Shown here: positions 1 through 64,000 of the stretch, piece after piece | Position numbering within the stretch: the first letter of the stretch is position 1 | Layout of the letters: the number at the start of each line of letters is the position of its first letter | Origin: an uncultured Pelagibacteraceae bacterium | Lineage (GTDB): Bacteria > Pseudomonadota > Alphaproteobacteria > Pelagibacterales > Pelagibacteraceae | Direction of reading: 5' to 3' | DNA: 64,000 nt | Assembly (NCBI GenBank): GCA_902615445.1 | Contig: CACMOQ010000002.1 | Coordinates: 1 to 64,000, forward strand | Translations under genes and position numbers: made by a program | The notes under the pieces: model-generated | Seen by the model: only the letters and a program-made list of their open reading frames with translations | Told to the model about the DNA's origin: nothing | Databases searched by the model: none

Positions 1-250
1 CTGATAGCGTCTCAACATTACTAACAACTCTATTATAATCAAAAGACCAATCAACTTTGGTACAATCTAACTCTTTGTAATAATAAATTTTTGTTTTTTT
101 TATTGATGGATCGATTTCTTCCGTAAGTATATTTAATAATTTTGTTTTTTTATCAATTGCAAAATTATACCTACATACATTTGAGGTTGTCCAATAAAAT
201 ATTACAGAAATTAAAATCGCAAAGAATGACATAACTTTAGTTAAGCTCAT
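1..250 (-). CDS. Small exported or membrane-anchored protein of unknown function (3' end beyond the left edge)
   Basis: An open frame reads from the ATG at 250 leftward to the edge with no stop, giving about 83 visible residues. It begins MSLTKVMSFFAILISVIFYW, a short basic start followed by a hydrophobic segment, consistent with an uncleaved anchor or signal peptide. The rest is Lys/Tyr-rich and soluble-looking, with two cysteines. Its ATG overlaps the stop of the upstream GAF-PP2C phosphatase gene as ATGA, so the two are probably translationally coupled. I do not recognise the family. Coding is supported by the overlap and the plausible N-terminus; the C-terminus is not visible. Confidence 0.6.
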   Translation of the reverse strand, partial: MSLTKVMSFFAILISVIFYWTTSNVCRYNFAIDKKTKLLNILTEEIDPSIKKTKIYYYKELDCTKVDWSFDYNRVVSNVETLS

Positions 251-1569
251 TTAACACTGTCAACTGTCACAATTGTTAAATCATCTTTTTGTATCATTCC
301 TGCTTTGACAATATCTTCAATCATTAACTTAAGTCTTTTATTATTCGGAGTGTGTTGATATTTTTTAATATATTTTTGGAAACCTTCAACTTCAAGCATG
401 TCACCTGAAGGATCTCTTATCTCAGTGATACCATCGGTAAAAATGTACATTGAGCTGTCAGAAAAGTTTGTAGTGGTTTCTTTATATTTTATTTTTGAAG
501 TTATGCCTAAGGGTGGACCAGCTTCAGAAAAGTTAGAAAAGTTTTGATCTTTATCAATTACAAGTGGTGGTTCGTGACCTGCGTTTGATAATAATAATTC
601 TTTTTTATTACTATCATAAATCCCAATCAACATTGTTACGAACATTCCTCTTGCAGCAGTTTCACATATTTCTTTGTTAAGTAAATTTAAAAGATCTGAA
701 GTTGAAAAAATAGTTTTGCTTAAACATCTATACAAACTTGATGCCTTTGACATCAGTAAGGAAGACTTGATACCTTTGCCTGAAACATCAGCAACACCAA
801 AACCATAAATTCCTTTTGCTATTTCAGAAAAATTATAAAAATCACCAGAAACGACTTTCGCTGGAATATTTATTCCTGCAATTGGAAAGTCTTCATCTTT
901 ATTTTTAGATAATAAAGTTTTTTGTATTTCACCAACTATTTCTATTTCTTTTTGCATTCTATTTTTATCAATTAATTCTTTAGCCATTTTTGCATTACGA
1001 ATTGCTAAAGCAGCTGGAGCAGATAATGTCTCTAACAATTTTCTATCATTCTCCTCAAATAACTTAGAGGATGTTTTTTTATTTAAACAATGGATTACTC
1101 CTATACATTCGTTTGCAGCAATTAATGGTGAACAAAGAACTGAATAAGTTGTAAAATTTGTTTTGTTATCTAAATCAAAATAAAACTCAGCTATTTCTCT
1201 TACGTCTTTTCTAACATCTCCAACTCTAATACATTTTTTTTGAAGAACTGCTTTTCCCATTACTCCTTGAGTTAGTGGTATCTCGTATTCATCAAGGTAT
1301 GATTGATATTTGGATGCAATACATTGGAAAACTTGTTTCTTTTCATCTATCAAAAAAATATTTGCAGCTTGGGCATTTATTCTTTTTATGATTACTTCTA
1401 ATGCAGTTTGCAAAGTTTCATTCAAATCTAAAGAGGTAGCAAACTCTTGATTCATTTGCGTAATTATTGCCAAATCTTGGTTTAAATCGTTATCTTTTGT
1501 AATTGGCACTACTTTTTTTGATTTAAAAAACATTTTAATATTAGTTTTACATCCCTTTCTTATTGGCAT
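247..1569 (-). CDS. GAF domain-containing PP2C-type (RsbU/SpoIIE family) serine phosphatase
   Basis: This 440-residue cytosolic signalling protein has a GAF sensor domain at about residues 50-195, a short helical linker, and a PP2C/SpoIIE phosphatase domain at about 230-438. The phosphatase motifs are clear: VSGDFYNF (240-247), ADVSGKG (260-266), SNAGHEPP near 330, FTDGITE near 378 and DDLTIV near the end, supplying the Asp residues that bind the two metals. In this family the enzyme usually dephosphorylates an anti-sigma-factor antagonist (STAS protein) or related switch. No STAS or anti-sigma partner is encoded here. The ATG at 1569 is preceded by AAAGGG; Met13 is an alternative start. The gene lies beside a type IV pilus cluster, so a surface-related role is possible but unproven. 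Confidence 0.9.
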   Translation of the reverse strand: MPIRKGCKTNIKMFFKSKKVVPITKDNDLNQDLAIITQMNQEFATSLDLNETLQTALEVIIKRINAQAANIFLIDEKKQVFQCIASKYQSYLDEYEIPLTQGVMGKAVLQKKCIRVGDVRKDVREIAEFYFDLDNKTNFTTYSVLCSPLIAANECIGVIHCLNKKTSSKLFEENDRKLLETLSAPAALAIRNAKMAKELIDKNRMQKEIEIVGEIQKTLLSKNKDEDFPIAGINIPAKVVSGDFYNFSEIAKGIYGFGVADVSGKGIKSSLLMSKASSLYRCLSKTIFSTSDLLNLLNKEICETAARGMFVTMLIGIYDSNKKELLLSNAGHEPPLVIDKDQNFSNFSEAGPPLGITSKIKYKETTTNFSDSSMYIFTDGITEIRDPSGDMLEVEGFQKYIKKYQHTPNNKRLKLMIEDIVKAGMIQKDDLTIVTVDSVK

Positions 1570-1599
1570 TTTAACCCTTTTTTGATAATTTTAACAGAT

Positions 1600-1713
1600 A
1601 TGGAAATCGTAATTAATTCGCCAGGTTTATATTTACATATTCATGACGCAATGGTTTTTATTCAGTACTGCATTGATGGAGTCATAAATATTGCTTCACA
1701 ATTCAAAATCTAA
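1600..1713 (+). CDS. Possible 37-residue small protein upstream of prepilin peptidase
   Basis: An ATG at 1600 opens a 37-codon frame ending at TAA 1711-1713, four bases before the GTG start of the prepilin peptidase gene. The translation begins MEIVINSPGLYLHIHDAMVF. It has no clear Shine-Dalgarno site and matches nothing I recognise. The tight spacing to the next gene would suit translational coupling, but a frame this short can occur by chance in AT-rich DNA. It could equally be the untranslated leader of the peptidase gene. Confidence 0.25.
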   Translation: MEIVINSPGLYLHIHDAMVFIQYCIDGVINIASQFKI

Positions 1714-1716
1714 TTA

Positions 1717-2487
1717 GTGATTTTTGTTTTTTTTTTTATTTTAGGAAGTATTTGGGGAAGTTTCTGTAATGTATGTATATTTAGATTACCAAAAGACAAA
1801 GGTGTCGTTATAGATCGTTCCTTTTGTCCAAAATGTAAAAAAATCATAAAGTGGTATGACAACATTCCTTTAATTTCATTTTTATTTTTAAAAAGAAAAT
1901 GTAGAAATTGCGATTATATAATTAATATTCAATATTTTATTGTTGAGTTATTAACCGCAATAAGCTTTTGTTTGATCTACTACATCTATGGATTAAGTGT
2001 CACTACGTTATTATTTATAGTTTTAAGTATATTCTTTGTAATAATTTTTTTTATTGATCTAAAACATTTTATCATACCAAATGAATTAACTTTTCCTTTA
2101 ATGTTTATTGGTTTTGTAAAATCATTTTATCCTAATTTGGATACAGTAATCTTTCCAAATTTTATAAACTCATTGATTGGTGGTGCTCTTGGTTATATAA
2201 TTGTATGGACAATCATTTTTCTCTACAAAAAAATTAAAAATAAAGAAGGTATGGGTTTAGGTGATGCTAAACTTTTATCGGCAATCGGTTTTTGGTTTGG
2301 ATGGGTAAGTGTACCGTTAATAATTTTTTTTTCTTCCTTAATAGCTTTAGCATATGTATCTCCTACATTGATCAACAGAACTAAAAATTTATCAACACAG
2401 ATTCCTTTTGGTCCTTATCTCATTATAGGAACAATAATCTTTATAATTTTCGGAAATCAAATAAAATTATTATTATTCAATTACTAA
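1717..2487 (+). CDS. pilD: Type IV prepilin peptidase / N-methyltransferase (A24 family)
   Basis: This polytopic inner-membrane protein of 256 residues cleaves the leader of type IV prepilins and methylates the new N-terminal residue. The N-terminal domain has the zinc-type CPKC (37-40) and CRNC (62-65) pairs. The A24 catalytic aspartates are visible in FIDLKHFIIPNE (Asp114) and GLGDAKLLSAIG (Asp183). The start is GTG at 1717, placing the typical GSxxGSFxNVxIxRLP motif at residues 10-25. It converges on the pilY1 operon, overlapping its last codon. Its substrates probably include the four pilin-like proteins encoded at 8001-11045. Confidence 0.95.
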   Translation: MIFVFFFILGSIWGSFCNVCIFRLPKDKGVVIDRSFCPKCKKIIKWYDNIPLISFLFLKRKCRNCDYIINIQYFIVELLTAISFCLIYYIYGLSVTTLLFIVLSIFFVIIFFIDLKHFIIPNELTFPLMFIGFVKSFYPNLDTVIFPNFINSLIGGALGYIIVWTIIFLYKKIKNKEGMGLGDAKLLSAIGFWFGWVSVPLIIFFSSLIALAYVSPTLINRTKNLSTQIPFGPYLIIGTIIFIIFGNQIKLLLFNY

Positions 2488-5400
2488 TAGTTCTCTCTCC
2501 AAGAATCTCTGAATGATCTAAATTGTTTGTCGCTAGCCAATATTTGAACTAGAGTATCTTCTGTTGCATCTGGACCTGCAAGGTTTGCAAACATTCTTCC
2601 TCCAAAGACAACTAGTTTTGATAAAATACCAGCTCCTACTTCATAACAAGTTCCCTCTGTTACAGAGCTATCAATGTGAAGTGTATCTAATGAACCACAT
2701 TCGTCATCGTAAGCACAAACATATGCAGTTCCTAGTTTACATGCGTTTCTATTTGGTTCATAGATCGGAAAATAAACTTTTCCTCTATAAACAGTAGGAG
2801 CTGCCGAAGTTTTTCTAAATTTATTAACTGTAGTTGACAAAGGATTTGTATCAGGAGTTCCTAAATGAACTCTCCATGCATCTGTGTTATTTGTTATTTC
2901 ACAGATTGGGTAAGTATCACCTGTTGTATTTTTACATAAAGTGCCTTGATCTATTGTAGGAGTTATAGTGTTTGTTCCTATAATAGTAGCAGCATCAAAA
3001 ACAAAGTTTGTGTTTCCACTTAGTAATGGTGGTGAAGATTTTGAAACAAAGTTTGGAAAATCACGGTCTCTAATACCATAAACAATGTTATCCATTTCGC
3101 TTTTACCATCCTCACCTACTGTTTCTGATATTCTATTAAAATTACCAGTTCCACCAAACAGCCATAGGTTTCCTGAATCTCCTCCAATTCCAGCATCCAA
3201 CTCAAAAAAACTATACCTTTTATTTTTAAAATCAGCTCCAAGTGTCATTATTGTTTGTTGTTCATATAAAGTGCCCTCAGAAGTCAAATTTATTTTTGTA
3301 ATTTTACCCTCTAAGTCGTTAATATAAACTAGCGCACCTCGCCAATTAGCATTAGCCGCGTTCTTTGCTGTAATTACAACTGGTGTTGAGGGTACTGAAT
3401 TAGTAATTGGGCTTGCATTAGCAAATGTACCAGAGATACCCATTTTATAACCATTTTCATCAGTATCTAATATTCTTAAAAAACCATTATTTTCGGTTTC
3501 TGAATATCCGTACAAGCTTCCAGCTCTGTGATCTAATTCAACATTATCTGGGTCTACCTCTGCTCCTCCCTCTAAATCAACAATAAAGACACCTGAGCCT
3601 ACACATTTAGTTCCTGAGCCCATTCCTCCACCCATAACTGCAACGTATCGATCGGTTAAAATATTACTATCCCCAGTTTTGTTTGGGATTCTAAAAATTC
3701 TTGGAGTAGACCATGTTTCACCTAATCCGCTGTAATCGTAAGCTTTAGTGGCCATGGCTTGGCCTTCGCACGTTGTTTCTATTTTTATTTTATTTGAAGC
3801 AGTATCAGTTAATCCTTGATTAATAGTAACAGTTTTACCAAAATCAACTGTCAAAGTTGATCCTGAATATGTTGCTGTCACCCCAGTCATCGGTGTCCAA
3901 TCATCGCTTATTAATTCTGAAATTGATAAAACTCCATCTTTAAGATTACCACTACTATCTATAGCACTTGCTGGTAAATCAATATCAAATGTAAATTCTT
4001 CACCGTTAAAACAGGTAGTTGCCCCACCGTCATAAGATACATTTATAAAATTATTAGGAGTAAAATCACTATTAGATTTGCACTCTGCTTTTGCGTCTCG
4101 ATTAGTGAAATAATGTATGTCGTCAGCTGGATCGTCAGGTGTACCACCATCATCTACAGGTGGTAGAGCTTTATCCAGAGTTTCAGCTAAAGAATAGATA
4201 TCAGCCGCATGTTTGGCTTCTTTTGATTCTATCAATGTAGTTGTGGCTCTCTCATAAGGTAATCTAATTATTTTACCCTTATGGTCTATTCTTATAACTT
4301 CTTTATTATAAGAGTCGTTGAATATAGAGAACATATGTAGTGGCCCTGTTCCTGTTGTAGTTGTTCCTGTTGTAGTATCAGTAGTCCCAGCAGTAAGTGT
4401 TGGTTTAGTCACATCTAATACAGAAAATCCAGCTCCTCCACGACCGTAAGGTACAAACAATAATGTTCGCCATGATTTTTGGGTCTGATATTTCGATCCA
4501 TCTGCTTCAAGTCCAAAAATAAATGCATCATGTGCAACAGGTGATCCATCAACACCAAATATTGCATTCGATCCTCCTGCTTTTTTACTCAATAAAAATT
4601 GTCCATCATAATTTGCGTTAATTAATAGTGGTAATTGAGCTGCGATCATTGGCGGTACAAATGCCCACTCTTCAGATCCGTTAGAAGCATTAATCGCATG
4701 TAGCATTCCACCATTTGAACCCGCATAAATAATTTGTGCTCTATTTTTATTATTTAATTTAAAATTTTGATAACCTTTACTTGCTCTCCAGTAAGCTTCT
4801 TCGTTGTTACCTTTAAAGTTTGTACTAGCGTTAGGTGGACCCACTTCAATTAGCTGTGAATGATAAATATCTGCCAGAATTGACTCTCGATCCTCAGTAA
4901 TGTTACATTCGCCACTACCATCTGATCCGTTGTAATCAAAATAATCAACTCCCCTTACAAAATTAATTAGACCCTTAACGTCATCATCAATGCCATCCTC
5001 TACTCCTGGTGTATTTTTAATTCCACACGTTGATCCAGTATTATGATAATCTCTTACAACGTTACCTGTTGATTCAAATAATTCCTGTATTGGTAAAGCG
5101 TTGTTCTCGTTCCAATTATTCCAGTTCCCAAGATAATTTGCGTCAGGGTAAGTATCGGTATCGATTGCTGTCCAAATATTTCTACCAGTTGATTTTTGAG
5201 CTTTAATTGAACGAGCAGCATCCCAGTTACCAAATGGATTTGAGGGCGAGGTGTCATGTTTAACTTCGCCATCTACAATTGATTTTCTCAGTAAGTGTCC
5301 AGTCCATTCTCCATTAGCTTCATAAGTAAACTGAGCTTGATAAACAGATCCTCCTTCTTCAAGAGTTGCTGTAATTGATGGAGCTGAGAAAGATAATCTC

Positions 5401-7409
5401 TCAGCAATAATCTGTCTAATTTTTGATCCAATCTCTGTTTTTAAATCTTCAGGAGTATCAGCTCCAATAGCTCTTTCGCATCCTGTTTTATCTGAAAGTG
5501 GCTCAAAAGTGTATGGATCTGTAACATCCCAATAATTTCCAGGGCTCTTACAAGAGCCAGCTCTTGCTAACCTATCAAATATTGGCTTAGCAGATGTATT
5601 ATAAGAACCACCATATCCAACCATAAGAGTTGTTACTTTATGCTCATCTTTTAACCTTGCTAAAGTTCTGTAAGCTTCCCACCAATTTCTGATATAACCA
5701 TCACTAATTACAATCACATAATTCAACTGACATGGTAAATTTGGATCTATGATAGGTGTGTCTCCTCTTAAATTTCCAAAATAATTATAAGCTATTTCCG
5801 CAAAAGAATTTCCATCTGTCCCCCATGCCATGCCAATGTTTGGTAAAACTTCTAGAATTTTATCAGCACCTTTTGGGCTTACTCCAACATTTAAACACCA
5901 ATCATTTAAACAAGGATTCGATTTTCCATCTGGGTGAACTGGATCTCCATCCCATCCACCTTCATTATACCAGCAAGCATTATGATAATGACAATATTTT
6001 TCACCTCCTCCTCTTGCTGTTGACCACCAGGCCGCACCACCACGCCAATCTGTTGTTCCAGAGTTCCAATGCCCAAAACCAAAATTTGCTCCCGCTGTTA
6101 ATGCGCTATCAGTTACGATAGCCTCAATCGCATCTTTTGCACCTTCAAATTTTGATACTTTTGCTCCACCGTATCTTGCTCTCCATGCTGTATCTTTATC
6201 AGCATCGGTTAATTTATTTACATCAAATTTGTGAATGAATGAATTTCTATCACCCACTAAAACTCTTGAAGAGCTTGTAAAAATATTATTAGCAAAAGTA
6301 GAGCTCGATGCTTTTCCAGGCATATTAAACTCGACATTTGCAGCAGAAACTGTTCCTGGGTCTTGATTATCAAAGACAGAACCTGTTCCGTTTTTACCAA
6401 TAGTTATATCTAAACTTGCTGTAAAATTTGTATGATTAACTGAAATTCTTTGAAGAACATGTGAGTTCTTACTTGTGGTATAGATCTTATTATTTACATC
6501 CCGAGAATATTTGATTGAATAAATATCTTTTATATCATCTGTATAAGAGTTTTGTACACTAGGGCTCTGTACTCTATTACGTCCAGTATTTATATAATAA
6601 TCCCAATTACCATCGGTTGGACAATAAAGATTATTACCATCTTTTGATAACTCAAAACCGAATAGACTCTGACCTCTTGCTAAATAAATATAATCTCCGT
6701 TATTACTTATAGTCATAGACATAGCTTTGTTGCCCGCTAATGAGCTACCAAAATATTGTCCGTTATTTATAGAACATCTTTTTTGTGCACCAGTTGTTAA
6801 ATTTTTGACATATAGTTTACCTTTTTTTCCACCCCCTTCATGAGTTCTACCTCCTACAAAAAGAATTTCTTCATTATCTATCTCTCTTATCTCTAACAGA
6901 GCTGGCATTGCAATTTTAGTTTTGTTAAATCCAATTACCTCAACACATACACCTGAGCTGTTAATTGCAACTATCTGTCCTCCACCTTGTGTTGAAAGAC
7001 CGTAAACTACATCATTTGAGGTTACATCTCCTGCCCAACTTTTATTAACTTTAGAATTTGTACCGCAATCTGGGTCATTATTACTTCCTCTAAAATTTAT
7101 TGCATTTTTTGCAAATGATACATCTCTAGCGCCATCTGCACTTAAAATTTTTGAAAAACCTCTACCGTTTTCAGCAAAAATGATATTGCCATCACTTAAC
7201 TCTACCGCCCAGTCAATACCGTAAGTACCCATACCACCCGATACTATATTTCTCATACTAACCGAACTATCTAATAGTATTAAAATATTAGCGGGAACAT
7301 CTCCCTCTCCTGAACCAGGAGGGATTGGTTTGGTAAATGATTTTGGAATTATTATTAAAAATAATATTAAGTTTAAGATGAGAGTTTTTATCAAAGTTTT
7401 AGTTTTCAT
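2484..7409 (-). CDS. pilY1: PilY1/PilC-type pilus tip adhesin with N-terminal von Willebrand A-like domain
   Basis: This 1641-residue exported protein has an N-terminal signal sequence (about 1-26) and a MIDAS-like DSSVS motif at 47-51, typical of a von Willebrand A domain. The C-terminal third is a PilC beta-propeller: YAGSNGGMLHAINA near residue 896, a GGGMGSG segment, and the usual ending SWREN at the extreme C-terminus. Family members sit at the pilus tip, promote pilus extension and adhesion, and act with minor pilins. The gene is last in the minus-strand pilin operon, its ATG overlapping the preceding stop by four bases. Many Cys residues in the N-terminal half suggest disulfides. It is long for the family, and the linker at about 1,100-1,250 resembles nothing I know. 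Confidence 0.92.
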   Translation of the reverse strand: MKTKTLIKTLILNLILFLIIIPKSFTKPIPPGSGEGDVPANILILLDSSVSMRNIVSGGMGTYGIDWAVELSDGNIIFAENGRGFSKILSADGARDVSFAKNAINFRGSNNDPDCGTNSKVNKSWAGDVTSNDVVYGLSTQGGGQIVAINSSGVCVEVIGFNKTKIAMPALLEIREIDNEEILFVGGRTHEGGGKKGKLYVKNLTTGAQKRCSINNGQYFGSSLAGNKAMSMTISNNGDYIYLARGQSLFGFELSKDGNNLYCPTDGNWDYYINTGRNRVQSPSVQNSYTDDIKDIYSIKYSRDVNNKIYTTSKNSHVLQRISVNHTNFTASLDITIGKNGTGSVFDNQDPGTVSAANVEFNMPGKASSSTFANNIFTSSSRVLVGDRNSFIHKFDVNKLTDADKDTAWRARYGGAKVSKFEGAKDAIEAIVTDSALTAGANFGFGHWNSGTTDWRGGAAWWSTARGGGEKYCHYHNACWYNEGGWDGDPVHPDGKSNPCLNDWCLNVGVSPKGADKILEVLPNIGMAWGTDGNSFAEIAYNYFGNLRGDTPIIDPNLPCQLNYVIVISDGYIRNWWEAYRTLARLKDEHKVTTLMVGYGGSYNTSAKPIFDRLARAGSCKSPGNYWDVTDPYTFEPLSDKTGCERAIGADTPEDLKTEIGSKIRQIIAERLSFSAPSITATLEEGGSVYQAQFTYEANGEWTGHLLRKSIVDGEVKHDTSPSNPFGNWDAARSIKAQKSTGRNIWTAIDTDTYPDANYLGNWNNWNENNALPIQELFESTGNVVRDYHNTGSTCGIKNTPGVEDGIDDDVKGLINFVRGVDYFDYNGSDGSGECNITEDRESILADIYHSQLIEVGPPNASTNFKGNNEEAYWRASKGYQNFKLNNKNRAQIIYAGSNGGMLHAINASNGSEEWAFVPPMIAAQLPLLINANYDGQFLLSKKAGGSNAIFGVDGSPVAHDAFIFGLEADGSKYQTQKSWRTLLFVPYGRGGAGFSVLDVTKPTLTAGTTDTTTGTTTTGTGPLHMFSIFNDSYNKEVIRIDHKGKIIRLPYERATTTLIESKEAKHAADIYSLAETLDKALPPVDDGGTPDDPADDIHYFTNRDAKAECKSNSDFTPNNFINVSYDGGATTCFNGEEFTFDIDLPASAIDSSGNLKDGVLSISELISDDWTPMTGVTATYSGSTLTVDFGKTVTINQGLTDTASNKIKIETTCEGQAMATKAYDYSGLGETWSTPRIFRIPNKTGDSNILTDRYVAVMGGGMGSGTKCVGSGVFIVDLEGGAEVDPDNVELDHRAGSLYGYSETENNGFLRILDTDENGYKMGISGTFANASPITNSVPSTPVVITAKNAANANWRGALVYINDLEGKITKINLTSEGTLYEQQTIMTLGADFKNKRYSFFELDAGIGGDSGNLWLFGGTGNFNRISETVGEDGKSEMDNIVYGIRDRDFPNFVSKSSPPLLSGNTNFVFDAATIIGTNTITPTIDQGTLCKNTTGDTYPICEITNNTDAWRVHLGTPDTNPLSTTVNKFRKTSAAPTVYRGKVYFPIYEPNRNACKLGTAYVCAYDDECGSLDTLHIDSSVTEGTCYEVGAGILSKLVVFGGRMFANLAGPDATEDTLVQILASDKQFRSFRDSWRENY

Positions 7410-7975
7410 TCGCTACCGTCTTCCATTAATACTTCAAAATATTGTGGTGAGGTGACAGCTACACCCTCTATAATTTCACCACTATTAGATTTAATTTTAT
7501 AATAATAAATTTGCTTACCCGCAATGTCCCAAAATTTATATCCGCCCCATTGATTGCTTTCGGTATCTATTTGACCGAAATTTGTTTGAACATATTGATT
7601 TAATAAACCTTCTTTGCTCTGATCATTATTAGGACCATTTTGCACCTCTATCTCTACTGCTGCCACTCTATTATTTACCACGTAACCTTTTATAATTACT
7701 TCTCCAAAATCAATATCTGCACAAAACGCCTTCTTCTCTGTAACATGAACTGATACTGGCCCACCTATACCCTCTAATCCACTTGATTTAGATCTTGAAG
7801 TAGTACCGCCTGGTTGATTTGTTACATACGTGCTTTGATCATCTATGTTACCAAAAATATTCTCAATTGTGCTTTTGTCTGAACCTATTTCTATACTTAA
7901 TAAATCACATGCCCATAAATTTTGAACTCTTAACAAAGAAAAAACCATCAAAAATATAAAAAAAAATTTTTTCAT
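7406..7975 (-). CDS. Exported protein of unknown function in the type IV pilus operon
   Basis: This 189-residue protein starts with a clear signal peptide (MKKFFFIFLMVFSLL...LWA) followed at once by Cys, so it could be a lipoprotein, although the Trp in the LWAC box is not canonical. The mature part is acidic, with a second Cys in a KKAFCADIDFGEV segment, and looks mostly beta. It lies between pilX and pilY1 and overlaps the pilY1 start by four bases, so it is almost certainly co-expressed with the adhesin. I recognise no family. By position it could be a PilY1-assembly partner or a periplasmic pilus accessory protein; that is inference only. Confidence 0.75.
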   Translation of the reverse strand: MKKFFFIFLMVFSLLRVQNLWACDLLSIEIGSDKSTIENIFGNIDDQSTYVTNQPGGTTSRSKSSGLEGIGGPVSVHVTEKKAFCADIDFGEVIIKGYVVNNRVAAVEIEVQNGPNNDQSKEGLLNQYVQTNFGQIDTESNQWGGYKFWDIAGKQIYYYKIKSNSGEIIEGVAVTSPQYFEVLMEDGSE

Positions 7976-8000
7976 TTAATTCCGTATAATATCATTTTTT

Positions 8001-8669
8001 TTAACCTGGTAAAACCACTAAGCTTTCAAGTGGTATTATAACCCTATCATCATCATAAATGCCACATGAATAAATTCTATAAGCAGTACCAGAGCTAATT
8101 ACATCTACAGATCCTTGTGCAACACTTGATCCCGCTTCCTGAAATTCAGCCTTACCTACATTAACCATAAAATATTCATAGGTATAATTATTTAGCAATC
8201 GTTCTTCTATATCTTTAAATTTTTCCTCTTTACCACTGGCAGATGCATAAACTTGATCTACAATAGGCTTTACAATTCTATAAAAGCTGCCACCTGTATG
8301 ATGCGCAACTACATCTTCTAAGTTTATTATGTTTTTAAAGCTTCTATAACAAACAGATGATGTATCTACCTTAACAGTATTTGAAGGAGGTATATTTTTA
8401 GTACTAGTATCAGTTATTGAACTTTCTAAGCCATCATCAATCGCTCTTCTTGGTAACCCTAAAAAAGTATTAACCAAAAACTTTTCAGCTTCCAACAATC
8501 CAGTCTCCGCAACATAAAATGCTTGTTGACTTAAATCATCATTATTATTGTCTCTATGATCACTGGATGAAAGTACAATTAAGGTTCCACCCATTAATGA
8601 CATTGCTATCAATAAAACTAAAGATAAGATCAATGTAAATCCTTGAATATTTTTATTTTTATTCATCAT
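8001..8669 (-). CDS. pilX: PilX-type minor pilin
   Basis: The 222-residue product has the PilX N-terminal signature: a short leader ending in G, then FTLILSLVLLIAMSLMGG and the SQQAFYVAETGL segment where PilX proteins typically read A-x-x-A-E-x-G. It should be processed by prepilin peptidase and join the tip-initiation complex with PilV, PilW, FimT and PilY1. The start ATG overlaps the pilW stop (ATGATGA), giving two adjacent possible Met starts at 8669 and 8666. The soluble C-terminal part is divergent and has two Cys residues, a plausible disulfide. Confidence 0.88.
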   Translation of the reverse strand: MMNKNKNIQGFTLILSLVLLIAMSLMGGTLIVLSSSDHRDNNNDDLSQQAFYVAETGLLEAEKFLVNTFLGLPRRAIDDGLESSITDTSTKNIPPSNTVKVDTSSVCYRSFKNIINLEDVVAHHTGGSFYRIVKPIVDQVYASASGKEEKFKDIEERLLNNYTYEYFMVNVGKAEFQEAGSSVAQGSVDVISSGTAYRIYSCGIYDDDRVIIPLESLVVLPG

Positions 8670-9610
8670 CCTCCGATATTCCTAGTATGAACACTTACAA
8701 CAACATTATCTCTAAGATATTTGTCATCAAATCCGACCCCGGTGTATCTATCTATATTTAATGTTTTTAAAAATTTTTTTTGTTTAGGCTTGTTTTTAAA
8801 AAATTCTTTATTTGATCTAAATGTTAGCGACATATCAACTTGTCTAATTTTATATAAACCTGCTCTATTATCATTATCTGGTAAAGGATAGTCACCATCT
8901 TTCCATAAATGATGACCATTTTCATCAAATAATAAAAATTCCATATCAACTAAATGTGATCTTACTTCTTGTTTTGTATAACACTCTTCGCAGCTGCTGG
9001 TCCAATTGCCCATTGGGGTCGTATCATTTTCTATCCAGCTTTCTTTAGTTTTATAAACGCCGTAATAATCGTTGTCAGGATCTCCATCCTCACTTTTGAT
9101 TGGCAATGCAAAATAAGTAATTTTATATCTTTTATATTGCTGAATTGGATCATTTTTATCAAAATCACCATAGACAATGTGTATTAAATCACAGCAAGTA
9201 TCTGTTGATCGATTTTTTGGAATTATTGGTGGTTCTGTACCTGGTGGTAATGTATCTGCAGCAGAATATCCCAAGATATCTCTTAGAACTATAATTGGGT
9301 CATGACTATCTATAATTCCTCTGTTGCTTTCTAACCCTGTCACATGTGTTAGGTTATCTGCAAAAGGAATACCCTCATCATTTATTCCATAATAATATTT
9401 GAAACCTGCTAATCTAATATCTTTCATCATCATTCCAACAATGTCTCTACTCGAGCTACTTATCCTTGCTTTATCAGTTACTTGTTTATAACTGCTGTTT
9501 ACAGCGGTGTAAGATGCAAACATTGCACCCATCATTAAAGCTGTAACAGCCACTCCCACTAGCAACTCAATGAGTGTAACTCCAGATATCTTATTCAATT
9601 TTCTATTCAT
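8666..9610 (-). CDS. pilW: PilW-type minor pilin
   Basis: This 314-residue pseudopilin begins MNRKLNKISG followed by VTLIELLVGVAVTALMMG, a class III prepilin leader with Glu5 of the mature protein conserved. The long globular region has a DIVGMMMKDIRLAGF segment typical of PilW proteins, and several Cys pairs. It is a membrane-anchored minor pilin thought to prime pilus assembly. The start overlaps the pilV stop by one base and its own stop overlaps pilX, so the pilins form one translationally coupled unit. Confidence 0.9.
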   Translation of the reverse strand: MNRKLNKISGVTLIELLVGVAVTALMMGAMFASYTAVNSSYKQVTDKARISSSSRDIVGMMMKDIRLAGFKYYYGINDEGIPFADNLTHVTGLESNRGIIDSHDPIIVLRDILGYSAADTLPPGTEPPIIPKNRSTDTCCDLIHIVYGDFDKNDPIQQYKRYKITYFALPIKSEDGDPDNDYYGVYKTKESWIENDTTPMGNWTSSCEECYTKQEVRSHLVDMEFLLFDENGHHLWKDGDYPLPDNDNRAGLYKIRQVDMSLTFRSNKEFFKNKPKQKKFLKTLNIDRYTGVGFDDKYLRDNVVVSVHTRNIGG

Positions 9611-10296
9611 TATTCTTTAAAAATATAGTCAGCTTGAAAATATAGTGATCGTCTCTTATTGCCTCCGTTAGTATTAATCTCGACTCTCCCTATGTAAATT
9701 TCATCAAAAACAGTAGATGGACTTCCAGGCATACAGCCATCACCAGTACAAATTTTATAAACCCTTACACTTTTGGTATCCCCGTCTGTATCACCGCTTG
9801 GATCTTGTCTACATTTTAAATAACGATCTTCTCCTAAAATAACTTCCCATCTGTTCTTTTTATTTTCTGGGGCACCTTCAGTTGTGCTATTTTTATAAAT
9901 ATCGGTCATAGCTGCTTTATCAAAAATTGGACCTCCTAAGCCACTGCAAGAGTCATATTCAAGTGGACTCTCTTTTATATACTCTGCAAACTTTCTAACA
10001 TTTTCGGGGCAAGCTGATCCATCTAACGCCACTGTCTGACCATAATCATTAATGGAACACTGTTTAGAGGCAGGATTAGTGTTTGCTGTTTGATCTCGGG
10101 ATCCAATCATATCCTCTGCCACCATGCTAGTAATATAATTAATTTTTGTTCTCTCAGCAGAGACATCAATTGAATTAACAGAGTAATTTACTAGTTGAAA
10201 TACTGCAAGAAAACCTATCGCAACAATTGCAGTTGATACTAAAGCCTCTACTAAACTTATACCTTTTTGTAATTTTTTTTTAGTAAAATTTGTCAT
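9610..10296 (-). CDS. pilV: PilV-type minor pilin
   Basis: The start chosen is the ATG at 10296, which overlaps the upstream fimT-like stop as ATGA; an in-frame TTG at 10308 would overlap further and looks less likely. The protein (228 residues) has the leader KLQKG followed by ISLVEALVSTAIVAIGFLAVFQL, the PilV-type hydrophobic helix with Glu5. The soluble part carries several Cys residues. Role by family: minor pilin of the type IV pilus tip complex. It lies between the FimT-like and PilW genes, the usual minor-pilin order. Confidence 0.88.
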   Translation of the reverse strand: MTNFTKKKLQKGISLVEALVSTAIVAIGFLAVFQLVNYSVNSIDVSAERTKINYITSMVAEDMIGSRDQTANTNPASKQCSINDYGQTVALDGSACPENVRKFAEYIKESPLEYDSCSGLGGPIFDKAAMTDIYKNSTTEGAPENKKNRWEVILGEDRYLKCRQDPSGDTDGDTKSVRVYKICTGDGCMPGSPSTVFDEIYIGRVEINTNGGNKRRSLYFQADYIFKE

Positions 10297-11045
10297 TGTG
10301 CTACCCAATCATTAGCCCATTTGTATAAATTAATACTGCCAAATCTACTCCAATTTACACGAAAAAAATTCACTTGCATAGGATCAGCTAGACCCTCCTT
10401 TTTACAATAGGTTCCTGGGCTTGTTTCAGTAGAATCTTCAGGTAATTTTTTTTGACAAATATAAAGGTTTTCAAAAAGTTTAAATCCAGCAGAACTAACC
10501 TCATAAAACTGGTCACTTACACTGTAGTATGTACCATCTTTCGAAAAGCATATACTACCACCAGCATCTGGTATTCGATTATTTTCATCACTATCATTGT
10601 TTGCTATGGCCATTAAAACTTTTGTCTCATCGATTCTAATTTGTTGAACAGATAATTCATCACTAGTTGCACCCTCATCATCCCAATTTATATCCATAGT
10701 ACATCTTGTAGTAAACTCATGAAAATTTTTTTTTGTTGTACCATCCCATTTATCTCTAACCAAGTCAGTAAATCTAGTTAACTTCAAGCCATTAGTTTCT
10801 AAAACTATTTCATTTCCATCTCTATAAATATCGACTTGTACAAAGCTATATTGTCCTCTTTGGACTTGTGAAAAAATACTTCTCATCATGGAAGCAACTT
10901 TCGTAGCTTGGGATCTAACGTCTCTTTCCGCTTGCCATTTCAAAAATGGTTTAAAACCAATAGCTGACATTGCACCTATAATAGCGATGACGACAATTAA
11001 TTCTAAAAGTGAAAATCCTTTAACTTTCTTTACCTGCATTTGCAT
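10293..11045 (-). CDS. FimT/GspH-like pseudopilin
   Basis: The product has a prepilin leader KKVKG followed by FSLLELIVVIAIIGAMSAIGF and a GspH/FimT-like beta-rich domain. I prefer the ATG at 11045 over the TTG at 11066: GGAAAG lies four bases upstream of that ATG, and the longer form would only extend the overlap with pilT. The gene still overlaps the pilT 3' end by about 26 bases. In related clusters FimT is a minor pilin implicated in DNA binding during uptake. Whether this one binds DNA cannot be told from the sequence. Confidence 0.85.
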   Translation of the reverse strand: MQMQVKKVKGFSLLELIVVIAIIGAMSAIGFKPFLKWQAERDVRSQATKVASMMRSIFSQVQRGQYSFVQVDIYRDGNEIVLETNGLKLTRFTDLVRDKWDGTTKKNFHEFTTRCTMDINWDDEGATSDELSVQQIRIDETKVLMAIANNDSDENNRIPDAGGSICFSKDGTYYSVSDQFYEVSSAGFKLFENLYICQKKLPEDSTETSPGTYCKKEGLADPMQVNFFRVNWSRFGSINLYKWANDWVAQ

Positions 11046-12033
11046 CAATCTTTCCAGCTGCAACAAGGTTCTCTAAAGATTTAGACATAGTAACCATACC
11101 ATCTTTAACTGCGGTCTGCATGATACTTGGTATTTGATGTATTTTTGCTTCTCTAATTAAGTTTTGAATAGGAGCAGTACATTTCATTATTTCAAAAGCA
11201 CCGACACGACCTTGGCCATCTTTTGTTTTTAATAATTTTTGAGTTACCACCATCTTTAAAGATGTTGATAATTGAGCACGAATTTGAGCTTGTTGCTCTG
11301 GTGGAAACACATCAATAATTCTATTTATAGTATTAGGCGCTCCACTTGTATGCAAAGTTCCAAAAACTAAATGACCTGTTTCTGCTGCAGTTAATGCAAG
11401 TGAAACTGTTTCTAAATCTCTCATCTCACCAACTAAAATTACATCAGGATCTTCTCTAAGTGCAGCTTTAAGTGCAGTTGCAAAAGTTTGTGTTTGTTTA
11501 CCAACTTCTCTATGTGAAACTATACTTTTAGCATCAGTGTGAATAAATTCTACTGGATCTTCAACAGTGATAATATTTGCAGTTCTTGTTCTATTAATTT
11601 CATTAACAATTGCTGCAAGTGTTGTAGATTTTCCTGAACCCGTTGGCCCCGTTACCAGCACTAAACCTTTGTGCATATCAATAATATCATATAAAGCATC
11701 TGGAAGATCAAACTGTCCCATCTCTGGTATTTTGCTTTCAACTCTTCTCAAGACTGCAGCTGGACCATTTAAAGTTTTATAAAAATTTGCTCTAAACCTT
11801 AATCCACTAATTGTGACTGAAGAGTCTAGCTCATGAGTATTCTGAAATTTTTTCGTCTCAACCTCATTACAATTTGTTGTCATTAAATCTATTAGATCTT
11901 GAGGTTTTACCAATACCTCCTTAACCATAATAATTTCACCAGTTTGTCTATAAGCTAATGGAGAGCCACTTCGAATATGAAAATCTGAAATTTTTTTATT
12001 ATTCTTTGCTAATTCTTCTAATTTTTCAAACAT
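11020..12033 (-). CDS. pilT: Type IV pilus retraction ATPase
   Basis: This 337-residue cytoplasmic secretion ATPase powers pilus retraction. Walker A GPTGSGKST is at 129-137, the acidic Asp box and Walker B region (LREDPDVILVGEMRD) at about 190-204, and the His box (HLVFGTLHT) near 221. Length and the compact N-terminal domain fit PilT rather than the longer extension ATPase PilB. It is first in the minus-strand pilin operon and overlaps the next gene. Linking a retraction motor directly to minor pilins suggests a dynamic pilus, as used for attachment, twitching or DNA uptake. No PilB is encoded in the window. Confidence 0.95.
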   Translation of the reverse strand: MFEKLEELAKNNKKISDFHIRSGSPLAYRQTGEIIMVKEVLVKPQDLIDLMTTNCNEVETKKFQNTHELDSSVTISGLRFRANFYKTLNGPAAVLRRVESKIPEMGQFDLPDALYDIIDMHKGLVLVTGPTGSGKSTTLAAIVNEINRTRTANIITVEDPVEFIHTDAKSIVSHREVGKQTQTFATALKAALREDPDVILVGEMRDLETVSLALTAAETGHLVFGTLHTSGAPNTINRIIDVFPPEQQAQIRAQLSTSLKMVVTQKLLKTKDGQGRVGAFEIMKCTAPIQNLIREAKIHQIPSIMQTAVKDGMVTMSKSLENLVAAGKIDANAGKES

Positions 12034-12183
12034 AAAAATTTATAAATATAGTTTAATTGATATCATATTTTTTAATAGATATCCTAGTCCGTAAAATGCC
12101 CAATATGGTCTAAATCCTTATTTTTAGACGTTGTTTTGCATTTTTGATATGGTGAATAATCCAATAATAATTTAAATAAGCTC

Positions 12184-14511
12184 ATGAATTTAGTTAAAAA
12201 AATAACACTTATTTTTTTTCTGCTAATTCCTATGTCTATTTCATTTGCAGAAATGGTGACTTTCAACCAAAGGGTAACTGTAAACGAAGTAGGTGAGACC
12301 GATAAAGGAGGAACTGGTTCAGATGATGCAGATTGGGGAATAGCAGCTGGTATTGAATTTAATCCTGATGGAACAAAAATGTTTGTCAGTTTTTCACAAA
12401 ATTTTGACGGTACTGGAGAAATAGATCCTTTAATTATTAATACATACAATTTGTCTATTCCTTATGATATCTCAACATCGACTTATGCAGGTGACGGTCA
12501 AAGATGTACATTTGATCGAGATGTTGGACAATTAACTAATCACAGATTATACGACCTAGAAATATCTAATGACGGAATGAAAATGTTAGCGGTTACTAGA
12601 AATGCAAAAGCTGATGCAGACGATGACCATGCATATGTACTTAGTTTAACTTCTCCTTACGATATATCATCTTGTCAAAGAAGTTCCACAACTACGGACA
12701 TAGATAGTGACGCCTTTTTACTTGGAAGTAATGCAGGCAGAACAACTGAACCGGCTAAAAATAGATTAGAAGGTATAGAGATAAATGAAGATGGAAGTAA
12801 ATTGTTTTTACTTTTTATGGATAATACCGCAAGTGATGGTGTAGGAGGAAGAATATACGAATTTAATCTTTCAACTCCATTTGACTTATCATCATCATCA
12901 ATATCATTGGTCCTTGATGCGGGAATTATATTAAGTGAAGATACATCTACTGGTGTACATGGCCCAGCCTCAATTAGATTTAGTGCTAATGGAAAAAGAT
13001 TATTTGTCACTAGTCATGCTCCTGGAGCAACAAAGAGAATTACTCAAATTTCTTTAACTAATGCATATGATACATCATCATTTGTTATTGACGGAAGTTA
13101 TGATTTAAGCAACGCATCATACAATAACTCGCAGCCAAGAGGTATCGCGTTTAATTCAAGTGGACTAAAAATGTATCTTACAAAAGATAGAAGTGGTAAT
13201 CCTGATGCTGGATTAGATCAAGTTTTAGAATATGATTTGGTTTGTCCTTTTAATATTATAGCTGGTAAATGTCCTTCAATCACTGAAAATAAAGATAGAT
13301 CTGGATTAGCAATAGCTCAGATAGAAATTGCAAAAAGAAATATTGATCAGTCAACAAACTCTGCACTCAACCGTTTAAAGTGGATTAGAAGAAATAAAGA
13401 TAGAGAAAATTTAACTAATTTAAATATAGACTTTAATTTTAATAATCAAAGATTAGCCTCTTTAACCGAAGTTATTAAAACATCAGCTAACAATAAGAAG
13501 ACTGCAAGAAATAAAAAAGATCACGATGTGTTTTATTGGAGTGAGGGCAGTATCGCAATAGGCAGAGTTGGTGATACCAGTATTTCTTCAACTAAAAAAA
13601 TCGATTCAAATAGAATTACGTTAGGAGCTGATAAATTTGTTAGCAATAAAGCATTAAGAGGTTTTGCATTTAGTGTTGGAAGAAATAATGTTGATGTTGG
13701 TACCAAGGGTAGCAATCTAGATACTGATACCTACAATATTATATATTATGACACCACACCTATAAAAGACGATACCAAATTTTTAGATAAAATTTTTGGT
13801 TTTGGTAAATTAAATTCAGACTTATTGACTGTTCTTGATGGTAAAAAACTAACTGCAGATAGGTCGGGTCATCAATTGTATGGAACCATTAGAATTAAAG
13901 ATGAAATTGAAAAAAATAATTTTACTTTTATCCCATCTGGAAGATTTGACATTGGTCATACTATGTTAGGAAGTTATGAAGAGACTGGTCAAGGAGCAAT
14001 TGCTGTTGATAAACAACACATTAGAACAAGAAAAATTAGAGCAGGATTAGCGGCAGTTGAAAATTTATCTAATAATCAATACACTTTTAAAAGACATGGT
14101 AAAATAGAGTATGTTGCAGATATCGAGCGTTCATCTGATTTTAAATACAATTATGTTAGCGATGGCGGCACAAAATTTAATGACAAATTATATTCGGGAG
14201 CACTACACAACTTAAATGGTGAGATAGGAGTTGATATAATTTTACCAGAAAATTTTAGTATTTTTCTAATATATGAACGTAATCAAGCCCTAGGCGTTGG
14301 TCATACAGATAACTTACATATTGCTATTGGCTATTTACCAAACAAGAAAACAAATTATTCTGTGTTTCTAGACGGCACTGATGATACCAAAACAAATTAT
14401 GTCATTAGTAAAAATATTAATGATTTTCTTATAGACTTCAAATTAACAAACCATTTGATGAGACCAGAAGAGTACGAAGAAGCATCCTTTAATTTAAGAC
14501 GTAAATTCTAG
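12184..14511 (+). CDS. Autotransporter-like outer-membrane protein with propeller-like repeats (paralogue 1)
   Basis: This 775-residue protein has a signal peptide (1-22, cleavage after SFA). Five repeats with the pattern G/D-I-x-F/I-x-x-D/N-G-x-K-M/L-F/Y-V follow, near residues 56, 124, 197, 263 and 320, suggesting a beta-propeller passenger. A segment ENKDRSG...IDQST...LNRLKWIRR (about 368-403) then leads to a barrel-like C-terminal domain ending in FNLRRKF with terminal Phe, the classic outer-membrane barrel assembly signal. Function is unknown; the passenger may be surface-exposed. The next gene is a close paralogue. The autotransporter assignment rests on architecture and the C-terminal signal, not on a named family match. 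Confidence 0.85.
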   Translation: MNLVKKITLIFFLLIPMSISFAEMVTFNQRVTVNEVGETDKGGTGSDDADWGIAAGIEFNPDGTKMFVSFSQNFDGTGEIDPLIINTYNLSIPYDISTSTYAGDGQRCTFDRDVGQLTNHRLYDLEISNDGMKMLAVTRNAKADADDDHAYVLSLTSPYDISSCQRSSTTTDIDSDAFLLGSNAGRTTEPAKNRLEGIEINEDGSKLFLLFMDNTASDGVGGRIYEFNLSTPFDLSSSSISLVLDAGIILSEDTSTGVHGPASIRFSANGKRLFVTSHAPGATKRITQISLTNAYDTSSFVIDGSYDLSNASYNNSQPRGIAFNSSGLKMYLTKDRSGNPDAGLDQVLEYDLVCPFNIIAGKCPSITENKDRSGLAIAQIEIAKRNIDQSTNSALNRLKWIRRNKDRENLTNLNIDFNFNNQRLASLTEVIKTSANNKKTARNKKDHDVFYWSEGSIAIGRVGDTSISSTKKIDSNRITLGADKFVSNKALRGFAFSVGRNNVDVGTKGSNLDTDTYNIIYYDTTPIKDDTKFLDKIFGFGKLNSDLLTVLDGKKLTADRSGHQLYGTIRIKDEIEKNNFTFIPSGRFDIGHTMLGSYEETGQGAIAVDKQHIRTRKIRAGLAAVENLSNNQYTFKRHGKIEYVADIERSSDFKYNYVSDGGTKFNDKLYSGALHNLNGEIGVDIILPENFSIFLIYERNQALGVGHTDNLHIAIGYLPNKKTNYSVFLDGTDDTKTNYVISKNINDFLIDFKLTNHLMRPEEYEEASFNLRRKF

Positions 14512-14587
14512 TAAAAAATTAAAGTATTTAATTATTAACAATTTTAGTTATATTCCAAAGTGATTAAAATTTAACGCCTACTGTATT

Positions 14588-16849
14588 ATGATATCTTTAC
14601 TCAAAAGAATTCTGGTCATATTTTTCTTATCACTGCCGATCTCAAATTCTTTTGCATCAATGGTTAGTTTAGTGCACTCAAAAAGTGGGCTTGATAATGG
14701 TATAGGTGAGGCCATAAATGGAATAGATTTTAACAATGACGGAACAAAAATGTTTATTGTTTTCCAACAAAGCACCGCAACTTATGCAATTGTAGAAGAA
14801 TATACTTTGTCTACACCATTTAATATCACAACTGCTTCATATGCAGGTGACAGTGAAATATGTTCATTGGATACTGGAGATACAACTTTTGGACCTGTAG
14901 GTCGTGTTTATGATATTGACTTTTCTAGAGACGGAATGAAATTACTTGTTGCAAGAGGCGGTTCAGGTAGCGCAAATGCTGAAGATGATAAAGTTTTTAT
15001 GTTTAATTTAACATCACCCTTTGATATTTCAACTTGTTCATTCGCAAACGATACAATTGCTCTTGACTCAGATACTCTACAAGAAGGTAGTAATGCAGGA
15101 CCTCCAAAAGAAGGCGAAGACCCTGGATCAGGAAATAGTAAAAATCGTGCGCAAGCTATCAAAATAAATGATGACGGAACAAAATTATTTATTACTATGC
15201 ATGGTGCAGGCGCTTATCAAGCAAGACTTTTAGAATATAATCTTTCAACTCCATATGATTTAGAAACAATTAGCCTCGTTACCAGTGCAGGAATTAATTT
15301 AGAAAGTAGCGTAGAAGATAATCCAAATGGTTTAGATTTTAGTAAAAATGGAAAAAGATTATTTGTTGTTAGTCATAATAATGATCAGCGAAGTGTTACA
15401 CAAATTTCACTTACAAGAGCCTTTGACACATCATCATTTACTATTGATGGCACCATTAAGCTTACAAGTATTTCTGGGGTTCCTACTATTGGACCAAGAG
15501 GACTTGCGTTTAGTTCTAGCGGATTAAAAATGTATGTTTTGGATGCTGATGGTGTATCAGATGCATATGAGTTTGATTTAGTATGTCCTTTTAATCTTTT
15601 TGCTGGCAAATGTTCTCCAATAGCAGAAAATAAAGACAGAACAGGAATAGCAATGGCTCAAATAGAAATTGCAAAAAGAACGATTGATCAATCAACCGAT
15701 ACCGCGTTAAATAGATTGAAGTGGATTAGAAGAAATAAAGATAAACAAAATTTAACTAATTTAAATATTGATTTTAATTTTAACAATCAAAAATTAGCTT
15801 CTCTAACTGAAGTTGTCCGAACTTCTGCTGTGAAAAAGAAAAAAAAGGATAAAGATGAGAATAGAGATATATTTTATTGGAGTGAGGGAAGTATTGCTAT
15901 TGGCCGAGTAGGAGATACTCGTATTTCATCCACTAAAGAAATCAATACTAACAGAATAACAGTTGGGGCTGATAGATTTATAGACGATAAAGCCTTAAGA
16001 GGTTTAGCATTTAGTGTTGGAAGAAATAATGTTGATGTTGGCAATAAGGGTAGTAATGTTGATGCTGATACTTATAACCTCACTTATTACAGTACATCTC
16101 CAATGAAGGATGATGAAAAATTTATTGATAAAATATTTGGAATTGGCAAAATCCACTCTGATATACTGACTGTATTAGATGGTAAAGAATTGACTGCTAA
16201 TCGAAGAGGTAAACAAATATTTGGAACAATAAAAATTAAAGATGAAATAAAGGGAGATAAATTTACATTAATCCCATCTGGACGATTTGATATCGGTCAC
16301 ACTTTACTTGATGACTATGAAGAAGTTGGTGTTGGTGGAATTATTGTTGAGAAACAACATGTCAGAACCAAAAATCTAAGAGCAGCTCTTGCGATGGTCG
16401 AAGATATATCAAATGATAAGTATACAATAAAACGCCATGGAAAAATCGAATACCGAGCTGATATAGATCGATCATCTGATTTTAAATATAAATATAAAGC
16501 AGGATCAGGAACTCTTACCGATACATTACACGTGGGAGCTTTACATAACATTACCGGTGAATTAGGTATCGATATCGTATTTCCTGAAAATTATAGTATT
16601 TTTATAATATATGAAAGAGACCAAGCAATTGATTACGGACATACCGATAATTTACATATTGCTCTAGGATATTTACCAAACAAAAATACAAATTTTGCAA
16701 TCCAATTAGAAGGAATTGATAATACTGAGGCAAATTATATTTTTAGTAAAAACATAAATGATTTCCTAATTGATTTTAAATTAACAAATCATTTAATGAG
16801 ACCTGACGATTACGAAGAGGCATCATTTAATTTAAGACGTAAGTTTTAA
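14588..16849 (+). CDS. Autotransporter-like outer-membrane protein with propeller-like repeats (paralogue 2)
   Basis: This 753-residue protein is a tandem paralogue of the preceding gene, 76 bases downstream. It has a signal peptide ending near SFA, five repeats of the same pattern (GIDFNNDGTKMF, DIDFSRDGMKLL, AIKINDDGTKLF, GLDFSKNGKRLF, GLAFSSSGLKMY), the same ENKDR...IDQST...LNRLKWIRR linker, and a barrel ending NLRRKF. Linker and barrel are far more alike between the copies than the propeller repeats, the pattern expected for surface passengers diversifying over a conserved anchor. The stop codon abuts the stop of the convergent gene at 16850. Confidence 0.85.
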   Translation: MISLLKRILVIFFLSLPISNSFASMVSLVHSKSGLDNGIGEAINGIDFNNDGTKMFIVFQQSTATYAIVEEYTLSTPFNITTASYAGDSEICSLDTGDTTFGPVGRVYDIDFSRDGMKLLVARGGSGSANAEDDKVFMFNLTSPFDISTCSFANDTIALDSDTLQEGSNAGPPKEGEDPGSGNSKNRAQAIKINDDGTKLFITMHGAGAYQARLLEYNLSTPYDLETISLVTSAGINLESSVEDNPNGLDFSKNGKRLFVVSHNNDQRSVTQISLTRAFDTSSFTIDGTIKLTSISGVPTIGPRGLAFSSSGLKMYVLDADGVSDAYEFDLVCPFNLFAGKCSPIAENKDRTGIAMAQIEIAKRTIDQSTDTALNRLKWIRRNKDKQNLTNLNIDFNFNNQKLASLTEVVRTSAVKKKKKDKDENRDIFYWSEGSIAIGRVGDTRISSTKEINTNRITVGADRFIDDKALRGLAFSVGRNNVDVGNKGSNVDADTYNLTYYSTSPMKDDEKFIDKIFGIGKIHSDILTVLDGKELTANRRGKQIFGTIKIKDEIKGDKFTLIPSGRFDIGHTLLDDYEEVGVGGIIVEKQHVRTKNLRAALAMVEDISNDKYTIKRHGKIEYRADIDRSSDFKYKYKAGSGTLTDTLHVGALHNITGELGIDIVFPENYSIFIIYERDQAIDYGHTDNLHIALGYLPNKNTNFAIQLEGIDNTEANYIFSKNINDFLIDFKLTNHLMRPDDYEEASFNLRRKF

Positions 16850-17191
16850 TTAAAAAAAGATATAGTAAATTACCCAGACAATTAAAGAATACTCAAGAAA
16901 GGTTTTAAATATTAGGAGATTTTTTTCACTAAACTTTGAAATTAGAAATTTCCTTAAAAAATAAAAACCTATGTGAACCAGTAATACTCCAGAAACTATC
17001 CCAATTACTGTAGGCCCGATTGAAAAATTCTTATAACCAAAATAACAAGCTGCAATTAATGTAAGCCAAGAAACTTTTGATATAAATAATTTAAAGATTA
17101 ACCCAGCTTTTTTATCAAAAACAGATTGTGTTTTGATAATTGAATAAGACCAAACTATTCCTGTTAAAAAAGAAATATATTTTATAATCAA
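16850..17191 (-). CDS. Small integral membrane protein of unknown function
   Basis: This 113-residue, strongly hydrophobic protein has about four predicted transmembrane stretches (near 1-20, 30-50, 57-80 and 90-112), with Lys-rich connecting loops. I do not recognise a family. Its ATG overlaps the stop of the preceding small gene as ATGA, and it ends the long minus-strand run, directly abutting the convergent autotransporter gene. It may form a two-protein unit with the single-span protein encoded just upstream. Confidence 0.65.
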   Translation of the reverse strand: MIIKYISFLTGIVWSYSIIKTQSVFDKKAGLIFKLFISKVSWLTLIAACYFGYKNFSIGPTVIGIVSGVLLVHIGFYFLRKFLISKFSEKNLLIFKTFLEYSLIVWVIYYIFF

Positions 17192-17532
17192 TTGATAACC
17201 TCAATTTCTTCAATAATGCTGACAATTTTTCCTCCTTTAAGAACTGCATTGACTAAGGCACATTCATAATATGCATAAGAACTTTCTTCTGCTATTTGTT
17301 TAAGTTCTAAACATTTAGATCTACTTTCAGTAAATAAATGTTCTTTCAATTCTGGTGGATCACCTAAATACATCATTAGCCCAATCACCTCTCCTTCTTT
17401 TTCAACTTCTGCTAGTTCTTCTATTTGTGCTACTCTTTTATCAACACCAATTTCAAAATTTTTGATTGCAACGAAACCTTTGTATACAATAAAGGCTACA
17501 ACTAAATAAAAAACTATCTTTATCTTACTCAT
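17188..17532 (-). CDS. Single-span membrane-anchored protein of unknown function
   Basis: This 114-residue protein has one N-terminal hydrophobic segment (MSKIKIVFYLVVAFIVYKGF) followed by a charged, Glu-rich domain with two Cys residues (KCLELKQIAEE and YECALVNAVL). It probably faces the periplasm. No family is recognised. It overlaps the 3' end of msrB by eight bases and the following membrane-protein gene by four, so it is part of the same operon. The two Cys and the adjacent methionine sulfoxide reductase allow a redox-related guess, but the evidence is only positional. Confidence 0.65.
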   Translation of the reverse strand: MSKIKIVFYLVVAFIVYKGFVAIKNFEIGVDKRVAQIEELAEVEKEGEVIGLMMYLGDPPELKEHLFTESRSKCLELKQIAEESSYAYYECALVNAVLKGGKIVSIIEEIEVIN

Positions 17533-17899
17533 TTGACTCTTTAAAAACTAAACAAACTCCATTATTACAATATCTTTTACCAGTTGGCTTTGGTCCATCT
17601 TCAAAAATGTGTCCGTGATGGGCTTTACAACTCTTACAATGATATTCTGTTCTAGCATACCCAATTAAATGATCCGTTTTAGTCTCAAAAACATCAGGTA
17701 GTGATTGGTAAAAAGATGGCCAACCCGATCCACTTTCATACTTTGTTTGAGAGTTAAACAATTTTACTCCACAATTAGCACAGTGATAACTGCCTTTACG
17801 TTTCTCATTATTTAATTCACTAGAACCTGGAGGCTCTGTGCCATCTTCAAACATAACTAATTTTTGCACCGAAGAAAGGTTTGGGTTTTTTTTATCCAT
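17525..17899 (-). CDS. msrB: Peptide-methionine (R)-S-oxide reductase
   Basis: This 124-residue enzyme reduces methionine-R-sulfoxide in proteins. It shows the zinc pairs CANC and CKSC, the GSGWPSF motif, the HCKSCKAHHGHIF segment, and the catalytic Cys in KRYCNNGVCLVF. The common form around the catalytic Cys is RYC(I/V)NSASL; here a second Cys follows five residues later (C-N-N-G-V-C), which might serve as a resolving residue. No signal peptide is seen, so it should be cytoplasmic. It overlaps the upstream deacetylase-family gene and the downstream membrane-protein gene by eight bases each. Confidence 0.93.
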   Translation of the reverse strand: MDKKNPNLSSVQKLVMFEDGTEPPGSSELNNEKRKGSYHCANCGVKLFNSQTKYESGSGWPSFYQSLPDVFETKTDHLIGYARTEYHCKSCKAHHGHIFEDGPKPTGKRYCNNGVCLVFKESNE

Positions 17900-18797
17900 G
17901 CGTTGATATTAATTCAGCACACGATTGATGTAAATAAGAGTGTAACTCAACAAGTTTGTTAAAATCTTTGTTATATCCACCCCCTAAAACACCACACAAT
18001 GGAATATTTTTTGAAAAAAAATTTTCTATAACTATTTCATCTCTACTTTTGATACCTTCGTCTGAAATTTTTAATTTACCTAAACGATCATTAAAGTGAA
18101 CATCAACTCCAGCAATATAAAAGACAAAATCAAATTTTTCTTTATTAAGCTGACCCAAACAACTTTTAAGCGAATTTAAGTATTCTAAGTCCTCAATATT
18201 ATCCTCAAGTTCAACATCAAGATCACTGATAGATTTTTTTGCAGGATAATTAGATTTTGAATGCATGCTAAATGTGAATACGCTTTTATTATTTATAAAT
18301 ATATCCGAATTCCCATTTCCTTGATGAACATCTAGATCTACAATTAATATTTTTTTTGCTAAACCTCTATCTAGTAAGTATTGAGCCGCAACGGCAACAT
18401 CATTAAAAACACAATATCCAGCACCACTATCAAAAGTAGCATGATGGCTGCCGCCAGCAGTATTACAAGCTAAACGATTACTGATCGCAAGTTTTGCGGC
18501 TAAAACCGTTCCACCTGTTGCAACTAGAGATCTTTGAACAACGCTATCAACTAGTGGAAAGCCTATTTTTTTTACACCATTTTCGTCTAATGTTTTGTTC
18601 TTTATATCTTTAATATATTTTTCTGAATGAGCTCTTTTTAAGGTTTCATCAGAACATGGATAAGGTTTATGAAATTTTTTGACTATCTTATTTTTAATTA
18701 AATAATTTGCTAGCTCACCAAATTTATTGATTGGAAATTTATGATCATCACCTATCTTAGCAAAATAATCTTCATGATTGACAACTGGAAGATCCAT
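17892..18797 (-). CDS. Histone deacetylase superfamily protein (class II/acetylpolyamine amidohydrolase-like)
   Basis: This 301-residue zinc hydrolase of the arginase/deacetylase fold has the active-site HHA near 118, the zinc-binding D-x-H in DLDVHQGNGN near 151, and the second zinc Asp in YIAGVDVHFNDRLG near 229. Bacterial members remove acyl groups from small amines or proteins; they do not act on histones. The substrate cannot be read from sequence. It sits between a D-2-hydroxyacid dehydrogenase and MsrB in an operon with a DadA-like oxidase and a drug/metabolite exporter, so a small acetylated metabolite is a reasonable guess. Confidence 0.9.
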   Translation of the reverse strand: MDLPVVNHEDYFAKIGDDHKFPINKFGELANYLIKNKIVKKFHKPYPCSDETLKRAHSEKYIKDIKNKTLDENGVKKIGFPLVDSVVQRSLVATGGTVLAAKLAISNRLACNTAGGSHHATFDSGAGYCVFNDVAVAAQYLLDRGLAKKILIVDLDVHQGNGNSDIFINNKSVFTFSMHSKSNYPAKKSISDLDVELEDNIEDLEYLNSLKSCLGQLNKEKFDFVFYIAGVDVHFNDRLGKLKISDEGIKSRDEIVIENFFSKNIPLCGVLGGGYNKDFNKLVELHSYLHQSCAELISTHG

Positions 18798-18798
18798 T

Positions 18799-19749
18799 TT
18801 ACTCTATCACACGGATTGGTTTGCCGTTTACACAAGCCTCTAAAGCTTCAATCATTTGTGTATAAAAAATACTGTAATTTTCTGCAGTCACATATCCAAT
18901 ATGTGGTGTCAGTAATGCATTCGGTAAAAATCTTAGCTTATTATTTTCCGGTAATGGTTCTTTTTCATAAACATCTAAACCTGCACCAGCTATTTCATTA
19001 GTTGATAAAGCAATAATCAAATCATCCTCTTTGACGATTGGGCCTCTGGAGGTATTTATTAAAAAAGCAGTTTTTTTCATTTTATCTAATTCTTTAATCG
19101 TAATACAATTTTTATATCTCTCTCCACCTTGTACATGGATAGATAAAAAATCAGAGTTTTTAATTAAATCATCTTTGCTACATGGAAGAACATTTAATTC
19201 TTTGCATTTATCTAAATTAAGATTTTCACTCCAAGCCATGACTTCCATACCAAAAGCTTTACCAATTTTTGCGACTTCTGTGCCCACTCTTCCAAGACCA
19301 ATAAGACCAAGAATTTTTCCTTTAAGTTCAACACCTAAAGTTGTTTGCCAGTAACCTTGATACATATTATCAATTTCCTCTTTAAAATTTCTTGCTAAAC
19401 CCAAAATTAACGACCAAGTAAGCTCAGGTGTTGGATTTATATTCATCTCAGTACCACAAACAATTATTTTCCTCTTTTTTGCAGTTTCTAGATCTATTGA
19501 TCTATTTCGTAAACCACTGGTAATGACAAATTTTAATTTTGTTAAATTATCAATTAAATTTTTAGTAATCGGTGTTCTTTCTCTCATAATTAATAATGCT
19601 TCAAAATCAGATAATTGCTCTATAGCATCAGCTTCATCTGCAAAGGCCTCACTAAAAATTTTAAACTCGTATTTTCCTGATAGCTTTTCAATATCTACAA
19701 ATTGTTGAGATACATTTTGATAATCATCTAATATTGCAACTTTAAGCAT
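18799..19749 (-). CDS. D-isomer-specific 2-hydroxyacid dehydrogenase
   Basis: This 316-residue NAD-dependent oxidoreductase has the dinucleotide motif GLIGLGRVGTEVAKIGKAFG (about 148-167), the catalytic Arg region NTSRGPIVKEDDL, the Glu in DVYEKEPLP and the catalytic His in LTPHIGYVT. It interconverts a 2-hydroxyacid and a 2-oxoacid. It resembles the glyoxylate/phosphoglycerate dehydrogenase branch but lacks the ACT domain of SerA, so the substrate is uncertain. It overlaps the upstream EamA transporter start region by eight bases and is followed one base later by the deacetylase gene. Confidence 0.9.
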   Translation of the reverse strand: MLKVAILDDYQNVSQQFVDIEKLSGKYEFKIFSEAFADEADAIEQLSDFEALLIMRERTPITKNLIDNLTKLKFVITSGLRNRSIDLETAKKRKIIVCGTEMNINPTPELTWSLILGLARNFKEEIDNMYQGYWQTTLGVELKGKILGLIGLGRVGTEVAKIGKAFGMEVMAWSENLNLDKCKELNVLPCSKDDLIKNSDFLSIHVQGGERYKNCITIKELDKMKKTAFLINTSRGPIVKEDDLIIALSTNEIAGAGLDVYEKEPLPENNKLRFLPNALLTPHIGYVTAENYSIFYTQMIEALEACVNGKPIRVIE

Positions 19750-20638
19750 AAACTTTTCTATTAGATAAATAAATCCCAGACAATATAAAAGTAGCTCCTA
19801 CAAAATGATAAAGTTCAAATTTTTCTTTAAAAATAATAATTGCCATGACAGCGCTGAATAAAGGCATTAATTGAATAAACATGGAAGCTCGATTTGGTCC
19901 AATTATTTCAATTCCTTTTTGCCAAAAATAATAAGCAGCTATAGCTGGAAAAATTGCTACATATATAAGTATTAAAAAAAAGTTTTTATCCAAATTTAAC
20001 TCTAAACCAATTGATTTTTCATAAAAAAATTGAGGAATTAAAAAAAGTATCCCTACTGAGACCATTAACTGTATTAAAGTAAATTGTGAGAACTTGAAGT
20101 TATTTTTCTTAAGTAAAGTTGAATATAAAGACCAAGTAATTACACAAACTAGCATCCACATATCCCCTTTATTAAAATCTAAAGAGATAATCTTTTGAAT
20201 ATCTCCATTTGAGATAATTGATCCAATGCCAATAATTGATAGTATTAATCCAAGTAGTTGAAAAATGTTTGTTTCCTCAATTTTCATTAAGGAGGAAAGA
20301 ACAATCGTTGCAGCAGGAATAGCAGAAAGCATTAAAACAGCATTTATTACTTGCGTATAATTAAGTGCAAAATAGACTACAGAGTTAAATGTACTAATTG
20401 TGATCACTCCCATAAAACTAATTACAAACCAATTCTTCTTTATATAAGGTAAATTTTCAAAAATTTCTTTGTAAGTAAAAGGGATTAGGATAAACCAAAC
20501 AGAAATCCATCTAAAAACATTTAAAGTTAAAGGGGGAATTTCGTAAACGGTTGCAAATTTTCCTACTATAAAATTACCTGACCAACAAAATGTTGCCAGC
20601 ACTAAAAATAAATAAGCTGAATAGTTTTTATTTGACAC
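19742..20638 (-). CDS. EamA/DMT superfamily transporter
   Basis: This 298-residue protein has about ten transmembrane segments arranged as two EamA repeats, with the typical PPLTLNVFRW and ANRASMFIQLMP-like motifs (here GPNRASMFIQLMPLFSAVMA). Members of this drug/metabolite transporter superfamily export amino acids or other small metabolites, or import them. It lies between a DadA-like oxidase and a 2-hydroxyacid dehydrogenase, so the substrate may be connected with D-amino acids or 2-oxoacids. The specificity cannot be read from sequence. Confidence 0.92.
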   Translation of the reverse strand: MSNKNYSAYLFLVLATFCWSGNFIVGKFATVYEIPPLTLNVFRWISVWFILIPFTYKEIFENLPYIKKNWFVISFMGVITISTFNSVVYFALNYTQVINAVLMLSAIPAATIVLSSLMKIEETNIFQLLGLILSIIGIGSIISNGDIQKIISLDFNKGDMWMLVCVITWSLYSTLLKKNNFKFSQFTLIQLMVSVGILFLIPQFFYEKSIGLELNLDKNFFLILIYVAIFPAIAAYYFWQKGIEIIGPNRASMFIQLMPLFSAVMAIIIFKEKFELYHFVGATFILSGIYLSNRKVYA

Positions 20639-20642
20639 AAAA

Positions 20643-21884
20643 TTATGAAAATCTTGTCGAACTATAAGGGCCTAATTTTAAATTTGTATTTTCTTTAGCT
20701 ATCATTCCTGAGACGATCTTTCCAGAAATTGGACCCAATGTCCATCCTAAATGATGATGACCAAAACAATAAAATACATTTTTATGGTTTTTTGAAGGAC
20801 CCATTACTGGTAAGAAGTCGGGTAGAGTTGGTCTAAATCCTAACCATTCATCTTCATGTTCTGGAAGATCATCTAACATATATTTTGCATTATTAATCAA
20901 ATTTTTTATTCTTGATTTGGATAATGGATTATCCAATCCTCCAAATTCAACCGTACCAACAACTCTTAATCCTTGTTCCATAGGCGTTATTCCAAAACCT
21001 CTGTTTGAAAAAATCACCGGTCTACTTAATAGATGATCGCAATTTTTAAAATGGACGTGATATCCTCTTTCAGTATCTAAAGGAATTTTTTCACCTAATT
21101 TATCAGTTAATCTTTTTGAAAAAGCACCACAAGCTATTATAATTTTATCAAAGTTAAAATTTTGATTGTCAGTTTTTATTTTGGGAAGTTCATTATTAAA
21201 TTCTATTTGTTTGACATCTCGTTTTTCAAATTTTCCGCCTTTGTTTAAAAAAAGCTCAAAAAATTTAAGTAATATCTTTTTTGGGTTTCTTGCATGTCTT
21301 GCATATGGATAATATACACCTCCATGATAAAAAGGTTTTAAATTTGGCTCCAAATCATGAATTTCTTTTTTATTTACAAGTTGTTGCTTTACTCCTAATT
21401 CGTCTCTTACTCTAATTTCTAATTCTCTACTTTTTAAATCTTTTTCATTCCAGATATAAAGAATACCTTTATTTTCTACCAACCCCTCTAAATCAATTTC
21501 ATCAAACAATTCATCATAAGCTGGTAAAGCTAAATCTAATATTTGATGCATATTTTTAGCGGTATGCATCATCTTACTTTTCGTAGTATTCAAAATAAAT
21601 TTTATAAACCAAGGGATCATTTTTGGTACATAGTTCCACTTCAATGCCAAAGGGCCTGTTGAACTTAGCAACATAGCTGGCACATCAGTAAGAACATCTG
21701 TTCTATTTAATGATAAAGATGCATACGGCGAGAAGTGCCCTGCATTGCCGTAAGACGCAGCATGACTGCCTGGTTCATCACGATCAAATATTGTTACTTT
21801 AAAACCTTTTTTTTGTAAAAATAAAGCGTTTGAAATTCCTTGTATACCAGCACCAATAATTCCAACGTTTAAATTTTTATTCAT
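20643..21884 (-). CDS. FAD-dependent D-amino acid dehydrogenase-like oxidoreductase (DadA family)
   Basis: This 413-residue DAO-fold flavoenzyme has the Rossmann motif VGIIGAGIQGISNALFL at 8-24, a DRDEPGSHAASYGNAG segment matching DadA-type enzymes, and a C-terminal GHHHLGWTLGPISG FAD-binding region. DadA oxidises D-amino acids to 2-oxoacids and passes electrons to the quinone pool. Here GxGxxG and the AS(Y)GNAG motif are intact. It begins an operon with a DMT exporter, a D-2-hydroxyacid dehydrogenase and an HDAC-like protein. The exact amino-acid or N-methylated substrate is not known. Confidence 0.88.
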   Translation of the reverse strand: MNKNLNVGIIGAGIQGISNALFLQKKGFKVTIFDRDEPGSHAASYGNAGHFSPYASLSLNRTDVLTDVPAMLLSSTGPLALKWNYVPKMIPWFIKFILNTTKSKMMHTAKNMHQILDLALPAYDELFDEIDLEGLVENKGILYIWNEKDLKSRELEIRVRDELGVKQQLVNKKEIHDLEPNLKPFYHGGVYYPYARHARNPKKILLKFFELFLNKGGKFEKRDVKQIEFNNELPKIKTDNQNFNFDKIIIACGAFSKRLTDKLGEKIPLDTERGYHVHFKNCDHLLSRPVIFSNRGFGITPMEQGLRVVGTVEFGGLDNPLSKSRIKNLINNAKYMLDDLPEHEDEWLGFRPTLPDFLPVMGPSKNHKNVFYCFGHHHLGWTLGPISGKIVSGMIAKENTNLKLGPYSSTRFS

Positions 21885-21939
21885 TAAATAATTATATAAT
21901 TAATTAACAAAATTTTTGCAGTGACAAATTATGCAATCT

Positions 21940-23061
21940 TTATGAGATATTCTGTCTGTGATTTATGCTTGCACTCAGAACTATAGAAAAGCCAATCATT
22001 GTAGCTAATAAAGATGAACCTCCATAGGACATGATTGGTAAAGGAGATCCAACTGTAGGTAGAAGACCTAGAACCATTGATATATTGGTTGCAACATAAA
22101 GAAAAATTGCAAAAGAGAAACCAAAACAAAAAAGTCTAGAAAAGAAGCTTCTTGAAATCAAACCAGCACGGATAATCCTATAAATAATAATTGAATATAA
22201 TAATAATAATAGAATAGAACCTATAAATCCAAATTCCTCAGAAAAAAGAGTAAATATAAAATCAGTATGTTTTTCAGGCAAAAAATCTAAATAGCTTTGA
22301 GTCCCTTTTAAAAAACCTTTACCAGTAAGTCCTCCTGATCCGACGGCTATTTTGGATTGGATAATTTGATATCCTGATCCTAATGGATCCCTCTCGGGGT
22401 TAATAAAAGTTAATATTCTAAGTTTCTGATACGGTTTTAAAAAAGAAATTATAAATGGTAATGAAGTTATAAATATTAAAAAAGAGTAAATGAAATATTT
22501 AATTCTTAAACCTGAAAACCACAAAATTATTAAACCTGAAAAAGATATTAAAATTGCTGTGCCTAAATCAGGCTGAGTAATTACTAAGATAGAAGGTATT
22601 ATAATTATTGTCAAAGAAACTAATATCGACGTAAAAGAGTTGGTGCTAGTTGTTCGAATTCTATGAAAGAATTTAGCAAGACAAAGTATGACAGCTATTT
22701 TCATAAGCTCAGAAGGTTGTAAATTCAAAAAGTACAGATTTATCCATCTTCTAGATCCTGAGGCTGTTACGCCATATAAAGCCACCCAAACTAATAATCC
22801 CAAAATAAGTATATAAAAAAGGTAACTGCCTGCATGCCAATATTTTATATTAATAAATGAAAGAACAATCATCATAGGGAAAAAAATTGAAAATTTAACA
22901 AAATGACTTTTGGTATGAAATAATACTTCGCCTCCATCAGTTGAATACATCGTAAAAATACTTGTTATTCCAAGGATAAGAATACAAAACAATAATATAA
23001 AATCGTAATTTTTAATCTTTTGAAAGAGAGTTAATTCATGTGAAAAATTATTGAACGACAT
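21940..23061 (-). CDS. rodA: Rod-shape-determining peptidoglycan glycosyltransferase RodA
   Basis: This 373-residue SEDS-family protein has about ten transmembrane segments. Typical motifs are visible: SGSRRWINLYFLNLQPSELMKIA, QPDLGTAILI, and the C-terminal GLLPTVGSPLPIMSYGGSSLL. It polymerises lipid II glycan strands during lateral wall growth together with PBP2. The gene follows mrdA with a one-base gap and is the last gene of the mreBCD-mrdA-rodA operon. Several alternative Met starts exist; MSFNNFSHELTLF puts a short cytoplasmic tail before the first helix. Confidence 0.95.
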   Translation of the reverse strand: MSFNNFSHELTLFQKIKNYDFILLFCILILGITSIFTMYSTDGGEVLFHTKSHFVKFSIFFPMMIVLSFINIKYWHAGSYLFYILILGLLVWVALYGVTASGSRRWINLYFLNLQPSELMKIAVILCLAKFFHRIRTTSTNSFTSILVSLTIIIIPSILVITQPDLGTAILISFSGLIILWFSGLRIKYFIYSFLIFITSLPFIISFLKPYQKLRILTFINPERDPLGSGYQIIQSKIAVGSGGLTGKGFLKGTQSYLDFLPEKHTDFIFTLFSEEFGFIGSILLLLLYSIIIYRIIRAGLISRSFFSRLFCFGFSFAIFLYVATNISMVLGLLPTVGSPLPIMSYGGSSLLATMIGFSIVLSASINHRQNIS

Positions 23062-23062
23062 T

Positions 23063-24937
23063 TTATATATCCCAGTATTTTTTTTCTTTAACAGATTGTC
23101 TTAATTTATGTCTATCAACTATTAATTTAAAAAGTTTTTTTGCAATTGGTGCTGCGGTAGTACCACCTGATCCTCCGTGTTCAATAATAATACTGGTAGC
23201 ATATCTTGGATTTTTGTAAGGTCCAAAAGCAACATACAAAGCATGATCTCTTTCCTCATAAGGGATTTCAAAAGTTTTAAGATCTAATTCACGATCTTTC
23301 TCAGTTATTCTTTTAACCTGTGCTGTACCAGTTTTGCCTGCAAACCGATATTTTGGATCATCAATTCGAGATTTGTAAGAAGTTCCTCTAACTTCATTAG
23401 TTGAACTAAACATCGCTTTTTGAATTAATTTAATATTTTTTGAATTTTTGAATAATGGTTTATATTTATCTAAATATTGCTGATCATTATTTAATACTAT
23501 TTTAGGATGAATTTTATATCCACCATTTGCAATTTGTGCTGTCATTAAACATAATTGTATTGGTGTTGTTTGAATAAAACCTTGGCCTATTCCAGTTATA
23601 ATAGTTTCACCAAGCACCCAGCTTTGTCCTAAAGCATTTTTTTTCCACATAGTATTAGGTACTAAACCTTTTTTTTCATTTTCAAATAATCCTCCAAATA
23701 CTTTTTCGCCTAAACCAAATTTTTTAGCAGTTTCACTTAATCTATCTACACCAAGTCGCCTAGATATCTCGTAAAAATAAATATCACATGATTGTTTCAT
23801 TCCCTCTCTTAAATTAACAAATCCATGCCCCTCTTTTTTCCAACAATGATAAGTTTGACCATATAATTCCAAAGGATGTTTGTGTCCTTTACAATGAACA
23901 GTAAACTCTGGATTAATAACTTCATTTTCTAAAGCCGATAGTGCTACTATCGGTTTAATGGTCGATCCAGGTGAGTATCTTCCATTAATTGTTTTGTTTA
24001 ACAAAGGTTTCATCGGATCATTTCTAATTAATTGCCAATCATCTTGATTAATGCCAAATAAAAATAAATTAGGGTCAAAAGATGGTGATGATTGCATGGC
24101 AATAATTTCTCCAGAAAAAATATCCATCACACATATTGAGCCCGCTTTATCTTTTAAAAGTTCAGTGCACAACTTTTGAATTTCGGTATCTATTGTAAGA
24201 TTAAGATCTTGTCCTTTTGAACCTTTTTGATAATTCAATTGACTTATCTTTCTTCCATATGCATTTACTTCAAATCTTTGAATATCATTTTCTCCCAACA
24301 AAACATTTTCAAAAGTTTTTTCCAAACCAGTTTTTCCAACTCTAATACCTGGCACAAATTTTTCTTTAATATTTTCGTTATCAATTATATCCTTCTCATT
24401 TGCTTGACTAACGTAGCCTAACACATGAGTATAGTTTTCATTAAAAGGATAAATTCTTGAAATTGACAAAACAGTCTTAACACCAATTAATTCGTGTAAA
24501 TAATTATTGACTTTTGAAAACTGTTCCCAAGTTAGATTGTCAGAAACAACAATAGTTTCCCAGGCTTTTATTTTTTTTCTTTTTTTATGTATTTTTTGAA
24601 ATTCTCTCTCAGATAAATTAAGTATATTTTTTAATCTTAAAGTGATGTATCTAAAATCCTCTACTTGTTCTGGCACAATATGAAGCTGATAAACTTCATT
24701 ATTTCCTGCTATCACATTGCCAAAATAATCTTTAAACTCTCCCCTAACTGGATGAAGTTTGGACTCTCTTATCCTATTTTTATCAGAAAGGGTTAGGTAT
24801 TTATTATTCTGTTTGACTTGAAGAGAAAATAATCTTGAAGTAAGTCCAAAAAATACCAAAATTTTTGCAGCTGTAATGATGAACAGTCTTCTATTAATTG
24901 TATTTATTTTACGAACATTATCACTTTCATCAAACAT
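23063..24937 (-). CDS. mrdA: Penicillin-binding protein 2 (class B transpeptidase)
   Basis: This 624-residue inner-membrane protein has an N-terminal anchor (about 15-35), a pedestal/dimerisation domain and a C-terminal transpeptidase domain. The catalytic motifs are present: S-x-x-K in SPGSTIKP near 321, S-C-D in MKQSCDIYF, and KTG in FAGKTGTAQVK near 532. It cross-links peptidoglycan in the elongasome with RodA. It overlaps mreD by eight bases upstream and rodA follows after one base. Length and motifs are normal for PBP2. Confidence 0.96.
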   Translation of the reverse strand: MFDESDNVRKINTINRRLFIITAAKILVFFGLTSRLFSLQVKQNNKYLTLSDKNRIRESKLHPVRGEFKDYFGNVIAGNNEVYQLHIVPEQVEDFRYITLRLKNILNLSEREFQKIHKKRKKIKAWETIVVSDNLTWEQFSKVNNYLHELIGVKTVLSISRIYPFNENYTHVLGYVSQANEKDIIDNENIKEKFVPGIRVGKTGLEKTFENVLLGENDIQRFEVNAYGRKISQLNYQKGSKGQDLNLTIDTEIQKLCTELLKDKAGSICVMDIFSGEIIAMQSSPSFDPNLFLFGINQDDWQLIRNDPMKPLLNKTINGRYSPGSTIKPIVALSALENEVINPEFTVHCKGHKHPLELYGQTYHCWKKEGHGFVNLREGMKQSCDIYFYEISRRLGVDRLSETAKKFGLGEKVFGGLFENEKKGLVPNTMWKKNALGQSWVLGETIITGIGQGFIQTTPIQLCLMTAQIANGGYKIHPKIVLNNDQQYLDKYKPLFKNSKNIKLIQKAMFSSTNEVRGTSYKSRIDDPKYRFAGKTGTAQVKRITEKDRELDLKTFEIPYEERDHALYVAFGPYKNPRYATSIIIEHGGSGGTTAAPIAKKLFKLIVDRHKLRQSVKEKKYWDI

Positions 24938-25448
24938 CAGATTCCCTAAAAAATTTTTTATAGTAAGCGTTAAAGATAATATAAAATAAAAAGAATATCA
25001 AAAATGTAGCTAAGTTATTAGTTAACAAGAATCTGTAGTCAATACTTACATCGAAAAAATAAGATGATATGATGTAATAAATCGAATTGACGCACGAAAT
25101 AGTTATTAAAAAAAATAACCAATCTTTAGTTATATTAGGTCGTAGGGTAATTTTTCTGAAATAAGCTGTTGCTACACAAATGAGCATATATAAAAAACTG
25201 CTCAAACCTAAAGGAGAGCCTGTCACAACATCATTTATAATTCCTGCTAAAAAAATATATCCATAACCAAATTGCTCGATATTTTTTAATGTCCAAAAGA
25301 AGATTAAAATGAAAGCTAAATTAACTGATAAAAAAGGGATACCAAAGTAATTTGCATCAAATTCATTTAGGACTGCAATGAATAAAATTATTAAAGGTGC
25401 TGATTTAAAGATATGTTTTAAGAATCCACTTTTTTTCAGATAACTCAT
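24930..25448 (-). CDS. mreD: Rod-shape-determining protein MreD
   Basis: This 172-residue, highly hydrophobic protein has about five transmembrane segments, including NIEQFGYGYIFLAGIINDVVTGSPLGLSS, which holds the conserved DxxxGxPLG-type motif of MreD. It is a membrane component of the elongasome, linking MreC to PBP2/RodA. It overlaps mrdA by eight bases and follows mreC after one base. MreD is poorly conserved, so the assignment relies on the motif together with gene order. Confidence 0.9.
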   Translation of the reverse strand: MSYLKKSGFLKHIFKSAPLIILFIAVLNEFDANYFGIPFLSVNLAFILIFFWTLKNIEQFGYGYIFLAGIINDVVTGSPLGLSSFLYMLICVATAYFRKITLRPNITKDWLFFLITISCVNSIYYIISSYFFDVSIDYRFLLTNNLATFLIFFLFYIIFNAYYKKFFRESDV

Positions 25449-25449
25449 T

Positions 25450-26691
25450 TTATAATCTTCCTTTTTTTAACACGCAATTTTTGTATTCAGGTGTACCAAC
25501 TTTAAATCCTTTTTTTGAGAAAGTTTTTTTTCTACATCTTTCACCATATTCTAAGTTTAATCTTAGAAATTTTAATTCATCTTTGTCAATATTATGAGAC
25601 TTAATTATTTTATTTTGTTTTTCTATAATCTGTTGTCTATTGATTATTTCGATTTGATTATTTGAGAGTTGTTCTTTTAAATTCTCATTTTCAGTCTTAA
25701 TTTTGTTGGTAATCTCGTCATTAATTTCCTTCTCTTTTATTAATAAGTCTAATTTCTTTTTTAATGTTGGTAGCTCTATATCTTCATCATTTTCATTTTC
25801 TGAAGTTTCTTCATCTATTTTTTCTGTCACTTTTGTTTCAACTTTATCAAAAGCAACAACAGACACATATTGTAATTGTGAAAAATCACTAAAAAATTCA
25901 ATATTGATGTCTTCATCAATTTTTGAGTCAAAATTTGTTATTCGTCCGATTGGAACTCCACTTTTTATTAAACCTCCTGTACCAGAGGAATATACTAATG
26001 AATCGTTTGTTATTTTATCAAAATGAGTTTTTTTTAAAAAATTTACCTTTGCTTGATCTTTACCAGTTCCAGTGGCTATAGCTAATAGATTACCTGGAGA
26101 AATAGTGATAGGTATATTTGAATTGATATCAGATAATAATAAAACTCTAGAAGTTCCAAAATTTACTTCGATTACTTTACCAACTAAATATTGTTGATCT
26201 AAAACTGCCATTCCACTTTTAATACCATCTCTTGATCCTTTATTAATTACTATTGATCTTAAAAAAGGACTTTTGTTATCAATAATTATTTTAGAGAAAA
26301 CTATTTCTGTTGAAATTAAATAGTCGTCCAGCTGTTGTCTAAATTTTTGATTTTCGAATTTAAGGATATCTAGAGAAATTTTTTGTGATCTATATTCATT
26401 TAACTCTTTCTCCAGCTTTTTTGAATTACTATAAAGCCCAAAATGATTTCTTATTTCAGTGTTGAGATTTTTTATAATTTTCTCAGGAGCTGATATTACA
26501 AATGATCCTCGATAAATAATTTCATTAATTCCTGATCTTACAGTTTTTATAATCTTATAATCAAAACTGCTTAAAATTAATATGATTATAGATAAAGTTA
26601 TTAAGGATAATAATGAAAAATTTTGTTTAGTTTGTTTTTTTAAAAAAGCAGATCTGATTGCAATTACAAAATCATCTCTGCTTACATTCAT
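25450..26691 (-). CDS. mreC: Rod-shape-determining protein MreC with extended coiled-coil and Cys-motif C-terminus
   Basis: This 413-residue bitopic protein has a transmembrane segment near 25-45, a coiled-coil dimerisation region (about 65-110) and the two beta-barrels of MreC (GSRDGIKSGMAVLDQQYLVGKV). It scaffolds MreB, MreD and PBP2 in the periplasm. Unusually, the tail beyond about residue 275 is acidic, then a second coiled coil (about 290-365), ending in a Cys-flanked element C-x(n)-GFKVGTPEYKNC. Typical MreC proteins stop shortly after the barrels. The extension looks genuine because it is in frame and ends just before mreD. Confidence 0.93.
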   Translation of the reverse strand: MNVSRDDFVIAIRSAFLKKQTKQNFSLLSLITLSIIILILSSFDYKIIKTVRSGINEIIYRGSFVISAPEKIIKNLNTEIRNHFGLYSNSKKLEKELNEYRSQKISLDILKFENQKFRQQLDDYLISTEIVFSKIIIDNKSPFLRSIVINKGSRDGIKSGMAVLDQQYLVGKVIEVNFGTSRVLLLSDINSNIPITISPGNLLAIATGTGKDQAKVNFLKKTHFDKITNDSLVYSSGTGGLIKSGVPIGRITNFDSKIDEDINIEFFSDFSQLQYVSVVAFDKVETKVTEKIDEETSENENDEDIELPTLKKKLDLLIKEKEINDEITNKIKTENENLKEQLSNNQIEIINRQQIIEKQNKIIKSHNIDKDELKFLRLNLEYGERCRKKTFSKKGFKVGTPEYKNCVLKKGRL

Positions 26692-26696
26692 TTTTC

Positions 26697-27731
<1,035 letters not shown>

Positions 27732-29309
27732 TTAAACTCCTCCTCTTATTTTTTGTTTTTCTATATCTTTATAAAGAGATTTTTTTTCCCTTTTAATAAG
27801 CATTTTATTTAAAGCATTTAAATACGCATTTGCAGATGCAACTAATGTATCTGTATCTGCAGATTGTCCAACAGTTGTTCTATCATTTTCCTCAATTTTC
27901 ACACTTACTGTTGCTTGAGCATCAGTTCCTTCTGTTACAGCATGAACTTGATAAAGAGATAATTTCACATCGTGCGGGTAGAGATCTTTGATACATTTAA
28001 ATATTGCATCGACTGGTCCATCGCCTGTTTGCGAAGTTTTTTTAATATCGCCAAAAACATCCAATGTCATTTCTGCTTTTTGTGGCTCTCCTGTTCCAGC
28101 AAAAACTTTCAAAGATTTAAGATTAATTGCATTAATTTTGTTATCGATTATTAGACTATCATCAACTAATGCTACTATATCTTCGTCATAAATATGTTTC
28201 TTTTTATCAGCTAAAATTTTAAACTTTCCAAATGCAGCTTGAACAACGTCATCTGTAACGTCTGAGTAACCTAAATCACTCAATTTGTCTTTAAAAGCAT
28301 GTCTTCCAGAATGTTTTCCCATAACTAAAGATGTTTTTTTTACACCTACACTCTCAGGTGTCATTATTTCATATGTTTCTCTATTTTTAAGCATTCCATC
28401 TTGATGTATTCCAGACTCATGTGCAAAAGCATTTTTTCCAACAATAGCTTTATTAAATTGAACAGGAAAACCTGTTGCATTTGATACTATTTTAGATGCT
28501 TTACTTATTAATTCTGTTTTAATACCTGTTTCATAAGGCAATAGATCTTCTCTTGTTTTAATTGCCATTACAATTTCTTCAAGAGCAGCATTTCCTGCAC
28601 GTTCTCCTATACCATTAATAGTACATTCTATTTGCCTAACGCCAGCTGAAAGTCCAGATAATGCATTAGCAACTGCAAGTCCTAAATCATTATGACAGTG
28701 AGCAGAAAGAATTGCTTTATCAATATTAGGCACATTATTTTTTATTGATGTAATAGTTTTTGCAAATTCTTCTGGTATAGAATAACCAACTGTATCAGGA
28801 ATATTTATTGTTTTTGCACCACAATTAATTGCAAGTTCAATTGTTTTGTACATAAAATCTAAATCTGTTCTTGTTCCATCCTCACAAGACCACTCAACAT
28901 CATCTGTAAATTTTCTGGCATACGTGACACTTTCTTTGATTGCGTCTAAAACTTGCTCGTTATTCATATTAAGCTTATGTTTCATGTGAACCGGGCTAGT
29001 AGATATAAAAGTATGAATTCGAAATCTTTTTGCAAATTTTAAAGACTCATGACAAGCATCAATATCTTTTTTAGTTGCACGTGCTAATCCACATGGAATT
29101 GAATTTTTCACACTTTTGCTGATTGCGCTAACTGCCTCAAAATCACCTGGTGATGATATTGGAAAACCAGCTTCAATAATATCAATTCCCATTTCGTCAA
29201 AAACTCTAGAAATTTGAATTTTTTCCTCAACACTCATAGAGGCACCTGGTGATTGTTCACCATCTCTCATTGTTGTGTCAAAAATTATTACTTTGTCTTT
29301 ATCAGGCAT
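27732..29309 (-). CDS. leuA: 2-isopropylmalate synthase
   Basis: This 525-residue enzyme condenses acetyl-CoA with 2-oxoisovalerate, the first committed step of leucine synthesis. The catalytic region FDTTMRDGEQSPGASMS is at 10-26, and the metal-binding HCHNDLGLAVAN near 204-215. The C-terminal portion (about 385-510) is the LeuA allosteric domain that senses leucine. Length is normal. It lies 88 bases downstream of ilvC and directly abuts mreB. The 88-base gap may hold its own promoter, but no clear one is visible. Confidence 0.97.
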   Translation of the reverse strand: MPDKDKVIIFDTTMRDGEQSPGASMSVEEKIQISRVFDEMGIDIIEAGFPISSPGDFEAVSAISKSVKNSIPCGLARATKKDIDACHESLKFAKRFRIHTFISTSPVHMKHKLNMNNEQVLDAIKESVTYARKFTDDVEWSCEDGTRTDLDFMYKTIELAINCGAKTINIPDTVGYSIPEEFAKTITSIKNNVPNIDKAILSAHCHNDLGLAVANALSGLSAGVRQIECTINGIGERAGNAALEEIVMAIKTREDLLPYETGIKTELISKASKIVSNATGFPVQFNKAIVGKNAFAHESGIHQDGMLKNRETYEIMTPESVGVKKTSLVMGKHSGRHAFKDKLSDLGYSDVTDDVVQAAFGKFKILADKKKHIYDEDIVALVDDSLIIDNKINAINLKSLKVFAGTGEPQKAEMTLDVFGDIKKTSQTGDGPVDAIFKCIKDLYPHDVKLSLYQVHAVTEGTDAQATVSVKIEENDRTTVGQSADTDTLVASANAYLNALNKMLIKREKKSLYKDIEKQKIRGGV

Positions 29310-29397
29310 ATGTAAATTATTTTCAAAATGGAATATACAACCTATCGTTTAGATTGCAAAATAAATCACCAAATTTTGCCCAATATGGGACTACAAA

Positions 29398-30423
<1,026 letters not shown>

Positions 30424-30438
30424 TTATCTCCTCTTTAA

Positions 30439-30987
30439 TTATTTAAAAACGTCTGCTCCTCTGGTCATTGCAATTGCACCTGTTCTGGAGGTGCTTATTA
30501 AGCCAAGAGATTTTAATTTTTTACTCATTTTGTCTATTTCACGTCTTAATGCAGTGATTTGAATAACGACTGACTTGCTCGATTTATCCAATATAACTGG
30601 ATGGTAGGTTTTACATGCTTTAAGGCATTTTTCTATCTTTTTTTTCTTTCCTACAACCTTTAGTAAAGCCATTTCTTTAAATATTACTTTTTTATCCTCC
30701 CTTTTAAAATCCGCTACTTTATGAACAGGAACTAATTTCTTTAATTGCAGTTTTATTTGGTCAATTACTTGAGGTGTTCCAGTGGTTACTATAGTTATTC
30801 TAGAAATATTTTTTGCTGCATCGATTTCAGCCACTGCTAAAGATTCAATATTATATCCTCTTCCAGAAAATAATCCGACCACTCTTGCTAATACACCAGC
30901 TTCATTGTCTACCCACACCACAATAATATGTGTGTCTGGTTTGCCTTTTTTTGTTGGTATGCTGTATGCTGATTTTGGATTTGCCAT
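30439..30987 (-). CDS. ilvH: Acetolactate synthase small (regulatory) subunit
   Basis: This 182-residue protein has an N-terminal ACT domain (about 20-95: HIIVVWVDNEAGVLARVVGLFSGRGYNIESLAV), followed by the small-subunit C-terminal domain. It binds valine and stimulates the large subunit's activity. Its ATG overlaps the ilvB stop, so the two subunits are translationally coupled. A 20-residue N-terminal extension rich in Lys/Pro precedes the ACT core. Confidence 0.96.
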   Translation of the reverse strand: MANPKSAYSIPTKKGKPDTHIIVVWVDNEAGVLARVVGLFSGRGYNIESLAVAEIDAAKNISRITIVTTGTPQVIDQIKLQLKKLVPVHKVADFKREDKKVIFKEMALLKVVGKKKKIEKCLKACKTYHPVILDKSSKSVVIQITALRREIDKMSKKLKSLGLISTSRTGAIAMTRGADVFK

Positions 30988-32753
30988 TAAACTAGAGCTT
31001 TTCCTTTTCCAGTGATCTTATTTTCTTCCTTATCGTTAGGTCCTAAAATCATTTGATTATGTGGTTTACCTGATGGAATCATTGGGAAACAATTTTCATT
31101 TGGGTCTACCTGGCAGTCAAAAATTACAGGACCTTCATGGTCAATCATTTCTTTTATTTTTTCGTCAAGTTCCTGAGGGTTAGAGGCTTTAATACCTTTG
31201 CAACCATAGGCCTCAGCTAATTTTACAAAATCAGGTAATGCCTCAGAATAACTCTCAGAGTAATTTTTTTCATGAAGCAATTCCTGCCACTGTCTAACCA
31301 TCCCCATATACTGATTATTCAAGACAAATATTTTAATTGGTAAATTATATTGAACTGCAGTGGACATTTCCTGCATCGTCATTAAAACAGAAGCTTCTCC
31401 TGCAATATCTATAACTAGTTTATCTGGGTGTGCAATTTGAACACCTACAGCCGCTGGAAGTCCGTAGCCCATAGTCCCAAGACCACCTGATGTCATCCAT
31501 CTATTTGGTTTATTAAACTTATAATGTTGTGCTGCCCACATTTGATGTTGACCCACTTCTGTAGTTATAAAAGTATCCTGAGATTTTGTGAGTTCATATA
31601 ATCTTTGTACAGCATGTTGAGGTTTTATAGTTTTGTCACTATTGATAAACCCTAAAGAGTCTTTCTCACGCCATTTTTGAATTTGTTCCCACCATTTTGA
31701 TATTTTTTGTTTATTTGAAACTTTAATACCATTTTGTTTTTGATTAATCTTTTTTATAGTCGATTTTAAAACCTCGTTTACATCACCGACTATAGCTAAA
31801 TCTACTTTAATAATCTTATTAATTGATGATGGATCAATATCGATATGAACTTTTTTTGATTTAGGGGAAAACTCGTCGATCTTACCAGTTATTCTATCAT
31901 CAAATCTAGCCCCGATATTAATTAACAAATCACAATCGTGCATTGCATTGTTTGCCTCATAAGTTCCATGCATACCAAGCATTCCAATAAATTGATTGTC
32001 ATCACCTGGGAACGCCCCTAAACCTTGAAGTGTAGATGTAATAGGAAAACCTACTAGTCTTACAAACTCTCTTAATGCTTCACTCGCTTTTGGTCCAGAG
32101 TTTATAACACCACCTCCAGTATAAATCATTGGCTTTTTTGCTTTTGAAATTAAATTAATTAATTCATTAATTTCATTCTGAGTAAATTTGTTATGAGACT
32201 TACCATTAACTTTTTTTATTTTTTTTGGTTTTGAATAGTTTGTCTTTGCAAATTGAATATCTTTTGGAATATCAACCAACACTGGTCCTGGTCGACCAGT
32301 TGTTGCAACCTCAAATGCTTCGTGTAAAATTTTTGGCAAATCTTTTATATCTTTTACTAACCAATTATGTTTAGTACAAGGTCTTGTGATACCAGTTGTA
32401 TCACATTCTTGAAAAGCATCTGTGCCAATTAAATGTGTTGGCACTTGTCCCGAAATGCAAATTAAAGGAACTGAGTCCATATATGCATCTGTTAATGCTG
32501 TTACAACATTAGTTGCACCTGGTCCAGAAGTAACTAAAACTATACCAGGTTTACCTGATGATCTTGCATAACCTTCTGCAGCATGTCCTGCTCCTTGTTC
32601 ATGTCTAACTAATATATGTTTAATTGATGAATGGTTTTTTAACTCATCATAAATAGGTAAAACTGCTCCACCAGGATAACCAAAAATAAATTCAACATCT
32701 TGATCTTCAAGACATTTAAATACGATTTCAGCTCCTGAATATAATTTTGACAT
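30987..32753 (-). CDS. ilvB: Acetolactate synthase large (catalytic) subunit
   Basis: This 588-residue thiamine diphosphate enzyme makes 2-acetolactate or 2-aceto-2-hydroxybutyrate. The N-terminal catalytic Glu lies in LVRHEQGAGHAAEGYAR (about 48-64), followed by central FAD and C-terminal ThDP domains. The metal motif, normally G-D-[GA], reads GEAS here, so the usual Asp is Glu; the matching Asn pair (VLNNQYMG) is present. The codon is clearly GAA. An imperfect hairpin covers positions -4 to -33 from the start (32757-32786), and no Shine-Dalgarno site is visible. Confidence 0.97.
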   Translation of the reverse strand: MSKLYSGAEIVFKCLEDQDVEFIFGYPGGAVLPIYDELKNHSSIKHILVRHEQGAGHAAEGYARSSGKPGIVLVTSGPGATNVVTALTDAYMDSVPLICISGQVPTHLIGTDAFQECDTTGITRPCTKHNWLVKDIKDLPKILHEAFEVATTGRPGPVLVDIPKDIQFAKTNYSKPKKIKKVNGKSHNKFTQNEINELINLISKAKKPMIYTGGGVINSGPKASEALREFVRLVGFPITSTLQGLGAFPGDDNQFIGMLGMHGTYEANNAMHDCDLLINIGARFDDRITGKIDEFSPKSKKVHIDIDPSSINKIIKVDLAIVGDVNEVLKSTIKKINQKQNGIKVSNKQKISKWWEQIQKWREKDSLGFINSDKTIKPQHAVQRLYELTKSQDTFITTEVGQHQMWAAQHYKFNKPNRWMTSGGLGTMGYGLPAAVGVQIAHPDKLVIDIAGEASVLMTMQEMSTAVQYNLPIKIFVLNNQYMGMVRQWQELLHEKNYSESYSEALPDFVKLAEAYGCKGIKASNPQELDEKIKEMIDHEGPVIFDCQVDPNENCFPMIPSGKPHNQMILGPNDKEENKITGKGKALV

Positions 32754-32756
32754 TAA

Positions 32757-32786
32757 ACCAATCTAGCTGAAGTTGTGCTAATTGGT
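32757..32786 (-). promoter_or_regulatory. Imperfect 10-bp hairpin just upstream of ilvB
   Basis: On the plus strand, ACCAAT-c-TAGC, nine bases, then GCTAATTGGT form a 10-bp stem with a one-base bulge. On the transcript the hairpin ends three bases before the ilvB ATG and covers where a Shine-Dalgarno site would be. It lacks a following U-run, so it does not look like a miaA terminator. It may act in translation control or be an operator. Function is inferred from position only. Confidence 0.4.
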
Positions 32787-32806
32787 CAAGACTAAGTAGG
32801 TAATAT

Positions 32807-33715
32807 CTAAATCTTTTTTAGAAAGTCAGTTAACTGAATTGGATTTATTTTGTTCCAATTTTGCATATTTCCGTTTGCCCATGTCCTTTGTCTTTTGGCG
32901 TATTGTCTTGTCTTTATTGATATTTTCTCAATAACCTGAGCAATTTTAATTTTTTTTTGGATATACTCATTTACTTCTCTAATACCTATAGCTTTACAGG
33001 CCGTTTTATCATTTCTGACTTTGAGGCTATTAAATTTTTTGACCTCTGAAATTGCACCTTTTTTTAACATTTCTTGAGCCCTAAGATGTATCCTCTCTAC
33101 CAATTTGTCTTTAGGAAAATCTATATAAATTTTATAAAAATCCTTTTGTTGATAGTTTGATTTTGTTTTTTTAAACCATTCGTAAATTGATTTTTTAGTA
33201 AAAGATTTTACCTCATAAGCTCTTATTGATCTTTGGGCATCAGAGGATTTAATTTGGTTTTTGACTAGTGGATCAAGTTTAATCAATTTTGAAAAAAATT
33301 TTTTATTCCCTATTTTTTTGTGCAAAGACCTTACATTTTCCCTAAATTTGATAGGAATATTTGGAATGCTCACTAAACCATCTGTTAGGGATTTAAAATA
33401 TAAACCTGTGCCTCCTACTAAAATTGGAACTTTTTTTCTTTTTTTAATATCTTCAATTTTTTGATTAGCTAATTTTAACCAATCACCAGTAGAAAATTTT
33501 TTTTTAACACTGTGAAATCCAAAGAGATGGTGCTTAATTCTTTTATATTCTTTTTTAGAAGGTCTTGCTGATAAGACTTTAAGTTCTTTATAAACTTGCA
33601 TGCTATCAGCATTAATAATTTCACCGTTGATTTTTTTTGAAAGTTTAATAGCAAAATTAGATTTTCCAGATGCTGTTGGACCATAAATTAAAATAATTTT
33701 GGATTTTAGATCCAT
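32807..33715 (-). CDS. miaA: tRNA dimethylallyltransferase
   Basis: This 302-residue enzyme transfers a dimethylallyl group to A37 of tRNAs that read codons starting with U. It has the P-loop GPTASGKS at 12-19, the DSMQVYK motif (37-43), the VGGTGLYFKSL motif near 101 and ACKAIGIREV near 239. It is slightly short, losing part of the C-terminal region found in E. coli. It starts three bases after the stop position of degP. Its own start ATG at 33715 is directly followed by the P-loop region. Confidence 0.95.
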   Translation of the reverse strand: MDLKSKIILIYGPTASGKSNFAIKLSKKINGEIINADSMQVYKELKVLSARPSKKEYKRIKHHLFGFHSVKKKFSTGDWLKLANQKIEDIKKRKKVPILVGGTGLYFKSLTDGLVSIPNIPIKFRENVRSLHKKIGNKKFFSKLIKLDPLVKNQIKSSDAQRSIRAYEVKSFTKKSIYEWFKKTKSNYQQKDFYKIYIDFPKDKLVERIHLRAQEMLKKGAISEVKKFNSLKVRNDKTACKAIGIREVNEYIQKKIKIAQVIEKISIKTRQYAKRQRTWANGNMQNWNKINPIQLTDFLKKI

Positions 33716-33718
33716 GAA

Positions 33719-35125
33719 TTAATTTAATTTAACACCAATATATCTTCTTTGATTTTGACTGTTATAGATAACTAATAACAAAGTTTTTTCACTTGTTTTC
33801 AACACTTGATCTAAAGTTTGATTTAAATCATCTACTGATCTTATTTTCTTTTTTTGAGCCTCTAAAATTATACTATTTATATCAAGTGATTTTGCCAAAG
33901 GACTATCAGCTTCGATCTTAGTTATTACTAAACCAGAGGTTTGATTTGGTAAATTCCTATTTTTAATATCCTCTTTATTAAGTTCTCTTACTGCTATTTT
34001 TAATTTCTCTATTCTTGTTTCTTTTGGTTTAGCTTTTTTTTCTGCAACTTTAAAGTCCTCTGATGTCTCTAGCCTTCCAAGTGTAATAGTTTTAGTAATC
34101 TCTTTTTTATCTCGCCAAATTTTAACTTTTACTTTTTTGCCAACTTCTGTTCTTGCAACTATCATTGGAAGTTCTTTCATTACTTTAATCTTTTCACCAT
34201 TGAATTCTAAAATAATATCTCCAGCTTTAACTCCTGCTTTATCTGATGGACTGTTTTCAGCAACACTAGCAACAAGTGCACCTCGTGGTTCATCTAATTT
34301 TTCTACCTCAGCAATTTCTTTTGTAACATCTTGAATTCTAACTCCTAACCACCCTCTTTTTGTTTCACCAAATTCAATTAATTGATCAATTACAATTTTT
34401 GCACTATTGGATGGAATAGCAAAACCAATTCCAATAGAACCACTTCTTCCTAAAATTGCAGTGTTAATTCCTATCACATCTCCATTCATATCAAATAAAG
34501 GACCCCCAGAGTTTCCTGAATTGATTGATGCATCTGTTTGTATGTAATCCTCATATCTTGATAGACCTATTGATCTATTTCTAGCTGATATTATTCCCGA
34601 AGTTACTGTTCCACCTAAACCAAAGGGATTACCAATAGCAATCACCCAATCACCAATTCTTGCATTATTAGAGTTACCAAATTTTACTGGGGTAAATTTT
34701 TCGTTTGTTTCAAGTTGTAAAATAGCAATATCTGATAATGGATCAGAACCTATTACTTTAGCATTAAACTCCTTATCACCATTTACTCTTATAATTATAT
34801 TTTCTGCATCTTGGATTACGTGATTATTTGTAACCACTATACCTTTTTCATCTATAATAAATCCTGATCCCAACGCTGAGGATTGTCTCTCTTGAGGAGC
34901 ACCAAATTCTTTAAACATATCCTCAAACGGTGAGCCTGGGGGAAATTGGAAAGGAAATGGATTTGATTGAGTAGTAATTGTTGTGGTTGTAGAAATATTG
35001 ACAACTGACGGCATTAATTTTTCTGCTAAATCGGCAAATGAACCTGGTATTTCTTTAGAGAAAGATTTTGCCTGGACAGTTAAAATTAATAGAGTTGTTA
35101 CAAAGAAAATTTTTAGTTTATTCAT
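33719..35125 (-). CDS. degP: Periplasmic serine protease/chaperone of the DegP/HtrA (Do) family
   Basis: With the ATG at 35125 the protein has 468 residues and a normal signal peptide (MNKLKIFFVTTLLILTVQA). A start at 35161 would add 12 residues, bury the signal and overlap the upstream gene, so I reject it. The catalytic triad is visible: His102 (TNNHVIQ), Asp132 (DPLSDIAIL) and Ser206 (SGNSGGPLFD). Two PDZ-like domains follow (about 255-345 and 380-468). It degrades or refolds damaged envelope proteins. The order hflK-hflC-yjeT-degP is typical of proteobacteria. Confidence 0.95.
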   Translation of the reverse strand: MNKLKIFFVTTLLILTVQAKSFSKEIPGSFADLAEKLMPSVVNISTTTTITTQSNPFPFQFPPGSPFEDMFKEFGAPQERQSSALGSGFIIDEKGIVVTNNHVIQDAENIIIRVNGDKEFNAKVIGSDPLSDIAILQLETNEKFTPVKFGNSNNARIGDWVIAIGNPFGLGGTVTSGIISARNRSIGLSRYEDYIQTDASINSGNSGGPLFDMNGDVIGINTAILGRSGSIGIGFAIPSNSAKIVIDQLIEFGETKRGWLGVRIQDVTKEIAEVEKLDEPRGALVASVAENSPSDKAGVKAGDIILEFNGEKIKVMKELPMIVARTEVGKKVKVKIWRDKKEITKTITLGRLETSEDFKVAEKKAKPKETRIEKLKIAVRELNKEDIKNRNLPNQTSGLVITKIEADSPLAKSLDINSIILEAQKKKIRSVDDLNQTLDQVLKTSEKTLLLVIYNSQNQRRYIGVKLN

Positions 35126-35126
35126 A

Positions 35127-35315
35127 TTAGCTTTTAATGAAGTAAATAATGATAAACCCAATTAATGCAAAAATTAGTCCAGCAGTTCTAAGCTGATTAT
35201 CATTAATTAATTCTAATTTTTTTAACATACTTTTCATTTTTGCTGGAAATATGGCATATAAAAGACCCTCTATAAATAAGAATAGACCAAAAGCTATGAT
35301 CAATTCCCTCATCAA
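35127..35315 (-). CDS. DUF2065/YjeT-family small membrane protein
   Basis: This 62-residue protein has two transmembrane segments (about 4-22 and 42-60), a central basic loop, and the family pattern IEGLLYAIFPAKMK...RTAGLIFALIGFI. DUF2065 proteins are commonly encoded between hflC and downstream genes in proteobacteria; their role is not established. It lies between hflC and degP, ending one base before the preferred degP ATG. Family and context together make it secure despite the short length. Confidence 0.9.
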   Translation of the reverse strand: MMRELIIAFGLFLFIEGLLYAIFPAKMKSMLKKLELINDNQLRTAGLIFALIGFIIIYFIKS

Positions 35316-35318
35316 AGT

Positions 35319-36191
35319 TTAATTAGATTGAGGCTGCTTTATATTTCCAAAGAATTTAAAAAACTCACTGTCAGGTGATAAAATTAAAGACGTTTCACCG
35401 CCAATTAAAGCTTTTTCATATGCTTGCATTGCTCGATAAAATGCAAAGAACTCTGGATCTTGGCCAAAGGCGCTAGCAAATATATTATTTCTCTTACCAT
35501 CACCCTCACCTTTCATAATCTCTGATTTTTTTTGTGCATCAGCTAAAATGACAGTTACTTCTTTATCCGCTGTTGAAGTAATCGTTACAGCCATCTCTGC
35601 ACCTCTTGCTCTAAATTCTTTTGCTTCTCTTTCCCTTTCAGTTTGCATTCTTCTAAAGATCGCATCACTGTTTGCTTGAGGAAGATCTGCTCTTTTTATC
35701 CGAACATCATTAATTTTTATTCCAAAGTTTTCAGCTTCATTATTAACTCCCTCTTGAATTAAAGCCATTTGTTTTGTTCTATCTTCAGACAATAAAGTTT
35801 GAAGTTCTTGCTGACCTAAAACATTTCTTATTCTTGAATTGATAATTGTTGCTAATCTTGATCTAGCAACCCGTTCATTTCCTACAGAAATATAAAATTT
35901 TAAAGGATCAACTATTTGAAATCTTGCAAAAGCATCCACGATCAATCTCTTTTGATCTGAGGCAATTACCTCTTCTGGTGGAGTATCTAAGTTTAAAATT
36001 CTCTTATCTAAAAAAACTACATTTTGGATAAATGGAATTTTAAAATTTAAACCTGGTTTTACAATTATTCTTTTTGGATCACCAAACTGTAAAACGATAG
36101 CTTGATTTACTTCTTTTACAATAAAAATTGAAAAAAATAATGTAGCTGCAATTGCAACACTTATACCAGCAATAACTTTTCCCATATTCAT
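35319..36191 (-). CDS. hflC: HflC, SPFH-domain modulator of FtsH
   Basis: This 290-residue protein has an N-terminal membrane anchor (about 7-27) and an SPFH/band-7 domain (NQAIVLQFGDPKRIIVKPGLNFKIPF, 30-55), then a helical region ending with FAFYRAMQAYEKAL. It forms the large periplasmic cage with HflK around the FtsH protease. The gene follows hflK after three bases and is followed by yjeT after three bases. Length and motifs are normal. Confidence 0.96.
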   Translation of the reverse strand: MNMGKVIAGISVAIAATLFFSIFIVKEVNQAIVLQFGDPKRIIVKPGLNFKIPFIQNVVFLDKRILNLDTPPEEVIASDQKRLIVDAFARFQIVDPLKFYISVGNERVARSRLATIINSRIRNVLGQQELQTLLSEDRTKQMALIQEGVNNEAENFGIKINDVRIKRADLPQANSDAIFRRMQTEREREAKEFRARGAEMAVTITSTADKEVTVILADAQKKSEIMKGEGDGKRNNIFASAFGQDPEFFAFYRAMQAYEKALIGGETSLILSPDSEFFKFFGNIKQPQSN

Positions 36192-36194
36192 ATA

Positions 36195-37301
36195 TTAATT
36201 AGTCACTTTCTTTTTTAATTCAGGCAGTGGTAAATACGGCACTACACCAGAGCCGGCATTCTTTTCTATAATTACTTTATCTATATCTGCTAAAACTTTT
36301 TCCATTGTTTCTAAATACATTCTTTCTTGTGTTACTGATTTTGCATTTTTATATTCATTATAAATCGCTAAAAATCTACTTGCTTCACCTTCTGCTTTTG
36401 CAACAACTTCTTTTTTATATGCTTCAGCAGCTTGCAATATTTTTGCAGCTTCACCCCGAGCTCTTGGTATTACATCATTTGCGTATGCCTCAGCTTCGTT
36501 TTTAGATCTTTCCATGTCAGCTCTCGCAGCTTGAACATCCCTAAAGGCATCAATTACTTGATCTGGTGGATCGGCTTTTTGGGTTTGAACTTGAGTGATT
36601 TGAATACCACTTGTGTATTCATCCAAAATTTTTTGAATTATTTCTTGTGTATCCGTTTCTATTAAAGATCTGCCCTCTGTAAGAATAGGTTGAATATCTG
36701 ATCGGGCAATAACTTCTCTCATTGCAGTTTCAGCTGCAGCTTTTACAGTGCCCTCTGGATCTTGAATTTTAAATAAAAAATTTCCCGCATCTTTAATTAC
36801 CCAAAATACTGAAAAATCTATGTTAACTATATTTTCATCTCCAGTTAACATTAAGCTTTCTTGTGGAACATCAGCAACTCCTCCTTGAGAAGAAAATCCA
36901 CTATCTCTTTCAGATCTAAAACCTATATCTATTCTGTTAACCTTAGTAACTTTTGGGGTTAGCACAGACTCTACTGGAAAAGGTATATGATAATTTAATC
37001 CTGGTTGAGTGGTTTTTACAAACTTTCCAAATCTTAAAACCACTCCTTGTTCATCTGGTAGTACTCTGTACAGACCACTTGCTAACCAAACAAAACCTAG
37101 AATAATTAAAACTAATACCGCTTGTTTTCCGCCTGACGAACTTCCGCCTGGTAAAAATTTTTTTAATTTTTCCTGAAATTCTCTAATGATTTTATCAATA
37201 TCTGGTGGAGTTGGACCTCTGCCTGAACCATTTCCACTTCCACCTCCTCCTGGAGGCTTACCCCATGGGCTTCCACCACTTTGTCTAAAATCATCTGGCA
37301 T
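36195..37301 (-). CDS. hflK: HflK, SPFH-domain modulator of FtsH
   Basis: This 368-residue partner of HflC has a Gly/Pro-rich cytoplasmic N-terminus (about 1-60, with SGGSPWGKPPGGGGSGNGSG typical of HflK), a membrane anchor at about 62-82, an SPFH domain (DEQGVVLRFGKFVKTTQPGLNY), and a long helical region (about 255-340). It is the first gene of the hfl-degP run, reading leftward from the 52-base divergent region shared with the Mrp-type ATPase gene. The Gly/Pro-rich tail is a useful diagnostic against HflC. Confidence 0.96.
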   Translation of the reverse strand: MPDDFRQSGGSPWGKPPGGGGSGNGSGRGPTPPDIDKIIREFQEKLKKFLPGGSSSGGKQAVLVLIILGFVWLASGLYRVLPDEQGVVLRFGKFVKTTQPGLNYHIPFPVESVLTPKVTKVNRIDIGFRSERDSGFSSQGGVADVPQESLMLTGDENIVNIDFSVFWVIKDAGNFLFKIQDPEGTVKAAAETAMREVIARSDIQPILTEGRSLIETDTQEIIQKILDEYTSGIQITQVQTQKADPPDQVIDAFRDVQAARADMERSKNEAEAYANDVIPRARGEAAKILQAAEAYKKEVVAKAEGEASRFLAIYNEYKNAKSVTQERMYLETMEKVLADIDKVIIEKNAGSGVVPYLPLPELKKKVTN

Positions 37302-37310
37302 AGTGCAAAT

Positions 37311-37331
37311 CTATATAATGTCTTTATATAG
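37311..37331. promoter_or_regulatory. Perfect 7-bp inverted repeat in the hflK/mrp divergent promoter region
   Basis: CTATATA, seven bases, TATATAG form a perfect inverted repeat centred in the 52-base gap between the two start codons. A TATAAT-like -10 element (37314-37319) overlaps it on the plus strand. It could be an operator, or just the two overlapping -10 regions of divergent promoters, since both arms are TATA-rich. No clear -35 could be assigned. Confidence 0.35.
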
Positions 37332-37353
37332 AAAAACAAGGTAAGATCACTAA

Positions 37354-38178
37354 ATGCCAAAGGAAAAGCCAGAATTAAGTGACGCAATGAGAAAAAAACT
37401 GAGTGGAAGCCCACGTGAAAAGAAGCCAATTAATGGAACTAAATTTACCATCGCCATTTCAAGTGCCAAAGGGGGTGTCGGAAAATCGACTTTTGCAACC
37501 AACCTTGCTTTAGCTTTAAAACAAAATGGCTGTAAAGTCGGATTATTGGATGCTGATATATACGGACCCTCTATTCCTAAAATGTTTGGGATAAATGAGA
37601 AACCAAAAAGTGATGGTCAAAAGTTAGAGCCTGTTATCAAATACGGTATTCAATGTATGTCTATAGGTTTTTTAACAGATGAAAAAACTCCAATGATATG
37701 GAGAGGTCCAATGGTTACAAGTGCAATTAAAACGTTTACTCAACAGGTCAACTGGAAAGATTTAGACTTTATAATTGTAGATATGCCTCCTGGGACTGGT
37801 GATACCCAACTAACTTTTTCTCAAGGCATTGAAATGAATGGAGCAATTATAGTATCTACCCCACAAGAAGTGGCACTCTTAGATGTTAAGAGAGGAATAA
37901 AAATGTTTGATAAACTTGGGGTAAAGATTTTAGGTCTAATAGATAACATGAGTTCTTTCACAGGAGATGATGGAAAAAAATATGCAATTTTTGGAGAAGG
38001 CGGAGTTAAAAGAACAGCAAAAGAATTTAATAAAGAGTTTTTGGCTGAAATACCAATTGATCCAAATGTTGGTAAATTCGGAGATCTAGGAAAGCCTATA
38101 GTAGAAAGTGATCCAAACAATGAAGTATCTCAAATTTATATTAACTTAGCTAAAAAAATAAAATCAATTTACTTTTAA
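37354..38178 (+). CDS. Mrp/ApbC-family P-loop ATPase (Fe-S cluster carrier-like)
   Basis: This 274-residue P-loop ATPase has a deviant Walker A KGGVGKST at 39-46, DADIYGPSIPKMFG near 69, and VDMPPGTGDTQLT near 142. Family members carry Fe-S clusters to target apoproteins. The N-terminal MIP18/DUF59 domain of E. coli Mrp is absent: only about 30 basic residues precede the ATPase. The canonical C-x-x-C after the NMS motif is replaced by TGDDGKKYAIFG, so the usual cluster ligands are missing, as I recall for other alphaproteobacterial members. It starts from the gap shared with hflK. Confidence 0.9.
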   Translation: MPKEKPELSDAMRKKLSGSPREKKPINGTKFTIAISSAKGGVGKSTFATNLALALKQNGCKVGLLDADIYGPSIPKMFGINEKPKSDGQKLEPVIKYGIQCMSIGFLTDEKTPMIWRGPMVTSAIKTFTQQVNWKDLDFIIVDMPPGTGDTQLTFSQGIEMNGAIIVSTPQEVALLDVKRGIKMFDKLGVKILGLIDNMSSFTGDDGKKYAIFGEGGVKRTAKEFNKEFLAEIPIDPNVGKFGDLGKPIVESDPNNEVSQIYINLAKKIKSIYF

Positions 38179-38199
38179 AAATTAATAATTATTTTAAAT

Positions 38200-39147
38200 T
38201 TATATTATCTTATCTTTAAGTTCTAAAGCAGTCATAAGCTCATTCCATTCTCTTTTTGATAAGCCAGATTTTTCAACATCTACTTTTTCACCGCTGATAA
38301 GTTTTTGAATAATTTTTTTACCTTTTGAGGATACTTCAGTGCCTCCCACTCTATAATCCAAAAATGCTTCGTAAGTAATTGGTACCCATCTTTTAACAGT
38401 ATCTAACATAGCATCGGCATAAGCTCTGATTTCAAATTGTGCATGATGATCTGCTCTTAATCTTAAAAAATTCATTAAATTTAAAAGATCGGTTTTCCAA
38501 TACCACTGGGTATAAGTATTAAGTGTTAAATTCATCCTTGCTAGTTCTCTTGCTAAACCAACTTGTTTTTCATCAATTACAGAGCCATCATATCTTTCAT
38601 TAAGCATAGTTTCATAATTATCATAAGTTTGCTCTGCATCCTTTTTTAATAAATCTAAAACTTTTTTTGCCTGATCTCCTGAGAGGACATCCCCTCTTCC
38701 TTGTCTGTTACTTTGAGATTGTGCAGCTAAATTTTCTACTGCTGGTAAATAAAACTCTTTATCTAAAATAGAATATCTTGCAGAATATTCATTTACATTT
38801 GCTGTCCTATGTCTAATCCATTGACGAGCAATAAAAATTGGAAGTTTAACGTGATACTTTATTTCACACATTTCAAATGGAGTACTATGCCAATGTCTCA
38901 TCAAGTACTTTATAAGCCCTGCATCAGTTGAAACTTTTTTTGTACCCTTTCCGTATGAAACTCTAGCTGCTTGAACGATAGAAGTATCGTCACCCATATA
39001 ATCAATTACTCTTATAAAACCATGATCCAAAATAGGAATAGCCTCGTAAAGAATATTTTCAAGTTCAGCAACTGTAACCCTTTTGGTTTTTTTTTCTTGG
39101 GACTGTTGATCTCTAATTTCTTCTTGCTGTTCTTTAGTTAATTTCAT
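38200..39147 (-). CDS. thyX: Flavin-dependent thymidylate synthase
   Basis: This 315-residue enzyme makes dTMP from dUMP using FAD, methylene-tetrahydrofolate and NADPH. The ThyX signature R-H-R-x(6)-N-E-x-S-x-R is visible as [15 protein letters not shown] (about 123-137), and [30 protein letters not shown] (about 207-236) matches the family. The N-terminal 25 residues are charged and precede the conserved core. No thyA is seen in the window. It lies beside ssrA; its start region faces the ssrA promoter. Confidence 0.95.
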
Positions 39148-39157
39148 GAATAATTTA

Positions 39158-39187
39158 TTGAATCTTTAATTATTACTTTTATATTAA
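39158..39187 (+). promoter_or_regulatory. Candidate ssrA promoter
   Basis: TTGAAT (39158-39163) and TATTAA (39182-39187) are separated by 18 bases, each close to the sigma-70 -35 and -10 consensus. A start a few bases on would begin the precursor near 39194, just at a GTTGG-TTTT-CCAAC hairpin. The position fits ssrA transcription; the consensus match alone would be weak. Confidence 0.45.
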
Positions 39188-39193
39188 ACATGT

Positions 39194-39452
39194 TGGTTTT
39201 CCAACTATGACGATAAATGAATCTCGTAATAACCATTGCGGACGTGGGGGCAGTACCCACCACCTCCACCATTTTCAACTTATGGGGGTGAACTAGATTC
39301 GACGGATGACTAAAGGTTATTCTTTCGTTCGGAATTGTCCCCCGTAAAGGGCTATTTTATAATTGCTAACGAAAGTTACGCACTTGCTGCTTAATTAATT
39401 TTATTAATTAAGTAAACGGGGTTTGGGGCACCTGGCAACAGAACGCCCCTAT
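39194..39452 (+). ncRNA. ssrA: Transfer-messenger RNA, circularly permuted two-piece type; tag ANESYALAA
   Basis: The acceptor half comes first: CACCTCC-A-CCA ends at 39271. A 12-base loop follows, then the coding half opens with GGGGGTG (39284-39290), which pairs with CACCTCC to make the acceptor stem (one G-U), and TAGATTCGACGG, a tmRNA 5' signature. AATAACC (39228-39234) pairs with GGTTATT (39315-39321) as helix P2. The tag frame GCT...TAA (39365-39394) encodes ANESYALAA. A GNRA-capped hairpin (GGGGC...CTGGCAACAG...GCCCC) closes the 3' end near 39450. This order is the permuted two-piece form found in alphaproteobacteria. The tmRNA rescues stalled ribosomes. Exact ends are inferred. Confidence 0.95.
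39421..39450 (+). repeat. ssrA 3'-end repeat, copy 1 (within ssrA; candidate attachment site)
   Basis: This 30-base segment starting GTTTGGGGCA and ending GCCCCT is the 3' hairpin of the tmRNA coding piece. It matches 41066-41095 at 28 of 30 positions, in direct orientation. The copies flank the membrane sulfatase-fold gene, which is why this looks like one end of an inserted segment. Confidence 0.8.
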
Positions 39453-39468
39453 TAAACTAAAAGTTTAA
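39452..39468 (+). terminator. Hairpin after ssrA, possible terminator
   Basis: TTAAACT-AAA-AGTTTAA forms a 7-bp AT-rich stem beginning directly after the tmRNA 3' hairpin. An A-run rather than a T-run follows, so it is weak as an intrinsic terminator for ssrA. It could mark the processed end of the precursor. Confidence 0.3.
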
Positions 39469-39522
39469 AAAAATTTACAAATTTTACTAGATCTCCACTT
39501 AAACTTATTTTCAAAGCAAAAA

Positions 39523-40968
39523 TTAAATTCTTGAAATAAAGTATATATCGACCGTATCTTCAAAATGAATTCTTCTTTTGCCAGAAAACATCGGGGGTGT
39601 ATCAGAAAATAAAACCAAAAGATCATTTTTTTCCAACCTTGAAATAAACTTAGAAATATTCTCGTTAAAAAACATCTGATTATTATAAATTGTACAAAAC
39701 TGTTTACTTAAATTTAAAGGAAAATTTTTTTCACAATTTATATATTGTTTATAAGTAATTGGTTCTACCGGGATATGATTATTAACAGTCAAAAAAACTA
39801 CAAAATTATTATTTTTTTTATTAACTAACATATCCATATTATTCAAAATATCATGATCACAAACTCCACTAAATTTTTGGATACATTTACTAAAACCAAA
39901 TTTTTTTAAATCTCCACTAAAATAAGATTTATCAAAAAAATTTTTATATCTTGATCTATTAAAAAATGACTCTTCATAACTGTGTATATAAACAAAATTT
40001 TTATCTTTAATGTTATTTATCCAACAATTATTTTTGTCCAAAAAAATATCAAGTTCTTCTTTTTGGAACGCGTTATAATCAACCTCTTTATCACAGAAGA
40101 ATTCCATTTCAGAGCCCTGGGTAGTTACAGATCTATTCCATTTTTTTTTGAATTTTTGAATATTTAAACTTTCATTATTTAGAACAATTTTTTGGAATAA
40201 ATTTTTTTTAAGGTCTTGATTTCTAAAATTTGGATAAGATTCGTTTATTATCACATAAATATTATTAAATTTTTTTTGGGTGATAATTTTTTCAAAATTC
40301 CCAAAATATTTATAATCATCTATTTTCACAAGTTTTCTTGAACCTGCAGGAAGATTGTCAGAATAAATAAATGTATAGTTTAATGTATTGAACCAATTCT
40401 CGTTTCTAAATAAATTATTCTTTACCATTTGATTATAATATTTCACCTCGTAGTCAAAATTTCTATCTAGCTCAGTCCACATGTTAGTTGCACCTTTTAT
40501 TCTTTCAATTAAACTAAGATGAGAAAGTGATGGATTTATAATTGAAAGTATAAATGCTAAAATGAAGGAAAATAAGTAAAATTTTTGATTAATAGTATAT
40601 GATTTAAATTTAAAATTGATCTCATATTTTTTTTTCTCAAGATAGAAAATTATAAATGTAGCAAAAACCAAATAATAAATAATACTTATATTTTCATAAA
40701 ATATGTATCCAACATAATCATAATTTAAAGTTAAAAAATTATTAAAAATTAATTTATAAAAATGAAAATCAAGTCCATACTGACTTATGAAAGCTGAAAC
40801 ACTCTCAAAAAAAATAAAAAAGTATAATAAATATAAATGAATTGAATAAATTAAAGATTGTATAGAAATAAAACCAAAATCAAAAGAATATGTGTCTGAT
40901 AAATAAACTAAAGCTAATATATTTACTGAAAAAACTCTAAAAAAATAATATTTTAAATATAATTTCAT
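39523..40968 (-). CDS. Membrane-bound sulfatase-fold phosphotransferase-like protein
   Basis: This 481-residue protein has about five N-terminal transmembrane segments (residues 1-160) and a C-terminal domain of the alkaline phosphatase superfamily, as in phosphoglycerol or phosphoethanolamine transferases. Seen motifs are INESYP near 241 (metal ligand), VTTQGSEMEFFC near 283 (candidate Thr nucleophile), LTVNNHIP near 394 and FSDTPP near 455. At the last motif related enzymes usually have Asp-His; here it is Asp-Thr, so a metal ligand may be changed or activity lost. The gene is very AT-rich and sits alone between the two ssrA 3'-end copies, pointing to horizontal acquisition. Probable role: decoration of a surface polysaccharide or lipid. 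Substrate unknown. Confidence 0.8.
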   Translation of the reverse strand: MKLYLKYYFFRVFSVNILALVYLSDTYSFDFGFISIQSLIYSIHLYLLYFFIFFESVSAFISQYGLDFHFYKLIFNNFLTLNYDYVGYIFYENISIIYYLVFATFIIFYLEKKKYEINFKFKSYTINQKFYLFSFILAFILSIINPSLSHLSLIERIKGATNMWTELDRNFDYEVKYYNQMVKNNLFRNENWFNTLNYTFIYSDNLPAGSRKLVKIDDYKYFGNFEKIITQKKFNNIYVIINESYPNFRNQDLKKNLFQKIVLNNESLNIQKFKKKWNRSVTTQGSEMEFFCDKEVDYNAFQKEELDIFLDKNNCWINNIKDKNFVYIHSYEESFFNRSRYKNFFDKSYFSGDLKKFGFSKCIQKFSGVCDHDILNNMDMLVNKKNNNFVVFLTVNNHIPVEPITYKQYINCEKNFPLNLSKQFCTIYNNQMFFNENISKFISRLEKNDLLVLFSDTPPMFSGKRRIHFEDTVDIYFISRI

Positions 40969-41065
40969 TATTCGAGTATATCACTTTATAAGTTGGTGTT
41001 CTGGTGGCGTTTTATTAATAATAAATGGGTTTTCAATTCAATTAAATCACGAATAATGCAACAAA

Positions 41066-41095
41066 GTTTGGGGCATCTGGTAACAGAACGCCCCT
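41066..41095 (+). repeat. ssrA 3'-end repeat, copy 2 (displaced fragment)
   Basis: This 30-base direct repeat of 39421-39450 differs by two C-to-T changes. The GGGGC/GCCCC stem and the CTG/CAG stem are intact, and the tetraloop changes from GCAA to GTAA, both of GNRA type. No acceptor half, tag frame or P2 strand lies upstream, so this is not a second tmRNA. A TGACT-TTA-AGTCA hairpin follows at 41101-41113, paralleling the hairpin after copy 1. Confidence 0.8.
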
Positions 41096-41149
41096 TTAAA
41101 TGACTTTAAGTCACAGTGAAAATTTCTAACAAAAAATTAAATATATTGT

Positions 41150-41272
41150 ATGGAAACAGTTATACTTTTATTATTAGCAATAGTGGTAATTTGGATTTTG
41201 TTCAGACCAGTAACAAAAAAAGAGCTTGATAGGTATAATGATAAAGATAATTGGTCAAATATGGGGTTTTAA
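41150..41272 (+). CDS. Small single-span membrane protein (40 residues)
   Basis: ATG at 41150 to TAA at 41272 encodes a 40-residue protein beginning METVILLLLAIVVIWILFRP, a textbook transmembrane helix at about 3-18, followed by a polar, charged tail ending NDKDNWSNMGF. The composition (helix, then RPVTKKELD) and the absence of other genes here support a real gene. I do not recognise a family. It lies between the ssrA 3' fragment and tRNA-Leu. Confidence 0.55.
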   Translation: METVILLLLAIVVIWILFRPVTKKELDRYNDKDNWSNMGF

Positions 41273-41314
41273 TATTAATTACGTAAATTAAATTTATTAT
41301 CTAATTCCAAATTA

Positions 41315-41400
41315 TGGTGCGGTCAGAGAGACTCGAACTCTCATGGACCAGGTCCACACGGCCCTCAACCGTGCCTGTCTACCAATTTCAGCATGACCGC
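41315..41400 (-). tRNA. tRNA-Leu (anticodon GAG)
   Basis: The reverse complement begins GCGGTCATGCTGAAATTGGT and ends GACCGCACCA, with CCA encoded. The anticodon stem-loop CACGG-TTGAGGG-CCGTG gives anticodon GAG, reading CUC/CUU. A long variable arm (TGGACCTGGTCCA) is typical of Leu, and TTCGAGT forms the T-loop. The acceptor stem GCGGTCA/TGACCGC is fully paired. Total 86 bases. Confidence 0.97.
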
Positions 41401-41440
41401 AATATGACCCACATTAAATCAATGACAAGAAGGTTTCAAA

Positions 41441-42445
41441 TTGATAAATTTAGTTATGGAATTTACTCAAGAAGTAAAAAATGCAACTGATCCAATTTAT
41501 CAGAAGATTTCAAAGGTAATGCCTGAAATTGAATGGTCAATTCATGCTCCTTATATTTACAAAATTAATAAACTTAAAAAAGAAAAAAATGCTGTAGTTT
41601 TGGCACATAATTATCAGACGCCTGAGATTTATCATGGTATAGCAGATTTTTCTGCAGACTCTTTAGCGCTTGCTGTTGAGGCTTCTAAAACCTCCGCTGA
41701 TATAATTGTAATGGCTGGAGTACATTTTATGGCTGAGACAGCCAAACTTATGAGTCCAAATAAAAAAGTTTTGTTACCAGATATGGAAGCAGGCTGCTCA
41801 TTATCCTCTTCAATTACAGGCAAAGACGTGAGATTATTAAAAGAAAAGTATCCAGGAGTTCCTGTCGTCTCATATGTAAATACATCTGCTGAAGTAAAGG
41901 CTGAGACTGATGTTTGCTGCACATCAGCAAATGCAGTTAAAATTGTAAAATCTCTAGGTGTAAAAAAAGTTATTTTTTTACCTGATGATTATTTAGCAAA
42001 ATATGTTGCATCACAAACTGACGTTGAAATTATTTCATGGAAAGGAATTTGTATGGTTCATGATCAATTCAACGAAAATGAAATTAAAGATATTAGAAAA
42101 AATAATCCAGGGATTAAAATAATTGCTCACCCAGAGTGTCCTCCAGAAGTGATTAAAGCTAGTGATTTTGCTGGATCAACTTCAGGAATGATTAATTATG
42201 TTAAAGATAATCAGCCTAAAAAAGTAATGATGGTAACTGAGTGTTCTATGAGTGATAACATTCAAGTTGAAAATCCTAAAGTTGAATTCATTAGACCGTG
42301 CAATATGTGTCCTCATATGAAGAAAATCACTTTGCCAAAAATTTTGGAATGCCTAGATAATGAAACTGGCGAAATTATTATGGATCAAGAAACAATTGAT
42401 AAAGCAAGATTGTCAGTAGAAAAAATGGTTGCTATCGGAAGATAA
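41441..42445 (+). CDS. nadA: Quinolinate synthase A
   Basis: This 334-residue enzyme condenses iminoaspartate with dihydroxyacetone phosphate to make quinolinate, using a [4Fe-4S] cluster. Conserved segments are LAHNYQTPEI near 55, MEAGCSLSSS (Cys119), GICMVHDQF, and HPECPPEV...CNMCPHMKKITL at the C-terminus. I keep TTG at 41441 because AAGAAGG lies seven bases upstream; the ATG at 41456 would be 22 bases from it. It is followed six bases after its stop by nadC. No nadB is nearby, so the iminoaspartate supplier must be elsewhere. Confidence 0.95.
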   Translation: MINLVMEFTQEVKNATDPIYQKISKVMPEIEWSIHAPYIYKINKLKKEKNAVVLAHNYQTPEIYHGIADFSADSLALAVEASKTSADIIVMAGVHFMAETAKLMSPNKKVLLPDMEAGCSLSSSITGKDVRLLKEKYPGVPVVSYVNTSAEVKAETDVCCTSANAVKIVKSLGVKKVIFLPDDYLAKYVASQTDVEIISWKGICMVHDQFNENEIKDIRKNNPGIKIIAHPECPPEVIKASDFAGSTSGMINYVKDNQPKKVMMVTECSMSDNIQVENPKVEFIRPCNMCPHMKKITLPKILECLDNETGEIIMDQETIDKARLSVEKMVAIGR

Positions 42446-42451
42446 CACTTC

Positions 42452-43285
42452 GTGTCAAAAATTAAATTAAGCGATACTTTTATCAAGGACAGAGTAAAAA
42501 TTGCTCTTGCAGAAGATTTGTATCCTCATGGAGATATAACTTCTAACCTGTTAAAAAATAATAAAATTATTAAAGCAAAAATAGTTTCAAATCAAAAAGC
42601 AATTGTTGCAGGTTTGCTATTTGCTAAACAGTCGTTTAAACAAGTTGACAAAAAAATAGAGTTTATATTAAAAAAAAAAGACGGGTCCACAGTCAAAAAA
42701 AATTCTATAATAGCAGAAATAAAAGGTAAGGCCAATTCTATAATGATTGCAGAAAGGGTTGCATTAAATTTTTTATCTCATATTTCTGGAATAGCTACAA
42801 AAACAAATAAATTTGTAAAACTAGCGGGAAAAAAGTGCAAAATTTGTTGTACGAGAAAAACTTTACCAAATTATAGGGTAATCCAAAAATATGCAGTTAA
42901 ATTAGGAGGTGGAACAAATCATAGATTTAATTTAAGTGATGAATTTCTGATTAAAGATAATCATATAGCTAGTGCTGGTTTAAAAGAATTAGTTTTATTA
43001 GCTATAAAAAATAAAAGAGGAAAAAAAATTACAGTTGAAGTGGATAGTTTAAAACAATTAAAAAAAATTATTGGACTAAAATTTAATACTATTTTATTTG
43101 ATAATATGAGTGTTAAAAATCTTAGAGCAGGCGTAAAACTTGTTAAAAAATATTATGAAACAGAGGCTTCAGGAAATATTAATCTTAAAACAGTAAAATC
43201 TGTTGCTACAACTGGGGTAAATAGAATTTCAATAGGGAGCATTACTCATAGCGCCCCTGCTGTAGATTTCAAGTTAGAAATCTAG
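42452..43285 (+). CDS. nadC: Nicotinate-nucleotide pyrophosphorylase (carboxylating)
   Basis: This 277-residue enzyme converts quinolinate and PRPP to nicotinate mononucleotide. The start is GTG at 42452. Motifs are EDLYPHGDITSNLL near 17, CTRKTLPNYRVIQKYAVKLGGG near 133, HRFNLSDEFLIKDNHI near 156 and VDSLKQL near 198. It directly follows nadA in a two-gene NAD operon and ends 12 bases before the convergent ppdK stop. Confidence 0.95.
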   Translation: MSKIKLSDTFIKDRVKIALAEDLYPHGDITSNLLKNNKIIKAKIVSNQKAIVAGLLFAKQSFKQVDKKIEFILKKKDGSTVKKNSIIAEIKGKANSIMIAERVALNFLSHISGIATKTNKFVKLAGKKCKICCTRKTLPNYRVIQKYAVKLGGGTNHRFNLSDEFLIKDNHIASAGLKELVLLAIKNKRGKKITVEVDSLKQLKKIIGLKFNTILFDNMSVKNLRAGVKLVKKYYETEASGNINLKTVKSVATTGVNRISIGSITHSAPAVDFKLEI

Positions 43286-43297
43286 ATTATGAAATTA

Positions 43298-45964
43298 TTA
43301 ATTTTTATTTCTCAAAAGCTCAGCCTGTGCCGCTGCTAACCTAGCTATAGGAACTCTATACGGTGAACAAGAAACATAATTCAGACCAGCTTCTGAACAA
43401 AATTTAATACTCTTTGGATCACCACCATGTTCACCACATATACCCAGTTTAATTTTTTTGTTCTGTTTTTTTCCTTTAGAAACCGCTATTTCCACTAAAT
43501 CTTTTACTCCATCATCGATAGATACAAACGGATCAATAGCAAAAATCTTATTATCTATATAATCATTCAAAAATTTACCACTATCATCTCTACTTATTCC
43601 AAAAGTTGTTTGTGTTAAATCATTAGTACCAAAACTAAAAAATTCAGCATGTTTTGCTATATCATCAGCCTTAATCGCTGCCCGAGGTAGCTCAATCATT
43701 GTTCCTACAAGAAATTCAATTTTTGTTTTATTTTCTTTTTGAACTTTTCTTGCAGTATTGATTACTAAATCTTTCATTATTTTAATCTCAGTTTCGGTGG
43801 AAACTAAAGGAATCATTATCTCAGGAAAAGCAAATTTTTGTTTACTTTTTTTAAGGTCTGCGAGAGCTTCGAATATCGCTCTACATTGCATTTCATAAAT
43901 TTCAGGAAATGAGATACCAAGTCTACAGCCTCTATGTCCTAACATCGGATTTTGTTCATGCAGTTCCTCTATTCTGCTTTCAATATCATTTTTGTCTGAT
44001 CCAATAACATTAGCTACTTCAGAAATTTCTTTATCAGATTTAGGTAAAAATTCGTGTAATGGTGGGTCTAATAATCTTACAGTAACTGGAAGCCCATGCA
44101 TAATCTTAAATATCTCCATAAAATCTCTTTTTTGGTGTGGAAGAATCTTTTGCAAAGCGTTAGATCTATCATTTAGCGTTTTTGATAAAATCATTTCTCG
44201 AACAAATAAAATTCTTTCTTCATCAAAAAACATGTGTTCAGTCCTACAAAGCCCTATACCCTCTGCTCCAAAATCTCTGGCTGTTTTAGTATCTATCGGG
44301 GTCTCAGAATTAGTTCGTACTTTAAGTTTTCTAATTTTATCAGCCCAGCTCATCAACTTTGAAAAATCTCCTGATATCTCAGGTTTTATAGTTGGAACTG
44401 TACCTAAAATTATTCTCCCTGTAGAGCCATCAATAGTGATTATTTCTCCCTCTTTGACCTCGGCTGAAGATGTTTTAAAAACTTTTTTATCATAATTAAT
44501 TTCAATTTCACTTGCACCAGAAACACAAGGTCTTCCCATTCCTCTAGCAACAACTGCAGCATGACTAGTCATTCCTCCTCTTGAAGTTAAAATTCCCTTC
44601 GCAGCATGCATTCCTTGAATATCCTCTGGAGAAGTTTCAACTCTAACTAAAATTGTATCTTGCATTATACCATTTAATCTTTCAGCTTCTTCTGAAGTGA
44701 AAACTACTTTTCCGCTTACTGCACCAGGGGACGCTGGGAGACCATTTGCAATGACCTTGATTGAACTTTTCTCATCTAAAGTTGGATGCAAAAGCGTATC
44801 TAAAGAATTCGGATCAACTCTCAAAACAGCATCATTTTTAGTGATTAACTTTTCTTTAACCATATCAACAGCAATTTTAACTGCTGATTTCGATGTTCTT
44901 TTACCAGACCGAGTTTGTAATATCCAAAGTTTATTACTTTCAACAGTGAACTCTACATCTTGCATATCCTTATAATGTTTCTCAAGTTTTTTTAAAATAT
45001 TATATAATTCGTAATATACTTTTGGCATCGACTCTTCCATAGATGCATCATCAACTTTTGCCTTTTTTCTTGCCTTCTTTGTAATATGTTGTGGAGTTCT
45101 GGTCCCAGCTACAACATCTTCTCCTTGAGCATTAATTAAATATTCTCCGTAAATATCATTAGATCCGTCTGAAGGGTTTCTAGTGAATACCACTCCTGTT
45201 GCACAATTGTTACCCATATTTCCAAAAACCATAGATTGAACATTAACAGCCGTTCCCCACTCAGAAGGAATTTGATTTAACTTTCTATAAACTTTCGCTC
45301 TTTTGCTTTCCCAGGATAAAAATACTGCACTTATTGCTCCAAATAATTGATGATATACATCTTGAGGAAAATCTTTATTTGTTTTTTCTCTAACAACATT
45401 TTTAAAGTCTTTTATCAAACCATCCCAGTCTTGTTCATCAAGATCTGTATCTAATAATACACCTTTGGTTAACTTAAAATTTTCTATTAACTCCTCAAAA
45501 TAATAACTTTCAACACCCATCACTACATTTCCATACATCTGTATGAATCTCCTATAACTATCTTTTGCAAATCTTCCGTTGGAAGTTTTATTAGCCAAAG
45601 CAACTACCGTTTTATCATTTAGCCCTAGGTTTAGAATTGTATCCATCATACCTGGCATCGAAACTTTTGCTCCAGAACGAACTGATAAAAGAAGAGGGTT
45701 TTTTAAATCTCCAAATTTTTTTGATACATCTTTTTCAATTACCTTAATTTCTTTCTTAATTTGGCTTATTAATTTTGAACTTAATTTTTTTTTATCTTTA
45801 TAAAAAATTTCACAAACTTTTGTTGAGATCGTAAAACCAGGGGGTACAGGCAAACCCATTCTTCCCATCTCGGATAAATTAGCTCCCTTACCACCTAAAA
45901 GATTTTTTGGATCTTTTATTTTTTTTGATTCTTTAGACTTAAAATTTAATATTAATTTATTCAT
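43298..45964 (-). CDS. ppdK: Pyruvate, phosphate dikinase
   Basis: This 888-residue enzyme interconverts pyruvate + ATP + Pi and PEP + AMP + PPi. It has an N-terminal nucleotide-binding domain (LGGKGANLSEMGRMGLPVPPG from about 23), a swivelling phosphohistidine domain with GGMTSHAAVVARGMG near 466, and a C-terminal PEP/pyruvate barrel with GICGEHGGDP near 840. Full length supports a functional enzyme. It overlaps the glyS stop by eight bases, so it is cotranscribed with glycyl-tRNA synthetase, an arrangement I recall in other alphaproteobacteria. It may serve gluconeogenesis or anaplerosis. Confidence 0.97.
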   Translation of the reverse strand: MNKLILNFKSKESKKIKDPKNLLGGKGANLSEMGRMGLPVPPGFTISTKVCEIFYKDKKKLSSKLISQIKKEIKVIEKDVSKKFGDLKNPLLLSVRSGAKVSMPGMMDTILNLGLNDKTVVALANKTSNGRFAKDSYRRFIQMYGNVVMGVESYYFEELIENFKLTKGVLLDTDLDEQDWDGLIKDFKNVVREKTNKDFPQDVYHQLFGAISAVFLSWESKRAKVYRKLNQIPSEWGTAVNVQSMVFGNMGNNCATGVVFTRNPSDGSNDIYGEYLINAQGEDVVAGTRTPQHITKKARKKAKVDDASMEESMPKVYYELYNILKKLEKHYKDMQDVEFTVESNKLWILQTRSGKRTSKSAVKIAVDMVKEKLITKNDAVLRVDPNSLDTLLHPTLDEKSSIKVIANGLPASPGAVSGKVVFTSEEAERLNGIMQDTILVRVETSPEDIQGMHAAKGILTSRGGMTSHAAVVARGMGRPCVSGASEIEINYDKKVFKTSSAEVKEGEIITIDGSTGRIILGTVPTIKPEISGDFSKLMSWADKIRKLKVRTNSETPIDTKTARDFGAEGIGLCRTEHMFFDEERILFVREMILSKTLNDRSNALQKILPHQKRDFMEIFKIMHGLPVTVRLLDPPLHEFLPKSDKEISEVANVIGSDKNDIESRIEELHEQNPMLGHRGCRLGISFPEIYEMQCRAIFEALADLKKSKQKFAFPEIMIPLVSTETEIKIMKDLVINTARKVQKENKTKIEFLVGTMIELPRAAIKADDIAKHAEFFSFGTNDLTQTTFGISRDDSGKFLNDYIDNKIFAIDPFVSIDDGVKDLVEIAVSKGKKQNKKIKLGICGEHGGDPKSIKFCSEAGLNYVSCSPYRVPIARLAAAQAELLRNKN

Positions 45965-48029
45965 TATTGGCTTTTAAAAATTGAAAATTTATATAATTTT
46001 GAAAGGTTCTACATAACATATTAATGAGTTCCAAACGATTTTTTCTTAAAGTTTGGTTTTCCTCATTAACTTTAACGTTATCAAAAAATTCAAAAACTTC
46101 TTTTTTAGTGTCAGCTAAAATTGATAGTGATTTCTCGAAGTTTTCGTCGCTGTCTACAGTGGAGTAATATTTTTTAATATCGTTAATTTTTTTATATAAA
46201 TTTTTTTCAAAATCACTTTTAAATAAAGCAGGTTCAGTTATATCATTTATTTCAATTTCATTATTTTTCATCTCGTAATCTAAAATGTTTGAGGCTCTTT
46301 TATAACTTGAATTAATATCTATACCAATTTGACTGTTAATTACCTTATTAAGACATTTTGCTTTTTCGAAAGATGAAAATAATTTATTTAGTGAAAATGA
46401 CGATAAAGTTGCTTTGATTATATCGTAACGTATATTTTTTTCTTTTAGATAATATCTAAATCTATCTTTTAAGAAATCATTTAATTCATCTTGTAAATCT
46501 TTATTTTCAAGATTATATCCTTGGTCATCGTAAAGGCGTGAAGAATAACTCAAAAGATCATTTATTTTCAAATTCTTTTTATTTTCTATAGTGGTTCTTA
46601 TTACACCCAAAGCAATTCTCCTTAATGCTAATGGATCTTTTGAACTTGTGGGTTTCTCGTTTATACCAAAAAAACCCACTAAGGTGTCAATCTTGTCTGT
46701 AATTGATAATGCAACACTGAATGGTTTCCTTGGAACTATTGAGTTGAGACCAATTGGTAAATATTGTTCAGAAATAGCTGAAGAAATATCTTTATCGAAT
46801 CCTTGATGTTCAGAAAAATATCCTCCCATAAGTCCTTGAAGTTCAGGAAATTCACCAACAAGATCAGAAGTAAGATCGGTCTTACAAATTGATGCTGATA
46901 ATTCAACTTTTTCCTTACTAATTAATAATTCATCTGAAATCATTCCACCAATTTTTCGCATGCGTTGAACTTTGTCAAAATAAGACCCAAGACCTTTAAA
47001 AAAATTCATTGATTTTAATTCTGATATCTTTTTAACTAAATTTTTAGTTTTATCTCTATTCCAAAAAAATTCAGCATCGCTTAATCTTGCATCAACAACT
47101 CTTTCATTCCCAATTTTAATAAGTCCTTTTTTGTCTTTTTTATTTGATACAATTAAAAATTCATTAATAATCTCTCCTTTATTATTAAAAATTGGGAAAT
47201 ATTTCTGATGAGACTCCATAGTTAGGATCAAAATCTCTTTGGGAATTGATAAAAATTTTTTGTCAAATTTGCATAATAAAACATTTGGGTTATCTACTAA
47301 ATTTACTACCTCATCCATTAATTTAGAATTTTCATAAATTTTGAACCCTTTTTTTTTTAGTATTTTTGAGAAAGATTTATTGATTATTTTTAGTCTTTTG
47401 TTTTGATTAACGATAACTCCATTTTTTTCAAAAAATTTTTCATATTTCTTAAAATTTTCAAAAGATTTTTTTTTATCCTCAAAATCTTTGTCTAAAAAAG
47501 TCAAATTAGAAGAAGCTAAATGATGAAATTTAAAACTTACGATTTTTTTATCAAATATTGATAAAATAGATTTTAATGGTCTTCCCCAATTTAAATCATA
47601 TTCACCCCATTTCATTGATTTTTTCCATTGATAGTTACTCAAAATTTTTGGAATGAATTCAGTCAATAAATCATGTGTTTTTAATGAAGTTGCAACAGTT
47701 TTGTAAAAATAGAATTCATCCTTTTCAGTTTTTTTTTTCAATAGATCCCCTTTATCAATTTTGTTTGATCTCAGAAATCCCTCCAAGGCTTGTTCAGAAG
47801 CGCTAGTTTTGGGGCCCCTAACCTCTTTAGATTTAATTTTAATTTCTTTATCTAAGCCTTCAAAAACTAAAACTAATCTATTTGGAGTTGAAAAAGAAAA
47901 TTTTTTTTTTGATTTAACTGATTTTTCTTCAAATAAATTTTTAAAATCTTCAAAAATTTTTTCTCTTAAATTTCTCTGGAGCCCAGCAGGAATTTCTTCA
48001 CTAAATAGTTCTAAAAAAAATTCTGACAT
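45957..48029 (-). CDS. glyS: Glycine-tRNA ligase beta subunit
   Basis: This 690-residue subunit of the bacterial alpha2beta2 glycyl-tRNA synthetase begins MSEFFLELFSEEIPAGLQ, matching the family's E-[LF]-x-x-E-E-[IL]-P start. Further motifs are KSMKWGEYDLNWGRPLKSI near 138 and a DKIDTLVGFFGINEKPTSSKDPLALRR region near 445. It carries the anticodon-recognition and tRNA-binding portions. It follows glyQ after one base and overlaps ppdK downstream. Confidence 0.96.
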   Translation of the reverse strand: MSEFFLELFSEEIPAGLQRNLREKIFEDFKNLFEEKSVKSKKKFSFSTPNRLVLVFEGLDKEIKIKSKEVRGPKTSASEQALEGFLRSNKIDKGDLLKKKTEKDEFYFYKTVATSLKTHDLLTEFIPKILSNYQWKKSMKWGEYDLNWGRPLKSILSIFDKKIVSFKFHHLASSNLTFLDKDFEDKKKSFENFKKYEKFFEKNGVIVNQNKRLKIINKSFSKILKKKGFKIYENSKLMDEVVNLVDNPNVLLCKFDKKFLSIPKEILILTMESHQKYFPIFNNKGEIINEFLIVSNKKDKKGLIKIGNERVVDARLSDAEFFWNRDKTKNLVKKISELKSMNFFKGLGSYFDKVQRMRKIGGMISDELLISKEKVELSASICKTDLTSDLVGEFPELQGLMGGYFSEHQGFDKDISSAISEQYLPIGLNSIVPRKPFSVALSITDKIDTLVGFFGINEKPTSSKDPLALRRIALGVIRTTIENKKNLKINDLLSYSSRLYDDQGYNLENKDLQDELNDFLKDRFRYYLKEKNIRYDIIKATLSSFSLNKLFSSFEKAKCLNKVINSQIGIDINSSYKRASNILDYEMKNNEIEINDITEPALFKSDFEKNLYKKINDIKKYYSTVDSDENFEKSLSILADTKKEVFEFFDNVKVNEENQTLRKNRLELINMLCRTFQNYINFQFLKANNE

Positions 48030-48030
48030 T

Positions 48031-48912
48031 CTACGTTTGAGACTCTAACCAAATTGCAGCAGCTTGTTTTGTGATTTCTCTTATTCGACTAATATATTCT
48101 GCTCTTTGAGCAACACTAATAGCTCCACGAGCATCTAATACGTTAAATATGTGACTTGCTTTCAAACATTGATCGTATGCAGGTAAAGATATATTTTTTT
48201 CAACTAATGATTTTGCCTCGCCCTCATACATATCAAATATTTTGAATAAATTTTCTGTATTAGCGTGTTCAAAGTTATAAGCTGAGAACTCTTTTTCTGA
48301 TTGATGAAAAACTTCCCTATAATCAATACCTTCATCATTCCAAACTAAATCATAAACATTTTTTTTCTGTTGAGTAAACATACAAATTCTTTCAAGACCG
48401 TAGGTTATCTCCACTGACACTGGTTTACACTCGAAACCTGCCATTTGTTGAAAATATGTAAATTGAGATATTTCCATTCCATCACACCATACTTCCCACC
48501 CAAGACCTGCAGCCCCTAGAGTTGGGCTTTCCCAGTCATCTTCAACAAATCTAATGTCATGTTCTTTATGATTAATTCCTATAACCGACAAACTATTTAA
48601 ATAAAGTTTTTTTATATCAAGTGGAGAGGGTTTTATTATAACTTGAAATTGATAATAATGCTGAAGTCTATTTGGATTATCTCCATATCTTCCGTCTGTA
48701 GGTCTTCGTGACGGTTGAACGTATGCTGCTTTCCATGGTTTGGGCCCAAGTGATCTTAATGTAGTGGCTGGGTGAAATGTTCCAGCTCCAACTTCCATAT
48801 CATAAGGCTGTAAAATCACACATCCATTTTTACTCCAAAACTTTTGTAGATTAATAATTATATCTTGGAAAGTTTGAAATTTTACTTTTTTTTTATTTTT
48901 TTTAGAGGCCAT
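48031..48912 (-). CDS. glyQ: Glycine-tRNA ligase alpha subunit
   Basis: This 293-residue catalytic subunit forms glycyl-adenylate. Diagnostic segments are [24 protein letters not shown] (16-39), [17 protein letters not shown] near 41, [16 protein letters not shown] near 67, and [14 protein letters not shown] near 145. A Lys-rich start ([11 protein letters not shown]) precedes the core. The first bases overlap the stop of the peptidase gene by 11 bases. Together with glyS it forms one enzyme. Confidence 0.97.
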
Positions 48913-49708
48913 ATTTTTGCCAAACTGATTTTTCTTCTAATATATTCGCTAATTGATCAACATGGTCATTTGAAGACGATAATTTTTTACTAAGCCAACT
49001 TTTTGATTTTTCAAATTTTTTGATAACAATATCCTCTCCAAATTTTTCTCTTAATATCTGATTTGCATTTCCTATATCATCTACCAAACCAAGGTCTTTG
49101 GCTTTTCTACCTGACCAAAATTCACCTGAAAATAATTCTACCTCAGTTTTTTTAAGTTTTGATAACCTGCTTTTTTCGACAACCTCTATGAAATCTTTAT
49201 GTAAATCTAATTGAATATTTTTTAATCTTTCGATGTCTTCCTTTTTTTCGTCTAGAAATGGGTCTAATGTGCTCTTATTTTTTCCAGCCGTATGCACTCT
49301 TCTCTCAACACCAATCTTTTTAATCAACTCAGTAAAACCAAAAGAAGAGTAAATTACTCCTATCGAGCCTATTATTGAACTTGAGTTTGCATAAATTTCA
49401 TCACCAGCACATGCTATTAGATATCCACCTGAAGCAGCTACATCTTCGGCAAAAACTATTACCTTTTTTTTATTTTTTTTTGCCTGTTCTTTAATTAAAC
49501 TGTAAATTAAATGTGATTGGACAGGAGAACCTCCAGGAGAGTTTATTGTAATAGCAACACATGGTGCTTTTTTAACTGAAAAAGCTTTTGAAATAATCTC
49601 TTCTTGACCAGAAAAATCTATACCTTGTTTAAATTTACCAACATTTCCGATTACACCACTTAGCTTTATATGCGGAATAATTTTTTTTTTTTTAAAAAAA
49701 AAGAGCAT
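48902..49708 (-). CDS. S49-family (SppA/SohB-like) serine peptidase
   Basis: This 268-residue peptidase has the S49 pattern [14 protein letters not shown] near 66, the active-site Ser region [31 protein letters not shown] (about 88-118), and the downstream [17 protein letters not shown] segment near 203. It begins with a short Lys-rich stretch, [10 protein letters not shown], without an obvious transmembrane segment; the longer N-terminal domain of SohB is absent. The probable role is signal-peptide or membrane-peptide cleavage. It heads the glyQ-glyS-ppdK operon and is divergent from the polyprenyl synthase gene. Confidence 0.9.
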
Positions 49709-49776
49709 TTTTAATATTTATAGAATTTTTTTGTGAATATAAAGACACCTTATAATTGAAGATTCAGGTGCGTCAA

Positions 49777-49790
49777 TTGATAAGTATCAA
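49777..49790. promoter_or_regulatory. Inverted repeat in the divergent S49-peptidase/polyprenyl synthase gap
   Basis: TTGATA-AG-TATCAA is a perfect 6-bp inverted repeat in the 113-base gap. A TATAAT candidate -10 element lies at 49751-49756 and a TATACT one at 49802-49807, so the repeat could be an operator. Short AT-rich repeats like this arise easily by chance. Confidence 0.25.
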
Positions 49791-49821
49791 AAGCAACCTA
49801 TTATACTAATTTGATTGATAA

Positions 49822-50835
49822 ATGGGAAGTGTAATACAATTAAAAAACAAAATAAATAATTCATATTTTCAACTTAAAAATTCAGTTGAAGATAAATTGA
49901 TGTTAGTTGAAGAAAAAATAAAGTCTAAATTAGAGAGCAATGTCGACTTAGTTCAAAAGATGACAAACTATCACCTTGATACAGGTGGAAAAAGATTAAG
50001 AGCCTTACTTACTTTAGGCTCTGCAAAACTATGTAAATATTCGAAAGGAACTAGAGATATAAATTTAGCTGCTTGTGTAGAACTTATTCACTCAGCAACT
50101 TTAATGCATGATGATGTGATAGATGATAGTTCTGTAAGAAGAGGTAAAAAAACATTAAATAAAATTTGGGATAATCATTCCTCAGTTTTAGCAGGTGACT
50201 ACTTGCTTAGCAGATGTTTTGAAATGATGGTTGAGGACGGAAATATGGAGGTTTTAAAATTATTATCATCAACATCCTCAAAAATTGCTCAGGGAGAAAT
50301 ACTACAACTCCAACATCAAGGTGAAGTTGATATGTTAGAAGAAACTTATTTACAGATAATATCAGCAAAAACGGCAGAGTTATTTGCAGCATCTACAAAA
50401 GTTGGTGCTATTTTATCAAATATGAAAACAAAAGAAAAAGAGGCTTTAGAATTTTATGGTAGAAATTTAGGACTAACATTTCAAATAGCAGATGATACTT
50501 TAGACTATAATTCTGAGCTAAAACTATTTGGAAAAAAAATTGGGCAAGATTTTTACGAAGGCAAGATAACTCTTCCTATAATTTTATTATTTCAAAAAGC
50601 TAATCATTTAGAAAGAGAGAAACTTAGAAATATTTTTTCTAAAAATTCAAGAGTTGAAATTGATTTAGAGTACGCATTATCTTTAATAAAAAACTATAAA
50701 ATAATTAATGCTTGCTATTTAAAAGCGCAACATTATGTCAACTTGGCTTCTAATTCTTTATCGATATTCAAAGACTCAGAAGAAAAAAATATTCTCGAAG
50801 ATTTAACATCTTTTAGTTTATCAAGAAATTTTTAA
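49822..50835 (+). CDS. ispB: Polyprenyl diphosphate synthase (octaprenyl/decaprenyl type)
   Basis: This 337-residue trans-prenyltransferase makes the ubiquinone side chain. The first Asp-rich motif DDVID-D is at 97-102 in LMHDDVIDDSSVRRG and the second is DDTLDY near 221 (FQIADDTLDY), with the GKIxLPxxL motif nearby (GKITLPIILLF). Long-chain specificity is inferred from length and from the DDxxD-type first motif, in contrast with the farnesyl synthase at 54491. Chain length itself cannot be read. It converges on pdxH with a four-base overlap at the stops. Confidence 0.93.
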   Translation: MGSVIQLKNKINNSYFQLKNSVEDKLMLVEEKIKSKLESNVDLVQKMTNYHLDTGGKRLRALLTLGSAKLCKYSKGTRDINLAACVELIHSATLMHDDVIDDSSVRRGKKTLNKIWDNHSSVLAGDYLLSRCFEMMVEDGNMEVLKLLSSTSSKIAQGEILQLQHQGEVDMLEETYLQIISAKTAELFAASTKVGAILSNMKTKEKEALEFYGRNLGLTFQIADDTLDYNSELKLFGKKIGQDFYEGKITLPIILLFQKANHLEREKLRNIFSKNSRVEIDLEYALSLIKNYKIINACYLKAQHYVNLASNSLSIFKDSEEKNILEDLTSFSLSRNF

Positions 50836-51458
50836 GGACTTAACAATTTTTTTTCCCATTCATTATTTTCGTTCAAAAAGTATTTCAACCTCTCATGAAT
50901 CCTATTATCTCCATCAAGCCAAAATTCAATAGTTGATGGTGATAAATTCCAACCAGACCAGTAATCAGGTCGAGGAACAATAGCTTGATCATTATATTTT
51001 TTTCTAAAATCTTGTAAATTTTTTAAAAGGTCGTCTCTACTTTTTAAAATACTGCTTTGTTTAGAAGCCCAAGCTCCTATTCTACTTTCATAAGCTCTTG
51101 AATTATAATAATCATCAGCAGTTTTATTATCCACCAATTTCAATTTTCCAACAATTCTTATTTGTCTTAACAAACTTTTCCAGTGAAAACACATTGACGC
51201 AATTGGATTTTCTTTTAATTCTTTTCCTTTTTGACTATTTAAATTCGTATAAAAAACAAATCCATTTTTATCAAAGCCTTTAAGCAGAACCATTCTTACT
51301 GACGGGACACCATCTTTGCTAGCAGTACCTAATGCTAGAGCATTTGGGTCATTAATTTCTTTCTTTTTAGCTTCCTCAAACCATTTTTCGAATAATTCAA
51401 AAGGATTATTAAGATCCAAAAAGCTTTTATTAAGGCCTAAAGAGTTTTTTTCATTCAT
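50832..51458 (-). CDS. pdxH: Pyridoxamine 5'-phosphate oxidase
   Basis: This 208-residue FMN enzyme makes pyridoxal 5'-phosphate. Motifs include NALALGTASKDGVPSVRMVLLKGFDKNGFVFYTN (38-71), the KGKELKENPIASMCFHWKSLLRQIRIVG segment, SRIGAWASKQS near 127 and the C-terminal RPDYWSGWNLSPSTIEFWLDG. The short divergent gap to aroC is only 33 bases, so promoters must overlap. It is not linked to other vitamin B6 genes in the window. Confidence 0.96.
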   Translation of the reverse strand: MNEKNSLGLNKSFLDLNNPFELFEKWFEEAKKKEINDPNALALGTASKDGVPSVRMVLLKGFDKNGFVFYTNLNSQKGKELKENPIASMCFHWKSLLRQIRIVGKLKLVDNKTADDYYNSRAYESRIGAWASKQSSILKSRDDLLKNLQDFRKKYNDQAIVPRPDYWSGWNLSPSTIEFWLDGDNRIHERLKYFLNENNEWEKKLLSP

Positions 51459-51491
51459 AATTTTAACAAAATAATTTATACAATATAAATA

Positions 51492-52574
51492 ATGTCATTT
51501 AACACTTTTGGAAAGTTTTTTCGTTTCACAACTTGGGGAGAATCTCATGGGCCTGCTATTGGCTGTATTATTGACGGTTGTCCGCCTTTGATAAACCTCA
51601 AAGAACATGATATTCAAATTGAATTAGATAAAAGAAAGCCTGGCCAATCTAAGTTTACCACTCAAAGAAAAGAAAGTGACAAAGTAAAAATCTTATCTGG
51701 TGTCTTTGAAGGAAAAACAACTGGAACGCCAATATCTCTAATAATTTATAACGAGGACATGAGGTCAAAGGATTATAAAAATATCAAAGATAAATTTAGA
51801 CCTGGTCATGCTGATTTTACTTATTTTAAAAAATATGGCATTAGAGATTATAGAGGAGGTGGCAGATCTTCTGCCAGAGAAACAGCTGCAAGAGTTGCAG
51901 CAGGTGCGATAGCTAAAAAAGTTTTAAAAGTTAAATTAGGAAAAAAATTTAAAATTTCTGGTGCTGTGACTCAACTTGGTATTCTAGGTTGTGACACAAA
52001 AAATTGGAATGATAAAATGATCTACAAGAATCCATTTTTTTGCCCGGATAATTCAATGTTAAAAATTTGGGAAAAATATCTTCTTAATATTAGAAAAGCC
52101 GGATCTTCATGTGGTGCAATAATTGAGGTCAGAGCAAATGGTATACCTGTAGGTTTAGGTGCGCCGATTTACTCTAAACTAGATTCCGATATTGCATCTG
52201 CCATGATGAGTATAAACGCAGTTAAAGGAGTAAATATAGGCTCTGGTATGAATTCTGCCCAGCTATCTGGAGAAGAAAATTCTGATGAAATTTCACAAAA
52301 TAAAAAAAAAATGAAATTCAATTCTAATAATGCTGGCGGTATTCTTGGTGGTATTTCATCTGGGCAACAAATAATTGTTTCCTTTGCAGTGAAGCCAACC
52401 TCCTCAATATTAAAAAGTAGAAAAACAATTAATAAATTTGGAAAAAATACTACCATATCTGTAACTGGCAGACATGATCCATGTGTAGGTATTAGAGCCG
52501 TTCCAGTTGGTGAGGCTATGTTATCTTGTGTTTTACTTGATCACTATTTAATGAACAAAGCTCAGTGCAGTTAA
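51492..52574 (+). CDS. aroC: Chorismate synthase
   Basis: This 360-residue enzyme converts EPSP to chorismate using reduced FMN. Clear motifs are [19 protein letters not shown] near 13, [48 protein letters not shown] near 95-140, and [18 protein letters not shown] near 330. It starts at ATG 51492, 33 bases from the divergent pdxH start, and ends six bases before the convergent dxs stop. Confidence 0.97.
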
Positions 52575-52580
52575 AATATA

Positions 52581-54494
52581 TTATTTTTGTTTCTGTAATA
52601 TTATATTTGAATTTAATAAATCTAAAACTTTTTCTTCAATAGAAATCGCATCTAAATTGGCAAACTTATACATATTATTTGGTGTGTCCTGATCAATAAA
52701 AATATCAGGCAAAGTCATTGATCTAAATTTTAAACTTGAGTCCATTAATCCTTTTTTTGTCAAGAAATCAACCACATGTGAACCAAATCCCCCTATCGAT
52801 CCCTCTTCAATTGTCATAATTGCATCATGGGTAGTTGCTATTTGCCAAATAAGATTTTCATCAAGAGGTTTAGCGAACCTTGCGTCTACAATTGTAATGT
52901 TAACTCCTTTTTTTTTTAAATTTTCAGAAGCAATTAAAGTTTCACTTAATCTCGCACCAAAGTTTAGTATAGCCATTTTTTTTCCCTCTTGGATTATATT
53001 AGATTTCCCAATCTCCACCTTTTCATTGATTGAGGGTAAAGTTGAGCCTATTCCAGTTCCTCTAGGATACCTAAAAGCACAAGGTCTGTCGTTTATCTCG
53101 ATAGATGTGTTGATCATTTTAACTAATTCAGATTCGTTACTAGGAGCCATCACAATAAAGTTTGGGAGAGTTGACAAATAAGTTACATCAAAACTTCCTG
53201 CATGTGTAGATCCATCAGCGCCAACCAGTCCAGCTCTATCTATTGCAAATCTGACAGGTAAACTTTGGATTGCTACATCGTGAACTACCTGATCATAGGC
53301 CCTTTGAAGAAATGTTGAATATATTGCAGCATAAGGTTTATAATCTTCAGTTGCCAAACCTGCAGCAAACGTAACTGCATGTTGTTCAGCAATACCAACG
53401 TCAAAAGTTCTTTCTGGAAATTCTTTACGAAAATTATCTAAACCAGTTCCATCTGGCATTGCTGCTGTTATGGCAACAATTTTACTATCTTTTTTAGCGT
53501 GCTGAATCAGGGTATCTGAAAAAACTTTTGTATAAGAAGGAATTTTACTGTCCTTTTTAACTTGTTTGCCTGTTTTTACATTAAACTTGGATACCCCATG
53601 GTAATGATCTTTTGCCTCTTCTGCAAATGAATATCCTTTCCCTTTTTTTGTTTTAATATGAATCAATATTGGCCCCTGATGTTTAGTGTCTCTTGCATTT
53701 TTTAAAATTGGTATTAAAGCATTTAAGTCATGGCCATCGATTGGGCCTATATAATAAAAACCCAATGAACTAAATAAAGTACCACCAGTCACCGCTGACC
53801 TTATCAAGTCTTCTGCTTTTCCAGCCTTCGCGCTAAATCTTTTTGAAAATGCTGACATAATTAATTTTAAAGTTTCCCTTAAACTAAAGTAAATTTTGCC
53901 AGAAAAAATTTTTGCTAAATAGGTACTCATTGCACCAACTGGTCTTGCAATCGACATATCATTATCATTAAGTATGACGATCATTTTAGTTTTAGAGGCG
54001 CCTGCATTATTCATAGCTTCATAAGCCATTCCTGCGCTCATAGCACCATCACCTATTACTGCAATCACATTATCTGTTTTGTTCGATAATTTATTAGCAA
54101 TAGCAATACCTAAGCCAGAAGAAATTGATGTAGAACTATGCGCCGCACCAAAAGGATCATATTCACTCTCTGATCTTTTGGTAAACCCTGAAATACCTTT
54201 CCCTTGTCTAATGGTTCTTATTCTATCTTTCCTTCCAGTTAAAATCTTATGAGGATAAGATTGGTGACCAACGTCCCATATTAATTTATCATTGGGAGTG
54301 TTAAAAATATAATGTATTGCTACACTTAGCTCAACAACTCCAAGACTTGCACCTAGGTGACCACCAGTTACTGACACTGCATCAATCATCTCCTCCCTTA
54401 ATTCATCTGCTACTTTTTGTAATTTTGACTCAGTTACCTTTTTTAAATCAGAAGGAAAATTTATCTCACTTAAGAATTCGTATTTTTTTTTCAT
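52581..54494 (-). CDS. dxs: 1-Deoxy-D-xylulose-5-phosphate synthase
   Basis: This 637-residue thiamine diphosphate enzyme catalyses the first step of the MEP isoprenoid pathway from pyruvate and glyceraldehyde 3-phosphate. The ThDP motif [18 protein letters not shown] (about 147-164), IGPIDGHDL near 250 and the catalytic Glu in [15 protein letters not shown] near 372 are visible, as is the pyrimidine-domain segment [20 protein letters not shown]. It overlaps ispA by four bases, ending the operon xseB-ispA-dxs. Length is normal. Confidence 0.97.
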
Positions 54495-55363
54495 TTATTT
54501 CTATTCAAAATATAATTTAGAGTTTCTGATAAATTTTTTTTATCTGAACCATATTTTGTCAATTTTTTATTTATCTTTAAAATCAAGTTATTAGCATATT
54601 TAATAGTATTTTTATATCCCATTAAACTAATTAGAGTGGCTTTACCTTTCTTTTTATCCTTACCTGTTTTTTTTCCAGCTGTTGATAAATTTCCTTTATA
54701 ATCTATCAAATCATCAGCTACTTGAAATAACAAACCTATATCAGAGCCTATTTCCTCAAATTTCTTAATTTCATTTTTACTTTTACCTTTTAAGATTAAA
54801 GGAGCGGCACAAGCAAAACTAAAAAGTTTCCCTGTTTTTTTTATCTCCATTTCGACAACTTTATTTTTGGAAATTTTTTTGTGTTCATAATTAAGATCTA
54901 AAAATTGACCACCTGCAATCCCAAGATGTCCTGAACTTTGAGAGATTTTACTTATCAAATCAACTTTATTCTTTTTTGAAATATTAAAATTTTCATGACT
55001 TAAAATTTCAAAAGCTAATGTTAAAAGAGAGTTACCAGCAAGGACGGCTGTTGATTCTCCATATTTTACATGAGTAGAGGGCTTGCCTCTTCTAATGGAA
55101 TCATTATCCATACAAGGTAAATCATCATGTATTAGAGAGTATGCGTGAATACATTCAATTGCAGAACCTACAATAATTAATGATTTGTAATTTGAATTAA
55201 ATATTGCACCAATATCAATTAAAATCTTTGATCTAATCTTTTTTCCACCAGAGAATAAACCATATTTCATTGGAATGATTAACTCAGATTTATTTTGACT
55301 TTTTATAAATTTTTTTAAGAATAAATTTGTATCACGAGCGATTTTATTTAATTTTTTTTGCAT
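54491..55363 (-). CDS. ispA: Farnesyl/geranyl diphosphate synthase
   Basis: This 290-residue short-chain prenyltransferase has the first Asp-rich motif DDLPCMDND (80-88), with the two-residue insertion of bacterial type II FPP synthases, and a second [10 protein letters not shown] near 217. It joins dimethylallyl and isopentenyl diphosphates. Its start overlaps xseB by 20 bases, and its stop overlaps the dxs start as ATGA. The substrate-length call is by motif class; a slightly longer product cannot be excluded. Confidence 0.93.
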
Positions 55364-55598
55364 TTATTTTTGATTTAATCTTTAATAAGTTTTCTTTTGT
55401 TTTTTCATTGATATCTCTAACATTTTCTTTAAATTTTTTTTCGATAATATTATTAAGTTTTAATATTTTTTGATATTTTTCAATAGAATCATCTAAATCT
55501 TTTTGATTTTCTAAATCATTAAGTATCTTGTCAGCTAAATTAATTAATTCTTCAATAGATAGTGAATTATAATTATTTGGCATATAATTTTCTTTCAT
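55344..55598 (-). CDS. xseB: Exodeoxyribonuclease VII small subunit
   Basis: This 84-residue, highly charged helical protein starts MKENYMPNNYNSLSIEEL, and IEELINLADKILNDLENQKDLDDSIEKYQK resembles the XseB coiled domain (F/L-x-x-x-x-x-x-L-E-x-x-x-x-x-L-E/D-x-x-x-x-x-Y). It would partner XseA in single-stranded DNA degradation. Its position directly upstream of ispA-dxs is the common order and decides the call, as the sequence is short and weakly conserved. Met6 is an alternative start. Confidence 0.75.
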   Translation of the reverse strand: MKENYMPNNYNSLSIEELINLADKILNDLENQKDLDDSIEKYQKILKLNNIIEKKFKENVRDINEKTKENLLKIKSKINAKKIK

Positions 55599-55618
55599 AT
55601 AAAACTCTTTATTAATAC

Positions 55619-56551
55619 ATGAAAATCAATCTTACACATATTAAAAAAGCAAAAAAATACCTGGATAAGAATGAGTGTATTGCAATACCAACTGAGACCG
55701 TTTATGGATTAGCAGGAAATGCTTACTCTGATAAAGCATGCAAAAAAATATTTAAATTAAAAAAAAGACCAAAATATAATCCTCTTATTGTTCATTACTA
55801 TAATTATGAAAACTTAATGAATGACTGTACTCTCAATAAAAATTTTTTTAAATTATATAAAAAATTTTGTCCTGGTCCAATCACATTTATTTTAAATTTA
55901 AAAAAAAGGTCTAAAATTTCAAAAATTGTAACTAATCAAAAAATGTCAATCGCTGTTAGATTTCCAAAACATTCTACCACAAGAAATTTATTGAAAAGAA
56001 TTGAATTTCCATTAGCAGCTCCAAGTGCAAATATATCATCTCGATTAAGTCCTGTTTGCTCAAAAGACATTAGGGAGGATTTTGGTAAAAAAATTAAATT
56101 TATACTCGAGGGTGGAAGATCGTCAATAGGAATTGAGTCAACAATAATTGATATTAGAAAAGAACCTAAGATTTTAAGGTTAGGTAGTATTGATGTAAAA
56201 ACTATTCAAAAATTATTCAACAAAAAAATTATATTTAACAATATTCCCAAAAAAATTTCTGCTCCTGGTCAATCAAAAATTCACTATTCTCCAGGTATTC
56301 CCATCAGATTAAAAGCAAAAAAAGCCAAAAATGAAGAGGCTTTTTTGTTTATAAAAAAAAAGAAAAAAACCGAGTCAAATTATTATTTTCTTTCCAAAAA
56401 AGGAAATTTAAATGAGGCTGCAAAAAATTTATACAGTACACTAAGAAAAATAAAAAAAAATAAATATAAATCTATCGCTGTTGCTAAAATTCCAAATAAA
56501 GGAATAGGTAAAACGATTAATGATAGGTTAATGAGGGCATCTAAATTTTAA
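55619..56551 (+). CDS. tsaC: Sua5/YciO/YrdC-family threonylcarbamoyl-AMP synthase (with C-terminal Sua5 domain)
   Basis: This 310-residue enzyme makes threonylcarbamoyl-AMP, the precursor for t6A37 in tRNA. The N-terminal YrdC domain shows IPTETVYGLAGNAYS near 21, FKLKKRPKYNPLIVHY near 42, CPGPITFIL near 86 and SIAVRFPKHSTTRNLL near 108. The C-terminal Sua5 domain (about 195-310, with PGQSKIHYSPGIPI) marks it as the long form. It begins only 20 bases from the divergent xseB start, and its stop overlaps the next ATG. Confidence 0.93.
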   Translation: MKINLTHIKKAKKYLDKNECIAIPTETVYGLAGNAYSDKACKKIFKLKKRPKYNPLIVHYYNYENLMNDCTLNKNFFKLYKKFCPGPITFILNLKKRSKISKIVTNQKMSIAVRFPKHSTTRNLLKRIEFPLAAPSANISSRLSPVCSKDIREDFGKKIKFILEGGRSSIGIESTIIDIRKEPKILRLGSIDVKTIQKLFNKKIIFNNIPKKISAPGQSKIHYSPGIPIRLKAKKAKNEEAFLFIKKKKKTESNYYFLSKKGNLNEAAKNLYSTLRKIKKNKYKSIAVAKIPNKGIGKTINDRLMRASKF

Positions 56552-57279
56552 TGAAAACGACACTTGAAATTATTGAGTTGTCAAAGAATTATAATCAAAA
56601 AGAAGCTGTAAAAAATATTTCATTCAAATTAAATAAAAATGAAATAATTGGTATTCTAGGGCCCAATGGTTGTGGAAAAACTACGACAATAGGAATGATA
56701 TTAGGATTATTAAAACCAACAAGTGGTAAAATATTAATTAATGGTATTGAAATAGAAAAAAATCGAGTTCAATTGTTAAATAATTTAAATTTTATTTCCC
56801 CATATATAGAATTGCCAAAAAAATTGACCGTAAAACAAAATCTTATTGTCTATGGCAAACTTTATGACGTCAAAAACCTTAAAACCAAAATTGATTATCT
56901 TTCAGAAAAACTAAGGCTTAATGATATTATAAATAAGGTCACAGGAGAACTTTCCTCTGGTCAAAAAAATAGAGTGAGCCTTGCAAAATCTATTATAAAT
57001 GACCCGTTAGTTTTACTACTTGATGAACCTACAGCATCTCTTGATCCTGAAACAGGGGATTTTGTAAGGGGTTTTTTTGAAAATTATCAAAAAGAAAAGG
57101 GAACTTCTATTTTGTTAGCTTCACATAATATGTCAGAAGTAGAGAGATTGTGCTCTTCAGTGCTGATGATGAATAATGGAGCTATAGTTGACCAAGGTAG
57201 CCCAGATAAATTGATTCAAAAGCATGGTCGAAGAAATATGGAAGAAGTTTTTTTAAAACTCACAAGGGAAAAATTATGA
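56551..57279 (+). CDS. ABC transporter ATP-binding protein (ABC-2 exporter type)
   Basis: This 242-residue ATPase has Walker A GPNGCGKTTT near 38, the signature LSSGQKNRVSLAKS near 135, Walker B VLLLDEPTASLD near 154 and the H-loop SHNMSEVERLC near 190. It pairs with the membrane protein encoded next, whose start overlaps its stop by four bases. The ABC-2 exporter family moves drugs, lipids or polysaccharide precursors; the substrate is unknown. It overlaps the tsaC stop by one base, an unrelated gene, so the coupling is probably only compaction. Confidence 0.93.
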   Translation: MKTTLEIIELSKNYNQKEAVKNISFKLNKNEIIGILGPNGCGKTTTIGMILGLLKPTSGKILINGIEIEKNRVQLLNNLNFISPYIELPKKLTVKQNLIVYGKLYDVKNLKTKIDYLSEKLRLNDIINKVTGELSSGQKNRVSLAKSIINDPLVLLLDEPTASLDPETGDFVRGFFENYQKEKGTSILLASHNMSEVERLCSSVLMMNNGAIVDQGSPDKLIQKHGRRNMEEVFLKLTREKL

Positions 57280-58067
57280 ATTTTAATAAAATGTATGGTC
57301 TTTTTTTAAGACACTTTTTTCTTATTAAAAGCTCTTTACCAAGAATTCTAGACCTTATTTATTGGCCTACAATACAAATAATCCTATGGGGTTTTATTTC
57401 AAAGTTTTTTTCAATTTACAGTGATTATTATAGCAACACTCTTGGAGTAATTTTAACATGTGCAATTCTTTACGATATTCTTTTTAGATCAAGCATAAGT
57501 TTTAATATGTTATTTTTAGAGGAAATATGGAGTAGAAATTTTACTAATTTATTTATAGCTCCTTTAAAACTTAAAGAAATAATTGTTGCCTTAATTTTTA
57601 CAGCCTTGATAAGAACACTTATTGGTTTAGTGCCAGCAATTATTTTAACTGCACCATTATTTGGTGTTTCTATTTTAGAATTAGGTCTTCCACTACTTCT
57701 ATTGTTTTTAAGTTTGTATATTTTTGGAATAACTTTAGGTTTGTTTGTAAGTGCCGGTCTCATAAGATTTGGCCCCTCTTTTGAAAACATTGCTTGGTCA
57801 TCTCTTTTTTTGTTAGCTCCTTTGGGTTGTATATACTATCCAATAGAAATTCTTCCCAATTTCTTTCAAATGATAGCTAAAGGTTTACCTTTAGTTTATA
57901 TTTTTGATGAGACGAGAAATATTCTGATAAATGACATTATTAATTATGAAAATTTAAAACAAGCTTATTTTTTAAATCTTGTCTATCTAGCTATAGGAAT
58001 TTGTTTATTTTATTTTTCTTTTTTAAAAGCTCGTGTTAAAGGAACATTAATAAATATGGGTGAATAA
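57276..58067 (+). CDS. ABC-2 type transporter permease
   Basis: This 263-residue membrane protein has about six hydrophobic segments and typical ABC-2 features: DLIYWPTIQIILWGFISKF near 25, SRNFTNLFIAPLKLKEIIV near 90, and the segment APLGCIYYPIEILPNFFQMIAKGLPLVYIFDETRN, which has the ABC2 signature with its Pro-rich turn. It forms an exporter with the preceding ATPase. Substrate unknown. Its stop is 27 bases from the convergent glycosyltransferase stop. Confidence 0.92.
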   Translation: MNFNKMYGLFLRHFFLIKSSLPRILDLIYWPTIQIILWGFISKFFSIYSDYYSNTLGVILTCAILYDILFRSSISFNMLFLEEIWSRNFTNLFIAPLKLKEIIVALIFTALIRTLIGLVPAIILTAPLFGVSILELGLPLLLLFLSLYIFGITLGLFVSAGLIRFGPSFENIAWSSLFLLAPLGCIYYPIEILPNFFQMIAKGLPLVYIFDETRNILINDIINYENLKQAYFLNLVYLAIGICLFYFSFLKARVKGTLINMGE

Positions 58068-58094
58068 TGGTAGACTAAGAAGAATCTTAAAATA

Positions 58095-59255
58095 TTAATC
58101 TATCATCTCAACAAATTTTTTGTAATATTGAAATAAAGTAAACTTTTTTGTTTCTTTTTTAGCTTCAATTAATTTTGATTTAATTTTATTTTTTTCTTCA
58201 TTTATCATCAAATTAAATTTTTCTATAAAATCTTGATCATCATTAGTAGCATATAAATATCCTCTTTTATCAATATCTATAAATTCTTTTCTACCTGAGG
58301 GGCAATCACTACACAAAATAGGAATTCCAATATAGGCGGCATCAATCATCGATAAACTTGAACCTTCCCAGTTAGAAGTTGAAATGTAATAATTGGAATG
58401 TTTAAGATAATTGTAAACATTGTTTTTATAACCTACAAATTTAATATTATCGCATAAACCTAATTTATTGGCCTGATGTAACAATTCTTCTTTTTTTTCA
58501 CCGTCTCCGATAATTATAAGTTGAAGGCTATTATTTTTTTCAAATAACTTACTAAAATTTTCAATTAAAAATTTAAAATTTTTCTGTCTTGTCAGTCTTC
58601 CAATAGAGATTAATACTTTTTTATCATTTTGAAATTCTTCATTAACTTTATCATTCTTAAGTTCGTTTATATCTTTAATATTTAGGTGAGGATCTTGAAT
58701 AACAAAAATTTTTTGTTTTTCGAAAATATTAAATTTGATAAGTTCATCTTTTAATTCATTAGAAGGACAAATAACTTTATAAATTTTATTAGATATTTTT
58801 TTCCATAAAAACTTTCTTAGAAAATTTAATTTTGGGTAACCTGCAATAGTCAGAATTAATTTAGTCTCAAAATTAAAAATACTATATAATATGAATGGCA
58901 AGGTTGTTAATAAATGAACGTTTAAAAATTTTGGTTTTTCTTTCTTTAAAGTATTTAATAAAGGTATAAACGATATTAAAAAAATAAAAACATATGACAA
59001 CCTACTTCTTAAAAAACCTTCTTTTTTAAAGTTGAGAAAAAAGTTAATACTATAAAAATCTTTAATTAAAATATTTCTTTTTAATACGTTATTTTTAGCA
59101 AAATTCCATTCACCAAAAACATTAATTAGAGTTATTTCAAAAATTTTTTTTTTGGGAAATTTAACTAAACTATAGGCAGTATTAATTACATTTTTTACTG
59201 TGCCAACGTTACCTATAAAAGGAGACCAGAAATAAATTTTTGTATTATCTTGCAT
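58095..59255 (-). CDS. GT-B fold (GT4-like) glycosyltransferase
   Basis: This 386-residue enzyme has an N-terminal segment beginning IYFWSPFIGNVGTVKNV and a C-terminal donor-binding domain: ISIGRLTRQKNFKFLIENF near 215, IIGDGEKKEELLH near 251, and STSNWEGSSLSMIDAAYIGIPILCSDCPSGRKEFI near 297, with the E-x7-E-like motif of GT4. It probably transfers a sugar in surface glycan synthesis. It follows a Gfo/Idh oxidoreductase gene in the same direction; together they suggest sugar modification and transfer. Donor and acceptor are unknown. Confidence 0.88.
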   Translation of the reverse strand: MQDNTKIYFWSPFIGNVGTVKNVINTAYSLVKFPKKKIFEITLINVFGEWNFAKNNVLKRNILIKDFYSINFFLNFKKEGFLRSRLSYVFIFLISFIPLLNTLKKEKPKFLNVHLLTTLPFILYSIFNFETKLILTIAGYPKLNFLRKFLWKKISNKIYKVICPSNELKDELIKFNIFEKQKIFVIQDPHLNIKDINELKNDKVNEEFQNDKKVLISIGRLTRQKNFKFLIENFSKLFEKNNSLQLIIIGDGEKKEELLHQANKLGLCDNIKFVGYKNNVYNYLKHSNYYISTSNWEGSSLSMIDAAYIGIPILCSDCPSGRKEFIDIDKRGYLYATNDDQDFIEKFNLMINEEKNKIKSKLIEAKKETKKFTLFQYYKKFVEMID

Positions 59256-59261
59256 TTTGGA

Positions 59262-60281
59262 TTACTTATATTCATTTGCTAATTTTTTCCATTCATCAAT
59301 CATTTTCATATTATCTAACGAATCTTTCCAACTCATAAGAGGAAATAGTGCCTCCCTCTGATTATTTTTTATCAAATTTGAAATAGTTTCAATTGTAAAT
59401 GCTCTAGGCGAGCAATAAGATTTTATTTCTTTTATATATTTTTTAAATTTATTTTGAACCTCTATAAATGAATTTTTTTCTGGGAACCAGGGATTTGGGA
59501 TAATAATTTTTCCAATGGTACCATAAATAATTACATTATTTTGCATTTTTTTTTTAAATGAAGTTTGTAAGTTTGCTACAAAATTATTCTTAAAAATTAC
59601 TTTTGCTTTAGCAAAATCCTCAACATTTCTTCTATTAATTGTAGCTGAAACATCTGAAAAATTAAATTTTATCGAATCCGATGGTGGATCTATTAAATTT
59701 GCTAATAACAATGCAAATGATGTGCAATAACACCCTGTATCTAAAATGGTGCCTCCACCTAATTCATCGAACAAACGATTATTCGGTGAGATGAATTGCA
59801 ACAATTTACTAATAGCGAATCCAAATTCAATATCTGCTGAAATAATATTTCCAATTTCACCAGCCCTAATAATTTCTATTATAACTTTAGTTTGAGGATG
59901 AAACCTGTAGGACATGGCCTCAGAAAAAAATAATTTTTTTTCCTTTAATTTAAGAACAATTTTCTCAAATTCATATGAATTTATAGTTACCGGTTTTTCA
60001 CATAAAATATTTTTTTCAAACTCTATTGCTTTTTGCATTATCTTATAATGAGAAGTATTGACTGTTGCAATATAGACGGCGTCAATATCATCGCATTCTA
60101 ATATTTTCTGAAAATTGTTAAATCTATAAATATCTTTTATTTTATATTTTTTACCAAAATGATCTAATTTTTTTATTTTTGAACTACTAATTGCAATTAA
60201 TTCTGCATTCTCAATTTCAGTCAAAGTCTCAGCGAATTTATCTGCAATTGTCCCTGAACCAATTATACCCCATTTAATCAT
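59262..60281 (-). CDS. Gfo/Idh/MocA-family oxidoreductase
   Basis: This 339-residue NAD(P)-dependent enzyme has the Rossmann motif GIIGSGTIADKFAETL near 5-20, the family motif CEKPVTIN near 95, and a C-terminal domain with GGGTILDTGCY near 172, the substrate-binding segment. Members oxidise or reduce sugars and cyclitols. Gene order with a glycosyltransferase suggests a nucleotide-sugar or sugar precursor. The tRNA-Arg gene lies immediately upstream. The catalytic Lys of the CEKP motif is present. Confidence 0.9.
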   Translation of the reverse strand: MIKWGIIGSGTIADKFAETLTEIENAELIAISSSKIKKLDHFGKKYKIKDIYRFNNFQKILECDDIDAVYIATVNTSHYKIMQKAIEFEKNILCEKPVTINSYEFEKIVLKLKEKKLFFSEAMSYRFHPQTKVIIEIIRAGEIGNIISADIEFGFAISKLLQFISPNNRLFDELGGGTILDTGCYCTSFALLLANLIDPPSDSIKFNFSDVSATINRRNVEDFAKAKVIFKNNFVANLQTSFKKKMQNNVIIYGTIGKIIIPNPWFPEKNSFIEVQNKFKKYIKEIKSYCSPRAFTIETISNLIKNNQREALFPLMSWKDSLDNMKMIDEWKKLANEYK

Positions 60282-60311
60282 AATTAATTAACACCTATAA
60301 ATAAGTCATTA

Positions 60312-60388
60312 TGGTGCGCCTGCTAGGAGTCGAACCCAGAACCTCCTGATCCGAAGTCAGGCGCTCTATCCAGTTGAGCTACAAGCGC
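60312..60388 (-). tRNA. tRNA-Arg (anticodon UCG)
   Basis: The reverse complement begins GCGCTTGTAGCTCAACTGG and ends GCAGGCGCACCA, with CCA encoded. The anticodon arm CCTGA-CTTCGGA-TCAGG gives anticodon TCG. The D-arm AGCTC...GAGC and the T-loop TTCGACT are present, and the acceptor stem pairs fully with one G-U. Total 77 bases. Confidence 0.97.
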
Positions 60389-60411
60389 ATATAATATTAA
60401 TATAACATTTT

Positions 60412-61392
60412 ATGGAAAAAAAAATAAATTTGAAAGTGAGAGAAAATGATAAAAATCTTCGCATAGATGTTTTTATCAGTAATAACGTCAAAGAAATGAG
60501 CCGTACTAGAATTAAAAATTTAATTTTAGACCAAAAATTAAAGCTTAATAATAAGATTATTTTAGATCCTGCTAAAAAAGTAAATGTAGAAGACACTATT
60601 GATTTAATATTACCAAAACCAAAAAAAAGTTCTCTAAAACCTTATAATTATAAATTAGATATCATATACGAAGATGATGACTTAATTGTATTGAATAAAC
60701 CTTCGGGAGTCGTTATGCATCCTGGTGCAGGAAATTTTGATAACACAATCGTCAACGCTTTAATAAATCACAATAAAAATTCATTATCAAATATCAGTGG
60801 TGAATTAAGACCAGGAATAGTTCACAGGATTGATAAGAATACATCAGGTTTAGTTGTGATAGCAAAAAATAATCATTCTCACGAAAACTTATCACTTCAA
60901 TTTAGCAGACATTCAATCAAAAGGATTTACCAATTATTAGTTTGGGGAAGAATTAGACCATCAAAAGGTAAAATAGAAACTTTAATCACAAGAAGTTCAA
61001 CAAATCGACAAATGATGACGGTCAGTAATTCAAAGGGTAAAAAAGCTATAACAAATTATGAGACAATCGAACTTTTTGAAAAAAAAGATATTCCAACTTT
61101 AAGTTTGTTAGAATGTAAACTTGAAACAGGAAGAACTCATCAAATTAGAGTCCATATGAATTACCTTGGCCATAGTATTGTGGGTGATGATAAGTATAAA
61201 AAAAAATTTAAAAAAATAAGAAATATAAACCCATTACTGGAAGCAAGCATTATTAATTTAAAAAGACAATTTCTCCATGCGAAAACCATCGGTTTTATTC
61301 ATCCAAAAAAAAATAAAGAAATGATATTTAACTCTATTTTACCGCAAGAACTTGAAACTATCCTCAAAATGCTAAGAAAAACAAGCAAATAA
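60412..61392 (+). CDS. rluD: Ribosomal large-subunit pseudouridine synthase, RluD type
   Basis: This 326-residue enzyme isomerises uridines in 23S rRNA. The N-terminal S4-like RNA-binding domain (about 10-70) is followed by the RsuA/RluA catalytic domain with HRIDKNTSG, where catalytic Asp is Asp141, and KLETGRTHQIRVHMNYLGHSIVGDDKY near 240-268. RluD class is chosen from the S4 domain plus the RLDK-type motif; the exact uridines are not assigned. A TATAAT-like element lies at 60390-60395, in the gap behind tRNA-Arg. The start is ATG 60412. Confidence 0.9.
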   Translation: MEKKINLKVRENDKNLRIDVFISNNVKEMSRTRIKNLILDQKLKLNNKIILDPAKKVNVEDTIDLILPKPKKSSLKPYNYKLDIIYEDDDLIVLNKPSGVVMHPGAGNFDNTIVNALINHNKNSLSNISGELRPGIVHRIDKNTSGLVVIAKNNHSHENLSLQFSRHSIKRIYQLLVWGRIRPSKGKIETLITRSSTNRQMMTVSNSKGKKAITNYETIELFEKKDIPTLSLLECKLETGRTHQIRVHMNYLGHSIVGDDKYKKKFKKIRNINPLLEASIINLKRQFLHAKTIGFIHPKKNKEMIFNSILPQELETILKMLRKTSK

Positions 61393-61432
61393 TATATTGA
61401 AAAAAACAAAATATTAATTAGATAACTTGTTT

Positions 61433-62326
61433 ATGAATACGGCTATAAAAAATAATCTTCCAATATTAAGTAACGAAGGTGGACTAGCTGCATACTTAGA
61501 ACAAATTAAAAAATTTCCGATGTTAGACGCTGAAGAAGAATATATGTTAGCAAAGAATTGGAAAAATAATGGAAATGTAAAAGCTGCTGAAAAATTAGTT
61601 ACAAGTCATCTTCGATTAGTTGCGAAAATAGCGATGGGGTATAAAGGATATGGCTTACCTGTAAATGAAATGATATCTGAGGGCAACGTTGGCCTAATGC
61701 AAGCTGTGAAAAAATTTGAACCTGAAAAAGGTTTTAGATTGGCGACTTATGCCATGTGGTGGATTAAGGCTTCAATTCAGGAATATATTTTAAGATCTTG
61801 GAGTCTAGTGAAAATAGGCACTACAACTGCTCAGAAAAAATTATTCTTTAACTTAAAAAAAATTAAAAATCAAATTGCACCTCAGTCAGAGGGAGATTTA
61901 AAAAATGAACATGTAGATGAAATAGCTAATAAACTTGATGTAAGTAAAGAGGAAGTTGTTTCAATGAATCGAAGATTATCTGGAAAAGAATTTTCATTGA
62001 ATGCTCAAATTGGTGAGGATGGCGATGAATGGCAAGACTGGTTGGTAGATAAAGAATTAGATCATGATCTCAAATTTGCTCAGCAGGAAGAAATGGAGCA
62101 AAGAAAAGATTTGTTAAAAAACTCTATAAAAGTTTTAAATGAAAGAGAAAAAGAAATTTTATATGCAAGAAGATTAAATGATACTCCATCTACTCTTGAG
62201 GATTTAAGTAAAAAATATAAAATTAGCAGAGAAAGAGTAAGACAGGTAGAAAACAAGGCTTTTGAAAAATTACAAAAACATATGTTGCTTTTAGCTAGGT
62301 CTAAAAATCTTCTTCCGGTTAATTAA
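61433..62326 (+). CDS. rpoH: RNA polymerase heat-shock sigma factor (sigma-32)
   Basis: This sigma-70-family protein (297 residues from ATG 61433; a TTG six bases earlier is also possible) has the RpoH pattern: [33 protein letters not shown] near the start, the region 2 segment [61 protein letters not shown], an [10 protein letters not shown] element, and a region 4 helix-turn-helix ([20 protein letters not shown]). It should direct heat-shock and envelope-stress genes, possibly including degP and hflKC in this window. Its stop overlaps the convergent purA stop by four bases. Confidence 0.96.
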
Positions 62327-63615
62327 ATTTCAAAGGGATTCTCAACTAAGATTGTATCATCGCGTTCAGGGCTAGTTGATATACTAGAGATCTTTGCTCC
62401 TATAAAATCCTCAATTGCAAAAATATATTTCTTTGCATTCTCGGGTAGATCAGTAATATTTTTAATTCCATTAGTTGAACTTTTCCATCCATCAAATATC
62501 TTATAAATAGGTTTTATTTTTAATTGATCCTCAACAGCTGCCGGGAGGTAATCTATTTTTTTTCCATTTAAATCGTATTCAATACACATTTTTATCTTAT
62601 CTAATTCATCTAATACATCAAGTTTTGTCAATGCAATTCCATCAATTCCTGAAACTTTAATTGTTTGTCTAACTAGAACTCCATCAAACCACCCGCATCT
62701 CCTTTTACGTTTTGTGACAGTTCCAAACTCTTTACCTCTTGTCCCTAACAATTCGCCAGTTTTATCCACCAATTCTGTTGGGAATGGCCCTTCCCCAACT
62801 CTGGTAGTATATGCTTTAGTAATACCTAATACGTAATTAATTGAATTTGGTCCACATCCAGTTCCTGTAGCAGCACTTGAGGCTACAGTATTGGAGGAAG
62901 TTACAAAAGGATATGTGCCATGGTCAACATCAAGTAAAATACCTTGGGCACCTTCAAATAATATTTTTTTTTTGTGTTTTTTAAATTGATCAATTTTGAG
63001 CCAAACAGGTGCAGAAAATTTAAGAATTTCTGGGGCAATTTTCAACAAATCGTCTTTAAGCTGATTTTTTTCATATAATTTTTTTCCCAATCCTTTTCTA
63101 ATTGCATTATGGTGTAATAAAACAGTTTCTAATCTTTGATCTAAATTTTTCTCAGATCTAAGATCCATAACTCTTATTGAGCGTCTCCCAACTTTATCCT
63201 CATAAGCAGGCCCAATACCCCTGCGCGTAGTCCCAATTTTACTTTTACCAGCAGCATCCTCTCTAATCTCATCCATTTCACGATGAAATGGTAAAATTAA
63301 ATTTGCAGCCTCAGAAATCATAAAATTTTGTGAATTTACATTCACTCCTTTTTCTTTAATCTCTTTAATTTCATCTAGTAAGGACCAAGGATCTACAACA
63401 ACACCATTTCCAATTATTGAAATTTTGTTTTTTCTAACAATACCTGATGGAAGCAATCTAAGCTTGTAAGTTACTCCGTCTATAACAAGTGTATGCCCTG
63501 CGTTATGACCACCTTGAAATCTTATAACAACATCAGCTTGTTCAGATAACCAATCTACAATTTTTCCTTTTCCCTCATCTCCCCATTGTGAACCTACTAC
63601 TGCAATATTTCTCAT
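62323..63615 (-). CDS. purA: Adenylosuccinate synthetase
   Basis: This 430-residue enzyme makes adenylosuccinate from IMP, GTP and aspartate. It has the P-loop-like [11 protein letters not shown] near 8-18, [11 protein letters not shown] near 34, the catalytic region [18 protein letters not shown] near 127, and the [10 protein letters not shown] segment near the C-terminus. It starts immediately after the thiD stop. Full length and all motifs are present. Confidence 0.98.
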
Positions 63616-64000
63616 TATCTAAATATTTTTTTTAAATCAATCGAATTTAAGTGGTTTATTGGACCATGCCCATTTCCAATTCTAGGGTTAGTTGATATGG
63701 CTGAATTTACATATTTAATTCCTAACTCACAAGATTTCTTTAATGTTTTTCCACATGAAAAAAAAGAGGTAATAGCAGTTGATAACGTACAACCAGTCCC
63801 GTGAGTATTTCTTGTATTCAACCTTTTATTTAAAAATACTTTAATTTCTTTTTTATTTACATATATATCATATAAATTATTTGATTTTAAGTGGCCTCCT
63901 TTAATTAAAACATTAGAAACACCAAGTTCTATTAATTTATTTGCAGCTAAAATCATATCATTCTTATTTTTTATTTTAGCTCCAGTTAAAATCTCAGCCT
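63615..64000 (-). CDS. thiD: Hydroxymethylpyrimidine/phosphomethylpyrimidine kinase, C-terminal part (5' end beyond the right edge)
   Basis: The frame stays open to the right edge. The edge-proximal residues read [14 protein letters not shown] just before [12 protein letters not shown], matching the conserved N-x-x-E-A-x-x-L-T-G region of ThiD. Downstream motifs are NVLIKGGHL and the anion-hole [17 protein letters not shown], the typical C-terminal ribokinase-fold signature. ThiD phosphorylates HMP and HMP-P for thiamine synthesis. The Met at 63956 is internal, not a start. The purA start overlaps the stop codon by one base. The N-terminal half lies outside the window. Confidence 0.9.

Follow-up and report, generated by a model that had tools for sequence, protein, structure and literature searches.

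In 2003, Williams reportedly described one element inserted in a permuted ssrA gene of a cyanobacterium, at a 3' end that is not tRNA-like. Hackl 2023 and Eppley 2022 reportedly deal with phage satellites and with tycheposons in marine bacteria. SAR11 bacteria are among the most abundant marine bacterial groups and have streamlined genomes; to our knowledge, few mobile elements have been recognised in them. The closest precedent for the locus presented here is provided by the ssrA-GIs of Dehalococcoides, such as vcr-GI. These are tandem islands downstream of ssrA. An integration module is present in 16 and missing from 15 of them, and the half without one is there taken as possibly mobilised with its neighbours (PMC2764846; PMC3146451). 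Satellites and tycheposons in marine bacteria are also covered in PMC10872708, and a phage-encoded two-piece tmRNA in PMC9004378. For SAR11 itself, Wilhelm et al. report no attC in the hypervariable regions (PMC2217521). Among the titles and abstracts listed in the literature searched, none contained an account of cassette arrays at SAR11 ssrA; most subscription papers and preprints lay outside its scope, and this absence is not proof. The available portion of PMC7318151 does not mention tmRNA, ssrA or cassettes, and that of PMC2704228 section 10 does not describe the hairpin.

The window, i.e., the whole stretch of 64,000 nucleotides that was analysed, belongs to contig CACMOQ010000002.1 of an uncultured Pelagibacteraceae bacterium (assembly GCA_902615445.1). 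The Rfam model alpha_tmRNA (RF01849) matches the entire ssrA interval listed in Table 1 with 223.2 bits (E = 2.5e-63), and ARAGORN calls a tmRNA* at 39177-39485 with the tag ANESYALAA. A repeat search of the window returned a direct repeat of 35 nt at 89% identity (39421-39455 and 41066-41100, spacing 1645). The claim of the initial annotation that the last 30 nt of ssrA recur 1,645 bp downstream on the same strand was confirmed, with 28 of 30 positions identical. The two differences (CAcCTGGcAAC vs CAtCTGGtAAC) preserve the hairpin and its GNRA loop, as had also been claimed: both copies fold into a GGGGC/GCCCC stem with a CUG-GNAA-CAG top, with modest z-scores (-1.01 and -2.54). Chance can be ruled out as the origin of the repeat, because the 25-mer core occurs exactly twice in the whole genome of origin at up to three mismatches and a reversed 25-mer control never does. 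In all 64 ssrA-anchored loci the left core shows no mismatch to one of two clade forms. This conservation is inflated, since our site finder (a 16-mer with at most two substitutions) favours conserved right halves and misses decayed sites.

Table 1. Features of the ssrA-associated element and its host flanks (window positions).
Feature	Position	Strand	Basis
Permuted alphaproteobacterial ssrA (tmRNA in two pieces), whose 3' end serves as attachment target	39154..39453	+	Rfam
Left core site, restored ssrA 3' hairpin, GGGGCACCTGGCAACAGAACGCCCC	39425..39449	+	sequence, repeat search, fold
Left end of the element, up to the cargo stop codon; no arm word in common with the right end	39450..39522	+	arm test
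Cargo gene for a membrane protein of 481 aa; helices at the N-terminus, motifs resembling LTA synthase (INESYPNF, TQGSE, TVNNHIP, FSDTPP)	39523..40968	-	weakly inferred function
Right arm, related words TGGTGTT and TGGCGTT, 11 bp apart	40994..41011	+	sequence, word family, spacing
Right end, ...TTTTCAATTCAATTAAATCACGAATAATGCAACAAAGTTT, member of the largest right-end family (35 cassettes)	41030..41069	+	end comparison
Right core site, second hairpin, GGGGCATCTGGTAACAGAACGCCCC	41070..41094	+	sequence, repeat search, fold
Host right flank AATGACTTTAAGTCACAGTGA; directly behind the sole ssrA hairpin in empty sites L296 and L298	41099..41119	+	
Conserved small ORF in the host flank, membrane protein of 40 aa, METVILLL...DNWSNMGF	41150..41272	+	
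tRNA-Leu(GAG), next core gene past the site	41315..41400	-	

Related genomes permit the comparison of empty and occupied sites that had been proposed as a check. In 5 of 399 genomes of the genus, GAACGCCCC is followed directly by the host flank of the window. Three of these loci (the window, L294 and L295) carry a cassette right end before the hairpin; in the other two (L296, genome G050; L298, genome G110) a single hairpin stands directly at ssrA, and the order is ssrA, one hairpin and then the DNA found behind the second hairpin of the window. Single-hairpin sites with the same two flanks thus exist, and occupied sites contain, as predicted, at least two hairpins and variable cargo. The empty sites support the insertion model put forward for 39421-41095; the comparison shows that the 1,645-bp segment was inserted into the permuted ssrA at its 3' hairpin. 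A complete ssrA end was left behind on the left, and the right-hand site combines the element's own left half with the host's right half. That the second hairpin might be an independent conserved RNA, which would have refuted the model, was rejected: empty sites lack it, Rfam finds only tmRNA there, its left half is element-specific and host sequence follows it.

The single long ORF announced between the hairpin copies was found as described (Table 1). Its designation as a membrane sulfatase-fold transferase holds with respect to the membrane, and the sulfatase-fold transferase label is only weakly supported. The product gave no Pfam family above cut-off and no PHROG family match. A profile built from 8 relatives reached, among PDB entries, only the phosphoglycerol transferase GacH (E = 0.018), and an AlphaFold model computed without alignment was unusable (mean pLDDT 36.1). 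Homologs of the cargo, 82-83% identical, are present at ssrA in two further genomes, where the right end is decayed in one and replaced in the other. Part of the overall cassette pattern may thus reflect vertical inheritance and a long stay at the site.

In related Pelagibacteraceae, the hairpin divides head-to-tail cassettes. We located 379 hairpin sites in 181 partly overlapping loci, none of them in opposite orientation. The 202 inter-site intervals, 180 of which are distinct, have a median length of 806 bp (quartiles 518-1529, range 96-6148) and hold mostly one or two genes (a single ORF in 108 of the 180); among array ORFs of at least 55 aa, 228 lie on the minus and 66 on the plus strand. 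One ssrA locus (L057) has up to 7 sites, and the window itself is a single unit. The earlier term "minimal integrated element" is an understatement: what the window holds is a single cassette belonging to an extensive system of arrays. These pooled fractions are not prevalences, because loci L033-L072, L089-L128 and L265-L284 were picked partly for genomes that gave several hits, and L180-L259 for a 30-mer of two right-end families. The pools also overlap in genome, and identical intervals (202 to 180) and then near-copies (180 to 173) were dropped. A less biased sample is the set of 29 genomes that are at least 90% complete: the ssrA locus could be read in 26, with two or more sites in 7 and one site in 19, and 8 of these 19 have at most 160 bp to tRNA-Leu. 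Core mismatches at array positions 0 to 3 amount to 0, 1.84, 4.31 and 5.5 (n = 64, 32, 13 and 8), counts that are subject to the same site-finder bias. This rise away from ssrA could not be read as an array clock, because the changes are confined almost wholly to the element-specific left half.

Cassettes also recur at other places. L054 and L091 share a near-identical one (96.5% over 318 bp), the rnhA locus L065 and the ssrA locus L119 have a cassette in common (94% over 699 bp), and in some relatives cassette sites lie behind rnhA, pnp and other genes. Full cores behind pnp stand at differing offsets and are missing there from most genomes, which simple core-to-core recombination does not explain. 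The stable hairpin followed by T, its sense-direction position behind the rnhA and pnp stop codons and the long T runs at empty ssrA sites could suggest a mobile or convergently recruited transcription terminator, copied behind several genes while the intervening genes arrived otherwise. We consider this highly improbable. A stem alone would suffice for such a role, yet conservation extends to the loop and to the right half of 12 nt (the site finder partly demands these), and neither the conserved cassette ends and arm words described below nor the continuity of the host flank at empty sites would be explained; for the window, precise insertion between the hairpins has already been established above.

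Further evidence for a cassette system comes from the ends. Among the 173 cassettes that remained after removal of near-copies, 329 pairs have both ends in common with interior similarity below 60 bp; the shared ends extend over a median of 79 bp on the left and 97 bp on the right. Near the ends lies an arm word that differs among cassettes and is often doubled 11-12 bp apart. A GC-rich 7-mer is common to a cassette's own left and right arms in 84 of 160 cases (re-paired arms: mean 16.3, maximum 27). The analysis run with controls gave 77 of 143 (re-paired 14.8, maximum 26), and the family of the window 33 of 35 (9.4, maximum 16). Inner control stretches lay slightly above their own mean (21 vs 12.5, maximum 22). 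Co-variation of the arms was weak in a right-end family of 27 (19 vs 12.1, maximum 18) and absent from those of 22 (1 vs 1.7) and 5 (4 vs 4). Within the 160 right arms, a GC-rich 6-mer is doubled at spacing 11 in 62 and at spacing 12 in 18, compared with 1 and 1 in a control stretch. The matched words likely represent a recombinase arm-site code, as far as sequence alone can indicate. Crossover limits are marked by element-specific left core halves, such as CTAATGCCGGGC and ATTATAGGGGGA, and by host-specific right halves, such as GAACGGCCC in L107, a locus whose two ends both contain the word of the window's right arm.

Homologous recombination has to be weighed at this point, since the cores and common ends do provide short homology on which RecA-dependent exchange or slippage could act, the integrase elements then being incidental. 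Integrases are indeed rare, and flank-driven replacement has been proposed for SAR11 islands (PMC4033161; for HVR2, PMC2217521). However, the junctions fall within a 25-bp core, outside which the places concerned (ssrA, rnhA, pnp) are not homologous, the matching of left and right words within a cassette would have no role, and two integrases lie directly behind the core. We regard this explanation as quite unlikely.

Homologs of the L089 integrase were detected in 21 of 399 genomes; the two most similar ones (L089/L129; L130/L265, 52%) stand immediately behind the site at ssrA, and the other 19 have no site nearby. The integrases of L089 and L265 both match Phage_integrase (PF00589) and are of the tyrosine type. 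The L089 element, 6.2 kb in size, also encodes a primase-like protein (phrog_1156, 8.1e-25). Integrase elements at the core are rare (2 of 399 genomes), and with 20 query integrases, an intI-specific model not among them, a relative was found inside 1 of 180 distinct intervals. The L265 arm TTGGCGTCATGGTGGCGTCA recurs in arms of passive cassettes. The L089 word TTGGTCG is present in 14 of the 160 right arms, that of L089 among them, with one match in 139 kb of interiors, and TGGCGTC in 6 of 160, with two interior matches. Examples of passive cassettes are L090, which has a word close to TTGGTCG, and L095, which has TGGCGTC. At least 148 of 201 genomes have a PF00589 match, among the matches listed mostly a single protein of about 300-326 aa, which is Xer-like by length only; no longer PF00589 protein, again among the matches listed, stands at a listed ssrA site.

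The suggestion that the element was moved in trans gains support from these relatives, whose integrase elements have the same core and common arm words. We infer that the integrase comes from satellite-like elements and that single-gene cassettes move in trans; recombination itself is an inference, and no excision, circle or transfer was observed. The tyrosine integrase would exchange strands within the shared core, approximately between CAAC and GAAC, and integrase-dependent junctions would be expected inside CAACAGAAC. Doubled arm-type words, 11-12 bp apart and matched at both cassette ends, would guide the enzyme, whose presumed sources are the rare 6-kb satellite-like elements on the same core (L089; also L265). 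Passive cassettes with matching arm words would thereby have been moved in trans, and ssrA would keep its 3' stem after each event, supplied by the hairpin. A phage-borne attP was considered and rejected: the ssrA end is absent from 50,697 phage records. Core matches in IMG/VR comprise 8 contigs, each within a full tmRNA gene. When IMG/VR was scanned by exact pattern for the right ends of two cassettes and for one pattern joining an end to the core, there were 0 matches, no relatives of the L089 integrase were found there, and neither a capsid or packaging gene nor a virion record was found for these elements.

In the window, one ORF and no integrase lie between the sites, so the statement that no integrase remains is correct; the only PF00589 match of the same genome, among the matches listed, is on another contig (G000:C3). 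The window scores 0 in the left-right arm-word test, and L287, at ssrA, has the same left end with adjoining cargo 82% identical. The notion of a relic gains weight from the missing left arm word and from the two genomes with cargo homologs and decayed or replaced right ends. Because the left arm word is missing, the window element is judged to be probably a decayed cassette, and this copy is probably no longer mobile. The same observations would suit a plain dead ssrA-targeted island, a kind of element already known (PMC4383910; PMC3146451), which entered once with an integrase, lost all but one gene and left the displaced att site as a repeat, without any cassette system. We hold this to be unlikely: independent decay would neither yield so many pairs with common ends and unrelated interiors nor leave matching arm words, and near-identical single cassettes at different array positions and loci would remain unexplained.

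Altogether, we think it quite probable that the element in the window belongs to a system of mobile gene cassettes in Pelagibacteraceae (SAR11), in which passive cassettes insert at the ssrA hairpin and are moved in trans by an arm-guided tyrosine integrase. On a broader reading we are evenly divided: SAR11 may possess an integron-like cassette economy on the tmRNA 3' hairpin, in which expression cassettes of one or two genes form a large pool and their private doubled end words name the permitted integrase. Rare satellite-borne tyrosine integrases would shuffle these cassettes in trans into the 3' ends of ssrA, rnhA and pnp, supplying the most streamlined marine genomes with secreted proteins, DNA methylases, nucleases and surface enzymes. 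For the question of how SAR11 strains exchange genes, the cassette units offer a handle in the form of an exactly searchable 25-bp mark, which defines cassette ends and marks off, across hundreds of genomes, what is gained and lost as a unit. Array cargo links a movable platform to small secreted proteins whose function is unknown and to restriction/methylation genes, and the coding-piece end of a permuted tmRNA emerges as a repeatedly used attachment site. Because of the arm-word code, which predicts which passive cassettes pair with which integrase, mobilisation in trans is directly testable.

Compared with elements that integrate at ssrA in general (Islander, PMC4383910), the SAR11 locus likewise restores the target 3' end on one side and leaves a displaced fragment at the far end in the same orientation, and relatives retain the uninterrupted site (L296, L298). 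An own site-specific integrase is lacking in the window and present in L089 and L265. Unlike such elements, the SAR11 system numbers its sites in the hundreds, forms arrays and consists mostly of single-gene units without an integrase. L089 resembles phage satellites and tycheposons in combining an integrase and a primase-like gene with integration at an RNA gene; this pairing of integrase and replication gene is met in L089 only, not in the window, and SAR11 units are mostly much smaller. With integrons the system shares arrays of mostly single-gene cassettes, one site orientation, a hairpin-forming site and an integrase elsewhere that serves passive units. In contrast to integrons, SAR11 array heads lack an integrase except in L089 and L265, no intI beside an attI heads the array at the window, the core is an RNA-gene 3' end and the genes mostly run against the site direction. 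The Dehalococcoides islands agree in tandem arrangement (L057), in short direct repeats of the ssrA 3' end as bounds and in variable cargo. They differ in being multi-gene islands at ssrA with the serine recombinase DsiB; the two core-adjoining SAR11 integrases belong to PF00589 (no separate serine-recombinase search was made), the cassettes have a median of 0.8 kb, and the SAR11 system combines a core at the coding-piece end of a permuted gene with arm words that occur in pairs and with additional sites behind rnhA and pnp.

As judged from junctions in related genomes, the segment behind the permuted tmRNA gene ssrA of the window is an insertion. The initial annotation had claimed that the end of ssrA recurs around a lone gene; indeed, its final 30 nt reappear at a spacing of 1,645 bp on the same strand with 2 differences, only one gene lies between the copies, and predicted folds of both copies give a GGGGC/GCCCC stem with a GNRA-capped top, in line with the proposed retention of the hairpin and its GNRA loop. 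The core 25-mer from this end, GGGGCAYCTGGYAACAGAACGCCCC, occurs twice in the window's own genome, both times at this locus (search to 3 mismatches). The second hairpin is followed by the host flank AATGACTTTAAGTCACAGTGA, a 40-aa ORF and tRNA-Leu. This flank comes immediately after GAACGCCCC in 5 of 399 genus genomes: in G050 (locus L296) and G110 (L298) the lone ssrA hairpin stands directly before it without insert, and in G093 (L294), G332 (L295) and the window the flank-adjacent hairpin itself follows a cassette right end, ...ACAAAGTT(C/T). Comparison of these five genomes therefore resolves the window into an empty site plus 1,645 bp, and thereby supplies the single-hairpin sites that the initial annotation had expected in SAR11 relatives. 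Judged by thyX (98%) and nadA (96%), the nearest to the window of all loci read is L121 in G055; it has a single hairpin and cargo unlike the window's, of ~0.9 kb. Homologs of the window cargo were found in 9 of 300 genomes, and three of them adjoin a core (window included in both counts). Behind the insertion site, relatives have conserved the 40-aa membrane ORF (METVILLL...LFRPVTKKELDRYNDKDNWSNMGF); since its relatives lie before a cassette in L103, and pnp in L310 is immediately followed by an ORF with a similar start, this ORF may be mobile too.

Coordinates of features at the window locus and in one viral contig
Feature	Position	Strand	Details
ssrA, permuted tmRNA gene	39154-39453		Rfam RF01849, 223.2 bits; ARAGORN
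Lone gene between the repeat copies	39523-40968	minus	481 aa
Right arm words TGGTGTT and TGGCGTT	40994-41011
Second copy of ssrA end	41066-41095
Membrane ORF	41150-41272	plus
L073, phage-encoded two-piece tmRNA	10573-10892		on 242,646-bp IMG/VR contig

When 2 mismatches are allowed, 166 of 201 genus genomes contain the core, often in several copies. All 159 sites of the first 81 loci share one orientation, and in a pool of 181 loci, some of which overlap in genome, none of the 379 sites is reversed. Of the pool's 202 inter-site intervals 180 are distinct; their median length is 806 bp (quartiles 518-1529, range 96-6148). Counting ORFs of at least 55 aa, 108 intervals hold a single one and 5 none, and minus-strand ORFs of this size (228) outnumber those on the plus strand (66). 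Locus L057 has seven sites at ssrA. A set of 29 genomes with a completeness of at least 90% is less biased; of the 26 whose ssrA locus was read, 7 have at least two sites and 19 have one; 8 of the latter are empty, meaning at most 160 bp to tRNA-Leu. Exact 30-mers (two right-end families and core) matched 85 stretches among the 84,980 species of genome_contigs; every one bears a Pelagibacteraceae or Pelagibacterales title, and most come from single-cell genomes. Within the order, a search with an 18-mer (at most 1 mismatch) detected sites in 87 of the 94 genomes from the window's own family and in 0 of 53 of the other, where the ssrA end may simply differ. The assignment of the window's organism to SAR11 Pelagibacteraceae is an inference from the relatives compared here. 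Eight viral contigs (L073-L080) also carry the exact core 25-mer, in each case within a permuted tmRNA gene; these are two-piece tmRNAs encoded by phages, of the kind that PMC9004378 describes in other marine phages.

Once near-copies were removed, 173 cassettes, the intervals between consecutive cores, remained for end comparison. Both ends are common to 329 pairs that lack any interior match of at least 60 bp, and 208 pairs have interior sequence in common. Common ends extend over a median of 79 bp on the left and 97 bp on the right, and right-end families comprise 35 (the window's), 27, 22, 14 and then fewer members. Cassette genes on the minus strand mostly leave 60-95 bp between their end and the left site and ~100-135 bp between their start and the right site (73 and 101 bp in the window).

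Many cassettes carry GC-rich arm words near both ends, e.g., TGGCGTC, TTGGTCG, TCCGC or TACGG. In right arms these are doubled at a spacing of 11 bp in 62 and of 12 bp in 18 of 160 cases; a control stretch gave one at each spacing. Tyrosine integrase arm-type sites typically consist of two words one helical turn apart. The word varies among cassettes of a family, yet agrees between a cassette's own two ends: left and right match in 84 of 160 cassettes, against a mean of 16.3 (maximum 27) in 200 re-pairings. A rerun with controls gave 77 of 143 versus 14.8 (maximum 26, 500 re-pairings), with inner control stretches at 21 versus 12.5 (maximum 22), 9 versus 10.0 and 6 versus 8.5. Matches reach 33 of 35 in the window's family (re-paired 9.4, maximum 16), 14 in the family of 14 (6.6, maximum 11) and 19 in that of 27 (12.1, maximum 18); in the families of 22 and 5 the words do not co-vary (1 versus 1.7; 4 versus 4). 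For the window cassette itself, the left-right comparison found no matching left word.

The element-specific left halves of the core, ACAAAGTTCGGGGCACCTGGC, CTAATGCCGGGC (family of 22) and ATTATAGGGGGA, are each followed by ACAGAACGCCCC. At L107 the left site finishes in the cassette's own GAACGCCCC and the right site in host-specific GAACGGCCCTACC, like the uninterrupted rnhA site of L151 (GAACGGGCCTACC). From these junctions we infer that strand exchange would take place in the hairpin top, between about CAAC and GAAC. In one sublineage (L108-L113; G028, G154, G061, G196, G141, G152) the ssrA hairpin CCGGGTAAC replaces CCTGGCAAC, and extra copies show the same change plus a longer common left flank, a pattern that would fit co-divergence of elements and target; at one later site in L109 the common form is found instead.

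Two ssrA elements carry a tyrosine integrase. L089 (G160) comprises ssrA, a core, a 343-aa integrase (PF00589, phrog_1), small ORFs, a 733-aa primase-like protein (phrog_1156, DUF5906) and a second core 6.17 kb off with right end AAACAAAGTTC. In G241 (L130, L265) an integrase 52% identical to that of L089 (PF00589) lies directly behind the ssrA core, preceded by TTGGCGTCATGGTGGCGTCA; the contig stops short of the element's right end. A search of 399 genomes gave homologs of the L089 integrase (E of at most 1e-10) in 21. In the other 19 SAR11 genomes (L131-L149) these are integrases or fragments 29-44% identical to L089's; no core was found within the ~1.5 kb flank examined beside them, and they probably use other targets. 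Among the 180 distinct intervals, L089 alone holds an ORF related to any of 20 integrase queries. Of 160 right arms, 6 contain the L265 word TGGCGTC (3 of these cassettes have it in both arms) and 14 the L089 word TTGGTCG (4 with both, L089 counted in); the 139,041 bases of cassette interiors hold 2 and 1 matches, respectively. Because the integrase elements' words appear in the arms of passive cassettes, which lack an integrase, we infer on sequence grounds that the latter may be mobilised in trans; no movement has been observed.

Sequence is also common to different places. A 318-bp cassette occurs at different array positions in L054 and L091 (96.5%); L065 behind rnhA and L119 behind ssrA have 699 bp in common (94%), L069 (ssrA) and L092 (rnhA) 349 bp (95%), and L051 (ssrA) and L103 (elsewhere) 1,019 bp (94%). 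The 81 loci are anchored at ssrA (58), rnhA (9), pnp (5) or elsewhere (8), and one has no site. Among 30 rnhA ends surveyed, a script detected a core-like site at the stop codon in 7, and inspection by eye added 3; among 30 pnp ends, such a site lies near the stop in 3 and, in a fourth, at +58 behind the native terminator. How full cores arrived at rnhA and pnp remains unexplained. Another contig of the window's genome (L150, G000:C8) has a decayed core-like site, GGGGCAACTTGCAACAGAACGGTTC, directly after the rnhA stop codon, too degraded for the 3-mismatch search. In L156 and L159 this position holds a different hairpin-like fragment, AGCGC(A/T)CGCTTGGAAAG-GCA-TGCT, which by eye resembles the tRNA-Ser(GGA) anticodon arm and is perhaps the mark of another element family.

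Cassette cargo includes 215 ORFs of at least 90 aa in 158 clusters; in 61 of the 215 ORFs a start resembling MKK[ILFV] lies within 45 aa. A Pfam scan covered 100 of the 158 cluster representatives; among the matches listed (best 25 of 80 families) were N6_N4_Mtase (4), polysaccharide lyase (3) and SHOCT (3), with T5orf172, MrcB_N, GIY-YIG, FkbM methyltransferase and Exo_endo_phos at 2 each. PADLOC returned methylases and one type I restriction-like protein, PHROGs DNA methyltransferases and nucleases.

We found no earlier description of a SAR11 ssrA cassette system in the literature searched; Wilhelm et al. searched the hypervariable regions of SAR11 for attC without finding any (PMC2217521). 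The mode of action is like that of ssrA-specific islands, and the anatomy is that of a cassette array. Of the published cases found, the most similar is that of Dehalococcoides, where ssrA islands lie in tandem and the enzyme is a serine recombinase; 16 of the islands have an integration module and 15 lack one (PMC2764846, PMC3146451). The SAR11 system differs in enzyme class and unit size, and in its paired arm words and extra chromosomal places; on the basis of these differences we judge it to be a variant of the known ssrA-island type.
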